From NCBI GenBank assembly GCA_022264855.1, contig JABYQU010000035.1, forward strand, positions 1-64,000: a stretch of DNA of 64,000 bases. Direction: 5' to 3'. Each line of letters starts with the position of its first letter. Position 1 is the stretch's first letter. Below the pieces are notes generated by a model that saw nothing but the letters and a program-made list of their open reading frames with translations, was not told the DNA's origin and made no database searches. The position numbers and the translations under genes are program-made. Of the stretch, positions 1 to 64,000 are shown piece after piece. The DNA comes from Lenzites betulinus. Lineage: Eukaryota > Basidiomycota > Agaricomycetes > Polyporales > Polyporaceae.

Positions 1-215
1 ACAACTAATGGATCATGTAGGAGCGTAGGATACGCGCTCCTTACACAGACGCTATCGTACACCGCGCGATCCTCTCGTCGCCGCCTCTATTCCCCGAATC
101 GCTCCCAGAAGGCGCCGAAGAATCCTTCGTCAACTACGCAACACCATACGGTAGCCCGCAATCTGCAGTCTCGAACCTCACCCCGTTAGAGCCATCATCT
201 TCAGACAGTAACGCA

Positions 216-1591
216 ATGCATAAAACCCCCAGCGCATCCTCTCACTCGTGCGACCCATCTACGGTCTCTTCGATGGCGGAACAGAACAACTTCGCGATGC
301 GCCACGCTATGCCGGCACGCGGTCATGCAACCGCGCCTACCTTTGACTCCAGCGAGCCACGGAACCTTCGCAGGTTCTTCCAGGACCTCGAGACCCTCTT
401 CGAGATTGCGGGAATCACGGACCCTAACGTACAGAAGAAGTGGGTCACGCGCTACATGCCGATCAGCGAGTCGGAGTTCTACGAGGAGATGGAGGAGTAC
501 AAGGACCAAATGAAGACCTTCGAGGAGTACAAGGACCAAATGAAGACCTTCGAGGAGTTCCGCGCGGCGATCTACGCTTCGCACCCCGGCGCTAGCGAGA
601 CGCGGAAGTTCTCCAACGCTGAAGTGGACAAGCTGGTCGAGTCGCGCCGTAAGGCCCCAATCACCACCAGTAGTGAACTCGGCGACTTCTATCGGCCGTT
701 CTATGCCATGACGTCCTACCTGATTCAGCACAGCAAGATGTCCACCTTCGAGCAGTCGAGACTATTCTTCAGTGGCCTCTGCAACCCCCTTCACGACCAG
801 GTCGCGCAGCGTCTTCAGCTCAAGGACCCAGACCATCACCCAGATGAGGCCTACGAGCTGGCCAAAGTTTACGAGGCCGCGAAATTCATCCTGCACGGGA
901 CGACGGCGGCGTCGTACCAAGTGGCCCCGGCGGCCCCTACGACTACGACGCCCACGGACTCTTCGACCATCAAAGTGGAGGATCTCGCGCTGCTCTTCCG
1001 GCTCCTCGCGCAAGGTGGCAACAATGCGAATGCTTCCGCGACCGCGAATCGCTTTCTAGGACCTCCGAACGCTGGAGCGCGCCCCGCGCCTAACTATCAG
1101 GGCATGATGCAGGGAGCGCAAGGCTTTCAGCAGGGAGGGAACGGTTTCGCCGCGACCGCGCTACCAAACGGCTTCTGTCACTACTGTGGAGATGCGAACC
1201 ACATGCTGCGGAACTGCCCGGCAGCGGAGACTGACATCTGCGAAGGGAAGTGCTCGTGTAACCCGGAAGGGTTGATTGTGCTCCCTACTGGCCAGTTCCT
1301 ACCGCGGCAGCTTCCTGGGTTCGACGGGTTGACTATGCGCGACCGACTCTACGAATGGCATCGACGGGAACGTGTTCGCCAAGGCCAGAACCCTGCGCCG
1401 GCAGCCCTAGCGGCCTAAATGGTATTCGCGATCGCGGAGGACATCAAACCGTGGATCAGTAGCTTCCAGTTCACCGCGGAGGACCGCATTCAACAGTTAG
1501 AGCACGAGCTGTACATGCTCAAGAAGGGGAAGGAACACTTTGATGGCGTAGAGGTACCCTCATTCCCAAAACCGCGCTCGCGACCGGTATC
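216..1591 (+). pseudogene. Gag of an LTR retrotransposon, broken fragment
   Basis: The frame reads a Gag-like protein with a CCHC zinc knuckle (CHYCGDANHMLRNC, about residues 323-336) that would bind element RNA. The first ATG is at 216, but the frame is also open upstream toward the window edge, so the true start may lie to the left. The frame meets an in-frame TAA at 1416-1418 and then continues in the same frame from 1419 to 1591, where the LTR of another element begins. No protease or reverse transcriptase follows. The continuation after the stop (leucine and lysine rich, IQQLEHELYML) looks like more of the same polyprotein, so the TAA is probably a nonsense mutation, although stop readthrough cannot be excluded. 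Gag identity rests on the knuckle and overall composition. Confidence 0.75.
492..551 (+). repeat. Exact 30-bp tandem duplication inside gag
   Basis: Positions 492-521 and 522-551 are identical 30-bp units. They keep the reading frame and duplicate ten residues (EEYKDQMKTF). This is probably replication slippage in this copy. Confidence 0.95.
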
Positions 1592-1954
1592 TGTTAAGAC
1601 GATGCCCAGTGGTTCGCTTGTTAGGCTTTCAGCACAGGGACTTAGACGCTTCACACAGAGGGATCGAGGTTCAGGGGGAGGTTCGAAGGGCGATAGATAA
1701 CCAGGTCGAGCTGAGGTTCTCCTCAGCTCTCCTACTCGTATATATACATGTGAGACACTCTGTAACCATGAGGCACAGCCTGCAGGTAACTACACTGTAG
1801 CCATAAGGTACTGAAACGTGTAGCAGAAACACACCGTAGCCATGAGGCACTGAAACACGTATCCAAAACATAAGGTAACCACGAGGCAGAGTCCGTGACT
1901 GATTCCAGACATAACGTGTGACCAAACGTTACTGAAGCACGTACGGTTGTAACA
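1592..1954 (-). repeat. 3' LTR of the Ty3 chromovirus
   Basis: This 363-bp copy starts TGTTA and ends TAACA, the usual short inverted ends. It differs from the copy at 10416-10778 at nine positions by eye, all in its second half; eight are transitions and several remove a CpG. Confidence 0.95.
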
Positions 1955-1957
1955 TAA

Positions 1958-1966
1958 CCCCCTTTC
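1958..1966 (-). promoter_or_regulatory. Polypurine tract of the Ty3 element
   Basis: On the minus strand GAAAGGGGG lies three bases before the 3' LTR start. This is the expected place and composition for the primer of plus-strand DNA synthesis, and it independently fixes the element's orientation. Confidence 0.75.
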
Positions 1967-1993
1967 TATGGTAGGAAGTCGCCCTCGACTTCT

Positions 1994-3058
1994 TCAGATA
2001 GTGTCTCGGAAGTGTCGAAGCTCCGGTGAGCGTGGAGGAGAGCGAGGGGACGCAGTTCCGAACCAAGGGCAGTCCGCGTCGAGATGTCCTGCAGCCCACA
2101 TCCTGCACCAACGACACTGTCTTTGGGGACAGTATAGCGTTCCGTGGCCGACGATGACGCAGTTGAGACAGAACTGTTCATTGGCTATCGCGTCGAGGAT
2201 GGGGTATCGACTGGTAGTCGCGTTTTCCGCAGCGACAGGTACCGGAGTGGCGTAGGATGGGATTGATAGCTGCGGTGGAGGGGGGATTGGAAGTGGTGCT
2301 TGCCACGGTACGGGTCTGGGGGTGTCAGGACGAGGACATAGGGGTTGGATCTGTTCGAGACGAGGTCGAACATATCGTGCTTCAGGGGCCGGGGATAGCG
2401 CACGTGTTCGTCGAGACGATGCTGGACCTCCCGGATGCTCGGTTGGCTCTGGTTCACCGAGTTCCGGTACGATTCGTCCAAAGTACTGTTGGAGGCGGTG
2501 TCGGTTGGTGGGCCACGAGAGGGCATGGTCGATGTTCTCTCGTGCGTCCGAGAGGTGTTGCATCCCTTCGTCGAGGTGGTGGAGCGCGTGTGCCGCTTCT
2601 TCCCCGGGGACATTCTCCAATGCTTGTTGTACTGCTTCGAGGTGACGGATTACGCGCCTTTGGTAGAACTCCTGACTGACCACTACCCATAGGTTGTAGT
2701 TGCGTCTCAAAAGGGTTTCGTCAACTATGTCTTCGAGCTCGTTTTGAGTGTCGACGGCTCGTGCATAGGCCACAGCGAAAGCTTCTATCCGTGGGTCCGA
2801 CAATTGTACCGCTTCAGATTCGTGAAGAGTTTCCTCCAACGAGTTTGACGATTGAGTGGGTGCAATGTTTTCGTTGACGAACACGTAACTGGCGGTGTCT
2901 TCGACGGGTGTGTTAGGCCGAGTCGGGACCCAGGTATTGCGCGAGAATGGGAGTTCCATCCCCATGGCTGGTCGCAGTGTCTTCGACGGTGGTGGGAGAG
3001 AGTGGATCGCGGTGGTCGAGGAGGTGTTGGAGGAGTGAGAAGTAGAGTTGGGAAACAT
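1994..3058 (-). CDS. Extra ORF of the Ty3 element: zinc-knuckle protein
   Basis: A 354-aa ORF lies between pol and the 3' LTR. The first ATG is at 3058. The C-terminal part (about residues 297-334) has one CCHC knuckle (CLNCVIVGHGTLYC) and a second looser one (CRWCRMWAAGHLDADC). The middle is helical and acidic (EEAAHALHHLDEGMQHL), followed by a proline-rich linker. It resembles neither pol nor this element's own Gag in sequence, and it has no membrane segment. Nucleic-acid binding is inferred from the knuckles. Its start overlaps the 71-aa ORF at 2913-3128 in another frame, so the two may be read from one transcript. It could be a captured second gag or an accessory nucleocapsid; I do not recognise it as a named family. 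Confidence 0.7.
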   Translation of the reverse strand: MFPNSTSHSSNTSSTTAIHSLPPPSKTLRPAMGMELPFSRNTWVPTRPNTPVEDTASYVFVNENIAPTQSSNSLEETLHESEAVQLSDPRIEAFAVAYARAVDTQNELEDIVDETLLRRNYNLWVVVSQEFYQRRVIRHLEAVQQALENVPGEEAAHALHHLDEGMQHLSDARENIDHALSWPTNRHRLQQYFGRIVPELGEPEPTEHPGGPASSRRTRALSPAPEARYVRPRLEQIQPLCPRPDTPRPVPWQAPLPIPPPPQLSIPSYATPVPVAAENATTSRYPILDAIANEQFCLNCVIVGHGTLYCPQRQCRWCRMWAAGHLDADCPWFGTASPRSPPRSPELRHFRDTI

Positions 3059-3128
3059 ATCTGAGGAAGGCAAGAGCGAAGAGGAATGCGGTGAAGGTAG
3101 TGATGAGGACGACGACTATGTTCCCCAT
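2913..3128 (-). CDS. Small membrane ORF of the Ty3 element (71 aa)
   Basis: The ORF starts with an ATG at 3128. Its N-terminus is a strong hydrophobic helix (VVVLITTFTAFLFALAFL, residues 5-22), followed by a polar tail with acidic residues. It lies between the 32-aa ORF at 3188-3286 and the zinc-knuckle ORF, which it overlaps. One transmembrane segment near the N-terminus suggests a signal anchor. Nothing shows that it is translated. Two consecutive hydrophobic ORFs starting with ATG at the same place make chance less likely, but it is short and could be spurious. Confidence 0.45.
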   Translation of the reverse strand: MGNIVVVLITTFTAFLFALAFLRYVSQLYFSLLQHLLDHRDPLSPTTVEDTATSHGDGTPILAQYLGPDSA

Positions 3129-3187
3129 GCGTTGAAGTCGTCCTTCTTGGGGGGGTAGTCCCTGGAGAGGAGGGTCCTCTCAAGTAG

Positions 3188-3286
3188 TCATTGAGAGAAT
3201 TCTCGCAGGATGTAGGCGATGGCTGCGAGGGAGATGGCGAAGAGGGCGAGAATGTAGAGGCAGAGGAGTACGAGGAGTGCAAGCAT
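3188..3286 (-). CDS. Tiny hydrophobic ORF directly after pol (32 aa)
   Basis: An ATG at 3286 lies eight bases after the pol stop codon (3295-3297). The 32 residues are almost entirely a membrane helix (LALLVLLCLYILALFAISL) ending in a short charged tail. The tight spacing to pol would suit termination-reinitiation on the genomic RNA. The function is unknown and expression is unproven. Confidence 0.4.
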   Translation of the reverse strand: MLALLVLLCLYILALFAISLAAIAYILREFSQ

Positions 3287-3294
3287 GTTGAGGT

Positions 3295-3514
3295 TTAGGC
3301 CAGTTTCTTGGCCCGCTTATATCCTTCTAGGAGCTCCCGGGCATGAGGCAGCAGCATGTCTTCCGGTTCCCATGTATTTTCGGCACTGGAGTATCCTTTC
3401 CACTTGATTCGGTAACTGATTCCGCCTCGTTGCTTCCTGTGTCCCACGATGGCCTCGACTTCGTATTCTTCTTGATCATCGATCAGATCAGGTGGAGGGC
3501 GCGTGTAGTTAGGG
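3295..3514 (-). pseudogene. Pol C-terminus with chromodomain, cut off from pol
   Basis: The minus-strand frame reads PNYTRPPPDLID and then a chromodomain with the signatures EEYEVEAIV, YRIKWKGY and NTWEPED, ending in a TAA at 3295-3297. This is the normal end of a chromovirus integrase-chromodomain, which guides integration to modified chromatin. It is separated from the rest of pol (which breaks off after LTPYKEND near 5361) by the 1.85-kb insertion at 3515-5360. Only about two codons of the original Pol seem to be missing at the junction. Confidence 0.9.
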
Positions 3515-5360
3515 TGTAAGCCCGCCCCAGCGCGCTTACGCGCTATTGCACTTGTTATGACCTGTTAGCCATTAGACGCCCACACTTATGCTTCCGCGAT
3601 CCCGCGTCTTTGTTCTTCCCCTCCTGACTCCGAACAACGACGCCAGGTACGCGGCTCACACATGTATATTACAGCCCCCTCCTGACTCCGAACAACGACG
3701 CCAGTTTGTGCCTGTTCCTTTCATCGTTCGACCGCCAGTGTTTCCGGTCGATTCCACGACCGGCTTCCACTTTTTTTTGAACTTCGCATATACAGCTCGT
3801 TCTTAAAACCACATCGACCGACCGTCGGGACGCCTGGGCCTCCCGAAACATCGTAATAACGTCCCTACCAGTATCGCTTGGGACGCGTAGACACGTCCGC
3901 GATTTTATCGCACCTTTTCCCTTCTCCGGGATCAACGACGACGAAGTTCGCGAGTGGTACGGTCTTGACAACGAGTCGGAAGTGGACTACGAGTACGTCC
4001 TGGATTCCACACCAAGAACACCGTCCTCCTCGTCCCTATCCTCTTTATCCTCGCTGGTCACGATCCCCCTCGAAGACGAACCGCATACACCCATCGGGGT
4101 TGGAGAAAACATCAATCCTGAACGCCCTCCTTCCCAATCCTCACTGTTGTCCACGCATTCATCCTCCTCCTCCTCCTCCTCGTCTATTGGCTTCGACTCC
4201 GTCGTCACCTTCCACAGCAATATGACCACCAAAGAAGCGTCGATCTCCACCAACCCCAAGGCTCCGCCTACGCTGGGGGAAGGGAAGATCACGCCGGCGG
4301 TCCTCAACGCCTGGGACCACGGATGCATGCAATACTTTCGTGAACGGTCCATCGAGGACAGCCGCCAGGTCCTGAAGGCCAGCAGCGGCATCGCCAATGA
4401 GGTACTACGTGATTGGTACCTCAACGACTACGAGAGGTTCGACAGCTTATACTGGGTGGAATTCCTCGAGGAGGTTCGCGCTCGTTTCCTACCGTCCGGA
4501 TGGGCTTCGAACATACATGCTCAGATCATGGGCAAGCGCCAAGGACAAGACCAATCCTTTGACGATTTCGTCCTCGAGGTCGAACGCCTCAACTCCCGTC
4601 TTCGCGGGACACCGAAACGTTTCTCAGACACACTTCTACGCGACGTACTCGGCGCAAACATCGTCGAGGATCTCCGCCTCACCGTGGAGGACGACGATGT
4701 CGCGGTTTTGACAGACTACGTCCTCTGGAAGAACGCGATCTCTGCGGCAGACAAAAGGCGCTTCCGCCTTCGCGAGATGATGAACCAGGTCGTCTCCGCA
4801 CGCTCGTCGACCTTCAAGGGCAAGAACGCTCAGGCGTCTTCGACGTCTACAACGACCAAAACCTCGACGACAACTTCCGTTGCTCGAGTCCCAGCGCTCA
4901 CTACCGACGAGCGAAACCTTCTGAACGCGCATCGCGGTTGCTACAAGTGCCGCCGCTTCTACCAAAACCACAACTCCTCGACTTGCCCTCACGGATATCC
5001 GGACGCGGCTAAGTACATTACTCTGACAGCCGCGCATGCCACAGCCGCAAAAGGCTCTAAGGATGCGCACTCCAAGAGCACGGTCGCCGCCGTGATTGAA
5101 GAGGACGACACCGCGTGCGATACGACCATCGCCGCCGTGTACTCGTCTCCGGCCGCCGCAACCACCTCTGGTATCCTAGGGACAGGGTCGGACTCGGATG
5201 ACTCCGAGTACGTATCCCCGTTTTTTGCTCGTCACACCATTCTGCAAGCGACAATCCTTTCCCCCTCCCCCTCGTCCCCTTCCGCGTCATTCCCCATGCT
5301 AATCGACTCCGGCTCGCCTACAGTTCTGATTAGGGCCGACATCGTCGAGCAGGCTGGACT
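3515..5360 (+). mobile_element. Second LTR element inserted into pol, right end missing
   Basis: Host pol sequence stops exactly before TGTAAGCCCGCCCC at 3515, a plausible LTR start, and resumes at about 5361. The insert contains a 5' leader and a gag-protease ORF on the plus strand, then ends abruptly inside protease. A candidate LTR runs from TGTAA (3515) to TTACA (3669-3673), but its end is uncertain. There is no reverse transcriptase, no 3' LTR and no matching target duplication (ttaggg on the left, gtcgt on the right). Either a deletion removed the right part with a few bases of host pol, or a truncated cDNA was joined there. Confidence 0.85.
3618..3704 (+). repeat. 29-bp direct repeat in the leader of the inserted element
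   Basis: Positions 3618-3646 and 3676-3704 are the same 29 bases, 29 bp apart, beginning cccctcctgactccg. They straddle the candidate LTR end at 3673. Confidence 0.9.
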
Positions 5361-5376
5361 GTCGTTTTCCTTATAA
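3982..5376 (+). pseudogene. Gag-protease of the inserted element, truncated
   Basis: The open frame starts with GTG at 3982 but is open further upstream; the first ATG is at 4222. It encodes a Gag with a serine-rich N-terminus, a retrotransposon capsid-like region (WVEFLEEVRARFLP, about residues 154-167), a knuckle-like Cys cluster (CYKCRRFYQNHNSSTC) and then the start of an aspartic protease with the catalytic DSGSP triad near the C-terminus. The element sequence ends at about 5360; the last few codons up to the stop at 5376 come from antisense host pol. A complete element would continue into reverse transcriptase. It belongs to a different family from the surrounding chromovirus. Confidence 0.85.
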
Positions 5377-8300
5377 GGGGTGAGGAAACTTGCGTAGAAC
5401 ACGGGGTGGATCTTCCATGTTTCAGGTAGCTTGAGACAGTAATTGAGGGTGCTGATGACTTCGAGGATTTCAAATGGTCCTTCTCGTTTGGGCGCAAGCT
5501 TCCTGGTGGCGTATAACAGTTTCAAATTCTTGCCTTTGAGCCAGACTTTCTGCCCTTTCTTGAAGGGGATGAACTTTCCCATAATGCGGTCCCTCATTAT
5601 TTGCCGGGCTAGCTCATGTGCCGCTAGCGCCTCGTCACGTGCCTTTTGCAGGCTGGTTAGGCGGTCTTGTACCAGGGGGACATTGGTCCTTGGGTAGGCA
5701 ATAGGGATCAAGGACGGGTTGTATCCCATCATGAGGTAGAAGGGAGAGGCATTTCTGGCTGCATGGGCTCGTTGATTGTGCGCTACTTCTGCGTCGATCA
5801 GATGTCTTGACCAGGTGTCTGGTCGTCCAGTGCAGAAGATCCGGAGATAGACTTCAAGTTCTTGATTGGCTCGTTCCGTTTGTCCGTCGCTCTGTGGGTG
5901 ATATGCGGTGCTGAGAGACAGTGTGATCTTCAGGAGTCTTCCTAGTTCCTTGGTGACGTGTGATGTGAATTGTGGTCCTCTGTCGGAGATGATCTTTTCT
6001 GGAAGGCCAAAACGTCGGTATACGGTTCGATACATGAGTGCGGCTGTTCCAATGGCGTTGATGGTCTTGTTGCATGGTGTAAGGATTACCCCCTTTGTAA
6101 GGCCGTGGTCTACCATGACCATGATTGAGTCAAAACCATCGGATGTCGGTAGATCGGTGATGTAGTCGACAGAGACTTGCTGGAAGGGTCGTGTGACGCC
6201 GTCAGCCGAGATGGGGTTCAGCGGTGGCGTGGTGGGATGTGTATTGATCTTGTTTTGCTGGCATTCCGCGCACCCTTCCACGTAGCGAGACACCATAGTG
6301 TGCATTCCCGGCCACCAGTAGTCGCGTCGTAGGAGTTCTAGTGTTTTGAAGCGTCCGGGGTGTCCCATTGCCGGGGTGTCATGGTAGCGTTGGATTAGGT
6401 CTCTCCGAAGTTGTTCATCAGCGGGGACGTAGCATCTGTTCTTGAAGAATACCATTCCGTCCCGTTCTTCCCAATCTGATAGTGCCGATTTGATGGGGGG
6501 AAGTGTTCCGGTCTTCAGCGCCATGTGTATTGCTTGGAATGTCTGGTCTTTGATGACGAACTCCCTGAAGCGTGTTTGCAGTTCGGAGTCAATCATCCTG
6601 ACGAAGAGATGTTCGGGTAGGAGGACGCGGTCATTATTGTTGTTCTTCTTATCATGGCCAAGGTCGTGTCGTCTGGACAGGGTGTCGGATTGGATCATGT
6701 CTTTTCCTGGGACGTGGTGTAGCTGGATGTCGAATTCTGATAGGAAGAGTAGCCATCTTGCTTGCCGTCGGTTCAGCCGGTGGGCATCACGGTAGTAGGT
6801 CAGGTTCTTGTAGTCAGAAAGGACTTGTACTGGATGAGGTGCTCCGAGGAGGTAGTGGCGCCATTCTTGTAGAGATCGGATTATCCCTAGGAGTTCTTTG
6901 TCATAGATATCGTAGTTTCGTTCTGCTTCGTTGAATCCTTTGGACAGGTATGTGCATGGATGGAGGTCGCCATTTTCGTCTTGTTGTCGGAGGACAGCTC
7001 CTGATGCAAAGTCCGATGCGTCTGATTCGATGAAGAATGGTTTGGAGATGTCAGGCATTAGCAGGACGGGTGCTGTGGTGAATCTGTTCTTCAGGGTGTC
7101 AAAGGCTTGCTGACAGGCTGGTGTCCATTCCCACTTGGTGTTCTTTCGGGTTAGGTCGTTCAGCGGTTTTGCAATATCCGAAAAGTGATCGATAAAATGC
7201 CTGTAGAAGTTGCCAAAGCCCAAGAACGACCGTACTCCTTTGACGTCAGTGGGTTCCTTCCAGTCCTGGATGCCTTTCAGCTTGATAGGGTCCATGGCTA
7301 CCTGGTTTTCCCGGATGATCATCCCAAGATATTCCACTTCTGGTGCGTCGAAAGTGCATTTCTCCAGCTTCAAGAACAGGTCATTTTCTTGTAGCCTTTG
7401 CAGCACCCTTCGTGTCCGTTCTTCGTGTGTCTTCTGGTCTTTCGAAAAGATGAGGATATCGTCCATGTAGATCACAAGCCATCCTTCGTCAATCATGTCT
7501 TTGAATAGGGCGTTCATCATTGCCTGAAAGGTTCCTGGGGAATTGCATAGTCCGAAGAACATGACCATGGGTTCGAATAGTCCACGGTGGGTCTTGAAAG
7601 CTGCTTTCCATTGATCACCGTCCTTGATTCGCACGTTGTTGTAGCCTGATCGCAGGTCTAATTTGGAGAAGACCTTGGCACCTTGCAACTTGTCAACCAG
7701 TTCGGCTACTAGCGGGAGCGGGTATGCATTCTTGATGGTTCCTTCGTTGAGGTAGCGGTAGTCTTGACATGGCCGTAAAGATCCATCCTTCTTGCCAACA
7801 AAGAATAGTGGTGATGCCATTGGGGATTTGGATTCGCGAATATAGCCTTTCTTTAGGTTTTCATTGATGAATTCGTCGGCTGCTTTTTGTTCCTGTGGAG
7901 ACAGCCGATATGGTTTGAAATCCTTAGGCACGAAATCCGGTTTCAGTTCAATGGCATGGTCCCAGGGTCTTGAGGATGGGAATCGTTCCGCCGCTTTCTT
8001 CTCAAATACCGATGCAAATTCTTGGTATGCTTCAGGTAGGATCTTCTGGTTATTCCCGGATGCTTGTTGTGCAAGCGCCATAGCTGGGTTGATCTTGGCC
8101 CATATCCAGAGATTCATAGAGTAGATGAAGCTTGTTCCTTCCGGTGCTCGATAGATTTGTCCTACTCGCGGGCGGGGACGGACTCGCTGGTCTTGTTCCT
8201 CTTGAGGGTCTTCTGTGGTGAGTTTGTCTCCTAGCTTCAGGTAATCCCCGTGGTGCTCAATGGTCTTGTCCAGGTACGCTAGTATCAGATTATCAGTGCA

Positions 8301-8950
8301 TTGTTCTTGGTGCTCGTCATTTGGCGTGGGTAATTCTGCAAAGGGTGCTTTCATGGTGTCCTGTTGTGCAATGGTGCTGCCTTCTTCCGACTGTTGGCGC
8401 ATACTGTCTTCAGGAATATCTTCTATGGTTGTCTTCCACATGATTCGTCCAGTGAAGTGGTTCTGTTCTGGAAACCAGAGCTGTCGCAAACATTCAGAGA
8501 GTTGTAGATTCACTTTTGCTGGGTCGATGTGAAGGGAGCCTTGGGTGAAGTCAATTTTGGCGTTGACCCTTTGTAGCCAAGGAAGCCCTAAGATGATCTT
8601 CTCCTTTCCCAGAGAGGTGACGAGCATGCGGACAAGATGTCGATGTCCTCCAGCTTCGATTTCTAGGACTGAACAGTTCTTGATTGTCCCTTGCTTGTTT
8701 GGGGTTCCATCGGCGTTGAGGGCTCGTATAGGGACCTTGAGGGGTTGTATCGGCAGTTTCTTTTCTAGGACATATTGATAGTCCACAAAGGAGTCTTGTG
8801 CTCCCGTGTCGATAAGGGCTTGGGTTTCGACGATTCGGTCCGTGATTATGGCCAGCGGTATCCTCATGGATTGCTTGGTGGTGTCTGCCATAATTACAGC
8901 ACGGACCTGCGTGCGTGGTTTCGACGTCGCTTCGGACCACGTTCTCAAAA
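5361..8950 (-). pseudogene. pol: Pol polyprotein of the Ty3 chromovirus, split by insertion
   Basis: The frame is open without stops from the gag overlap to the insertion point. It shows, in order: aspartic protease (ALIDTGAQ, about residues 45-52), reverse transcriptase (YMDDIL, residues 494-499), RNase H (IESDASDFASGAVL), the integrase HHCC zinc finger (GHPGRF ... CAECQQNK) and the integrase core with its three acidic positions in VDYITDLP, SDRGPQF and TERANQELE. There is no ATG near the start. The frame begins at the -1 position relative to gag, so Gag-Pol is probably made by frameshifting. After LTPYKEND the frame runs into antisense sequence of the insert at 3515-5360 and gains a false tail down to 5232. 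The true C-terminus is at 3295-3514. Confidence 0.95.
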
Positions 8951-8954
8951 ACCC
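8945..8954 (-). other. Probable -1 frameshift site joining gag and pol
   Basis: On the minus strand the last gag codons read GAG GGT TTT TGA. The heptamer G GGT TTT matches the X XXY YYZ rule for -1 slippage and sits directly before the gag stop. After slipping, the ribosome would read TTG AGA ACG, which is the pol frame. No stimulatory stem-loop or pseudoknot was worked out. Confidence 0.65.
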
Positions 8955-9862
8955 TCCTCCAGGATGTCCTTCACCATCGAGTCCCTCTCAGCTGGGTTGG
9001 TAACTCCTCTGAGTGCAGTGCGAATTCTGGCTGTTGTGACAGTGCGAGTGTTCCCGTCTTCGTCGTCCTCTTCTTCGGCTTCTTCCTCGGTTTCGGTCAT
9101 CCGCATCTTGCATGCTGGCTGTTTCCCTTTGTTCTTCCTGGTTGGGCAGTGGCGAGAGAGATGTCCAATTTCATGACAGGTGAAGCATCGTCCTTCCTTG
9201 TAGTGTTGGTCTCTTTCTTCGGTAGTCATGCGATCAACATCCATGGCATCAGGGTCCTTCTCCTTGTGGCTCGAGTAGCGCTTTGGGAAGAATACTGGCT
9301 TCTTCGTCGAGTTCTTGTCGTAGGCTTGGCCTAGTCGCCATTGCTGTTCAAGGCGGGCTGCTTGGGAGTAGAGCATGTTGGTGGTCGTTGGCATGGTAGC
9401 CAATGCAAACATCTTTTCTCTCAGGGGTTTGTTCAGCCCTTGATAGAAAAAGTCGGCAATGACATTGAAGTCGTTGATTCCGCATCGACTGATGACATTC
9501 TTGAATTCGAGAATGTATTCTTCCGCTGTCTTCTTGCCCTGATTGAGGTTCCGTAGCAGGACTCTGGCGCTGGCGGCCATATCAACGTCTTGGAACGAAG
9601 CTTTGAGTGCTTCCTTGAAGGCATTCCAAGTGCCATAGTTGACGGGATTCTGAGCTTCTGCGTTGGTGATGAAGTCACTGGCCCATTGTCCTGCCGTTCC
9701 TTCGTTCATCAGCATGAGAGTGAATGTTATTTTCTTCTCGTCGGTGTTGAACTTGGTTTCGTAGAACTTGAAGTAGAGAGTGCATTTCTGTGTCCATCCG
9801 ATGAGCTCTTCTCGTTTGCCATCGAAGGTCGGCGGCATTTTGAGCTTGACTTTGTCTGCCAT
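8945..9862 (-). CDS. gag: Gag of the Ty3 chromovirus
   Basis: The protein has a Ty3 Gag capsid region (PPTFDGKREELIGWTQKC near the start, FYQGLNKPLREKM later), a CCHC zinc knuckle (CFTCHEIGHLSRHC) and an acidic C-terminus. It forms the particle that packages element RNA. The first in-frame ATG is at 9862, giving 305 residues. However, the same frame is open without an ATG up to about 10339, and that stretch reads sensibly (NPSTGLIYYEERLVYP). The original Gag therefore probably started further upstream, and its ATG is lost or non-AUG. Gag ends in a TGA at 8945-8947 inside the frameshift site. Confidence 0.9.
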   Translation of the reverse strand: MADKVKLKMPPTFDGKREELIGWTQKCTLYFKFYETKFNTDEKKITFTLMLMNEGTAGQWASDFITNAEAQNPVNYGTWNAFKEALKASFQDVDMAASARVLLRNLNQGKKTAEEYILEFKNVISRCGINDFNVIADFFYQGLNKPLREKMFALATMPTTTNMLYSQAARLEQQWRLGQAYDKNSTKKPVFFPKRYSSHKEKDPDAMDVDRMTTEERDQHYKEGRCFTCHEIGHLSRHCPTRKNKGKQPACKMRMTETEEEAEEEDDEDGNTRTVTTARIRTALRGVTNPAERDSMVKDILEEGF

Positions 9863-10415
9863 TCTTTCTGTGATTCTGGGTTGCGGTCGGGGTTCTTTGT
9901 GGATATGGATAGTGGCTACTGCTTCTGTCAATGCAGGAAGTTCTCCGGTGGTTCGTGGGGTGGGGGTGTCGAAGCTATGCTGAGATTGCTCTGATTCGCT
10001 CTCCGAGTTCTCGGGTTCTGGTTCTCTTGGGACAGGGTCTTCCTGTGCGATCTGGTCGAGTGGGGTCGGGTTTGGTGTGACTCTTAGTCTCGGGGCTTCT
10101 CTTCCGGTGAAGCAATAGTATCGTTCGTCGTAGTTGGGGTTCTCTGTTCGGAGTTCGTCGACAGTTACGTCTGTTCGTTCTTGGTTTACGTATTTCCACT
10201 TGTTGTCTCCTACTGGGTAGACTAGGCGTTCTTCGTAGTAGATTAACCCGGTGCTAGGGTTAAAGGACCAGTCTTCCGATTCGTTCGGGACTGGTTCCGT
10301 GTCGATTCGTCGGGTTACCGCTCGCTTTTCAGCAGCGGTTCAGGTTCAGGTTCGTCGGGTTTCAGCTGGTTGTCTAGATCTTGGTAGATCGACGGGTGGG
10401 GAGAGCTCGACCTTA

Positions 10416-10778
10416 TGTTAAGACGATGCCCAGTGGTTCGCTTGTTAGGCTTTCAGCACAGGGACTTAGACGCTTCACACAGAGGGATCGAGGTTCAGGG
10501 GGAGGTTCGAAGGGCGATAGATAACCAGGTCGAGCTGAGGTTCTCCTCAGCTCTCCTACTCGTATATATACATGTGAGACACTCTGTAACCATGAGGCAC
10601 AGCCTGCAGGTAACCACATCGTAGCCATAAGGTACTGAAACGCGTAGCGGAAACACACCGTAGCCATGAGGCACTGAAACACATATCCAAAACACAAGGT
10701 AACCACGAGGCAGAGTCCGTGACTGATTCCAGACATAACGTGTGACCAACCGTTACTGAAGCACGTATGGTTGTAACA
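10416..10778 (-). repeat. 5' LTR of the Ty3 chromovirus
   Basis: This is the 363-bp partner of 1592-1954, with the same TGTTA and TAACA ends. In the element's orientation it is the upstream LTR and should hold the promoter. The base after the element is 10779, where the flank aaggg begins. Confidence 0.95.
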
Positions 10779-12911
10779 AAGGGTTACATAGGAGAACACA
10801 AGGAGAATAGCTCTGATGATGGCGAAAAGCCCCTACGGTGAGTTTTGTAGAGTATGTCCTCCTATAAATGCTCGCTTGTATCCTCATATCCGTCTCCTAG
10901 ATGAGGAGGCCACCAGGTCTCCTCCTGGGTAACGGGCACCTATGTATCTCCTTCAACGTGTTAGCCATAAATCGGGTGCACTGCGCTGGTGAGCTTCGAG
11001 AAATCATTACGAGATACTCTGATATGTCAGGTACTCAGGGATGACCCTCGTGATAGAATAGGAACCTTGCAGGAGATATAGCAGCAGCACAGCGGCTTCT
11101 TCTCCTGTAGTATGGCGACGGGCTCTGAAAAGCATTCTCCTCTCATCCAAAGACTTCCAGATTGCTCATAGGAGCCCTCCCATGTGTTCCACATCGTTCA
11201 GAATGTTTGACATGTGTGCTGGAGCCCGTGAGCATGCATCTTCGAATTTCTCGAGTTTCTCGAATTCTTTGAATTAAGTCGCGCAGGCGCGTCTCTTTTT
11301 TTTTTTTTTTTTTTTTTAATCAAGCTTTTATATCCCGCGCGTACTTAGTACAGGTGCGGCACGTCTCTACTACGGTTACACTTGGTTGGCGAGTGATCTC
11401 AGCCTATGTTGCCGACATCTAAGGGCTCTGTGCTCGCCATGTCTGGGTCGCAGTCGCCGTGCAAGCCGTCTCCGGCTCGTATCCACAAATCGGGTCGGTA
11501 TCCCGTGTCACATTCAGCTCGGCGCGTCCCCGAAGGTGAACGCGCTCTCATTCGCAGTCAAGAAACCATTGAGGTCGCGATATGCGCTCGCTCGCATGAG
11601 GAACTCGAACTCGCCTCGGAGTTCCCACCACCTGCGGTAGCGCTTGCAGGCGCGTCTCGCGGGGCGCTTGTCCAAAGATTTCGCCAACCGCTGTACAAGG
11701 TGTTGTTATACGCAGTGCTGCAAATTGCACCGCTATGTTGGTTGGGGGATGTGGTAGACGATGGTTTGCTGCAATCCAGCCCATTCCCGCCCGGTTTTCT
11801 GCCTAGACCACTGCGAGAAGCCTTGTTACAGGTCACTCAGCGGTGGCATAAAAGTCAACGGTTGTCAAACTGCGTTAGTATACGCCGGCTCTTTTGGAGC
11901 CCCTATGTTTGTGATACATCCAAGCATGTTCGATGCCATACACCCAATTCTAGGCGGATTTTCGCTCTTATACACTGCGAGAACCCTTGTTACGGGTCAC
12001 CCAGAGCGTTAGAGAGGAGCGTCAACTGTGCACGGTGAGTTCGAGCTCGAGGACGAGGACCACGAGGACGAAGCGGACACATCGCGCCCGATTTGGGCAA
12101 ACCGGCACCAGTAGGCCACAAAGAAGCGAGAGAAGCGGAAGCTCACAAAAAGGTGACCGCTGGGCATCGCGGAACCAGGCTGAATAACACGCTACTCACG
12201 TTCGTGCTTACGATGATAGAGTGGCTTTCCCTGTCGGGATGCGTCAGGTGTGGACTGCGGCAGACGTAACGGAATATGGCAGAAGCGCGTCTGCGTGGAC
12301 GCAGATGACAACGGAGCATGCCGCTCCCGGTGCCACGAGCGGATGGCGGTCGAGTATATGGGACGCAATGCGAGTGCATCCGAGGGTGCCGACTTAGAGA
12401 CATGCGGCGTGGACATGGGATAGCGGAGCACAAGGGTCGGGGGAGCGAGACGAGGCCGAAGATGCGAGAAGAGGACTGAAGGGGTTCCAGAAGGTGATGG
12501 GCTATCGAGCGATGAGAAAGCCGGCAAGGATGAGGGCGATATGGCGAGCTGGAGATTGTGTACATCGCACGTTGGACGGTCGGATGCGGGATGCACGTGT
12601 TAGAGTCCGCGATCGATACAGTGGGCCATTGAAGAGACAGAGTGGGCGGACGCGGTGCAGCACGTTTGGGGATGCTGTCGGCCATCCAGCCCAGTACAAA
12701 AGGCTGGGGCGGGGAGGGTGGGGATGATGAGCGCGAGAGGATGAGGGTGGGCGGCTCACGGTCCTCGCCTGCGCCGGTCACGCTCGATCCACTCGATTGC
12801 ATTCACCGCCCAACTTCCGTCCTCCCCACTCCTTCCTCCCCCGCCCATCTCCTCCACGCCGCCCTCGACTGCTGCCTCCAGGCCGCCCTCACCAGCGTCG
12901 GCCTGACGCAC
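10779..12911. other. Gene-poor stretch between the Ty3 element and NEM1
   Basis: No convincing gene was found. The stretch holds a 22-base T run (11296-11317) and a diverged 32-bp repeat (11809-11840 and 11973-12004, 29 of 32 identical). Open frames here, such as 12143-12802 on the minus strand, show proline, serine and arginine bias and no recognisable domain. The last few hundred bases should contain the NEM1 promoter. Confidence 0.6.
11296..11317. repeat. T22 homopolymer
   Basis: There are 22 consecutive T on the plus strand. Read from the minus strand it is an A22 tract, which could be the tail of a retroposed sequence lying to its right, but no such source was recognised. Confidence 0.85.
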
Positions 12912-14455
12912 ATGAACTCCCTCTCCTACCTCGCCCGCCAGTTTGATGTCTTGGCCTCCCCCCGTGCGCCACCCAGCACCCCAACCACTGAATCCCCGCC
13001 CTTCCTCTTCGGCGAGCGCCATGCAAGACTCAAACGGTCGGGTTCTACCAAGTCCTTCCTCGTGCAGGAGCCTTCGTTCGACTCCGGAGCGTCGACCCTG
13101 AAGCGGTCGTATTCATCTCCTGCCGAGGTCAACCCGAACACCCCGTCTTCCTCGTCTTCCTCTCTCCTGGCTCCGTCCGTCTCCCGCAAACCCTCGCGCC
13201 CCCCTTCAAGGCGACCGTCCGTCTCCTCCCCAGAGAAGGCGGCTCGTCCAAAGAGCAAGAGCGATCTCCTCAGGCATCTCGTCTTCGTGCGCATCATCCT
13301 TCATCTCTGGGACGCACTCCTCGCAGCCGTCCGCGGCTTAATGCGACAGAATGCGGCCGCTGCGGAGCACGACGTCGCCGTCGAGGACAACTCGGATGAG
13401 GAGGAGAAGGACACCGAGGACGAGAGTAGAGACGAGCAACCGCCCCTGCCGGCACCCCCATCTGTATTACTAGATTCGCAGCAACCTCCGTACCAGCCCG
13501 CAATCCCATCCCCCCTGTCGCACCATCCACCAGAAACATACGCAGAGAAAGCCCCGTCAATACCGATACCCCCCACTATCGCTTTCGCTGACCCTGACAA
13601 CCGCTTGCCCTCGCTCGTAACCGCAAAGTGCTCCACCCCTTCCAAGCTGACGTCCAACACCGCGAGTCGCTCTCGATCCATAACGCCCATACAGCCCTCG
13701 AAGACGAACCCGTTTCAGCAGAAAACCCTGGTCCTCGATCTGGACGAGACACTCATACACTCGACGTCGCGCCCGCTCCCCTCCGCCGGCGGCTCCGGTC
13801 TATTCGGTTTCGGCGGGCGGAACAAGGGCGCGGCGTACACAGTGGAGGTCGTCTTGGGCGGCCGCAGCACGCTCTACCATGTGTACAAGCGGCCGTTCGT
13901 AGACTACTTCCTGCGCAAGGTACGTCCCTAGTTACGCCCGCCGCGAGCGCACCGTGACGCCCGCCCACAGGTCTCGCAGTGGTACACACTCGTCATCTTC
14001 ACCGCTTCCATGCAAGAGTACGCGGATCCAGTCATCGACTGGCTAGATGCCGGAAGAGGGATCCTCGGGCGACGCCTATTCCGCGAGGTACGTGCACGTC
14101 ACCGGCTGGCTGACAGCTTGCTCACATCGCATCGCATGTAGTCGTGCACGCAGCTGCCCAACGGCTCCTACAGCAAGGACCTGTCCATCATCGAGGCGGA
14201 CCTCTCGCGTGTCTGCCTCATAGACAATTCCCCCGTCTGCTACACCATCAACGAAGGTCCGTTCCGTCTGCTTCGCCCGCGCTTACCCCGCTCCCGCTGA
14301 CGCGCGCGCCGCACCCCATAGCGAACGGCATACCGATAGAAGGCTGGACGCATGACCCGCACGACGAGGCGCTGCTCGACCTGCTCCCCGTGCTCGACTC
14401 GCTGCGCTTCACGCGCGACGTCCGGAGCGTTCTCGGGATCCGCGGCTTCTCATGA
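12912..14455 (+). CDS. nem1: Nem1/Dullard-type HAD phosphatase
   Basis: Four exons (12912-13919, 13971-14087, 14142-14256, 14322-14455) join to a 457-aa protein. The catalytic DLDET motif (residues 276-280) and the rest of the FCP1/NIF fold ([35 protein letters not shown]) are clear. A hydrophobic segment at about 122-142 and a serine-rich N-terminus match Nem1. In yeast, Nem1 works with Spo7 at the ER and nuclear envelope to dephosphorylate the lipin Pah1 and so control lipid storage and nuclear membrane growth. The start ATG at 12912 was chosen because [12 protein letters not shown] resembles the conserved start of fungal homologues; the frame is also open upstream. A plain FCP1-like small CTD phosphatase is the alternative, but the membrane segment favours Nem1. 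Confidence 0.9.
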
Positions 14456-15404
14456 CCCCCCGCCGTGCCCGCGCGCCTCCGCCGCCCCCTCCGCCTCACC
14501 CATTTCGACGGCGGTGCGGGCCGTCAGCCGCATGGGAGGGCTTACAACGTCGCGCTCACCACGCCTCTCCTAATGGTCTTCCTACGTTTCGCGCACGCCC
14601 CCTTCTCCACTTTACGTCTTTAGGTCTTGTCGGTCGCCGTGTTATTGAAAGAACTCTCGTCGCATTTGCTAATTATCACATCCATCCATCCATCCGTCCA
14701 TCCACCCATCCGTCCCTCCATCCGCCCACGTCCGCGCCCACGCCCGCCCCCGCCTATTGTCGTTCTTGCATCCCCTCCCCGCACCCCGCACTCGATACCT
14801 CCCGCCACACAAACGCCTTCGCTTTCGCACGCCCGTGTCCTCCTCAACGACGACCACGCACTTTCACGCCCCGCACATACGCGCACGCTAATTGCTCACA
14901 CGCACACGCGGCCTGCAGCTGCTGTATATCTTTGTACGTAGGTAGTGGACGTCCGGCCAGAACAGAAACATCATCATGATCATCGCACACTCACACGCAT
15001 CATACCTTGCGTGTCGGTTGCCTGGTGCGTACGGTCAAGGTTGCCTGTATGGCGCCGCACCTCAAAGCTTCCCGTTCAGTCTGGAGTTGGAGATCCCGAA
15101 GTAAGAGCGAGCGCGAGCGCCGCGGCGCTCAAAGCTGTATGTGGAAGTCGTGCTTGTATATCAGGTCAAGGCTGCGGAGAGAGTACAATGCGGGCACTGC
15201 GTCGTGGACGACGGAGGGTGATATGTAGGTAGAGAGAGAGGGCGCGGGAGCAACTAGTAGAACATGGGGAGGCGGAGAAGAGACGGCCCGGGGTCATAAT
15301 GTAACACAAGTCATTAGGCGAGCAGGGGCAGGAGGACCAGCGACGGCAAGAGGGGATGTGGGGCACAGTCCGACCGGTATGGGTGCCCACGCGCACGGAT
15401 ACTA
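14456..15404. other. Intergenic region between NEM1 and SNF7 (tail to tail)
   Basis: The two genes converge here. It contains a TCCA/TCCG microsatellite at 14681-14724 and C-rich sequence. No gene or RNA was recognised; it should hold both 3' ends. Confidence 0.6.
14681..14724. repeat. Tetranucleotide microsatellite
   Basis: Imperfect TCCA units with TCCG and CCCA variants, about eleven copies. Confidence 0.9.
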
Positions 15405-16415
15405 CTACATGGCCAGCGCGGCCTGCAGCTCCCGCAGCTGCGCGTCCTCGTCGTCCTCCACCGCTTGCCGGTCTGCGCAGGCGGTAGGTGAGCGATGACG
15501 TAAGAGCAATACACACAAAGAGACAAGGGACGCACTGTCTTCGATCCTGCTGGGCCCGGCTGGATGATGCACGGGGACGTGGTCGCCCATGAGCCGTGTG
15601 TTGAGCTCCTCCTCCTCGAGCTCGGCGAGCTCCTGCTTGAGCGCGTCCTGCATGATCAGCGCCGTCAGCCGCCCGCGCACCCACACGAGAGGGCGCCATA
15701 CGCACGTCGTCGATGTCGATCCCCGCGTACGTGCTCGACGAGATGGCCTCCGAGACCTCGCTCGCGAGCTGCGTCTGCTCCTGGATGTCCGCCATCGTCC
15801 GGTCGACGGTGTCGATCGTGCTGCAGCACCGACACATGGTCAGCGTCCGGAAGGGGATTATTGTGAGTCTGAGAGCAGGGAGGGACGCACAGCTTCCCGT
15901 GGATGTCCTTGAGCGCGGACGACGCCTTCTTCATCGCGGCCATGTTCTCCGCATTGAAGCTCGCGGACTCGAGCGTGTTCACCTGCATCTCGAGCTGGAA
16001 GCGGGTGTTCTGCAGCCGGTCGAGCTCCTGCTCCGTCACCTTCTTCCGCCGCAGCGCCGCCGTCGCCGCTGCCCCCCGCGCACATCGACGTCGTAGAAGC
16101 AAAGCACACGCAGCACAGAGCACACATGACATACCGAGGACGAGCACAAAGGATAGAAGGCGGAGGGAGCAGCAGAGGGCAGGACCATCCGCAAGTCAGC
16201 ACGCAGCCGAAGACAGCGGTGGCGGGGTGCTCACCGGCCTTGTTCGAGACGGCGTTCGTGCGCGCCTTCTTCACCTCCTCGTCGATCTTCTTCTGCAGGT
16301 ACTCCTCCTTCTTCTCAATCATCTGCAGCTGCTGGCGGAGGGTCACTATCGCGTCGCGGGACGACTGCTTCGCGTCCCGCCGCCCGCCGAAGTAGCCCAT
16401 GATCCCGGCCATCAT
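15405..16415 (-). CDS. snf7: ESCRT-III subunit Snf7/Vps32
   Basis: Five exons (16235-16415, 15891-16068, 15706-15820, 15536-15647, 15405-15472) give 217 aa, the usual length. Conserved Snf7 blocks are present: RDAIVTLRQQLQMIEKKEEY, the basic helix region RRKKVTEQELDRL, MQVNTLESASFNAE, and the acidic C-terminus (ELAELEEEELNTRLM ... ELQAALAM) with the helix that contacts Vps4 or Bro1 partners. Snf7 polymerises on endosomal membranes to sort cargo into multivesicular bodies. The start is MMAGIMGYFGG at 16415; the second Met one codon on is equally possible. The splice sites restore the conserved HGKLTIDTVD and AGIDIDD junctions. Confidence 0.95.
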
Positions 16416-17071
16416 CGTTGTATGAGCGTGCGCCCGAGTGTATATATCTAGCGGAGAAGGTCTCGGAGAGGTGTGCGGGAGCGCAGGGGGGATACGAGCC
16501 GGAGAGTGTGCAGGGACGAGTGGCAGGAGGTGTTGGTCAGAGTGTAGGGAGGAGGCGCCCATGGACTAGGCGGGCGGCGCTTGCGCCGTCACCGGGGTCA
16601 CTCGATCCACCCGATAAGGAAGGTGTCTACGTTCGAGAATGTACGGCTCTCTTCGCGCTCTCGAGCATCCTCTCCCCGCCGCGAGCGCAGTAAGTCTGCG
16701 CACGACGCAGGACGCGGAACGGCTGCGGGCATAGCTCAGGGTGATGTAGAGACGCTAATTGTTACCGGGTTCACCGCTCAGAGATTATCAGAGGTGATGT
16801 GAAATGGCGCCACATAGTCCACAACTGCAGAGGCTACTGCGGGTATCGGTCGGGGCACACAAAATGTACGTCCGGAAGAACGCCTATGCATTCCTAACAT
16901 CGGCCCCGGACTAGCGGCGACCGTAACCCGCAAGACATTAGAAGGAGCAAATCTAATATGGGTTCTACAGAAAATAAGTTAGTCGTTCTTTTTGGCATCA
17001 CTCTCGTCGTCATCATCACTGCAAAAAGGCGGGGCAATCAGCAAAAGGAACCACGTAGGATAAAAAAACGC
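16416..17071. other. Intergenic region upstream of SNF7, downstream of LAG1
   Basis: No gene was recognised. It should contain the SNF7 promoter (a TATATAT stretch lies about 25 bp before the ATG on the minus strand) and the LAG1 3' end. Confidence 0.5.
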
Positions 17072-18343
17072 TTACCCCTCGTCATCACTCCGTGTGTCCT
17101 CCGCACCTTGGCCGGTTACGACCCTGTACGCGACACGGCACACCATCCAGAACCAAACCAATTGAATGATCTATGATGACGGGAATGAGCTTCATGCATA
17201 TCAATGGTATGAGAAACTTCACGTACCTGCAATGTCACAAGCATGGCACAGAAACCCAGGTAGAAATTTCTCGTCATGTAGTATCCCCGTGAGGGGTCCC
17301 ATACGCGTGGCACAACATACCACGAGTCCCATGTAGCCTTGATGGCGTACACAAAGAGGACGTGCCGTGTCACGAACCAAGAGACGAGGAACGCAACAAA
17401 TGTCACGTCGCAAGCCGTGGTATAGCCCAAGTAGCGCTGCATTTTCGCCATCTATCTCGAACGGTGAGTTCGGCAGAGTGCACGCACAGACGCTCCGAGA
17501 CTGACCGGGAGGAAGATATCGCATAGATCCATGAGGACCATGATTAAGCAGCCGATCCGGGTGAAGTCGTAGCAGTAGCTGCTGACCATGAGCACCACGG
17601 TAATAACGTGGTGCGTCATCATCTGCCAGTGGTCTTTCCGGCGCGCCTCCGCATTAAGGATTAGAACCTGGTGCATGTAAAACGCGTTCTGGAGGAGGTA
17701 GTAGAATTTGATCGGCCCGGCAAGGGGCGTATGGGGATAGCCGTGCCAAACGTTGATTGGGTTGAGCATGTTGGTGGGCACGTTGCGATGGACATACTGT
17801 GGGATTCACAGGATCGAAATGAGCATAGGCACGAGCCAAAGCATGGGAGTGGCTTACCACGCCGAAGAGCCACTGAGCAGTATAGTAGACCACGGACCAG
17901 CCCTGCTCGGCAAAGCGTATCACGCTTCGGCGCATCTTCCTGGCTTCTTGTCTGGATATTACGAGACCGTTTGCGTGCGCGGCATGTCCGTTTCCATTTG
18001 CGTACCCGTTCCCGTTCGCTGTTCCGTTCGCCTTTCCACTAGCAGCTCCGTTAGCCTTCCCGTTCGCGTTGCCATTCGCCAGCGCCGCCGCTCGTGACTT
18101 CTTGAGGTCGCGGGTGAGTTTCCAGCGCGCGAAGGGCTCCATGACGAGCAGGCGGGTGGCATCGCGGAGGACGGCCATGACCACGATGGCGGATATGATC
18201 ATGCATGCGTCTAGCGGGCCTACGGTGTAGTAGTTGGAGTTGGGGAAGGAGTCCGGGTGCTCCGGCGGTGCGGTCGGGTAGGAGAGGACGAAGAAGGGGA
18301 CGAGGTAGGATGGCAGCCATCCGGGTGCGGCGGCGGTATTCAT
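17072..18343 (-). CDS. lag1: Ceramide synthase, Lag1/Lac1 family
   Basis: Four exons (17858-18343, 17506-17796, 17227-17451, 17072-17170) give 366 aa. The TLC domain carries the Lag1 motif with the essential His pair (QMMTHHVITVVL, His224 and His225) and several membrane helices. The enzyme joins an acyl-CoA to a sphingoid base in the ER. The C-terminus DTRSDDEG is an acidic serine motif like the phosphorylated tails of known ceramide synthases. A low-complexity loop of Asn, Gly and Ala repeats (about residues 88-125) separates the first helix from the TLC domain and may vary between strains. Confidence 0.93.
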
Positions 18344-18778
18344 AGCAGATGGTATACAGTTGGCGTCACGTCAGCAAAGCATGTACGGAGGGAGGGGGAG
18401 GCCGCGACGCGTGCGTTTTCGGCCCGAGGGTGCAGGAGGGGTGGGCGTTGGCGGGTACGCGATATTGATGTCGCACGCGACGGGGGGGCGGGGGAGGGGC
18501 CGAGGAGGACGAGGGGGATGAGGAGGACGTGCCCTGCGTGGAGAGTCAAGACACAAGGGGGAGACGCGCTCTTCTTCGCTGGCCAAAAAGATCCCCAAAA
18601 CACGCACGGGCGTCGGGCCACGGCGCTTGTCTTGCCACTGCTATACTGTCCGGGTGCAGTCTATCCGGCCCGGCGCCTACCACACGTGTAGGCAGCGCCC
18701 ACTGGCGCTCGTCCATACTGAACGCCATCTCGCCGAGCTCGCATCCAGTCCACTCACCCGCGCCTCCCTCCTGCCCTG
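18344..18778. promoter_or_regulatory. Shared divergent promoter region of LAG1 and the snRNP gene
   Basis: 435 bp separate two start codons that point away from each other, so both promoters must lie here. A G-rich stretch occurs at about 18,470-18,520. No specific factor site can be named. Confidence 0.5.
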
Positions 18779-19749
18779 ATGGCCTCCACACAGCCCAACA
18801 CCTCGCTCTACATCAAAAACCTCAACGACAAGGTCAAGAAGGAGGAGCTCCGCGCACAGCTCTTCGCCCTCTTCACCACCTACGGCCGCATCCTCGATGT
18901 CGTCGCCCTCAAGGGCCCCAAAATGAAGGGCCAGGCGTTCGTCGTCTTCTCCGACCTCGCGGGCGCCACGGCGGCCCTCCGGGGCTGCGAAGGTATGGTC
19001 TTCTACGATAAGCCAATGGTGCGCCGTCCGTCTCATGCCTCCTCGCATGTCGTCCCCTTTGATCCCAACGCGCGCGACCCCCGCCGCCGCCGCTACAGCA
19101 CATTGAGTACGCAAAAACCAAGTCGTACGCCACGCTCCGGAGAGAGGACCCGAGCTTCGTGCCCCCGACGTCGATCCACCTCAAGAACGCGCCAAACGCG
19201 CGGGCGCTGAACGGCTCCGAGAAGCGGCAGCGGGACGATCGGATGGACGAGGATGCGCGCGAGTCCAAGCGCGAAAAGACGGACAACAGCGACGACGATG
19301 GGGAGGAGATGGAGATTGAGGACGATGACGACGTCGCTGCGAAGCAGCCTGCGCCCTCAAATGGTATGTCACTCGCGTGCCTCTTGAGAGCGCTTGTGCA
19401 GGCTCACATCGCGCCGATATAGGCCAGGTTCCCGCTACCCAGCAGCACCCATCCGCACGACTAATGTGCGTCAACCTCCCACAAGAAGTGACGGACGACG
19501 TATTATCGGTGCTCTTCCAACAGTATGTTGCTCTGCTCGTAGACCGACTTGTATGCTGACCGAATATAAAGATACCAAGGGTACCACTCCGTACAAGTCG
19601 TACCTTCACCCACACCAACCGCGGCGGGACAGCGGGCCAAGATGGCGTACGTCACATTCGAGTCCCCGGACTTGGCGTCTGTTGCAAAAGAAGCTCTGGA
19701 CGGCTTCACGTTGAAGAAGGGATGGGTGATGTCTGTTTCGTATATCTAG
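18779..19749 (+). CDS. U1A/U2B''-type spliceosomal RNA-binding protein
   Basis: Four exons (18779-19018, 19099-19363, 19423-19522, 19572-19749) give 260 aa. RRM1 (about residues 9-85) has RNP2 LYIKNL and RNP1 KGQAFVVF and the family block HIEYAKTKSYAT. A charged linker (acidic, Lys/Arg-rich) leads to RRM2 (about 185-260) ending in KKGWVMSVSYI. This two-RRM layout matches U1A, U2B'' and Drosophila SNF, which bind stem-loops of U1 or U2 snRNA. Sequence alone does not tell which snRNA it binds; many fungi have a single protein of this type. Confidence 0.92.
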
Positions 19750-20067
19750 CTTTGTACTGCATATCGTGTAATCTGTATCTCAAGACGTTGCCTTTCAGAC
19801 GCTGTGGGGCGCTCAACTTACTCCGTCGGAGGACGGTACGTTCTCAGTCGCGTTTGTTCACAGTGAAGCAGTTATTGCAACGCTTCCTGGCGCCGTGTAT
19901 TTCAAGTTCGTACGCGCTCGATGGTGTTACTCAGTAGCTTCAGTGCCTGCGCTATGCATCGTTTGAGACTCTGAGAGTCGACATCGTTTCAGCGAGCTCC
20001 ACCACGCCTGCCCGTTCCGCGCAGTACGCCGTCCCGTAACCTCATGGCCGCTGCGTAACATGAAAAA
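19750..20067. other. Intergenic region between the snRNP gene and the tRNA-like locus
   Basis: No gene was recognised. Confidence 0.5.
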
Positions 20068-20129
20068 GGGCCCACCGTGGTTCGACAATGGATCTGCAAT
20101 CGTGTGCTCTACCACTGAGCTATGAACCC
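20068..20129 (-). tRNA. tRNA-Cys(GCA)-like gene, probably defective
   Basis: On the minus strand the acceptor stem pairs fully (GGGTTCA with TGGGCCC, two G-U pairs). The D arm is canonical (GCTCAGTGGTAGAGC), and the anticodon loop TTGCAGA carries GCA. A TTTTT terminator follows at once. However, the gene is only 62 nt. The 3' strand of the anticodon stem and the variable loop are missing, and the T arm (stem mismatches, loop GTCGAAC instead of TTCGAAC) is degraded. This looks like a deletion derivative of tRNA-Cys and is unlikely to work. Confidence 0.55.
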
Positions 20130-20337
20130 ATTTCGTCGGCCTTTCGCCTGGTGCGCTCCAGTTTCTTGTGCCTTACAAAACATATTCGTCGCAGACTCCT
20201 TCGCGATGTACCGGCTATGAACAGGCTTCCTGGTCACTTGCTACGAGTCCAAGGACCGACGGAAATCCGTTTGATAGGACCGCATTGCGTCTTTCTACAT
20301 ATCCTGATCGTACACATCCCTCCGTCGCGCTCATGGC

Positions 20338-22249
20338 TCACAGCAAGTACCGGAACCCCTTCTCCTTCACGCCCTTGTCCGCCTCCTCCTTGTCCAGCAG
20401 CCGGTTCAGGTGTGCGAGGTGCAGCTTGAAGATGTAGCACATCACGATCGCACAACCAGCCGTCGCGATGCAGATCGCGTACGAGTTGCGGTACGTCGGG
20501 CCCCATGCGCTCGGCCACACGTATCTATGCCTTGTGTCAACAGGGACACTCGTCACAAAGACCACAGATATACGTACGAGCCCGCGACGTTGCCGAGCTG
20601 CGAGAAGGCGTTGACGAGGGCGACCGCGACCGCGCGCTTGGAGGGCGGCCGCGGGAAGGAGTTGCTGACCCAGGTATAGAGCACGACAAAGCCGGCGTAC
20701 GACTGTGCCATGAGGAAACTTTGGAAGACGTGGCTGGTTAGCATGGACGATGTTGGGAGGCCCGGAAGGGACGTACAGGGACACATATCTTGCGGCAGTG
20801 TTCATCGTGCATATAGCGATGATGAATCCGACGATGCCGCCGAAGATAGGTATCGCGATGTGGTAGAACCGCTCGCCCGTCCTGTCCGAGTGTCTATTCC
20901 CAAAGTCAACAACCATCTACACTCGCAAATCGCGAGCGGCTTACCGAGACACCACAAACGCCACAATCGCGGTAAACACGAACGGCGGCGCGCACAGCAG
21001 CAGCGTCACGGTCGGGTCGAAGCCCATAGTCGCGCTCAGCGTCGGGAAGTACGCGTTGAAGCTGAGCGCGACGACCTGGCTCGTCATCGCGAACGCCATC
21101 CACCACACCTTCCAGTCCTTGAGCGCGAGCCAGAGCCCCGCGGCGTGCCCGCCCGTCTCCGTCTCCGCCTCGTCGCCCACGCCCGCGTCCTCCTCCATGC
21201 GGCGCATCGCGAGGCGGCGCTCGTCCTCGCCGAGCCACCAGCGGTGCGTCGTCGCGGGGAAGTCTGGGAGGACGAAGAGCGCGCAGAGCGCGACGAACAC
21301 GGTGAGCGCGCCCTCGATGTAGAAGAGCCAGCGCCAGGCGGCGCGCCCGAGCTTGCCGCCCATGCCGTCGAGGATGCCCGAGGCGATGAGGGCGCCGAAG
21401 GCGTTCGAGATGATGTTCCCGCAGTAGAGGAGCGCGGTGCGCGTGCCGAGCTCGCTGCGCTTGTACCACTTGCTGAGCAGGAAGAGCGAGCCCGGGAAGA
21501 AGGCGGCTTCGACGAAGCCGAGGAAGAAGCGGGTGAGCAGCGCGCCGACGAAGCTGTGGAGAGGGAGGAGTTATGTCGGAACGGGCTGATAGGGCTATCG
21601 GGAGAAGGCTTACTTTGTGGTTATTCCTGCAATTACGCGTCAGTCGGGCAGCAGGTAGGGAACAGGGTATGGAACTCGCCTGTCAAGATGGATATAGTGC
21701 CCCATATCATCATGCAGACAGGTAGGTGTATCGACGGTTTTCCGATGTGATTGAGGAGCATATTTCTGACAAGTCTGATGTCAGGATTCGTTGATTATAG
21801 GTCTGGGAAGAGAGTGGACTTACGAAGGTATCTGCATGATGATGTAGCCGACATACAGGATCGAGAGCAAAGTGGCGAATTCTTGCCCTTGCAGGTGCAG
21901 GTCATCCTGGAATCCTCGCAACCGCGCCGCTCTAACATACTCCAGTGAACCAAGTGCATGAACCGAGACTGTACAGGGACCTTACCCAGCATTATTGCGG
22001 TCAACCTACCAAGCTGTCAACGATCGAGTCATGTCAAACTGACAACCAGTCACTCACGTAGTTCAGGATGTAGATCACAATCAGGATGGACATATGCAAG
22101 TCCAGTTTGCGGAGGAGCTTGCGCTCCAACACCTTCCGCGCCTCATGTCCACCAAACTCAGCGTCGGGGTCATCACGCTCAACGTCCGCAGGGCCGACAT
22201 CCGCCGCGGGGCTCTTCTCCGCCAAAGAGGAGGCTTTCGAAGAAGTCAT
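20338..22249 (-). CDS. MFS transporter, anion:cation symporter (allantoate permease) family, copy 1
   Basis: Nine exons (22058-22249, 21986-22005, 21824-21931, 21680-21765, 21614-21626, 20945-21553, 20777-20893, 20578-20718, 20338-20524) give 490 aa. The protein has the hallmarks of the fungal ACS family: DRNNAGAARLRGF after helix 1, GYIIMQIPSNM, WGTISILTG, and the loop ESK-like FLLSKWYKRSELG. Members import organic anions such as allantoate, nicotinate or pantothenate; the substrate cannot be read from sequence. It is closely related to the gene at 30463-32324 and has the same length. One intron (21627-21679) uses a GC donor and is followed by a 13-nt exon; both are fused into one exon in the paralogue. 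Confidence 0.92.
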
Positions 22250-23353
22250 CGAGTCTGCCAGAACTAGGGGGAATGGGTGCCTGGTACCACAGAGGCGGGG
22301 TGAGGAGCACGGAGCAGCTTTTGGGCAACCATGCTCGCTTTTGAGGCGTCGCAGTTGGGTATAGGCCCCGTGCCGTCATTTATGCGTGAGCGGGAGGGCC
22401 TCTGCGGTGGTCACAAGTACAGGTGCAGAGGGTCGTGCCGAGAGAAGCGAGAGCTCGCGGGCCGTGACAGATGATCTTCCCGCGCCGAGGCTGCTAGTTC
22501 GATTAAATAGGTCTGTTAGAGTCGTGGAAGGGCAGCTAAGAACAGGGTAGAGTTCACTTGCATTCTTGAATCACTCGTTAAGGTTGTTTGTTATATATGT
22601 CCGCGTTCGGCTCATCGCGAAGCTGAGGAGGATCAGGTAACTCACCGCAAGCAAGACATGCGCGGAAGGGGCGGGCTGGGTCCGCTGTTGGCAGGGTAAG
22701 TGACTGGGAACCCTGCAGGTTCACAAAATACGGTCAAGCTAGAGCCTGGCATATCAACATCATGTGGTGGTATACGGCACCACCATTGGCATGAAAGGAA
22801 CCTTACATGTACACCAGTCAGTCTCGTGCGCATCTAGCAAGATCTAGCACGATCAGGGCTCGGAATACCATATGATGCCGGGGTTGGCAGTTGCAACTGT
22901 AGCCTAGTAATACGCGTGCTGATCCATATCACGTCTGATACACTCATAGTAGGCACCAAGAGAGCACTAGTCGAAAGCGTACAGGACTGGAAAATGCACC
23001 GTGGTCGAGGACGACAATGATGATGAGTGTACAAATGACTGCAGAAGCTATTACTCACATGTTTCACCTGGCGATGGCTACGGTACTTGCGTCACTCGCT
23101 CCTCACGCATCAACGAAACGAAGACCATAAAAGATTAGCTCAGGACAATTTATACTCGATCCTAGGTTACTTCCCCAAGCCCAAACACAGGCCTACCTTC
23201 AAGGTTCACGCGCACGCGCGGACCCCTCCCGGTTCAAACAAATCAGTACCGAATCATATGACCATCCCTATCCTTGGCAGGGCCACCGACGACGACCAAG
23301 TATCTGCACTGTGAAAGACTATGCTGCCCGGTACACGGGTGTGCATGAACGAC
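22250..23353. other. Intergenic region between MFS copy 1 and the acyl-CoA synthetase
   Basis: 1.1 kb, lower in GC than its neighbours. It should hold the MFS promoter and the synthetase 3' end. No gene was recognised. Confidence 0.55.
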
Positions 23354-26300
23354 CTAGAGTTTGGCTGGCTCGCCGAGCGCATAGAGCGCGTCGATGGGCG
23401 CCTTGAAGTGCTCATACGTCTCTTTCCTACAGCCCAAGAAAAACGCGCACGTAACGCGAGTGCAAGACATAAGTTAGACGAGTGTGTCGTTGAGAAATAG
23501 GGACTGCACGCACCGCCGAATCTTCAACGTCGGCGTCAGACACCCATTGTCGGTCGACAGCGCCTCGAGGGTCAAGTGAATCCGGCGGAGCTGCTCGAAG
23601 CTGGATAGACAAGCGGCGCGTGAGTACAGGTACGAGCACACGACAAGCCCCGAGGAGTCGGGCGCGCGACACTTACCCCCGGAGTCCGCACGATTTCGCG
23701 ACCTTCGTGAGCACGGCGAGGACTTCGGCAGTGACCTGCGGGTCTCTGGTGGCTTGCACGAGCGTCTTGAGGTGCGTCGGCGCGACAGCGCTGCCGCGCA
23801 CGCGCGAGACGAGCGCCGCGAACTGGACGGGGTCGGGCACGATGACAGCCACGAGGTACGCCTGCAGCGCGTCGCCGTGCACGAACAGCTGCGCGACGAG
23901 CGACGAGCCGCTGTACACGCTCTCGACGTGCTCGAGCGCGACATACTCGCCCTGCGCGAGCTTCGTGATGTTCTGCGGGGGCCGGCGCCGTCAGCGTGCG
24001 GGGATGGCAGCGAGCGGGGCCCGGGCACAGGTGCGTACCTTCAAGCGGTCGATGATTTTCAGGCGCAAGTGGTCGTCCAGCATGCCGACGTCGCCGGTGT
24101 GCAGCCATCCCTCCTCATCGATCGTCTCTGCAGTCTTTTTGGGATCTGTCGAGGAGAGCTCAGCGCGGCGCCATGCATCGGTACGGATACGCACTGACCT
24201 TTGTAGTAGCATGTGAAGCGTTGCCCGCCGCGCATACAGATCTCGCCGCGCGGGTAAGGCTTATCCTCGACGCTGTAGCCTAACTGCGGGACATCCACAA
24301 GCTTTAGTTCGGAGGTCGGGAATGGAGCGCCAACGGTCCCGCTCGAGGTCGGGTCACCTGCCAACGCACGGGTGAAGCAGCCGCAGTTTTCGGTCATTCC
24401 GTAGCTAGAGCGAGAACATGAGCAACAGAGCGGGAGAGTAGGACATGCATTTACCCTGCGCAGTGCAGGATACTGGTCAGAGCCGATGCCAATGGCAGAA
24501 ACGCCAGGCTACTCACCTTCAGTGACGATACAGCCCAGCCCGATCTTCAGGAAGTCCATGACGTCTGTGCTAATGGGTGCCGAACCACTGGTGATCATCA
24601 GTAACTGCCCTCCGAGGACGTCGTGTAGCTGTATGAACCAACTCCAATGAGCACATCATCCAGCGTGACAGGGTGTGTACTCCTATACCTTCTTGAATAC
24701 CAGACGGTCGTACAGCGCGTGGTGGAACTGGCCGTGCGTACGCATGTTGTACAGCTTCGTCGCCACTGCTTTTCGGAAGAGCGCGCCTTTCACTCCGGGG
24801 GCCGTACCAGCCGACATGGCCGCCTGGTATATCCTGTTCAAGACGCGCGGTACAGTAGGGAGCAGATGAGGCTTGAGGACTTGTAGATCGTCGAGCAATC
24901 GCGTGGGGTCTCCGCTGGGGAAGCCTATTTCGCCTCCAAATCCTACGCCGACCAGCTCCATCACGCGCTGTCCCTTCTATGAGCCCAGGCGACAGCAGTC
25001 GGACTCGCGTACTGACCTCGTAAATATGGGCCAAAGGCAGGAAACTTATCCGACGGTAGCACTCTTCGCTCGATACTTTAGACTGGTACATGAGCGAAAA
25101 GACGGCCTGGGCCATGCTTCCGTGATTGATGACAGCACCTATTCCACTGTCAGTGACGTTTGGCTACACGGAAGCGAGACACCTACCTTTCGGCTGGCCA
25201 GTGGTACCCTGTACGATGAATTCAGTCGATGCGGTCAAATGGTAAGTGATTACACGCACCGAAGTATAGCAGATAGTGGCAATTTGGTCAGACGTAGGCG
25301 TTATGACATCACGGAGGTTGGCGCGGCCAAACGCTTCCACTGTTGGGTTTACACGAGACGTGAGCACATTCCTCAAAGCATCTGCTTCCGCACGCACGTT
25401 CTGCAATCTCCTTGACCTGAACTCCAATAGTTGTGCCCCAAGCTGACATAATCGCTTTGGTTTCATCAGTGAGAGCCTCGATGGCGACAACCATCTTGAG
25501 CCTGGGACAACGAGGGGCCAGCTTGAGCAGGGCGGGTATGTGCACGGGCGCAGCGAAAACCACAGTCAACTCAGCATGGTTGATGCTAAGCAGGTTATAG
25601 GTTGGATATCCATGTCATGAATCGGACCGGAGGACTCACATGAACTCTGAAGCACCGGGCACGTCAATAAATGCGCATGTGGTTAAAACCCGGTCTACCA
25701 CATACCTGCGGAATCTTTCCCGAGGGTATTATACAAACTGACCCCGACTTTGGCATAGGCCTGCAGCGCGAGGTCGACGACTTGCCAGTCTGTGAGGCCA
25801 CACGCTATGCATAAGAGACTCGTTGAATTACACATAAAAACGCGGGACATACTGGGACAGTTCATGCTCCAAATACCCACAGTCGGGAGGTCTCCTCCGC
25901 CCAAAACGCCGGTCTCAAACAGCTTGTGAATGGCGCTCCCTACCGCACGACGGCGTGCATCCACCTGTGTCCAGGACTCCCAGACGTGGTAGTTCGCGTA
26001 CGTGAGGGGCTGCGTGGAGAGGACTGGGCGGTGTCCGAGGAACTTCCCGCCCTTCGCGCGCCTGAAGCCCTCGTCGTAGACCTCGAGCAGGTGTTGGAAT
26101 GCATCCGGCGAATCGAGCGTCTTGAACGGGAGCTGAGCTGCAATGATCACCTGTCACTTTAATCTGCGCAAATGACCACCGTGCACAACGGGGCGACGCA
26201 CCGGCGCGATAGTGACCTGTGGGAGAAGCGAGCTGACAGTCAGCAGGTGCGGTGACTGCGTATACTCGTCAACATACCAGTTTGTCCCGGGCGCCTGGTC

Positions 26301-26383
26301 CCTGGCACTTCGATGGCTTGCTTGTCATAATTCACGGTGGGAGGGTAGGGCAGGGGGAGGTGGGCGAAGCGTGAGGTAGACAT
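23354..26383 (-). CDS. Long-chain acyl-CoA synthetase, peroxisomal type
   Basis: Seventeen exons join to 692 aa, a normal length. Exons: 26278-26383, 26202-26216, 25853-26137, 25706-25789, 25640-25646, 25398-25585, 25260-25339, 25187-25208, 25017-25138, 24689-24976, 24517-24628, 24455, 24199-24404, 24039-24145, 23677-23972, 23514-23600, 23354-23426. The adenylate-forming motifs are present: the P-loop [10 protein letters not shown] (about 254-263), EGYGMTE (about 436-442) and GWLHTGDVG. The enzyme activates fatty acids with ATP and CoA. The C-terminus AKL fits the PTS1 rule, so beta-oxidation in peroxisomes is likely. Very small exons (7 nt at 25640-25646 and 1 nt at 24455) are needed to keep conserved residues in frame. 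Confidence 0.93.
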
Positions 26384-27000
26384 TTGGAGTGTTGCTTAGA
26401 AGTGCTTCCACTGGATGTATTATGGACTGGATCTGCCAGCTATCAGCAATGGGTACCGTAGCAAGATAGACTCCAAAGTCTATGCAGAGGAATTCGCCAG
26501 CAAGTGACTGGACAGCGGTCGCTGTCAACGAATTGGTCGAAGAGGAGGGTGAGTGTTGGGCTTACTAGGGACATGCGTGCCCCGCTCATTTATAATACAA
26601 CTGCCGACGGGTCGTGTCCATATTGATATCCCCGGCGCGCAGCGCTCAAGGTCGAGGTGGAACTTGAAACGATGTTACGTTCGACCCTGTTCGACCGGTG
26701 CAGCCTGGGCGGCGCAACCGGTGAGGGTGCAGAGTTGCGGGCGCTCCCCTTGCGCGCGCGTGAGAAGAGCACGCGCACGTGACAGACGCGAACGTTGTTT
26801 ACGCGTTGTTACAGCCACCAGATAGGCGCTTGTGGCTTCATCTCGTCCGGCGTCCAACGCTTCTCCTCCACCCCGCTGTGCCTTACGCCTTTGCCCCGGC
26901 TTTCATGCCTGCGCGCCCTGCTTGACCTACTTTGTGCGCTTTGTAGACGCTTTATCCCCTCTTACGACATCACACACTAAACGCGCTCCGACGTCAAGCC
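26384..27000. promoter_or_regulatory. Divergent promoter region of the acyl-CoA synthetase and RING genes
   Basis: 617 bp lie between two outward-facing start codons. No specific sites can be named; no additional gene was recognised. Confidence 0.45.
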
Positions 27001-27898
27001 ATGTCCGACGATATCTTGGACCTTCACCTTTCACTTTCAGAACGCATAGAGCGCACCATCTCGCGATTGGCGACCCTCCCCGCCTCGGAGGTGCCCTTGG
27101 AGGACTCATGTCCAATCTGTCTGACTCCTTTTGAGTCTATACTCGAGGATAAAGGACCGGAAGGCACGGAGGGGGCGATCCCTGATGCGGATCAGGGCAT
27201 AACGAAGTTGGAGGCGTGTGGTCACATCTTTTGTCGACCATGGTGAGCAAAGCGCTGTCGTAAACAATACGTCGGCTTACGATACGCATCCTCCCTATAG
27301 CATGGTGCAATGGATTCAGAGCTGCGTAAGTGCCCTACTGATTGACGTCCCGCGTACCTCGGAGCCCTCATATATGTGTCCTTTACCAGCACGGGAGCTG
27401 TCCTAGCTGCCGGAATGTCTTCAGTACTCTGGAACCGCCGTCGGACTCGGACAACGAGTCCTCCGACGGCGATTATGAGCCCGGGGAGGATGAAGATGAC
27501 GATGAAGATGAGGACGACGGTTTCCTCGACTCCGACGGGTTCATGGAAACCGAATCTGTGTTCGACGACGACATGGAGCTCGACGAGGAGCTCTTCATGG
27601 CCGCGGACCGTGCGCCAAACGAGGTCGTTATCAATGGCGCCTGGGACGACGAGCCCGCCGATGCGGATATGGACAACTGGGGCTTGAGCGACGGAGAGGG
27701 CTCCGAGAGCCTGTCGGAAGTCGAGATCTTAGCGCTCAGCACTGAGCTTCTTCAGGAGGAGGATGGTGCGGGAACTCGTCAGGGCTTTCCTTCATGGCCG
27801 CTAATCACTTCACTGCAGGGGCCGATGTCTACAGCGACGGCGCGGAGGCGTCCGAGTCACTACACTCTCCAGCGAACGAATCGACGGAGCCGAAGTGA
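27001..27898 (+). CDS. RING-finger protein with acidic tail
   Basis: Four exons (27001-27242, 27301-27325, 27390-27765, 27819-27898) give 240 aa. The RING is complete as a C3HC4 type: CPIC (37-40), CGHIFCRPC (73-81) and CPSC after WIQSC. It is split over three exons, one of only 25 nt. The rest is a long acidic, Asp/Glu/Ser-rich region with no fold that I recognise. RING proteins of this type usually act as E3 ubiquitin ligases; the substrate is unknown. A 32-residue insertion between the first and second Cys pairs is longer than usual. Confidence 0.88.
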
Positions 27899-28126
27899 TC
27901 AGCCGTCCCTCGTCCTTCTCCCTCTGCCCCGATGGATCCTTATTGCGATAGCGGGGAGAGACTTTCCAGTCACTCCTATCAGGAAGGATACTGATGCATT
28001 TACGGAATGCCCTCGATGACGAGTTGTTGTAACATATTGTATAACCACTACATATTCATCTACTTCTACGCTTATAAATCCATACATATGCCCACATGCT
28101 CCCTACTTGACACACCACTCCCTGAT

Positions 28127-29886
28127 CTAGAGCTTCAGAGCCTCGAGGATGGTCGCTACCGTCGTACCCTCGCGGCCGTCTTTCCAGACTCCGGTAAACT
28201 TTCCGCTCCACCGCGGACCCTTCCCGCCACCCTTGATGTTCAGTTTCGCTTTCAGCTCGTCCCCTACCTCCTTCACCCTCTTGTCGTCGCTCCCGAACAC
28301 CAGCACGACCGTCGTGCTCGTCGCGGTTTGCGCCGACGGCGATGACGACAACACAACGAGGTACGGCGCCGCATCTCCCTCCCCCTCCGCAGCGGCCCTG
28401 CTCACATACGCAGACGAGATCGCCGACAAGAACCCTAGCGCATTCGGCGCGTCGTCCGTCCTGTGCCGCCGCAGCACCCGCTCGCCCGTGCCCGTGCTAG
28501 CGACAAGGAGCTCCCTGGCGATCGCGCCCGCAAGCTCCGCCTCGAGGTCGTCGACGCGCTTCGCGGCGCGCTTGCGCTCGTCGACGACCTGCTGCACGCG
28601 CTCGGGCACCTGCGGCGCGCCGCAGCTCATGATGCCCGCGGTGCCCGTGAGGAGCGTGTGCGTCGCGGCGAGGTGATCGAGCAGGCGCGGGCCTGCGAGG
28701 AAGGAGAGCCGTACGGCGGCGCCGGTTGCGCGCGCGAGCGTCTCGGCGTGTGGGAGGAGGAAGAGCTGGAGGTTGTGGATTGATGGGAGGTGCGTTCCGC
28801 AGCATCTGTTTGCATTTCACAAGGCATACATAAAGGATGACGAGGTAGCGCGGTGAGCAGGAGTGGATATACCATTCAGCAGACTTCGTGGCGACTTACG
28901 GATTGCGGTCGACCCCGTCGATGACTACCGTGCGCTTGACGCCACCGGTGTAGTCGTCGGGGATGCCGACGCTCGGGCCGCTCTTCACCTTCACGCCGGG
29001 GTTGAGCTCCTCGACCTCGACGTGCACGCTGCGGCCTTCAAAGACGAGCCTGTTGGCCTCCGCTTGAACGTATGCAATTTCATCGGCGGTGAGTGCACGC
29101 GACAGGTCGACATAGCACGGTGCGGGATGGACGGTGAGCGACCAGGCGAGCGTGTCTACCTTGAGCTGGTGTTCGAGCACCGCCGAAAGCAAGTGCTGAG
29201 AGGTATGCATGCACATCTATTCAGCGGCGACATCGCCGAATCAAATTGACAAAAGGGCTCGTCAGATCTACCGCTTATCTGTCAATGTGGGTCCACACGT
29301 ACATGGTCTAGCCGTCGCTTATAACCTGGTTCCCCCATTGAAACACTTACAAGAGCCCCTGGTGCGAACAGCCGCAGAGCATCCTCGGTGTTCTGATCAG
29401 CCTTGAGGCGGACGTAGTGCACAGCATGCCCGCCGTGCCTCTTCGCCTCGACGACGTCCCAAAGCTCGCGGTCCGCGCTCGTCAGGACGCCGACGTCGGA
29501 GGGCTGACCCCCGCCCTCGGGGAAGATGACGGTGTCATGGAGGACGACCTCGAGCAAAGGCGCGGTGGGCGCGGCAGCCGCCTTCTTCTTCTTCCCCTCG
29601 CGACCATTGGACGGAACGGCGGCCGACTGGGAGAGGCGGCAGCTCACGGCCGTGGTGGCTAGCTCGCGCAGGAGCGGATCACCTGGGACGAGAAGATCGG
29701 ACTGGGTAAGCGCGGGCTAGGCGTTAGGAAATCAGAAGGAACGCGGGACACACGCTGGCACGCGAGGAGCCCCACCGGGATGGACTGGAGGGGGTCCGCG
29801 GGGACGACGAGGGTGTCGGAGACGATGCGATGGTATGTCGGCGGGGTGACCGAGGGAGGGCTGAGCGTCGCCGTAGCTGTTGACAT
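28127..29886 (-). CDS. Alanyl-tRNA editing protein, AlaX/AARSD1 type
   Basis: Four exons (29754-29886, 29303-29682, 28900-29216, 28127-28805) give 502 aa. The editing zinc site is intact: HTSQH (residues 175-179, HxxxH) and CCGTH (278-282, CxxxH). The N-terminal barrel shows FPEGGGQPSDVG and RRLDHM. The C-terminal part (KLNIKGGGKGPRWSGK) resembles the DHHA1 region, which makes this the long AlaX form. The protein hydrolyses tRNA-Ala wrongly charged with serine or glycine, acting in trans beside alanyl-tRNA synthetase. A Lys-rich insertion (about residues 74-84) is of no known role. Confidence 0.92.
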
Positions 29887-30462
29887 CGTTGGGTGCCTTC
29901 TAAGATGCAAACCAAGGTCGTTTCGTTGACGCGGACGTAGAGGGCGAAGGCCAAGACGACGAACTCGACGGACCTGACTCGTCCGACGAAAGGCGTTCCT
30001 GGCAGTCTTTCCGGCTCTCGCTTCTCCCTCCACCACCGATGGCTGCTTTGATCGATCGCAGGTCGATCCTTGCACGGTCCGATGGGCCGTGGTCGTTCAT
30101 CAAATATTGCGGGTCCGAGCTAATGGCCGCAACCGCCCTCTGCAGGCGGGGCCTGGCGGAGTGCTAACATTCAGGTCCGCGAGGGCGCCGCCAGCGCAGG
30201 GCGTATCTCGGAAAAACGGAGACTGAAGGGAGAAAGCTTGTCCTCCCCAGAGCCCCCCGCATTCCCCGGCCGCGACGGCGTGGGGTCCTCCGCATCACTC
30301 ACTCTCCGTCTGGGGCTGTCTGGGGTGACGACGATGTTCTCTGCTCTCCCCGCCCGGCTCATTGATCTGTTCGGGCGCTCCTCCGAGGGATATAAACCTC
30401 TTCCCGTAAGTCCCTCCATTCTATCTCCCTTTCCCCGGAGTTCCTCACCTGCTCTCGCTGCC
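29887..30462. promoter_or_regulatory. Divergent promoter region of the AlaX gene and MFS copy 2
   Basis: 576 bp between outward-facing start codons. The MFS frame is open upstream of its ATG to about 30238, but no conserved sequence is seen there. Confidence 0.45.
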
Positions 30463-32324
30463 ATGGCCTCCTCACCGTCCCTGAACGAGAAGCAACGCGA
30501 TGTCGAGATCGAGCACCAGCGCGACGTTGAAGCGGATCTCCGGGCTGCGGTCGACGAGGAGTTTGGTGGCCATGAGGCGAGACAGAAGCTCGAGAAGAAG
30601 CTTCTCCGCAAACTTGATGCACGCATGGGCATCCTCATTGTCATCTACATCTTGAACTACGTATGTGTGCATCCACCTCCCGCTTATTACACCCAGCGCT
30701 AATGCACCCTCGCATAGATTGACCGGAATAATGCATCGTGAGTAGTGGCGTCTCGCACGATTCGCAGGTGTGCACTGACAGCGTTCGCATAGTGCGGCGC
30801 GTTTGCGAGGTTTCGAGACCGATCTCAACCTCAAGAACCAGGAGTTCAATACTTTGCTGAGTATCCTCTATGTCGGGTATATTCTCATGCAGATTCCCTC
30901 GTAAGCACTCCTGCTCTCGCGCGCGCCTCCCTGGAGACTGACATGCTGCTTCAGGAACATGTTCCTGAACTACATCGGCAAACCCTCAATCTACCTCCCC
31001 TGCTGCATGATTGTCTGGGGCATGATCTCCATCCTCACTGGCATAACTCGCAAGTGCGCTCGACCGCTCAATCACAGCTCTATTGGATTTAGTTGACAAA
31101 CCCACTCTAGCTTCATTGGCGCGCTCCTCACCCGCTTCTTCCTCGGATTTGTGGAGGCTGCGTTCTTCCCCGGCGCGCTGTTCTTGCTCTCAAAATGGTA
31201 CAAGCGCAATGAACTCGGCATGCGCACCGCCATCCTCTCTTGCGGTAGTCTTATCAGCAATGCGTTCGGCTCTCTCATCGCTTCTGGGATTCTCGACGGA
31301 ATGGAGGGAAAGCTCGGACACGCCGCATGGAGGTGGGCATCTTTCAGCCTCTCATATCCTGTATCCCGCTGACCCATCGCGCGAATTCAGATGGCTGTTT
31401 TACATTGAGGGTGCTCTCACCATGTTTGTCGCCGTCTGCGCCCTCTTCATCCTCCCAGACTTCCCCGCAACTTCGCACACCTGGCTCAGCCCCGAGGAAG
31501 TCCGGCTCGCCGAACGGCGCATGGAGGAGGACGTCGGTGTCGGCGACGAGAGCGAAACCGAGTCGGGCGGGCAGATGCACGGTCTCGCGCTCGCGTTCGC
31601 AGACTGGAAGGTGTGGTGGCTCGCGCTTGCGCTCACCAGCCTGGTCGTCTCGCTCTCGTTCAATGCGTTCTTCCCGACGCTCAGCGCGACGATGGGCTTC
31701 AACCCGACGATCACGCTCCTGCTATGCGCGCCGCCGTGGGTGTTCGCGACGATCGTCGCGTTCCTCATGTGTAGGCATTCAGACAAGACGCAAGAGCGGT
31801 TCTGGCACATCGCGATCCCGCTCGCGTTCGGTATCGTGGGCTTTATCATCGCCATCTCCACCATGAGCCTGGCGGCGCGCTACATCTCTCTGTGAGTATC
31901 ACGCGTGAATCTGGCGTTGAACGGCGTCTGACCTCGTTCTTAGATTCCTCATGGCACAGTCCTATGCTGGATTTATCATCTTCCTGACTTGGGTCAGCAA
32001 CTCAATACCTCGCCCGCCCTCGAAGCGTGCTGTCGCGCTCGCCTTCATCAACGCGTTCTCGCAACTCGGAAACATCGCCGGCTCGTAAGTGATGCCTCTC
32101 TACCCACCCGAGACCTGTCACTGAGCACTGTCCTCTATAGATACGTATGGCCAAAGGTCTGGGGCCCGAGCTACGCGCACTCGTACGCGATCTGCATCTC
32201 GACGAACGGGCTTTGCATCATCATGTGCTACGTCTTCAAGCGGCACCTGGAGAAAAAAAACCGCGAGTTCGCGAAGAAGGAGCAGGAGGAGGGCCGCCCC
32301 GCGGGCTTCCGCTACCTCTCATGA
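30463..32324 (+). CDS. MFS transporter, anion:cation symporter family, copy 2
   Basis: Eight exons (30463-30660, 30718-30737, 30793-30900, 30955-31053, 31111-31332, 31391-31891, 31944-32084, 32141-32324) give 490 aa. The protein is very similar to copy 1 at 20338-22249 along its whole length (FGGHEAR, IDRNNASAARLRGF, LTGITRNFIGALLTRFFLGF, WLFYIEGALTMF, QSYAGF). A 20-nt exon encodes IDRNNA in both copies. Differences in gene structure: this copy has an intron after HAAWR that copy 1 lacks, and lacks two introns that copy 1 has. Twelve membrane helices are expected. The substrate is an unknown organic anion. The ATG at 30463 gives MASSPSLNEKQRD, like copy 1. Confidence 0.93.
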
Positions 32325-32791
32325 GCCTAAACATGCCCCGTGCTATACCCTATAATTGCTCCCCATCTATACGACGTCTTACTTGCGACCACTACGGTGT
32401 ACGGCTACACGACGGTCCGACTGGTGCTGTACTAGTACTTACACGACACTGTATAATTAGCTATCTTGTCCCACTCCCCGAGTCCCTCGCAGTCATGAAC
32501 GTTTAAATGCCCCTCGCGCGGTGGAACATTGAGAGCCGCGATGCCGTACGATCGCAATCTGCGCGATCGCGGTGGGCGGGACGGGAGGGCGCGCGCCGCG
32601 GCCACGCGGGGTATCCTCGGTCGCCTGGCTTCGTTCTCCCCATGGGCAGCTGACTGCCCGACCGTATTAAAGCACGGTCGCGCGCGCCGACCCGGGGCTC
32701 GTAGAAGTCAGAACGGCGCAGCGACTTCCCTTCAGCTCTGTGCTATCGATATTATCTCGCGCGGTAACATTTGGACAGCGACATCGGCGCG
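32325..32791. other. Intergenic region between MFS copy 2 and beta-mannosidase
   Basis: 467 bp. It should hold the MFS terminator and the beta-mannosidase promoter. No gene was recognised. Confidence 0.5.
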
Positions 32792-35700
32792 ATGACGGTG
32801 AACTTCACTTCTAGGGAGCTGCACGAGGACTGGGGCTTCAACCAGGTCGGGCAGTTCCTCGCGGAGAATGAGGGAGGCGGAGGCGCGGGGTTGAGCGCGG
32901 GCGAGTGGCTGCCGGTGCACTCCTTCCCGACGACGGTGCACGTCGAGCTGATTCACCACAAGAAGATCCCGGACCCGGTGAGTCGCGGTGACCCAGATCG
33001 TATCGCGCGCGCAAGCTGACAACTAGGGCGTTAGTTCATTGGATTGAAGGAATGGGACGTACAATGTGAGCCTGAGCGCGACGCGCCGTGTTAAGTATAT
33101 GGGGGACTGATAGCTGACGCGATTGGTGCGGCAGGGGTCGGCGAGGCTGAATGGGCGTTCAAGACGCAGTTCACCGTAACCGACGAGGAGGCCAATGCGG
33201 AGAACGTCGATATCGTGTTCGACGGCCTGGACACCTTTGCGGTGGTGGAATTGGTGAGTCCCGCCTGGTCCTTCGCTTGCCCGCACTACATGGAATGCTC
33301 ACATCAATCGCAGAACGGAGAGAAGATACTAGAGTGAGCATCGCTTCATGCTCACACGACGAGGCGCGGATGACCCCTAATGTTACTATTTGTCCAGGAC
33401 GGACAACCAGTTTGTCGCCCACCGGGTCCCGGTCAAGAGCCACCTCAAGGTCGGGGAAAACACCCTGCTGCTCACCTTCGCGAGCGCCTTCCGCAAGGTA
33501 CTGCCCCATCAACTTACCCTCCGTTGACTCCTGAAGCTTACATTCCTCGCAGGGGCGCGAGATCGAAGAGAAACATGGCAAGCTGAACCTGTGGAACGGA
33601 GACTCGAGTCGTCTCCACGTCCGCAAGGCGCAGTACAAGTACGTGGTCCGGCAGCGCATCACGCTTTCTCCGAGCTCACTACTTTCACCACAGCTATGGC
33701 TGGGACTGGGGTCAGTCGCATCGAATGGCCACGTCCACTAACCACTAACGAAATCGCTTAGGCCCGGTGCTCATGACCACCGGCCCCTGGAAGCCCATCC
33801 GCCTCGAGACCTACAGCACGCGCATCTCAGACCTCGACATCCGTGAGCGCGTCAACGAGCAGCTCGCCTCCACCGTCGACATCTCCTTCGAGTTGTCGCA
33901 GAGCGGTCCGTACGTCGCCGCGGTGCACATCATCGACGCAGAGGGCAAGATGGTCATCGGACAGACCAACGTTCCGGTCAGGGGCGAGCGCGCGGAGGCG
34001 CATTTCAAGTTGTCCGCGGGCGTTGTGGATCTGTGGTACCCCGTGGGGTACGGCAAGCAGCCGATTTATAGTGTCGAGATCAAGATATTGGATAAGGTGG
34101 GGTTACATGTGGGTGCAAGGTGCTATAATTTCTGCTGACTGTGCTGGGAAATTCAGGACGGACATCTGCTGGACTCTAAGACGCAGAAGTTCGCGTTCCG
34201 CCGCGTAAAGATTGTCCAGGACGAACTAGAGGTTCAAGAAGGGCGCTCTTTCCTCTTCGAGGTCAACAATATCCGCATATTCTGTGGTGGTACGTGCCTC
34301 GCGACCGACGTCAAAATCTATGTCGGTTCTTACGTGCATGCAGGATCGAACTGGATTCCCGCTGACTCGTTCTTGACTACGTAAGGCAACACCTCACGAG
34401 GACTCGGCCGAAATCCACCGCTAATAACCGCTGTATTAACAGACTTACGCCGGAGAGGTATCGGAAGTGGCTGCAGCTCCTCGTGGACGGCAACCAGAAC
34501 ATGATCCGTGTTTGGGGCGGCGGCATTTACGAAGCAGACGTTTTCTACGACATCTGCGACGGTAAGTGCCGTGTAGAGAAGGTGTTCTCGGCCTTGTGAC
34601 TTATCCCCAACAGAGCTCGGGATTATGGTGTGGCAGGACTTCATGTTCGGCTGTGGCCAGGTACGCGCGTTAATGCGACCTTCTCCACGGGGCAATGTTT
34701 GACCGGGAACGTTCTCTCGCTTGCAGTACCCGGCGTACGAGTCCTTTACAAAGTCCGTGGAGATCGAGGCCGAGCAGAATGTGAAGCGACTTCGGCACCA
34801 TCCATCCATCGTGATCTTCGGTGAGCAGATGCGCTCCCAGCCGACGCAAACATCACCGCGCTGACCTCCGCTGATTCTCTCCCCAGCCGGGAATAACGAG
34901 GGTGCGTCGGCCGCCATCTGCATGAGAGACTCGGGTGTATCGATCGTCCGATTAATGCAGATTATCAAATCGCGGAGTCCTTGAAGCTCGAGCTCGACTA
35001 CTCGGACGAGAAGTCCGACTTCCGGAAGACCAACTTCCCCGCGCGCTACATCTACGAGCGCGTCCTGCCCTCCATCGTCGAGCAGCTGAGCGACATCTAT
35101 TACCACCGCGCTTCGCCGTACAGCGGATTTGGGAAGGAAACCACGGACAAGCGCTACGGCGACCTCCACCAGTGTGCGTCTGCCGTTAATGTCGGCTGTT
35201 GTCTTCTCACCTCGGGAACGTCCAGGGAATGTATGGCACGGGTCTCAAGAGCCGTGGCACAAGTGGGACACCCTCGCCGGCCGCTTTGTGTCCGAGTTTG
35301 GAATGTTTGTCATCTCCCCGCTCCCCGCCCGCCGCCGTCTACTGACCCCTACTGAACGCGCCGCCGTGCATCAGGGAGGCTTACCCAAACATCCGGACCG
35401 TCGACTACTGGCTCGGCGGCGACGAATCAGAGCGCTTCCCCCAGTCCAGGTACGCTTCATTGACAGCCCACTCATCTTTACGTACCGGCTGAGCACCCGC
35501 GCGCGCAGGACGATGTGCAACCACAACAAGGCCGAGGGCTTCGAGCGCAGGCTCGAGGTGCGTCCCCACACCTCCGCGCGTGATGCCCCCGGCGCCCGCG
35601 CGCCCATCGCTGACCCGCGCGCAGCTGTATCTCGTGGAGAACTTCAAGCACGCCTTCGACATCGAGAGGTCAGTCGCCCCCGGCTCCCCGCGCGCGCCGC

Positions 35701-36841
35701 GACCCGCTGACCCGCGTGCGCCGGCCAGTTACGTGTATTACACGCAGATCATGCAGGCGGAGACGCTCGCCGCCGCTTACCGCCTCTGGCGGCGGAACTG
35801 GAAGGGCAGGGGCAGGGAGTACACGGCCGGCGCGCTCGTGTGGCAGGTGAGCACCCCACGCACCGCACGTACATTGACTCGCCCCGTCCCCGTGGGGCGT
35901 GCGCGCCCGTTCGGCCTTCTGCGTCGCACGCTGCCCCGGACCTTCGCGGGTTCCAGAACGGCACTGACGCTGCCCGGCTGGAGCCTCGGGCCTGGCCCGC
36001 CCTCCCCTTGCCGCGCGCATCCAGCCACTCACTCACTGACACCCCGCGCGCCCGCTTGACAGATCAACGACTGCTGGCCGGTCACGTCCTGGGCGATCGT
36101 GGACTACTTCCTCCGCCCCAAGCCCGCCTACTTCGCGATCGCGCGCGAGCTCGCGCCGCTCACCGTCGGCACGACGCGCACGACGGTCACGACCTACCCC
36201 GACGCGCACAGCGCCGCGCGCGTGCGCATCGAGACCGCGCTCGCCGTGTGGGGCACGAACGCTACGCTCGCGCCGCGCGCGGCCACGCTCGAGCTCGCCA
36301 CGTTCGACCTGCACTCGGACTGGGTGGAGAAGACGCAGACGGCGGTTGTCCTCGCGCCGAACGCGGCGACGGAGCTGTGGGCGGGCGCGCTCCCCGGGCA
36401 GCCCGTGCGCACGTCCCTGGGCGAGGTCCCGCGCGCGATCGTTGTTTCTGCGCGGCTGCTCGCCGCGGACGGGTCCGTGCTCGCGCGCACGTCGAACTGG
36501 TGCGCCCTTCCCCATGTTTCTCCTTTCCCTTTTTTCCTCCGTCGAGGGTTAATTGACACACGCACGCTCGCAGGCCGGAGCCGTACAAATACCTCAAGTT
36601 CCCGAGCCGCGAGGAAGTCGCGCTGCGCGTCACGGTGCGCCCAGACGGCGCGCACGTCGAGCTCTCCGCGGCGAAGCCCGTGAAGGGCATCGTGCTCGAC
36701 GTCGCGGGCGGCAGCGGCGCGGACGCGCAGTGGTCCGACCAGGCGATCGACCTCGTGCCGGGCGACCCGCAGGTCGTGCGCGTGCGCGGGCTGGGCGGGC
36801 GAGCGGTTACCGTGCGCTACCTCGGGGATGGGTCTGCTTAG
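32792..36841 (+). CDS. Beta-mannosidase, glycoside hydrolase family 2
   Basis: Twenty-two exons join to 873 aa (32792-32977, 33035-33065, 33135-33253, 33314-33333, 33398-33497, 33553-33638, 33694-33710, 33762-34096, 34157-34289, 34344-34380, 34443-34561, 34614-34660, 34727-34820, 34887-34901, 34961-35173, 35226-35304, 35375-35449, 35509-35557, 35625-35668, 35729-35846, 36063-36499, 36574-36841). The family signatures are clear: [19 protein letters not shown], the acid/base Glu in AGNNE (Glu446) and the nucleophile in SEFGM (Glu541). The enzyme removes terminal beta-mannose from mannan and N-glycan fragments. No signal peptide is seen at the N-terminus, so it is probably intracellular. The acid/base motif sits on a 15-nt exon. 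Confidence 0.95.
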
Positions 36842-38593
36842 AGTTGGAGGCGATCGTTCTGCTTTGGGGCGTAGTTCTGTGGTGGTTGGGGAGAGGGACC
36901 GGGTGCGGGGTAGCGGCCGTACGCGTGCGTGTGCCTCGCGCGCGGGGTGCACGGGTCGTACTAGTACGAACGAGACGAAACGTCGGGATCGAGAAGGGGC
37001 CGAGACGCATGCGTGTGTGCTCGATCTGTATGTATAGATGTATCACTGTATGTTACATGCACTCGAACACTGCAGCGACGACACAACATGGTACATTGCT
37101 AGCCGCAGCCGAACACGGCCCGCATATCGAGGCACACCCGGGCCACACACAGTTACAGGTTACGGTTACATACACGCCGCGTAAGTGACCCAGTTCTGAC
37201 GTCCGCAGGGTGTCCACGGCGAGCGTACATACTAACATACTCATACTGCGTAGTACCTGTATATTATATTCCGCCGTCGCCGCCGGGCCTGGAGGCACGC
37301 ACGCACGCACGCCTACGCACCACGGCAGTCTGCACATTAAAGATTTAATCACGATCAGACTAGTACTCGGACAGGTCTCGGGATGGTATCCGGCTCTAAA
37401 CGATAATTCTTCTGTCTGGCAGTACGTGTTTGGAAAACATCAAAATATCCTACCAGTATTATTAGTCTCTTAGACTGTTGCTCTACGTGAACGCTGCACG
37501 ATCGCCGATCGGTCGCGATGAGACGGCAGGAACACGCACGCGCGCGCGCCCGGAGATCCGGAGAGGCTGCTTGGACTCTGGAGGCTGAACGTTACGTTGC
37601 TAATGGCAGTGATGCTAATGGCAGGCCACTGGTCCGCTGCTGCATGCAAAATTTAGCATCCGCGTGAGTGCTTGCGCGGTGCAGATTCAGATGGCGCGGT
37701 CACCGTGGCAGCGCGCGACGTCGGGCTCCGACCACGGGGCCTTGTGACCTGAGACCTGAGGCTTGTTTTGAGCTTGCGAGCGTAGGAGACTGCGGGCCGT
37801 CGACGGAGCTCGAGCGTTCGTCCGGTTTAGAGGTTTGGTGGTGACACTAGCGCGGCCCGCGCGTCGGCGGGGGAATGTACGGTAAGCATTTATCGGGATT
37901 ACGGGCTTCGGGGGGGCTGTACATGGGCGTGCGCGTCCCCGGAGGGGGGTTAATGTATGTAGTACGTACTAGACGGGGGGAACGGGCCGGGCGCAGGACA
38001 GGAGGAGAGGGACAGTCACAGGGGACACGGGGAAACGAGACGAGACGAGACGAGACGGGACCCGGGACGAAGCGAGAGACTCGGACAACAATGGAGGGGA
38101 TCATACAAGCTGTACACGCGGCGGGGGACGACAAAGGAAGGCACGATGGGCGGGTGTGGCTGTAATGCGCAATGCGAAACGGAAAAACCGGAGGGAGACC
38201 GGGGACGGGACGGGACGGGCGAATGTCAATCGCAGTCCGAGTATGCAAGAGTGAATACTGCAGGCGACGCGGGGAGTAGCGGTGTGTCAGCTTCGACCTC
38301 TAGACAAACGAGCCGGCTCAATAAAGGGACGGGACCGCGCAGCTCCGGGTGTAATGGAGGAGGGCACGGGAGAAGGGGCGCGCGAGAAGAATCCAAATGC
38401 AGTCCACCAGGAGATGCGCAAGAATGAAAGCGGGAGAAAAGGGATACAGACCATTACGGAGATGTATGTGCGAGTGATGCAGGGTTGTTGTGTCTATGGG
38501 TGGGGCGATGCGAGTTTACGTGCTTGTGCGTGGGAAGGAGAGAGCGATGGCGGGGATTCGGACGGGGCATGGGTGCGCATGCGTCGGACGCGT
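36842..38593. other. Intergenic region between beta-mannosidase and RHEB (tail to tail)
   Basis: 1.75 kb with no recognisable gene. It contains a CGCA run near 37300 and a GAGAC repeat (38036-38058). Confidence 0.55.
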
Positions 38594-39464
38594 TCACATG
38601 ATAATGCACCTGCTGGCCGGGGGCTCCTGCTTGTTATTTGGCTGGCGCTTCTCGATCTGCGCGAGGCAGAGCTCGAAGACCTTGGCTGCGCGCGGGCGGG
38701 TTCTCGCGTTAGCTCCGCTAGGGAAAAACGCACGGGCGGGGGGACGCGAGCGGACGTACCGACGTTGACATTGTTCTTCGCGCTGGTCTCGACGAACGCG
38801 GCGTCGAGGTCGTGCGCGAGCTTTTGTGCTTCCTCCTCGTCGACTTGCCTAGAAGGCACGTGAGCAACCGGATCGGGCGCGCGGCGCGGGCTGAACGCGG
38901 CGCAAAGACAGGACGTGGGCACGGGCGCGCCGCGCGAGGACGAGCGAAGGGGGGCGCACCTGTTTGGGAGGTCGGTCTTGGAGCCGACGATGACACAGGG
39001 GATGGAGTTGATGCCGCAGAAGTCGATGATCTTGTCGTACACGATGCGAATCATCTCGTAGGACTTGCGGCTGGTGACGGAGTAGACGAGGACGTAGCCG
39101 TGGATGCCAATGGCGTGCTTGGAGTTGAGGATCGTGTACTCGTCCTGTGCGCGTGGGGCGTGAGCGGTGCGGAGGGAGGGGAGGAGGGGAAGAAGAGAGA
39201 GACGGACCTGGCCAGCGGTGTCGATGATGTCACAGTCGTAGTCGACGCCGTTGTAGGAGAGGTTCTTGTTGAAGACGGACTCGATGGTGGGGTAGTAGGA
39301 CTCGACGAAGTGGTTCTGTATGAACTGGATGACGAGCGAGGACTTGCCTGGCGGGGCGCGGGGCGCGGGTGAGCGGGGCGGGCGGGGATAGGGGCAGGGG
39401 ACGCACCGACGGAGCGCGAGCCGAGGACGGCAATCTTGCGCTTGTTGAGGATGTCGCCTGGCAT
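38594..39464 (-). CDS. rhb1: Rheb-type small GTPase
   Basis: Five exons (39407-39464, 39208-39347, 38960-39144, 38760-38848, 38594-38685) give 187 aa. The G motifs are G1 GSRSVGKSS, the switch I effector region YPTIESVF, G3 DTAGQDEY, G4 VGSKTDL and G5 TSAKNN. The GSRSVGKS P-loop, with Arg and Ser where Ras has two Gly, is typical of Rheb. The protein ends in the prenylation box CIIM (184-187), seen only with the last exon in the frame given here. Rheb activates TOR complex 1 at endomembranes in response to nutrients. The start MPGDILNKRKIAVLG agrees with fungal homologues. Confidence 0.95.
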
Positions 39465-42400
39465 GGCTGGTGCAGCGGGGAGGGCGGGGTGCAGGGGGGA
39501 GGGGGAGGGAGAGGAATGGAAGGGGGCGGGGAGGGTATTTGAGGGAGAGAGGAGATTCTCCGTTCCGCTGAGTGCGCCCGACGCAGGAGCCGCGTCGAAT
39601 CAACACCCGCTCGCTCTTTAACCTTTTGCCACGCGCCCCGCCATCCTCCCGCTCGCCCGGCGCTCCCTTGGGTGAGTGAGTGAGTGAGTGATGATTTGGA
39701 CCGAGCTCGCCTTACGTCTCTGTCTGCCCACCTGTCCGCACACCTGACCCCCCCCTCGTCGCTCCTTCCCGCCTCCTCTCCTCCCCCGCCCGCCCGCGCA
39801 CCCGCTGAGACATCCATACGCCCCCCTCGGCAATCGCACGACCAATATTCACGTGCTCCCGGCCACCGCAGGGGTCTAGAGTCCCCTCCTGCCTACCCAC
39901 ATCACCACGTTCGTCTCCCCTCCTTTCTCCATCTCCCCATCGTCCAATCCCCCGCACCGCACCATCGATTGCCGTCCCCCCAGTGTCCCACAGCCCCCAC
40001 CGCTCGCCTCGCTTCTATCTTGCCCAGGGCCATCCTACTCGCCTCGGGTCCTGTTCATTTCCCCTCCACGGACGCCCACAAACCTCCCCGTTCTCCTACA
40101 CGGGTCCCGCTCGCAGCTCGCCTGCGCCCCACCACGCCCTCCCAGATAAGAGCCCTGCCGTAACGACACCCTCCGCCGCCAGCTGGGCCACTTTTCCCCT
40201 TTTCCCAACTTCATCTGCACGGCCTGCTCTCCGCGTCCACCGCCCCCGGTGCGTTCAGTATGCACGACGCACGTCAGGCGACCCCGCCCCCGCACACCCG
40301 CTCCAGAGTCCAGAGCACAGAATCACAGGGCTTCCCCGGAGTCCCTCCAGGCAAGGTACATACCCCGCATCAGCCGTGCTCCACCGCCGCCTGCGCTCCT
40401 TGACAGCTGTGGATAGTCGGGGCGCACAGACGCATCGCCCGGTCGCAGCTTGCAACAAGAGGAGCCCCAGCTCTCCATTCTAACAGTTCGAACAGCGGAC
40501 GACGCGCCGGCGAACAAGACACATGCACGGGAGCACGGGCACACGACTACTCGCGGCGGGCCGTTCGCGCTGCGGGCGAGGCGCGCGCGCAGGCGCACCA
40601 TCGCTCCTCCCATCCGAGATCCATACACAACTACTGGGGCACATCCGTCTGCAAGTGGCCCCGATTCTCGATCAGTCGCGATAACGCTGTCGAAATAGCC
40701 CAGCCCCGGGCGGCACGGACGGACGGGCGCGGTGCACTCGAAACTCGAACATGGCACAATTGAACATAGCTCGCGAGCACTCGATTGCGCAACCGCACCC
40801 CGCCCCCGAAGGGCTCGAGGAAGGCGAGAAGCCCGCCTCGCTCGAGCAGTCACAGAAGACCCACCTAAACTCCCCGCACACATCCTCACACATCCCGGGG
40901 ATCTCAGATGGATGGATCCCCGGATTCATCGCCCTCTGGCTCTCTGCGCTCGTCTTCGCGCGCGCCCCGCCTGGCCTGCCCCAGGCCTCGCCCGCCCGTT
41001 CATTTGGACGCGTTCGACGCAGAACACTCTCGCAGAACTCTCGACGCAGAACTCAGACGCAGAACACTTGCGCGGGCCCGGCACCCGCGCCGCGCGCGCA
41101 CCCCATAGGCCCGTCCGGTAGCCACGAGGCCCGCGCGCGCAACTCCGCGGCGCTTCAAGCTTTTGGTGCATCGTCCACCGTCGTATCGAGCTGCCCAGGG
41201 ACGTCCCTATGGGGCTTGGTGCGCGGCGTCTCCGTCTCGGCCCTTCGAGTTCAAGCTTCAATCTTCAGAGCTTCACCTTCGGGCGCGCGCCGCAGACGGA
41301 GAAGTGCACGGACACGGGCGCAGATGAGACGAGACGCGAACGCGCCGCTGCTCGAATCGGGCGACGACGATCCGCTGTGCAGGCCCGGGGCGCGGCGGCT
41401 CAGTAATCAGTCATCCACCTTCAACCATTGCCAACTCCGCCCTAGGTTGCTCGCTGGCGGTTGGCCGTTCGATGATATCCTGATGCGATGCAATTTCGCC
41501 GGCGCAACAACAGGCTGAGGCTCAAGAAGGCTGGGGAAGGACACGGTCCACCGCGGACGCCTCGCCCGCGCATGCGCACGATGATGGCCGTGTGCGCGGT
41601 GGGAGCCCGCGCGGGCATAGCGTGTATCTCGCACCCAGTCCGAGTGCGTGCCACTCGCAGCGGTGGTCCCCGGCTCCCCGCGCGCTGGCGATTCGCAATC
41701 GCAATGCCAATAGTCACCGGTATTACTATGCGGTCATCCAGGTACGCGACGCGGTCTTTTTGGCATTGGCATTATGCGCTGTAAGTACGACGTCCGAGGA
41801 AGAGCCTTGCGCGCACGGGGAAACGCCGTCTCTCTCCCCGAGGCCCGAGGTGAGGGAGGCCGAGCAATGTCCCAGCAAGCCAGAGTCCCTCGCAGGCGGC
41901 CGCCCCGGGGCGCGGGATGCGCACAGGGGTGTCTAAATCCTATTCGTCGGCCATCTCCGCGGGGGGCCTGGGGCGCGGGGGCAATGGCGCGGTGGCGTCC
42001 GCTGGGCTCGTCGCTTGCCGCTTGGCCTGGGCGTGGAAGCGCGTTGTCGGACCTGTTCTGTCCGGCATTAATGACATTTGGATTCCGAGTTCGGAGATTC
42101 AGGTGAGTGCCTGCGAGTACTTGGTCTGCTCTGCTCTGTTGAGGTGCTGTGGAGGCGCGTGCTATGATACTAATAGCTAGACGTGTGACTCTTAATGCGA
42201 TGCGTTGCGCACCTTCGGACGGGCGCGGGCGTGTTGCCAGGACGTGTATCCGGTATTAGCGGGAGAGTATCCTGGACACAGGTGAGTACTTGGTCTGCTC
42301 GGTTGAGGTGCTGTATGGGCGTATGCTACGATAGCCAGACGTGTGACTTCTAATGCGATGCGTGGTTGACCGTTGCGCACTTTCGGACATGCGTGGGCGT

Positions 42401-44638
42401 CGCGTAGGATGTGTATCTGGTATTAGCAGGGGTGTATCTTGATTCCGCATGCAGGCCCTCTGTGCGACCGGACTGGAGGCCTCTGGCGACCAGCCGCGGT
42501 ATCCATGTGCACCGTCTAGGTGAGCTGCTAACACACGCCGGTGCGAGTCAAGGACTGTCAGTCGCAGCTCGGAGGCCCCGTCGACGTCTCAGCGTTCCAA
42601 CGTTCAACACAGTCCACGACGCGTCTTCAACTGGACATGTCGGAGTCGGACTCCGGATGCCAGCAGCAGCTGTGTGTGAGCGGCACGCCCCGCGTTGGGC
42701 AGCTCTGCTTCCGGAGCGCACCCGCGCGGACGGTAGCTTTCATCACGCCGTGCCACCCCGCGCACGCGTCGACGTCGTCCGCGAAAGCAGATGCGGGTCC
42801 CGCGTCCGTCGTGACGCCAACGCTCGACGCCAACGCTAACTCAGTCTGCACGTTCGCTCTGTCGAGAGATAACGGCTGTCAGCGGGCGGGCGCTGGGAGT
42901 GGTGCGCGGGCACATGGCGTGCGCGCGTGTGGGCTGCGCGTGGGGCGACGATCCTGCGGCTCGGGGGCTTTGGGCCACTTGGGGTGGTGCAGTTGATGTA
43001 TCCGGCGGAGGGCGCGGTGGTTGGGAATATATTTTGGTGAGACTTGGCTGCTTTGTGGTGTGCGTCTTGATGAGATATGTATTTTATGTTGATGGCGGTA
43101 TGACGGGTGGTTGCCGTCCACATCCCGTACAACTTCCAAGCAGCCAACCGCGCGGACAGACCTTCGACGGGTTGGTCGGGCGAGATAGCGTGTCTGAGGC
43201 CACAGTTCTAGAGACGCGCTGACGGCGTACAGGCAGATAGATCATAGATGGCCGTGAGGTGCCGCGACTGCAAGATACGACGTCGGACATAACGAGGCCT
43301 CGCGCCGCGCAAAGAGCGCATGTGGCCCCACTTCGTGGAAACGACCCCTGTTCATGCATTATGATTAAGTTGAACGAGGCCGGAGGTCGATAGCGGACGC
43401 ACCGTGACGTCGCGTTCGGCAGGGCTATCACGAACACGCTCGACGCCGTCGCGGAAACCTAGATAACGCGGCCATTATGGCAGGCACGTTGCTCGAGTGT
43501 GTCGGCTACTTATCCATGACGGGGCGGCTTCGCGCGTTTGTTGGGCTTCTAGCTCGTGGGGGGTGTGAGGCTGTGAGGGGCGCTCTGCTAGACTCTGGGT
43601 GCCACCGGGATTATGTGCGAACCATATATTCGGCCCTGACGCCTTCTCAGGGCGTAGAGAGCGCTGCGGGATGCATGCAGCACTGGAAGCTGCAGTTGGT
43701 TAGGCCATGGGCGGACGCTGGCTGCTCCGTGTCCGATACTTGATCCGTGAGTTTGTCTGCGCGCGCTGGAACGGCTTCAATACTGGCACCCACGGTATTT
43801 CATCGTTTCCCCGAGATGCGGAGAATAGGCCGGTCTCCAAGCTCTGTAGAGGCACACACACAGAGCACACGGTAGCGGTTACTGTGGACTGTTTGTTCAG
43901 GAATGTACGTGTCAGCGGGGCATACTTGTTCTTTGTAATAGCGGCCGGTCGTACCTTAGTATGCATTTGTTTCACTTTAGAGGTGGACACCGTCGAGCAC
44001 TCTATGACAACGTCTTGAGGACGTAGCTGAGCCGGGCTTGTGTGTCACGGTGGGTCTAGTCGCGCTGCGTCTTCGGAAGCAGTGAGGCATGCCATTCCGC
44101 GTACGTACAATGTACATGTCACGCTTCAAGCACTGGCAGAGGGTACATGGAATATGATAATGACGTTCGCATTCATACGACGTCCCAAAGTTTTCACAGA
44201 ATCAAGACGTGAAGAAGTGAGTGCTTTTGACATCGGCTGCAGAGCGACACACCTGTAACCGGGTCCATCAGAGAATGCGCTGTTTGTCTTGAGAATATGC
44301 CTTTAACGAAAGTTCTACATGATAGACTAGAGCGCCTCTTCAAATTCATGAGAAGATCATGGTAGAAGCCAAGCCAGCTCTCGAGTCGCGCCCGTGGATT
44401 CGAGTCGGCGGACACGGCCACGTGGTCTGAGCCACGACGCGACCACGTTCCACGTGATGTTCATTTCAGAGACGCGCACGCACAAAACGAACAGCAAGTC
44501 CAACCTGTACCAGCCACATCCCCTTCCTTCACGACCATTCGAACCTGCGCTCCGTGCTATAAACTCCCTGCCATTCCCCGCGCCTTCCTCACCACACAGC
44601 TCACACAACCCACCCAGCCCACACGAGAACCAGCCACA
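39465..44638. other. 5.2-kb stretch without a convincing gene
   Basis: The part next to RHEB (about 39,700-40,160) is strongly pyrimidine-rich on the plus strand and probably includes the RHEB promoter. Further on there are short CGCAGAAC repeats (about 41,017-41,068) and a diverged tandem duplication (42103-42454). Open frames such as 40751-41518 (+) show no domain and biased composition. A fast-evolving or noncoding gene cannot be excluded. Confidence 0.55.
42103..42454 (+). repeat. Diverged tandem duplication bounded by splice-like sites
   Basis: Unit 1 (42103-42281) and unit 2 (42282-42454) share long matching blocks: GTGAGT at the start, GTACTTGGTCTGCTC, GTTGAGGTGCTGT, AGACGTGTGACT, AATGCGATGCGT, and GGTATTAGC near the end. 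Each unit starts GTGAGT after a G and ends in CAG, as an intron would. Confidence 0.85.
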
Positions 44639-45152
44639 ATGTCCGCGACCACCACCCCGAACGACTCGCCCATCCAGCCCCTGCACAACCCCTCGCAGGC
44701 GGCGCACGTCGTCGTGCCCCAGGCGCCCCTCGGGAACGCAACCAACGGGCTGATGAACCAGGCCCCGGGCATGGGCGCGAAGGCCCTCCTCGCGAAGAAG
44801 TTCGCGAAGTCGCAGTGAGTTCCGCGCCCGATTTCATAGATCTCCCCGAACCGTAGCTGAGAGGGCTCTGCAGCAACCCGACGTATGTCTCGCCGACGGA
44901 CAACATGGTCACGCCGTGCAGCCAGAAGCTGAACGCGACGAAGAAGAAGCACTTCACCAAGTAAGCAGCGCGGTGGCTCAGGTCGTGGTGCGGCTGACTG
45001 ATCATGGTTGCACGCGCAGGGGTGTCTCGAAGCCTATGCCGTCGCTCTTCGGGCAGGCGCAAGCGGCCAGCTCCGATTCCGACTCTGAGGACGCGCCGCA
45101 GGCAGAGAGCCAGCCCGCGAACAAGACTGACGAGGACGAGAACCCGTTCTAG
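44639..45152 (+). CDS. Small Spo12-like conserved protein
   Basis: Three exons (44639-44814, 44874-44960, 45020-45152) give 131 aa. The core block SPTDNMVTPCSQKLNATKKK resembles the short conserved motif of Spo12 family proteins, which take part in mitotic exit in yeast. It contains Ser-Pro and Thr-Pro sites, likely cyclin-dependent kinase targets. The N-terminus is Pro/Ala/Asn-rich; the C-terminus is acidic (SSDSDSEDAP) and ends DENPF. The family call rests on this one motif and could be wrong; a basidiomycete-specific protein with a similar motif is the alternative. Confidence 0.7.
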
Positions 45153-45775
45153 ACGGCCTCCGCCATATACACGCATCCTGGAGGCCCGACTCGTTCTCTG
45201 TATCACCATCTGTCCCGCGTCATCGTAGCTTCGCCGTTCGTTCTGTTTTGTTTTGCTGTCACGACATCCACGCCCCCACCCCGTACTTAGTGCCGAGTGC
45301 ATTTGTATTCTTGTCCACATCTATCCGAGGCGTGGTTCCTCGTCCAATGTGAGCGTGTATGACCTCGCGATATCTATATCTTGAAAGATCTTTATCGATA
45401 TTGTGTGCAATGAATGCGCTAGCAACGTCGCAATGTATGGGAGTGGAGGGATATGCCAACGCAAGTGCTACATTTCTCGGACCGTATGTATGGATCAACC
45501 AGAGTTCGTTGCTACTAAACATCAACATCAACATCAATGTCTATTGCCCCCGGGAGGAGGGGCACTTCTTCTGCTTCCGCACACAAAGCTTCCATAGCAT
45601 ATCGTCACGAAAACATGAATCATTAAGCGAGGAGATAATGGTTTCCTGGCACGGAGCCGTAGCACGAAGTGTCCATGACCCGGGTAAGGAAGTCCTCCAG
45701 AGCGCGAGTATAGCAAAGACAGGAGACATTGCGATATGATACGTACTCGTCCGCGACACGCCCCACACGCGCCGC
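45153..45775. other. Intergenic region between the Spo12-like gene and chitin synthase (tail to tail)
   Basis: 623 bp holding both 3' ends. No gene was recognised. Confidence 0.5.
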
Positions 45776-48700
45776 TCAGTTCCTCCGGCAGCAGCGGAAG
45801 AGGTTCCTCTTGAACCAGTAGAACAGACACTGCAAAGCCGCATCAATCAGTTCACAGCACAGGGAAATTCCAGCGGCGGAGAGACTCACCCCTGCGAACT
45901 TCACGAGCGCGAGGCCAAACGTGGAGTACAGGATGACGGCAAAGTACGTGTTCTGGCGCGAGACGAGGCGCGCCTCGTCCGCGGCCTCGTTGTCGGACGG
46001 GAGCCCGTTCAGGTTCTCGATCGCGATCGCAAGGCCGGCGTTGCTGAGCATCCAGAACGAGACGAGGCGCGTACGGAACGTCTTGTTCTCGTCGTCCATC
46101 GTCGGCTTCTCGACGACCTCCTTTGTGTCGATCTTCGTGAGCGCGCGCGTGACGGTCTCCTTGAACACCTGGTCGAGATCCTCCTTCGCGCGCGCAGTGT
46201 CCTCCACGACCGCCGTGTCCGCGTCCTTGCTCTTCTTCGACGAGACGGAGGGGAGCGCCTCGGCCTTGTCACTGCCCTTGGTACCCCAGGACACGTCGTG
46301 CAGGTTGCAGAATGCGTACACGTTCAGGACGTTCGTGAAGCTCGGTGCCAGGCACAAGTACTGCAGCATACTGGACGCGATGTGCCAGGGGTCGCGCTAT
46401 ATGCGGTGCTGTGAGCGGAGGGCACACGCAGCGAAGAGCGTTGGATCACGTACGTAGAGCAGTGAGGCGATCAGCCAGAGACCAAAGGTCGACAACATGG
46501 CAGCGATCAAAGCACCAATAGGAGGGACGAAGAATTCCTTGATGATGTCAGCCGTAGATGTCTGCTTGGCGAGTAGAGCCGGGATGTTCTACAAAATTGA
46601 CGGGTCAGAGGGGACACAGTGAGAGCCTAAGATCATCATACCTGGAACGACTTGACTGTCAATGCCCATGAACAAACAAGGAGATAGACTGCCAAGATTC
46701 CGTAGACCCTAGAACATAGTCAGCATGGAGCTCACAAATTTGAACCAATAAACCTACCAGAGCGTGATGTTGTACGTCGCGCGTTCACCCTTCGGCCGAT
46801 TGCCCAACGCCAGCACGAACTACAGTCCAATGAGTATCAGCTCTCACACAAGTGACGGATGACGTACCTGCAGAGCGAGGAACGCGAGGTAGATCCATTT
46901 GAGCGCCAGATTCACCCAGTGAGTCTACGGTGACAGTCAGGCACTGTCATAATTCGGCACCACGCAAATCCCGCGCTTACTATAGTCACTGTGCCGAAGA
47001 AGACGATATTCTGGCTTGGTAGCAAGTCGATGATGATGGAGAACGTGAGCCAGATGTTTGCCAGTGCGAACCACGAGAAGATCAAACTGAAGACGTTGTA
47101 CTGTGTTGAACTATGAACTTGTGATTATCTTGACTGAAAGACGCGGAAAACATACCAATGCTTGGACATGGAAGAAGAACATGCGGATGATGCCGTGCCC
47201 GGACCTGTACAGGTTGAAGAAGTTGATGATAGCATACTAGCAGCCAGTGTCAGCTCGTGGGTATAGAAACGAATGATAGCAGTCGAAACTTACGACTGAT
47301 GCCGCAAAGGAACCGTTCAACCAACGTCGACGTTGACCAATGAGCTCCGCAGCGGACTCGGGCACATCAGTCTCTGCCTTGCTGGGCTTGACGTATGTCA
47401 ACGTCCACCTGTCGTTCGCCTTCGCCACGAGCTCGAAACAGAGGATACGATCCTCCGCCAAGAACATGTTCTTAGTGAAGATGTTCATGCCATAGATACC
47501 CTTCGGCCCAAGTCGATCAGCCAAAGAGTGATCACCGTGGAAGTATTGCTCCAGAGGGCGTCCGAGGATAGCGCGGTATCGGTATGCGGAGAAAGCACCG
47601 GGAAGCACGGAGACGTAACCGAAACTACTCTCCAGAGGTTTGTCTGTCGACGCCCAACGTCAGCTCAACGTCACAGGATGAAGTATGTTCACCGACCGAG
47701 AATGTTGGACATTTTGTACTCGAAGTTTTGTGCCGCAACCAGGGGGTTCAACAACTTCCTGCCACCCTCAATCATCGCGTGGATTTCACCACAGCAACCA
47801 CCAAGGTGAGCGTCGTTGTAGAAGGCTTCCCACAGATAGTAGATGGACTTGCGGCCGGGCTTCGTACCCGCATCAATCAAAACGCAGATTTCGGGCTGAC
47901 CACGCAGTTAGATATATGTTGAACGAGACTGTCGTCTTCTCGCACCTCCAGCATCTTACCGATGGCGTTGAATAACCATCGGTGAGAGTTGATCTTCTTC
48001 TGGTTCTTCGCTTTGATGACCAAAATGATCTGTACGGGCACCAAGTTGTTGGGGTCCTCCGCGTGAGGGACGACCAACTGGGGAGTCGCGTCGACGGACA
48101 ACTGAGTTGTGTACTGTCCAATATGTCAATAAATGTCGCACAACAGGGTAAACGCCCGCTCTACCTCGAATATGTGAGCGACGGTATCCTTGCCGTCGAT
48201 CTGCTTCTTCATGACACCGTCCTGGTATACACCGACAGTAGCCAGAATATCCAAAACCGTCTTGTCCATGGCCTCGAGACCGTCAATAATGAGCGCGACG
48301 GTAATGCGCTGCCACCCCGGCACACCCTCCTCCGCAGAGCGACGCCAGTACTTGGATTGCTTAGTTTTGCAAATATCGCGGATGTTGAGCATGACACCAT
48401 GCAAGGTACGCGCATAAAGCGTCTTGTCTTCGTTGTACGAAGTGACGGCAATCAGCAGTTCAGTCTGGCGCTGGTAGAGCTTCGTGCGCAAGGTGTACCC
48501 GTTTGCCTCTGAAAAGTCGTCGGGATCAACCGTGGCCGCCGTGTACCGCATGTGGCTGGAATAGCCATTAGAAAACGAGCGTGAGCACGCTAAAGCGACC
48601 TACGAGAACTCGGTAGTCTTGCTCTGCTGCCATTGCCCCTCGATAGCACTGAACACAGCACTGGGCACCGGATACTCCGATATGAAATTGCCCTGGGTCA

Positions 48701-49146
48701 GTTGCACTTTCCGGGTCACGCCGCGTTTGATCGTCTGCCGGCGGCGCCACTGAGATTCAACTCCCAGCGAGGACGTCGATGCGACCGATGTTGGGCGCCC
48801 GTACGGATCGCCGAAGGAGTTCGGATCGAATTGTCTGCGCGTCATCACTCAGAACACTCCGCGAAACAAGCGCGGAGACGGGCACTCACGTCGGCGGGTA
48901 CAACCCCCCCGCACCTCTGTTGAGAGGCAGCTTCTCCTCCTCCTCATCGTTGTACTGGTCGAGCGTACCGAACTCATTCGGGAACGAGACGACACTCTCG
49001 CTGGGCGTGGATATCCTCGTGGTGGGCATGGAGGGCGCGGCGAAATTGATGGCGCGCTGGCGGTCGTGGAAGGGGTCCATAGGCTCGTCGGTTACGGAGG
49101 ATTGAGAGGACAATGAGGGCAAGGGGGGTCGTTGGTCGTGGGCCAT
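45776..49146 (-). CDS. chs: Chitin synthase, division 1
   Basis: Fourteen exons give 892 aa: 48890-49146, 48604-48834, 48165-48555, 47946-48113, 47697-47895, 47294-47643, 47156-47236, 46981-47100, 46868-46924, 46758-46819, 46642-46708, 46454-46588, 45890-46396, 45776-45829. The glycosyltransferase core is complete: [16 protein letters not shown] (about 479) and QRRRWLNGS (about 519). At least six membrane helices follow. The N-terminus is a polar tail of about 150 residues without a myosin domain, which places it in classes I-III rather than V or VII. The enzyme makes cell-wall chitin from UDP-GlcNAc at the plasma membrane. The start ATG at 49146 ([10 protein letters not shown]) is the first that leads directly into conserved sequence; the frame is open upstream. 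Confidence 0.95.
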
Positions 49147-51587
49147 GGCGTTGGAGGGGTGCGCCGTGGGGGCGGCGAGGTCAGAGGAGGGCACGGTAGC
49201 GAACGGGCCTGCCGGGAACGTGGTGGTGTGGAGGAAGTCGTGCAAGGACCTGCGGGCGGGCGTTCTTAAGTGCACGGCGCATCCCCCGCTGAGCGCCATC
49301 CTGACATCGCCCTCGCCTTCCATGCTCCTGCAAAGACTCCGGCCACCCCGCCTCCCTCTCCCTCCCACACATACGCGTTCCTCCTCGCCCACACGCCCTT
49401 GCGCCACCGTGCTCCCACTTCTGGGCTAGCCTGAGCACATACTGAAACATCTAGACGGGTTATAAGACCTTAACAAGTCTTATACTCAAGCAGCGCGGTA
49501 GCACTGCAGGAAAACTCTAACAGTGAGTCCCGTCCATTCCAAGTTCGTGTCCCCGTGAAATGGCCGTGGGCAGTGGCTGCGGACGCTGCATGGCGCGGGA
49601 CAGTCCGCAGTATAGCAACGAACGCACAGTGCCAGGGGGCCCTAGTGTCGTCACAAGCGTGCGGTGATCATTTATAGGTGCGGCAGTGAGTGTCAAAAGA
49701 ACGTGAAGATTCATCCCATCACCGCCTTTTACCTGGGTATCGTGTGTGCGTAGCTGCTGGTGGACCGTGCCACCGTGGTAGACCAGACTTCAAATTTGTC
49801 TTGCAATAAGCAGTCAAATCCCGCGAGTTGCAGCCGATACTAATCTGGGGTATAAGGCGATCGAGATCTAGATCTGTGTACTTATAGATAGCCGGCGCTT
49901 GCTCGCACGCTCAAATATTCTCCCCGCCGTCGGTTGCCGGCATCTCCCACTTAACTCCTCCCCCGACCAACAGAATCCTTGCTCTCGCTCTCGAGAGCGT
50001 ACACCTGCATGGCTGATGTGGCCGTTGACATCCCCTAGAGCATGATCACTGTTTCAAGGTATGCGAAGACTAATAGTAATGCCAAGCTTGCTCAACCGTC
50101 TCAGCGGTTCGCACCCGGCCGCAGCTATTCCCGTCCAATTGCAACCTCCAACCCTTGCTGATCGTCTCAGATACTAATAATCCCCTGTTGTGTATTAGCA
50201 CTCTAACGCTGCAGCTCACGCTGTCCGGGAAACGGCACTAATACAGCCTCGCGTCCGAAGGCTGTACCGCGCCGTCTATTGCGCGCAAAGGAGATGCAGT
50301 CGGCACGGGTTTCGCCAAAGCGCCGACTGCGTCCTATGCATAATGCAGACCCCGGAGTTCACTCGCTCGACGTCCTGGAGAAATTGAGCGATCGAAACAC
50401 GACATCATGACAGGCCTCGCTTGGTAGGCGTGCTCGACCTGTGTTCTCGCGTCCGCCGGCGCGGCAAACAGATTCAGGTGATACAGCAGGGATGATGCAA
50501 GTAGTATTTTTGAGAAGCTCAGTCGGCATATGCACACACGCACTTGCATGCTACAGCAGCTTTAGACACCCATCCTAATAGGAGTGGCGCAGCTGAGGTA
50601 CTGTCCTAGTTAACGTTTTCACCGGTGCCGATCCACGGGCGGAGCAGACGTATTTTGGTAACCATACCTCCGTCTACGCCCGCTCACCGCCTCCGCAGGA
50701 AGGCCCCGTCGCACCCCGCCGCGCCATGAATGGATCACCCTGCCCTCGTGTCCAATTACAAACGTCGCTCCGCACCTCAGAAGTTTGTGAATCGTCGGCC
50801 AACACTTCTGCCGGTGCGCAGGGCTGCGGATATCGATATGATCTCGTCGCCAGCGCCCGCGCGCGCGAGATCAAACAGGATGGGTTTTCATCACATGATA
50901 TTAGGGCCCGTTCGTACCCGTTCGTACTCACTGAAGACAGGAAAGGAATGTGGCTCTCAATTTCGAGGCGCGAGGGTGTTGTAAAATGTTCACCGAGGTG
51001 GAGGATTCGGATGTGTAGCGCTCGTGGAATTGGCCGCGACACACGAATGACTACAGAATCTGGACATCGCCACTTCCCTGAGCGTCGGCTGGTTAAACAA
51101 CCTCATCGCGGGGAAAATGAGCTATGCATTCGCTATTGGCAAACGTGTTAGAACACCGTACCAGAGCCAATATCCATCCACCCCATCGCTTGCGCCACTG
51201 TCAGTCTGCTACACGCCCGCATGGGTTGCTCGGCCATGTTGTGATGAGAGGAGTCTCTCTCTCAGCCTCTTTCATGGCCAGTTCTCACCATAAGGCCTCA
51301 TGGCCATTCTCTTCTCCTTAATTACATGCACTGCAACGTTGGTGGAGGACGCGGAGAGAGAGCTCGGGCATAATTCAGGACGCAAAGGTACGCTCGGGCA
51401 CCGGACCGGGCGCGATTGAGCACGTATATCGCGCGCCTATTGCACCTACGCGCCAGGATGCAGCACAGGATTAATCGCACCAGCACGCACGCCTCTTCTC
51501 GTTCTCCGTCGACGTCGTCGCCTCGCAGCCCTCTCGCCCACACCGGCCCCGAACAGACCGAGGACAGCCAAGGCCGTGCGCAAAGCC
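49147..51587. other. Gene-poor stretch upstream of chitin synthase and CLPTM1
   Basis: 2.4 kb between outward-facing genes, so both promoters lie here. Only short biased open frames were found, and no RNA gene was recognised. Confidence 0.55.
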
Positions 51588-54500
51588 ATGCCGACACCGA
51601 ACGCGCCCGCACCCGCGGCGCCAGCAAACGCCGCCCCCGCTGAGCAGAGCCCCGCGCGCAGATTCTTCGCCATTGCACAGGTGCGTGCGCATGCAGCGCG
51701 CTCCGTGCGACTCCGCAGCGTTTCTGACGGAATTCGTTGCCCGTGTGTCGTGTATTGTAGCAAGTCGTGCTGGCCATCGTGGTCTCCCAGCTGAGTGAGT
51801 GCGCGCATCAGTTTCAGCGGCGAATGTGCGTGCGTGTTTGCGGCGTGAGGCTCACCGGCGTGTTGTTGCGTGTCGCGGTGTGTGCGGCGTGCAGTCACCA
51901 GGTTCCTAGGCTCGAAGACGCCGCAGGAGGCACCCGCGGTCGCTCCGGGGACATCGCAGGCGTCCGTGCCGCAGGCGCAGGTGCCCGGACAGAGCACCCC
52001 GGTGGGGGCCGCGGCGGGTGCGGTCCCTACGGCTGCAGTCCCGGTGTGGCCGCTGGGCATTCCGCTGGCGATGCATGTGCATCTGTCGACCTCTCCGACT
52101 GGGGATGTGTTCTCGGGCAAGTGGACGGGAGGGTACAGGAAGGACCAGGACGCGGAGCTCCCGAGCTTGGTGTGGAACAACATCACGTTTGGTGATTGGA
52201 ATGAGAGGCGTGCTGCAGACTTCACTGTGAACCTGCCTCCGGTGCGTCGTATTCTGCTTCGATGCTTGCTTCTGGCTAACGCAAAGGTGTGTAGAGTGTA
52301 CAGAACAACGGCTCGCTCTGGGCGGACGTCTTCCTGGTCCGGGATGGCGCCAGCCCAGACCCATCAGACGCCAAATTCGACCCTCTTTCGGTGCACCACA
52401 TGCGGACGAGTACGTACAATGTCATCATACACGACGCGCATTTGCCCCCAGTTCCCCTCCAGGACAGGCTTGGATCAGCCCCAGAACTGGACTTCTGTCG
52501 ACAGCCTGGTTCTGAGGCTAGTTCAGGTCCTGAAGCCTGTTTAGAAAGTTATTGATCGGATAACAAAGTAGCCTACAGTACTTGGCTATTTGTGCTTTGC
52601 TGTCAGAGTTCCAAGCCTGTCTCTGGCCTGGAACTAAGAAACCAGCTTTGGGCCTGTTCCTACCCTGTTTTGGACCAGAACCTTGGGCATTTGCTCGTCG
52701 TGATACTCAGGGTGGGATGCTCAGCTACGTTTATTAGTGCTCACAAAGTACTTGCCCAAGGCCAGGGTACGCAAGGAGAAGAACCTCCTTGGTGGCACTA
52801 CCAGTGAGGGTGAAGACGACGACGAGGTAACTCGCAAATGATGTGTTTGATGTTTCCCGCCACTCATGCTGCCCTATCTTCAAGCCCCAAGCAGATATAA
52901 TCGTGCCTCACTGGCATAGTGTGAGTACTACTGATATATCATACGCTTACGCATGTACTGAACCTTCAGGGTTCCTCAGAATCTTACTCTAGCCCTGATA
53001 TCCGACAACCCTCCAATCCCCCTGCAACAGGTGCAGCCGGCCACAGCCCAATGTAAGCCACCCCCAACCTCCAGGTCCATGCTCCCCCCGCTCACAGCGC
53101 ACACAAGACATCAACGTGTCGCCCGGGCGCGACGCGCTCGGCCGCCCCTTCTACAAGCCGATCATCTTCCCGAGCGAGTTCTGGCACCTGCGCTCGCAGT
53201 ACGTCGAGCTGAACACGTCGACGCCGAGCGTGCCGCTGCAGATCGCGTTCGAGCCGATGTCGTACTGGAAGTTCACGATCTTCGCGTCGCTCACGCAGAG
53301 CTTCGCGGAGGCGGCGAAGCAGCAGGGCGGCTCGGGCGCGGAGCTCGACGAGGTGAAGCGCATGCTCGTCGAGACGAACCCGTACTTCCTCGCGCTGACC
53401 GCGTTTGTGAGCGTGCTGCATGTGGTGTGAGTCGCTCGTGCTGCGTGGGGTCTTCGAAGGTGGGGCAAGGCTGACGAGAGGGTGTGTTTTAGGTTCGAGT
53501 TCCTGGCGTTCAGCTCGGATGTGTCGCATTGGAGACATAAACAGGAGCTTGTTGGAGTTTCTGTCAGGTGCGCGCCGTTGTTATTACATGCTACGAATAA
53601 TACGTGCTAACGTTGCTTTGTAGAACTGTGTGTATCTGCGTGGTTTCCTCTGCTCGTTTGCAGCTGATCATTTTGGTGTGCAGATTGTCACGAACGTCTT
53701 CGTTCAGATAGTCATTCTGCTTTACCTCATCGACAACAACGAGCAGACGAGCTGGATGATCCTGATGGGCTCCGGTATAGGTGTCTTGATCGAAGCGTGG
53801 AAGGTAGGGTCACCGAAACCAGCTACTCCATCGCCCCGGAAGGCTGAGTTTGGGAACAGATCACCAAGGCCGTAGACATCGGCATTGCTCCATCCTCGCC
53901 AGGAGCATGGCTGCCGTACAAGATCGACATCAAGGGTGCGTACATCCTCTCATGGGGTTACGTATCACTGACTCACGATATGTCTAGACAAGCATGTACT
54001 GAGCGAGGACGAGAAGAAGACGCAAGAGTACGCTTCTCTGCTTCAGCTGAATGCACCTGTATATTGACTTTCATTCAGATACGACAAGCTTGCGTTCCGC
54101 ATTGTTGCCTACTTCACCATCCCGTGTCTCGCAGCGTACACTGTCTACTCCCTGCTCTATGAGACTCACAGGGGGTGGTACTCTTTCGTCATTTCTACAT
54201 TGACTTCATTTGTGTACATGTTCGGATTCGTAAGTTCTGTTCACCATCTCCACAGACACAAGCTGACATGCTCTTATACAGGCTCAACTCATCCCGCAAC
54301 TTATCATCAACTACAAGCTGAAGAGCGTAGCCCACATGCCGATGAAGGCCATGGTGTTCAAGACGCTCTCGACGGTCGTTGACGATCTCTTTGCGTACGT
54401 CTAATGAACGGCCTCCCGCGTTGCAAGGAAGCTAAACCTGCCACGCAGCTTCTGCATCAAGATGCCTATCCTCCACCGCCTGGCGTGCTTCCGGGACGAC

Positions 54501-54701
54501 GTTGTCTTTTTGGTATTCCTGTACCAGGTAAGGAAGATCGTCTGCCCAGGGCGGAGAGCGACCGCTGACGTATGTGCGTTCCAGCGCTGGATCTACCGCA
54601 TTGACCCCAACCGGGTGAACGAGTACGGTCAGGTGCTGTCGACGGAGGCAGATGCGGTCGCAGGCAAGGACGAGAAGCAGGAGTCGAGGAAGAACCGGTG
54701 A
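51588..54701 (+). CDS. CLPTM1 family multi-pass membrane protein
   Basis: Seventeen exons join to 626 aa: 51588-51680, 51761-51794, 51895-52241, 52295-52409, 52738-52826, 52885-52920, 52980-53052, 53108-53426, 53493-53567, 53624-53627, 53684-53803, 53860-53935, 53988-54027, 54079-54229, 54282-54394, 54449-54527, 54585-54701. Family blocks are present: YLPKARVRKEKNLL, HWHSNLTLALI, FEFLAFSSDVSHWR, ILLYLIDNNEQTSW and IINYKLKSVAHMP. Animal CLPTM1 is an ER protein that holds back certain receptors; its relative CLPTM1L is a lipid scramblase. The fungal role is unknown. A 4-nt exon (53624-53627) is needed to give SVRTIVTN. One intron (52410-52737, 328 nt) is far longer than the others. Confidence 0.92.
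52463..52621. repeat. Inverted repeat inside the long CLPTM1 intron
   Basis: GACAGGCTTGGA at 52463-52474 has its exact reverse complement at 52610-52621. The pair lies inside the unusually long intron and could mark a small inserted element, but no target duplication was identified. Confidence 0.6.
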
Positions 54702-55113
54702 CGTGCGGCGGACGACGATGACACCGGGGCAGGGGGGAAGGGGGTGCGTTCATATGGTATCACGGCCGGAGCAGGTTGGATCACGCTGTAATTATCGCAG
54801 GCCCGTCGCGAATCGGGTATGCGGGGACATGGGATGCGGAGAGTGACGGTAGATCGGATAGACGGCTGAGCATGCGTATGTACAGGCGGAATGCAGTTGC
54901 GTCGGTTGCATTGCGGAACTACGAGGACGTCGCGGGGGTGATGGAGGGCTGCGCATGTGCTTTCATGCGCTGCAATGAGTGCGCTCAGCTGACGGAGGAC
55001 GTGCGAGCGATAAGCTAGGTCGTCTGGCGCAGAGGCCAGCGAGTGAGTGAGTGAGTATATTGTTTGCCCGCTCGATTCCGTACAGCCCCAGACCGTAATC
55101 ACTACGTACTGTA
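54702..55113. other. Intergenic region between CLPTM1 and the Copia element
   Basis: 412 bp holding the CLPTM1 3' end. It includes a short GTGA repeat (about 55,040-55,057). The last five bases (ctgta, 55109-55113) are the left target duplication of the Copia element. Confidence 0.6.
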
Positions 55114-55391
55114 TGTTGATTTTTGCGTGCAGCGGGCGCTTAACGAGCGGGTGGGCGTCGGGTCAAACGAGCGAAGTAAGATCAAAGGGTGAATATATGT
55201 GATGCTAGCGAGCGTAGGGTAGGCGGTTTGTCCTTCGGTGGCAACGCGAGACGGGATGGGGACGAGCGGGGGGGTTGCCGAAGGCAAACTCGTAAGGATA
55301 CATGTCAGGCGTGGGCGCTCTATATAACAAGTCAATTTTCGTACGGGAACTTCCGCGTCGTGACTCGACATCTAATCAGATTACATCAACA
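55114..55391 (-). repeat. LTR (3' in the element's orientation)
   Basis: 278 bp, the same sequence as 56502-56779. It contains a CTCTATATAACAAG stretch, but in the plus orientation, so its use as a promoter for the minus-strand gag is doubtful. Confidence 0.93.
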
Positions 55392-55522
55392 CGCCCTCTC
55401 GAGCACGACGCGGTGTAAGCAAACAACGTAGGTGGGGGACGGGGAGGGTAGAGTAGCGTGGCATAGGCCGAGATGAAAGTAATGTGCGAACCGAGAATTT
55501 TTGGCGTTACACGCCCTCTGAA

Positions 55523-56272
55523 TCAAAAGCCGTGGTGGCGCTCGAGTGGGGCGGCGAGGTTTGCACCCTCTTGGTACCCTGTCGGCGCCGGCGGGAGTGG
55601 GCAGCTAGCGCGGTAGTGGCCTTTCCGGCCGCAGTTGAAGCACGTGATTTCGGAGACAGGGCGCCGCAGACTCGCAGCCACGTTCGCAGCCAGGGCGGGC
55701 AAACTGTCAAGTGACGGGCCAAGGCGTGCATCCTCGTTGACAAGACGACGGACTACTCCGGTGAAGGTACGGTCGGGCTCGGGGAGGGCTTCGAGGGAGA
55801 CGATAAACGGGCCGAAGCGGGGGGGAAGACCGGCAAGGAGGACGCCGAGGCGTTCCTCATCCGAGATCGAAGCACCAGCTTGCTCGAGGCGGAAGGCGCT
55901 CTTCCGGATCTGCGCGACATATCCCTGAATGGTCTGCGGGGACTCCATGCGCTGACGATAGAAATCGGTGCGGAGGACGATACGTGAGCCTAACCCGGAC
56001 GAGGCGTGTACTTCTTGCACGAGGATCCAAAGGCTGGCGGCGTCATCGCCTGTGAGGTGCGAGAGTTGGTCGGACTCGACGTTGAGCTGAAGTTCGGCAA
56101 TTGCCTCGTCGTTGCGACGCTGCCAGGCACGGACGGTCTTAGCATTGGGGGAACCAAGCGGTCGGGTGACAGTCCCAGAGGCGACGTCCCAGAGGCCCTT
56201 GCGGACCAGGATGGCCCTCATCTGAATCGACCACTCGGCATAGTTTTGGTCGTTGAGTTTCTCGATAGTCAT
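55523..56272 (-). CDS. gag: Copia-type Gag of the gag-only element
   Basis: A 249-aa ORF begins with an ATG at 56272. The N-terminus (IEKLNDQNYAEWSIQMRAIL) is typical of Copia Gag, followed by a UBN2-like capsid region (ELQLNVESDQLSHL, LLAGLPPRFGPF). A CCHC zinc knuckle CFNCGRKGHYRASC is near the end. The frame is intact. Gag would form the particle and package RNA; the enzymes would have to come from a full-length Copia relative. The stop at 55523 lies 131 bp before the 3' LTR, leaving no room for pol. Confidence 0.93.
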   Translation of the reverse strand: MTIEKLNDQNYAEWSIQMRAILVRKGLWDVASGTVTRPLGSPNAKTVRAWQRRNDEAIAELQLNVESDQLSHLTGDDAASLWILVQEVHASSGLGSRIVLRTDFYRQRMESPQTIQGYVAQIRKSAFRLEQAGASISDEERLGVLLAGLPPRFGPFIVSLEALPEPDRTFTGVVRRLVNEDARLGPSLDSLPALAANVAASLRRPVSEITCFNCGRKGHYRASCPLPPAPTGYQEGANLAAPLERHHGF

Positions 56273-56300
56273 TGCGGGAGATGCGATCGAAATCGGGACT

Positions 56301-56392
56301 CGGTTCGGTCGGGTCGGTCGGTCGGGTCGGTCGGGTCGGTCGGTCGGGTCGGTCGGTTGGTTCGGTCAGTCGGGTCGGCCAGGTCGTTCGTT
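56301..56392. repeat. GGTCG satellite in the leader of the Copia element
   Basis: Imperfect repeats of GGTCGGTCG and GGGTCGGTCG units lie between the 5' LTR and gag (plus-strand reading). This would be the 5' leader of the element RNA. Confidence 0.85.
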
Positions 56393-56501
56393 CGTCGCTC
56401 AGCGCTCAGTCAAGCGGGAGGGGCACGGTCACGGGATGATGCGGGATGGGCGCGCGCGCGGTTTGGTGCTCGGATGACCTCCGAGTAGGGAGACGAGTTT
56501 G

Positions 56502-56779
56502 TGTTGATTTTTGCGTGCAGCGGGCGCTTAACGAGCGGGTGGGCGTCGGGTCAAACGAGCGAAGTAAGATCAAAGGGTGAATATATGTGATGCTAGCGAG
56601 CGTAGGGTAGGCGGTTTGTCCTTCGGTGGCAACGCGAGACGGGATGGGGACGAGCGGGGGGGTTGCCGAAGGCAAACTCGTAAGGATACATGTCAGGCGT
56701 GGGCGCTCTATATAACAAGTCAATTTTCGTACGGGAACTTCCGCGTCGTGACTCGACATCTAATCAGATTACATCAACA
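56502..56779 (-). repeat. LTR (5' in the element's orientation)
   Basis: 278 bp, the partner of 55114-55391. The 3' flank starts with the target duplication ctgta. Confidence 0.93.
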
Positions 56780-56784
56780 CTGTA

Positions 56785-57104
56785 TACACGACGTAGTTAT
56801 GAACAGTTAGTGCGTGAACCGACAGTACTTGCTGCGATAATTGCTTGCGAGGACAGCTGCGGCAGAGGACGCGCACATAGGCGCCCGCACCGCTCTCTGC
56901 GGCCCGAATCCGGGCGTGGAAAAATGGGCGGGGTGACTCTGCGAAAAGAAGACGCGGACCACCGTCCACTCAGTACCGCCTCTCCTCCTCCTCCCATCCC
57001 CTCCCCGTCCCCCGCTCCCCTTCAGCCTGCGCCATCGCCGAGTATCGTACCCAGCGTGCCTGGCCACTTGCCCGCCCACTCACCCAGCTCTTTTTGGGAC
57101 CGCC
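56785..57104. other. Probable promoter of the 888-aa gene
   Basis: 320 bp between the Copia insertion and the next start codon. C-rich on the plus strand close to the gene. The element inserted only about 320 bp upstream of the coding region. Confidence 0.45.
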
Positions 57105-60069
57105 ATGCCCACAAATGGCTTCGCCGCAGGCAAATATGCGTGCAAATGCCTTAATATCCGCATACACGCCCAGCCCACCACAACTACCCCGCCCCCAGTC
57201 GAAGCCGGCTTCACAGCCGTATATGCAGCCGACCAGGGGATCTGCGTCGTGCGTTCTCCTCATCTTGTCCCAATCCGCCCCGCCGCTGATCACCCCGATA
57301 TTAAGGCGCACACCGAGGTCACCCTCAGGAGTCGTAGCAAACCCGTCCCAGACGCCGGCTCGCCCGAGGGCGAGCTCTCGCGCTACACCACAGTGACATG
57401 CCTCGTCTGCGGCGTGCCCACCTACCGCGTCGCGCAGCGCATAACTCCCGATCTGATCAACGAGGTTGGCCCCGTTCTCCCCACCGACGATTGGGTGGAG
57501 AAAGAGTTGCTCAAGAGCAGCAGCGGGTGGATCGAGGTCTACGGCGGCTGTCTGGTACGTGTCCATCGCCGCTGGATGTTCCTGTGCTGCGCGGGACGTT
57601 CGCTTGTCCGCTTGCGCCGAGCGGCGCGCGCATCGTGCGATGTTCCGTGTAACGGGAGCATTTGGCGTCTGCCAGCGTCATTATCCCGCTGACCGATTGT
57701 ATCATTCAGACTGACGACGAGCTGGCCCAAGCGGAGAAATCGGCCATGTACTCGGACATGTTTTCCATTGTGCTCCCTGGCTCCAAGCCGCCATCGGCTT
57801 CCGAGGACGGCCCTGCCGTGGTTCCTAACGCCCGTGGCCCCTCAGAGCAAGGGAAGAAGCATCTACCGGATCTCCCTGCGCTCTTCCTCCCGCCGCCGTT
57901 CACTCCCGCCCATATCGTCTTCACACACTTTTCCTCACTCGCAACGGAGCGGGCGCAGAGGTTGCGGGATGAAGCCGAAGAGTACATCGCACAGGTCACC
58001 CAGCAAAAGGTGGCCGAGGTTCTCAAGGCAGAAGCCGCCTTGAAGCAGGAGGTTAACCTTGTCTGGAGCAAGTTCCGGGAGGGCCTCCAACTCATCGAAG
58101 AGAACGGCGCTCCGAACAAGGCAGCGCTGCCTGTGCGCCGCCGGGGCAGTGTGTCCGGTCATGCGCGAACCGTGAGCTCGCCCGTGCCCGGCACATCTGC
58201 ATCGGTACGGATCAACAGCTTTGTTCCTACCCCTGGCCAACCACAGCGGCCTCCCATGCACCACCGCACAAGCACGCCATCTGCGCTCTCAGCCTCGCTG
58301 AAAGTATCTGGCTTCCATTATCCCGAGCCGCCGCGGCAGACGAACGGCAATACGTCACCCGCACGCCGCTCTGTGGACCTGACAAGGAGGACGTCACCCA
58401 CCAGGTCGGACCGGACGCGCGTAGACTCGCCGTCCACAGCCTCCTCGCGTACGATGGCGCTCTCGGTTGATGCGGAAGCGAGCATACGGGAGGCGTACCG
58501 CCGCGAAATGGACGAGCGCAAGGACATCGCGACGAGCTTCCGCTACGTGATGGACATTGAGTCGCAGATGGAGCAGCATCGCTTAGAGGAAGAAGCGGCT
58601 GAGGAGGACTCCGCTCCTGTAGCCTCCACCTCGCAGGTCACGGCGGAGGCGGCGACGATCGCCGAGAACCGAGGGCGCTCCCCACGCGTGCAGAAGAGCG
58701 CGTTCAAGCATTCCCAGCAGGCCGGCGGTTCGAAGCCCGTGGCGAACGCGGACGGCGCGCAGGCCGCGGACGCGCCTGAGAACAAGGAGACGAACGGCAA
58801 GGGTAAGCGCAAGGTCACGTTCGACGTGCAGCCGGAGGTCGCAATCATCAAGGACGACGGCGCATCCGAGCAACCCGCGTCTTCTTCCGCGTTCGAAGGT
58901 CAGTGGCGTCGTGCGCTCTGCCGCATTGACCGATGTCTGACGTCGACGGCGCACAGACCCTATCTTCGACATGGATAACGAGACCGAGCACTCCGCAAGC
59001 ACGCGCATCGATGTCCCCGCAGAGCCGCCAAAGGCCTCCCCCGCGCCCTCCGAACGCTCGCGCACGCCGACGCGCCAGTCGCACTCCCGCTCGTCGAGCA
59101 ACTCTGGATTGCCACAAATGCTCGTGTCCCTTCGGCCTGCCTCGTTACCTGCCCCCTCCGCAATGCGGCCACCTGTCCGGCACATTGCGACGGAGCCTGC
59201 CGAGCGCACCCGTTCGTTGCGGGAATCCCTCCTGACCGCCGAGGCGAACAGCACACGCCCCGACGTCGTTGACAGCCCGATCGCAATCGAGGCGCCAGTT
59301 GCAGAGGACGAAGAGGACGCGGACCCGCGCGAGGCCGAGATCATGCGCCTCGTCGCGGCGAGCGTGCCGAGCCACCGCAGCGGGTGGAAGAAGAACAGCA
59401 AGTCGTGGCAGATGTTCCTCAGCCGACGTGAGCGCAAGGCGAGCGAGGCCGAGCCCGATGCGATATCTGAGGAGGGCAGCTACGCGGCCGTGCTCGACGA
59501 CTTTGGCGGGCAGCCGGGGCGCAACGGCTTCAACGGCGTCGCGGACAGCGACGCCACGGACGAGGACGATGATGGTCAGTCGGTCTCGGGACGTGGCCAG
59601 TCGCACCATACGCTGACGTGTCTCGCACTTTGTGTTTCAGACGACAAGTGGTCGAACGAGGAGCAGCAGATGGCGCAGTCACTGCCTATCCCGATCGGCC
59701 CGCTCGGGCAGCACCGCCAGTCGTTCGGCATCCCGTCGTACCAGCCCAAGACGTCGCTCTCCGACCGCCCGGGCGTGCTGGTCCCGCCCCTTCGCAACGG
59801 CACGGCGGCGACGTCGCTCCGCCGCGCGTCTGTGCGCGCGCTTGATCCCGGGGCACTCGACTTTGTGGTCGATGAGGATGGCGTGGACGATGTGGAGAGC
59901 GACCCGGAGACGGGCGGGAAGGCGCGCCAGCGTGCGCTCCGGATCCTGAAGGCACGCGACGAGCTGCCGGCAGCCGGTGAGTGGTCCCTTCTCGCTGCTT
60001 TCCCTCGCCGACAGAACGGTCATGCTCACGCCGTGTTGCGCTGTAGGTATGTGGAGGAGTCTGGCTTGA
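57105..60069 (+). CDS. Large conserved protein of unknown function (888 aa)
   Basis: Five exons (57105-57554, 57659-58898, 58957-59574, 59641-59976, 60047-60069) give 888 aa. The N-terminal 150 residues hold a Cys pair KYACKCLNIRI and a second pair TCLVCGVPTY, which could form a zinc site like those of small beta-fold zinc proteins (GFA or Mss4-like); this is inference. A likely coiled coil follows (about residues 240-290, AQRLRDEAEEYIAQVTQQK). The rest is disordered, rich in Ser, Pro and Arg, with many SP and TP sites (TRRTSPTRSD, SRTPTRQS), as in kinase-regulated scaffold proteins. The acceptor of the first intron (57658) is the least certain join. I do not recognise the family. Confidence 0.75.
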
Positions 60070-60698
60070 CGCACGAACGATGCTGCCTCCGAACCGAACT
60101 GCAGAGCGCACACCACCGACAGCGCCGCCGACACCGGCCACGAGATACCTTAGTATTATCGTAATCGTCCCCCGTCCGTCCGACTCCCCCGCACACCGAC
60201 CGCTGTCTACGCTGTTGTTTGTTGTTGTACTCTTGCACGAATAGTCTGCCCGAGCGTGCCCGCGCTGGTTCCTCCCAGCGCCGGTACGGATCCCAACCAA
60301 TGCATCCTGCACTCGCCCCCGACCCCCTTCTGCGCTCTGTGTACCCACCCGCTGTCTACCTGCTTTGTATATATCTGTATCACTACTTCGCGCGCAATGA
60401 CCCGCGAATCTATTGTGTTGCTCCGGAGTTATTGCTGGATTTCGTAGATTGAACACGGGCAGCTGCTTTGGCGACAGCGCTGAGAACACGATGAATGAGA
60501 GGTGTGTGTGTTGACGACTATTACTCAAGCGGACTAGGTAGATCTAATTAGGTAGCTAAACTTTTGCATACACGCGCTTGCTTGCTTAAGGGCAAAGCAT
60601 CCCCCGGCACGCAGGGACATGCCGAGGATCCACACCAACTGCGCCGGCCACCAAAGCCAACGTCAACGCGCTCTATCCAGCCTTACTCCATCTAGCCT
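60070..60698. other. Intergenic region between the 888-aa gene and the SET gene (tail to tail)
   Basis: 629 bp for two 3' ends. No gene was recognised. Confidence 0.5.
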
Positions 60699-62047
60699 CT
60701 AGTCAGGGCCCATCCCCGCCCCCGGCGCCTTCTCATGGCGCATCGTGTCCTCGACGCGCGACTCGTCGCCCGTGACGCCGAGCGCGGCGTCGTGCTCCGC
60801 ATGCGCCGCCTCCTCGTCCATCGCCTCCCGCACGCACTTCGCGCACTCGCACTTGAAGCGCCAGCCGCGCGCGAGCTCGATGCGCCGCCGCCGGCGCGCG
60901 ACACCCACGTCCTCGTCCGCGCCCTGCGAGACGTCGACCCACGCCATCGTGAGCTCGTCGCCCTTCGCGATCGGGCGCAGCGCGACGAGGTGCAGCTCGT
61001 TCGTGCCCTCAGGGAAGGTCGGGCGCGTGTTCGGGTCGCAGGAGTGCGCGAGCTGCGGAGCGTGTCAGCGTTGGGAGCGGGCGGAGGGGAGGGTGAGAGA
61101 CGTACGTAGGCCGAGACGAGGTAGATCCCGCTGCCGATCTGATGTGCTGTGCCGTGAGGGGTGCGGGTCCGCTCGAGCTCCTCCGGGCGGTCGCTCGTAA
61201 CGGGCTGAGTACGCTCATGAGCATATTGAACATGATGGGTAATTTTGACGATACTTACCCGATCGTTCCTGCCGCCGTCGGGGCAGACACCGATGGCGTT
61301 GTATCCCATCTTGCCGACGAGAACCGCATGGTGTTGCTCCGTCACGGACTGCTCGATGCCAGGGAGGGCGGAGCCGAGGACGGCGCCAAGCATCTTGACC
61401 TCCTCGCTCGTGGTGTTGCCGTCGACGAAGCGGAGACGCTCGATGTGGTCGCCAACGTTGTATGGCTCCGTGCCGTCTGCGAGCAGCTGCAGTTCCTCCG
61501 CGAGCGGGCCAACCTGCGTCGGGAGCAGCTTTGACGTCTCGTGCGCGATCTGCTTCGCGGCGTAACGCGCGGCGAGCAGGTTCGTCTGCTTGGCCTTCGT
61601 GCGCAGGTACTCCACGTAAGGGCCCTGCGCCGCGTCGCGCTGCGCGGTCGTGACCGAGCCCATGCCGTTGTCGAGCTCGGGGGGCAACACGGGGTCGAGG
61701 CCGAACAGCAGGTTCTGCCAGCCGATTTGCGCGCGGTCCTGGCAGTCTCGCGAGCAGTAGGCGGAGTTGAGCTTGTCGTGCGCGGGCTTCACGACCACGC
61801 CGTCCGGGATGGTGCGGAAGCAGAACGAGCAGTGGGTGCCTTGGCCTTCGAGATCGGCGTCGAGCGCTACCACAATGGGCTTTTCCTGTATGACATCACG
61901 TTGAGTTTTCACTCGGACTTACGGTGGTTGAACGTTGTGTGTCACCGTGTATATAATTTCGCCCTCCGCGAAGTCTTTCTCTGCGACCAGGATTTTTTTC
62001 GCAGCCTGGTTGCCTTCCGTAGGGCCGACTTGCACGGTCACGTTCAT
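60699..62047 (-). CDS. SET-domain protein with a split MYND-like Cys cluster
   Basis: Four exons (61946-62047, 61259-61885, 61106-61138, 60699-61052) give 371 aa. Cysteines CSFCFR ... CSRDCQ (about residues 57-83) form the MYND-like insert. The SET core has LAHSCDPNTRP and KGDELTMAWVDV, and the post-SET zinc site is CECAKC. Such proteins are candidate lysine methyltransferases of histones or other proteins. Where most SET proteins have a conserved Tyr (YVDV), this one reads Trp (WVDV), so activity is doubtful. The first exon was found by the splice join IIYT-EKPIVVALDADLEG. The start ATG is at 62047. Confidence 0.87.
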
Positions 62048-62280
62048 TCTTCGGGGCGGGAAAAAGTCATAGTAACCTACACCGTCGACACCCCCTCAAC
62101 TTAGCGGATGCACCTCTTCTATCTGAACCTATGCTCACCTTCGATACGTGACAAAGCCTGTGCTCAGAGAAAACATGGAACGGGGGGAAGGAGTATATTA
62201 GAGTCTGATGATGGCAGAGCACAGGCAAAGCAAAAGGGCGCGCAGCAGCATTATAGATTTGTGCTATCGATAGCCGGACC

Positions 62281-63060
62281 TCAAGAAGCTGCTTGGCTCC
62301 CCGGGTCTGTGAGTTGATCCCACTCCTGGGATGACGTCTCCGACGGTGGTCCCGTCCGCGTCGGGCTGGTCTCCGCCTCTTCCGCCACGTCCTCAGACTT
62401 CTCCGAGACAGGGAGACTCACATCCGCGTTAACCAAATCCATGAATATCTAGTCCGTCTGCGATCAGCGCTCGTTCATACGGGGATATAAGCACACGTAC
62501 CTTGAAAAGAGTTGGAGGGAGACTGCTCTGGAGCATCATAATAAGCTCAACCGGTGAGGGGTACACGCGCAGGGCACGGAAGAAGGCCATCGCAGCTGGC
62601 AGGTAGAACGGGGGACCTGGTAAAGATATTTGAGCCAATGTCTCTGAGTCAAAAGCGCTCTTCGACTCACCCTTTTGCGCGAGCTGCTCGCCAACCTGCA
62701 CCTGCATGACAAAGTACGCCTCCTTCTCATCAGGAGAGGGTGGGACGCCCTCCTCCCGAATCTTCAGCAGGGCCGCCTTGATCTCGGCCGCGCCGATCTC
62801 AGAAGCGACCTCGGCCTGCGCCTGCTGCTGCTGCGTCTGCTGCGTCTGCTTCGTCACCTTCTTCTTCTCCTTCCCTGTTGCGGTGCGCATGTGAGTGATG
62901 GGTTGAGACACGCGTACAAAGAACACCACGTACGCAATTTCTTGCGGAAGTCGACGTCATTTCGCCGCTTGTGGTCGAAATATACGGCGTAGGCGACGAG
63001 GCCGCCGAGAACCGTAACAGCGGCGACGGTGAAGACAGTGGACGTCCGGGAGGAGGACAT
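62281..63060 (-). CDS. tom20: Mitochondrial import receptor Tom20
   Basis: Four exons (62934-63060, 62671-62874, 62501-62616, 62281-62448) give 204 aa. An N-terminal anchor (VFTVAAVTVLGGLVAYAVYF, about residues 9-28) is followed by the basic segment DHKRRNDVDFRKKLRK. A Gln-rich linker leads to the receptor domain (EIKAALLKIREEG ... GPPFYLPAAMAFFRALRVYP ... LPPTLFK) that binds mitochondrial presequences. The tail is acidic. Tom20 sits in the outer membrane as part of the TOM complex. The Gln run is encoded by a CAG-type microsatellite near 62,820-62,850 and may vary in length. Confidence 0.95.
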
Positions 63061-63281
63061 GGTCGCGGTCGGTGGAGAGAAAGGGCACGGTTGTGCCAGC
63101 CTTTTCCACTTTCCCGAGCGTCGTCGGCGAAGTCCGAGCCAAGACACGTGCCGGCGCGCGTCACTCATATGGGCGCTTGTGTCACATAACCACTTACGCT
63201 GCGCGTCTGAAAGAGTCAGGCGGCTACATGTACCGCAGGCGCAGTAAGCTTGTTCCACCGTACCCTCTCCATCTTGACACC
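63061..63281. promoter_or_regulatory. Compact divergent promoter of TOM20 and the right-edge gene
   Basis: 221 bp between outward-facing start codons. No specific sites can be named. Confidence 0.5.
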
Positions 63282-64000
63282 ATGCATCATCCCCAGGAAA
63301 CTCAGAACACCAAGAGCCTTGAGGAGGCTTTCATCAAAGTCACTTTTGAAGAGGAAAACAGCAAGCCTCATGGTTTAGAGGCCGGCGATCCTTTCTACGG
63401 TCCCTGGGTAGACCAGGGTGCGTTACACGCCGTACGCGACGTGCCGCCCTGTCTCATTCATTGTTTGTAGCCTCCTCTCCTTTCTCAGAGCCTTTTCAAT
63501 TTGGGTCAGTCTCAACATGATATCGGTGTTCGATATTCTCTAACAGACCCATAGGGCAAGGCAGCTGCGAAAGCTGTACCCCGGTTACTCCGTTGTCGGC
63601 TTCAATGACTGGAACGTCAACATCCTGGGCTTCCCCGGAGCTCTCGCGCAGCCCATCTCACCTCCAGAGATCATCACCTCCGTCTACTTCATTCCACTGG
63701 CTAGACGGTTGTCTCAAATACCGGGCGTCCTCGTCGACCAGATATCATATGGAGCCTTCCAAGTAGCGTGGGATGTGTGTACATAGCATTGGCTGTGTCG
63801 TTCCCACCAGCTCACTGTTCTTCACAGAAATACGACTTCCTGTTGTACATCATCAAGGTTCGGCTCTACCAGGACCTACTGTATGCTAGTGAATTCTCAT
63901 GCGCAGACCTTGTAGTACCCCCAGGGTTTCGGCGTTACTACCCAGCATTACATCCTCCACAAAGGTCCTGAGGATCCGGCACGGACTCTACTCGTGGCTT
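63282..64000 (+). CDS. Unknown protein, cut by the window edge
   Basis: The gene starts with an ATG at 63282 (MHHPQETQNTKSLEEAF). Supported exons are 63282-63417, 63489-63504 (16 nt), 63555-63774 and 63828-63888. Together they read on through PFQFGARQLRKLYPGYSVVG, FNDWNVNILGFPGAL and KYDFLLYIIKVRLYQDLL. A further coding block near 63,919-64,000 (GVTTQHYILHKGPEDPART) is likely, but the join to it could not be resolved. The product looks like a conserved soluble protein, but I do not recognise the family. Confidence 0.65.

Follow-up and report, generated by a model that had tools for sequence, protein, structure and literature searches.

Exons of a single base are the smallest that the spliceosome can define, and few are known; mitochondrial cases are also reported (for example PMC5436844, PMC12308204). 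The one-nucleotide exon of Arabidopsis APC11, an A, was established by mutation and a GFP fusion (Guo and Liu 2015; PMC4674806). One-nucleotide micro-exons of VPS55 and APC11 were described in 2022 as ancient, conserved across land plants and missed in annotations, with RT-PCR support (PMC8831610). In fungi, snoRNA host transcripts of the Candida parapsilosis group were described in 2016 as having single-base exons and alternative removal orders (PMC5033589). A one-nucleotide exon in Fusarium CYP621A, supported by SRA reads, was presented by its authors as the first in fungi and the second overall (Nelson and Syed 2026; PMC12940212). A search of the open-licence literature on one-base exons, micro-exons, fungal acyl-CoA synthetase and stwintrons found no basidiomycete case. 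Here we analyse a long-chain acyl-CoA synthetase gene of Lenzites betulinus (Polyporales), in which the G at position 24455 is very probably a constitutive single-nucleotide exon. It would add a new and apparently old example to the exons of minimal size.

The Lenzites exon resembles that of APC11 in its position as a constitutive one-base exon between two introns, in being essential for the frame and in being absent from annotation, and differs from the plant A shown by mutation and GFP in being a G that is known here from sequence (PMC4674806). Like the CYP621A exon, it is fungal and consists of a lone G that helps to encode the Gly of a conserved motif, and both have an AGGGT core and public models that are mostly wrong; unlike that exon, which belongs to another gene in an ascomycete genus, it lies in a basidiomycete acyl-CoA synthetase and recurs in three paralogs (PMC12940212). 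The Candida exons share its fungal origin and size, but are found in non-protein-coding transcripts of ascomycete yeasts, where no frame depends on the base (PMC5033589). As with plant VPS55 and APC11, the exon seems to be ancient and is missed by annotation, whereas its donor is GTAAAT and that of VPS55 is a conserved GTRAGT (PMC8831610). Stwintrons likewise combine two short introns of fungi that occupy one place and are spliced consecutively, but in them a splice signal of one intron is split by the other, whereas the Lenzites introns have intact signals and one exonic base between them (PMC9024468, PMC5639578). A stwintron was considered for this locus and rejected, since after removal of intron 11 the donor GG/GTAAAT is whole (slashes mark splice junctions) and no signal is split.

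The window, the whole stretch of 64,000 nucleotides that was analysed, belongs to a genome of 37.4 Mb in 108 contigs. The splice sites of the acyl-CoA synthetase gene were read by hand (Table 1). Including the lone G, the CDS is 2070 nt long, its frame is open to the end and 16 of 16 introns are GT-AG. An earlier note on this DNA had proposed 17 exons and 692 codons plus a stop; the exon number held, but 689 codons plus a stop were counted. In a protein search, the translation matched the public L. betulinus protein P0001 with 100% identity over its full length. The protein has an AMP-binding domain with YGxTE, a nucleotide-binding motif of this enzyme superfamily. P0001 is listed with PF00501 and has PDB relatives, in keeping with a predicted long-chain acyl-CoA synthetase.

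Table 1. Features of the predicted acyl-CoA synthetase gene around the one-base exon
Feature	Position	Strand	Description
Long-chain acyl-CoA synthetase gene, entire CDS	23354..26383	-	17 exons, 689 codons plus stop
Exon 5, 7-nt micro-exon	25640..25646	-	same gene
Exon 11	24517..24628	-	3' end GTC ACT GAA G, phase 1 in the Gly codon of EGYGMTE
Intron 11, 61 nt	24456..24516	-	GTGAGT...CGCAG; donor 11.9 bits (94th percentile of 54 introns), acceptor 6.3 (50th)
CTGAC branch-point-like motif, intron 11	24476..24480	-	its A is 22 nt upstream of exon 12; aligned CTGAC in both paralogs
Exon 12, single G	24455..24455	-	second base of the Gly codon
Intron 12, 50 nt	24405..24454	-	GTAAAT...CTCTAG; donor weak, 6.4 bits (7th percentile), acceptor 5.0 (20th)
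CTCAT branch-like motif, intron 12	24418..24422	-	both paralogs have CTCAC in the aligned position
Exon 13	24199..24404	-	5' end C TAC GGA ATG ACC GAA, phase 2 in the Gly codon
Weak donor GTAGCC, first base	24512	-	chosen by public P0001; 108-nt intron, EG-D-YGMTE, -2.9 bits

The earlier note had placed a lone G at 24455, between a cag acceptor and a gtaaat donor, and its coordinates, bases and intron sizes were exact. The first donor GTGAGT is at 24516, the acceptor CGCAG runs up to 24456, the second donor GTAAAT is at 24454 and the acceptor CTCTAG runs up to 24405. Its view that introns of 61 and 50 nt are of normal size was also borne out, as 54 other introns range from 48 to 124 nt, and the flanking signals are usable. 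A single base stands between an AG acceptor and a GT donor, as CAG/G/GTAAAT at 24455 and as AG/G/GTAAAT in two paralogs. This base is needed, as had been claimed, for the conserved EGYGMTE motif. Skipping G24455 leads to a predicted stop at codon 437, retention of intron 11 to one at codon 436 and retention of intron 12 to one at codon 435, so correct splicing would be required for the enzyme. The weakest signals of the one-base exon are the intron-12 donor, which has A instead of G at +5 (about 92% of other donors have G there), and, in the paralog on C25, the intron-11 acceptor, which scores under all 54 reference acceptors. The intron-11 donor of the paralog on C14 is also weak (7th percentile). 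The intron-12 donor, GTAAATGC (24447-24454, minus strand), is the same in the three paralogs despite the missing +5 G, and control of splicing order is a possible role for it.

Candidate solutions were scored with matrices built from 54 other introns of four genes (median 59 nt); the training set excluded the six introns under test, as well as a C25 intron in which a missed 7-nt exon is hidden. We enumerated solutions of one or two introns, each at least 40 nt long. Donors were GT or GC, starting 24 nt upstream of the first donor, and acceptors were AG, extending to 20 nt past the last one; TG donors were scored apart, and each solution was ranked by its weaker intron. The one-base exon ranked first among the in-frame, stop-free GT/GC-AG solutions in the window gene (on C38; 21 solutions), in C25 (17 solutions) and in C14 (10 solutions). 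The bare pattern is not rare, since among 205 scored GT..AG pairs lying 100-125 nt apart on both strands of the window, 17 contained AG/N/GT and 8 contained AG/G/GT. When both introns were scored and branch motifs were required, with donors of at least 6.3 bits and an acceptor cut-off of 2.5, one of 209 remained, the site at 24455 itself; these cut-offs were derived from that site and its paralogs, and none is left at a donor cut-off of 6.4 bits because this value just excludes the 24455 site.

A protein search of the genome revealed relatives that were close on C25, C14 and C27 and more distant on C29. The junction reads GAAG/GTGAGC...CCTAG/G/GTAAATGC...TAG/C TAT in C25 and GAAG/GTGGGC...CACAG/G/GTAAATGC...CAG/C TAC in C14. 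Spliced alignment with an equal cost per intron chose the one-base exon in the window gene, C25 and C14, with 0, 0 and 1 template mismatches, respectively. The C14 template was partly translated from DNA, with two residues supplied by analogy, because the public C14 model P0007 is wrong there; the sole mismatch is one of these two residues. AG/G/GTAAATGC and CTGAC align across all three paralogs, while intron 11 is otherwise largely diverged, and the alignment of the three intron pairs retains AGGGTAAATGC, CTGACCA (last base variable) and GCTCA. Collectively, the best-scoring solution in the window gene and in two diverged paralogs, together with the preservation of AG/G/GTAAATGC and of both introns' signals, supports the single-nucleotide exon proposed in the earlier note. 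C27 has neither intron at this site. In C29, the corresponding Gly codon holds a single 55-nt intron in phase 1, suggesting that intron 11 may be older and that intron 12 may have been gained later.

An identical mRNA and protein would result from a single intron of 111 nt (24515-24405) whose donor is a non-canonical TG, in which case the retained G is 24516 rather than 24455. The earlier note had already recognised that such a shifted, non-GT donor gives the same protein. A G opens the upstream intron and is also the one exonic base, which makes the two mRNAs the same, and mature reads therefore cannot separate the one-base exon from the shifted intron. The junction-spanning RNA-seq named as a check in the earlier note is a weaker test than was supposed there. 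The same ambiguity would affect mature reads in CYP621A, since both exons are G (PMC12940212); it does not extend to APC11, where the base was mutated (PMC4674806). Introns of more than 100 nt do exist among the reference set (two of 54, of 101 and 124 nt), but 111 nt compares with a median of 59 nt, the TG donor scores -18.5 bits, under all 54 reference donors, and a TG-AG intron does not account for the inner acceptor, donor and CTGAC that are conserved in three paralogs. We consider this arrangement very unlikely.

Marginally less probable still is a single 108-nt intron that starts at the donor GTAGCC, 4 nt downstream of the intron-11 donor. This canonical but weak GT donor was absent from the earlier note and is the one used by the public annotation, so that P0001 equals the resulting EG-D-YGMTE translation exactly; P0001 has 690 aa, not 689, owing only to the inserted Asp. 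The intron is GT-AG, and one of the five PDB relatives shown for P0001, a 4-coumarate CoA ligase, aligned without a gap at the inserted D. In the other four alignments, however, the D before YGMTE falls at a gap, and none of the 27 short-contig relatives among the matches listed has a residue inserted there. The donor lies under all 54 reference donors (-2.9 bits; the donor of the public C25 model scores -2.2), and the GT at its position is missing from C25 and C14, whose public models take other solutions. P0002, from C25, reads EG-EP-YG, while in P0007, from C14, most of exon 11 is absent, all of intron 11 is read and intron 12 is spliced after AG-G. Assuming an assembly error or pseudogene, with one base lost from an ordinary exon junction, would restore the frame in a simple way, but this is scarcely credible given that the one-base deficit occurs with intact inner splice sites at three separate loci whose remaining frame is open, and that irregular models recur at the same junction in other species.

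To return to the one-base exon, its wider conservation was judged from protein models, with the L. betulinus genome as the DNA basis. Three protein searches, with the best 120 matches of each, yielded 195 distinct proteins. Among the matches listed, 167 genome-derived models comprised 100 that were regular at the junction, 27 with one extra residue between EG and YG and 39 that were otherwise irregular, giving 66 of 167 irregular. P0183, which reads EGYAMTE at normal length, was not counted among the 66, P0175 (regular, on a 10.4-kb contig) was left out of the counts, and four Mycena-type EGWGMTE models were counted as regular. The last are P0139, P0147 and P0159 (Mycena) and P0182 (Roridomyces), in which the motif Tyr is replaced by Trp at normal length. 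In contrast to the genome-derived models, all 27 short-contig sequences (2.2-5.6 kb, sources lgn or jgi) among the matches listed were regular (Fisher value 4.6e-6, calculated with 67 irregular models, P0183 included). They read EG-YG with no insert, which informs on the presence of the base and not on its position. These sequences are probably spliced transcripts, since 18 of the 27 are on contigs shorter than the 3.03-kb span of the gene. In a subset of 157 genome-derived models, the junction was irregular in 64 (41%), whereas 12 ordinary junctions gave 0-8% and the 7-nt exon 20%. The 24 short-contig sequences compared alongside were all regular at the one-base-exon junction, and one was irregular at another. 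Of 18 short-contig sequences, none proved to be a same-species transcript partner of an irregular genome model; the closest pairs, at 97-98%, were P0087 with P0101 and P0098, and there the genome models are regular. The 7-nt exon, irregular in 32 of the 157 public models among the matches listed, is also 7 nt long in C14 and C27, and is visible in the C25 DNA although missed by the public P0002.

The form of the irregular models was compared with the splice signals. With a GTNNGT donor, a shift of 4 bases downstream adds GTNN, so that the Gly stays and one residue, encoded by NN and the third base of the Gly codon, is inserted. The 27 inserted residues fit the letters of GTNN/GT donors better than random (5 of 20000 simulated sets were as good), with the hypothesis framed after the residues had been seen and the third Gly-codon base varying by species. 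A simpler rule, that the inserted residues are codable by NNC, held for 16 of 16 in the first 120 matches but for only 21 of 27 overall, and was dropped. Among the 39 other irregular models in the matches listed, four (P0007, P0065, P0103 and P0123) have a residue plus G before YG, the pattern expected of intron-11 read-through. This read-through is visible in the DNA for P0007; the extra residues of P0065 (Termitomyces) and P0103 (Panaeolus) end in P-G before YG, like read-through to AG-G, and the insert of P0123 is too short for a whole intron. In a further 15 of the 39, the residue that precedes YG or WG is S or R, as the tail of intron 12 would supply.

The 27 one-residue models come from Polyporales, Russulales, Boletales and Agaricales, and other irregular kinds were also found in Jaapiales, Gloeophyllales and Amylocorticiales (order checked in one or two species each). 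Both kinds occur in Plicaturopsis, P0093 being irregular and P0045 regular. The recurrence of irregular models at one junction suggests that many species share the one-base deficit, and its frequency of 66 in 167, against 0-8% at ordinary junctions, points to a deficit that is probably ancient in Agaricomycetes. The 100 regular models among the 167 listed are compatible with either the one-base exon or fewer introns, and were counted against wide conservation, as were six models that group with Coniferiporia and are regular in length (Hymenochaetales: P0070, P0078, P0117 and P0183-P0185). All 15 models that group with P0025, the C27 protein whose gene has no intron at the site, are regular. 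On balance, we favour with some confidence a reading in which the one-base exon was fixed once in an early Agaricomycete and kept across much of the class, at least in Polyporales, Russulales, Boletales and Agaricales, and through gene duplications. It would then perhaps be the widest-spread protein-coding case in fungi and lie behind an error that recurs in dozens of public models, and its weak GTAAAT donor may set the order of intron removal.

From the anatomy of the site, its layout in three paralogs and the open frame, we infer how it is spliced, in what order and since when. Each flanking intron would be recognised on its own by the spliceosome, through intron definition, which is usual for short fungal introns. 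Since U1 bound at the second donor would cover part of the first acceptor, the two introns are most likely excised in succession. Removal of intron 12 first would leave ...CAGG/CTACGG, and removal of intron 11 first GAAG/GGTAAATG; either order would yield GAA-G-G-C-TAC, with the Gly of EGYGMTE. The arrangement, common to the three paralogs, probably dates to an early Agaricomycete ancestor. Together, the three paralogs and, apparently, several mushroom orders offer natural variation with which to probe how overlapping acceptors and donors are handled and in what order. The one-base exon would also account for the recurring irregularity of public mushroom acyl-CoA synthetase models at the catalytic motif.

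The more distant relatives on C29 include four near-equal AMP-binding gene matches near 226686, 237315, 247944 and 258570 (L002-L005), spaced by about 10.6 kb, which represent either a tandem array of segments or an assembly artefact.
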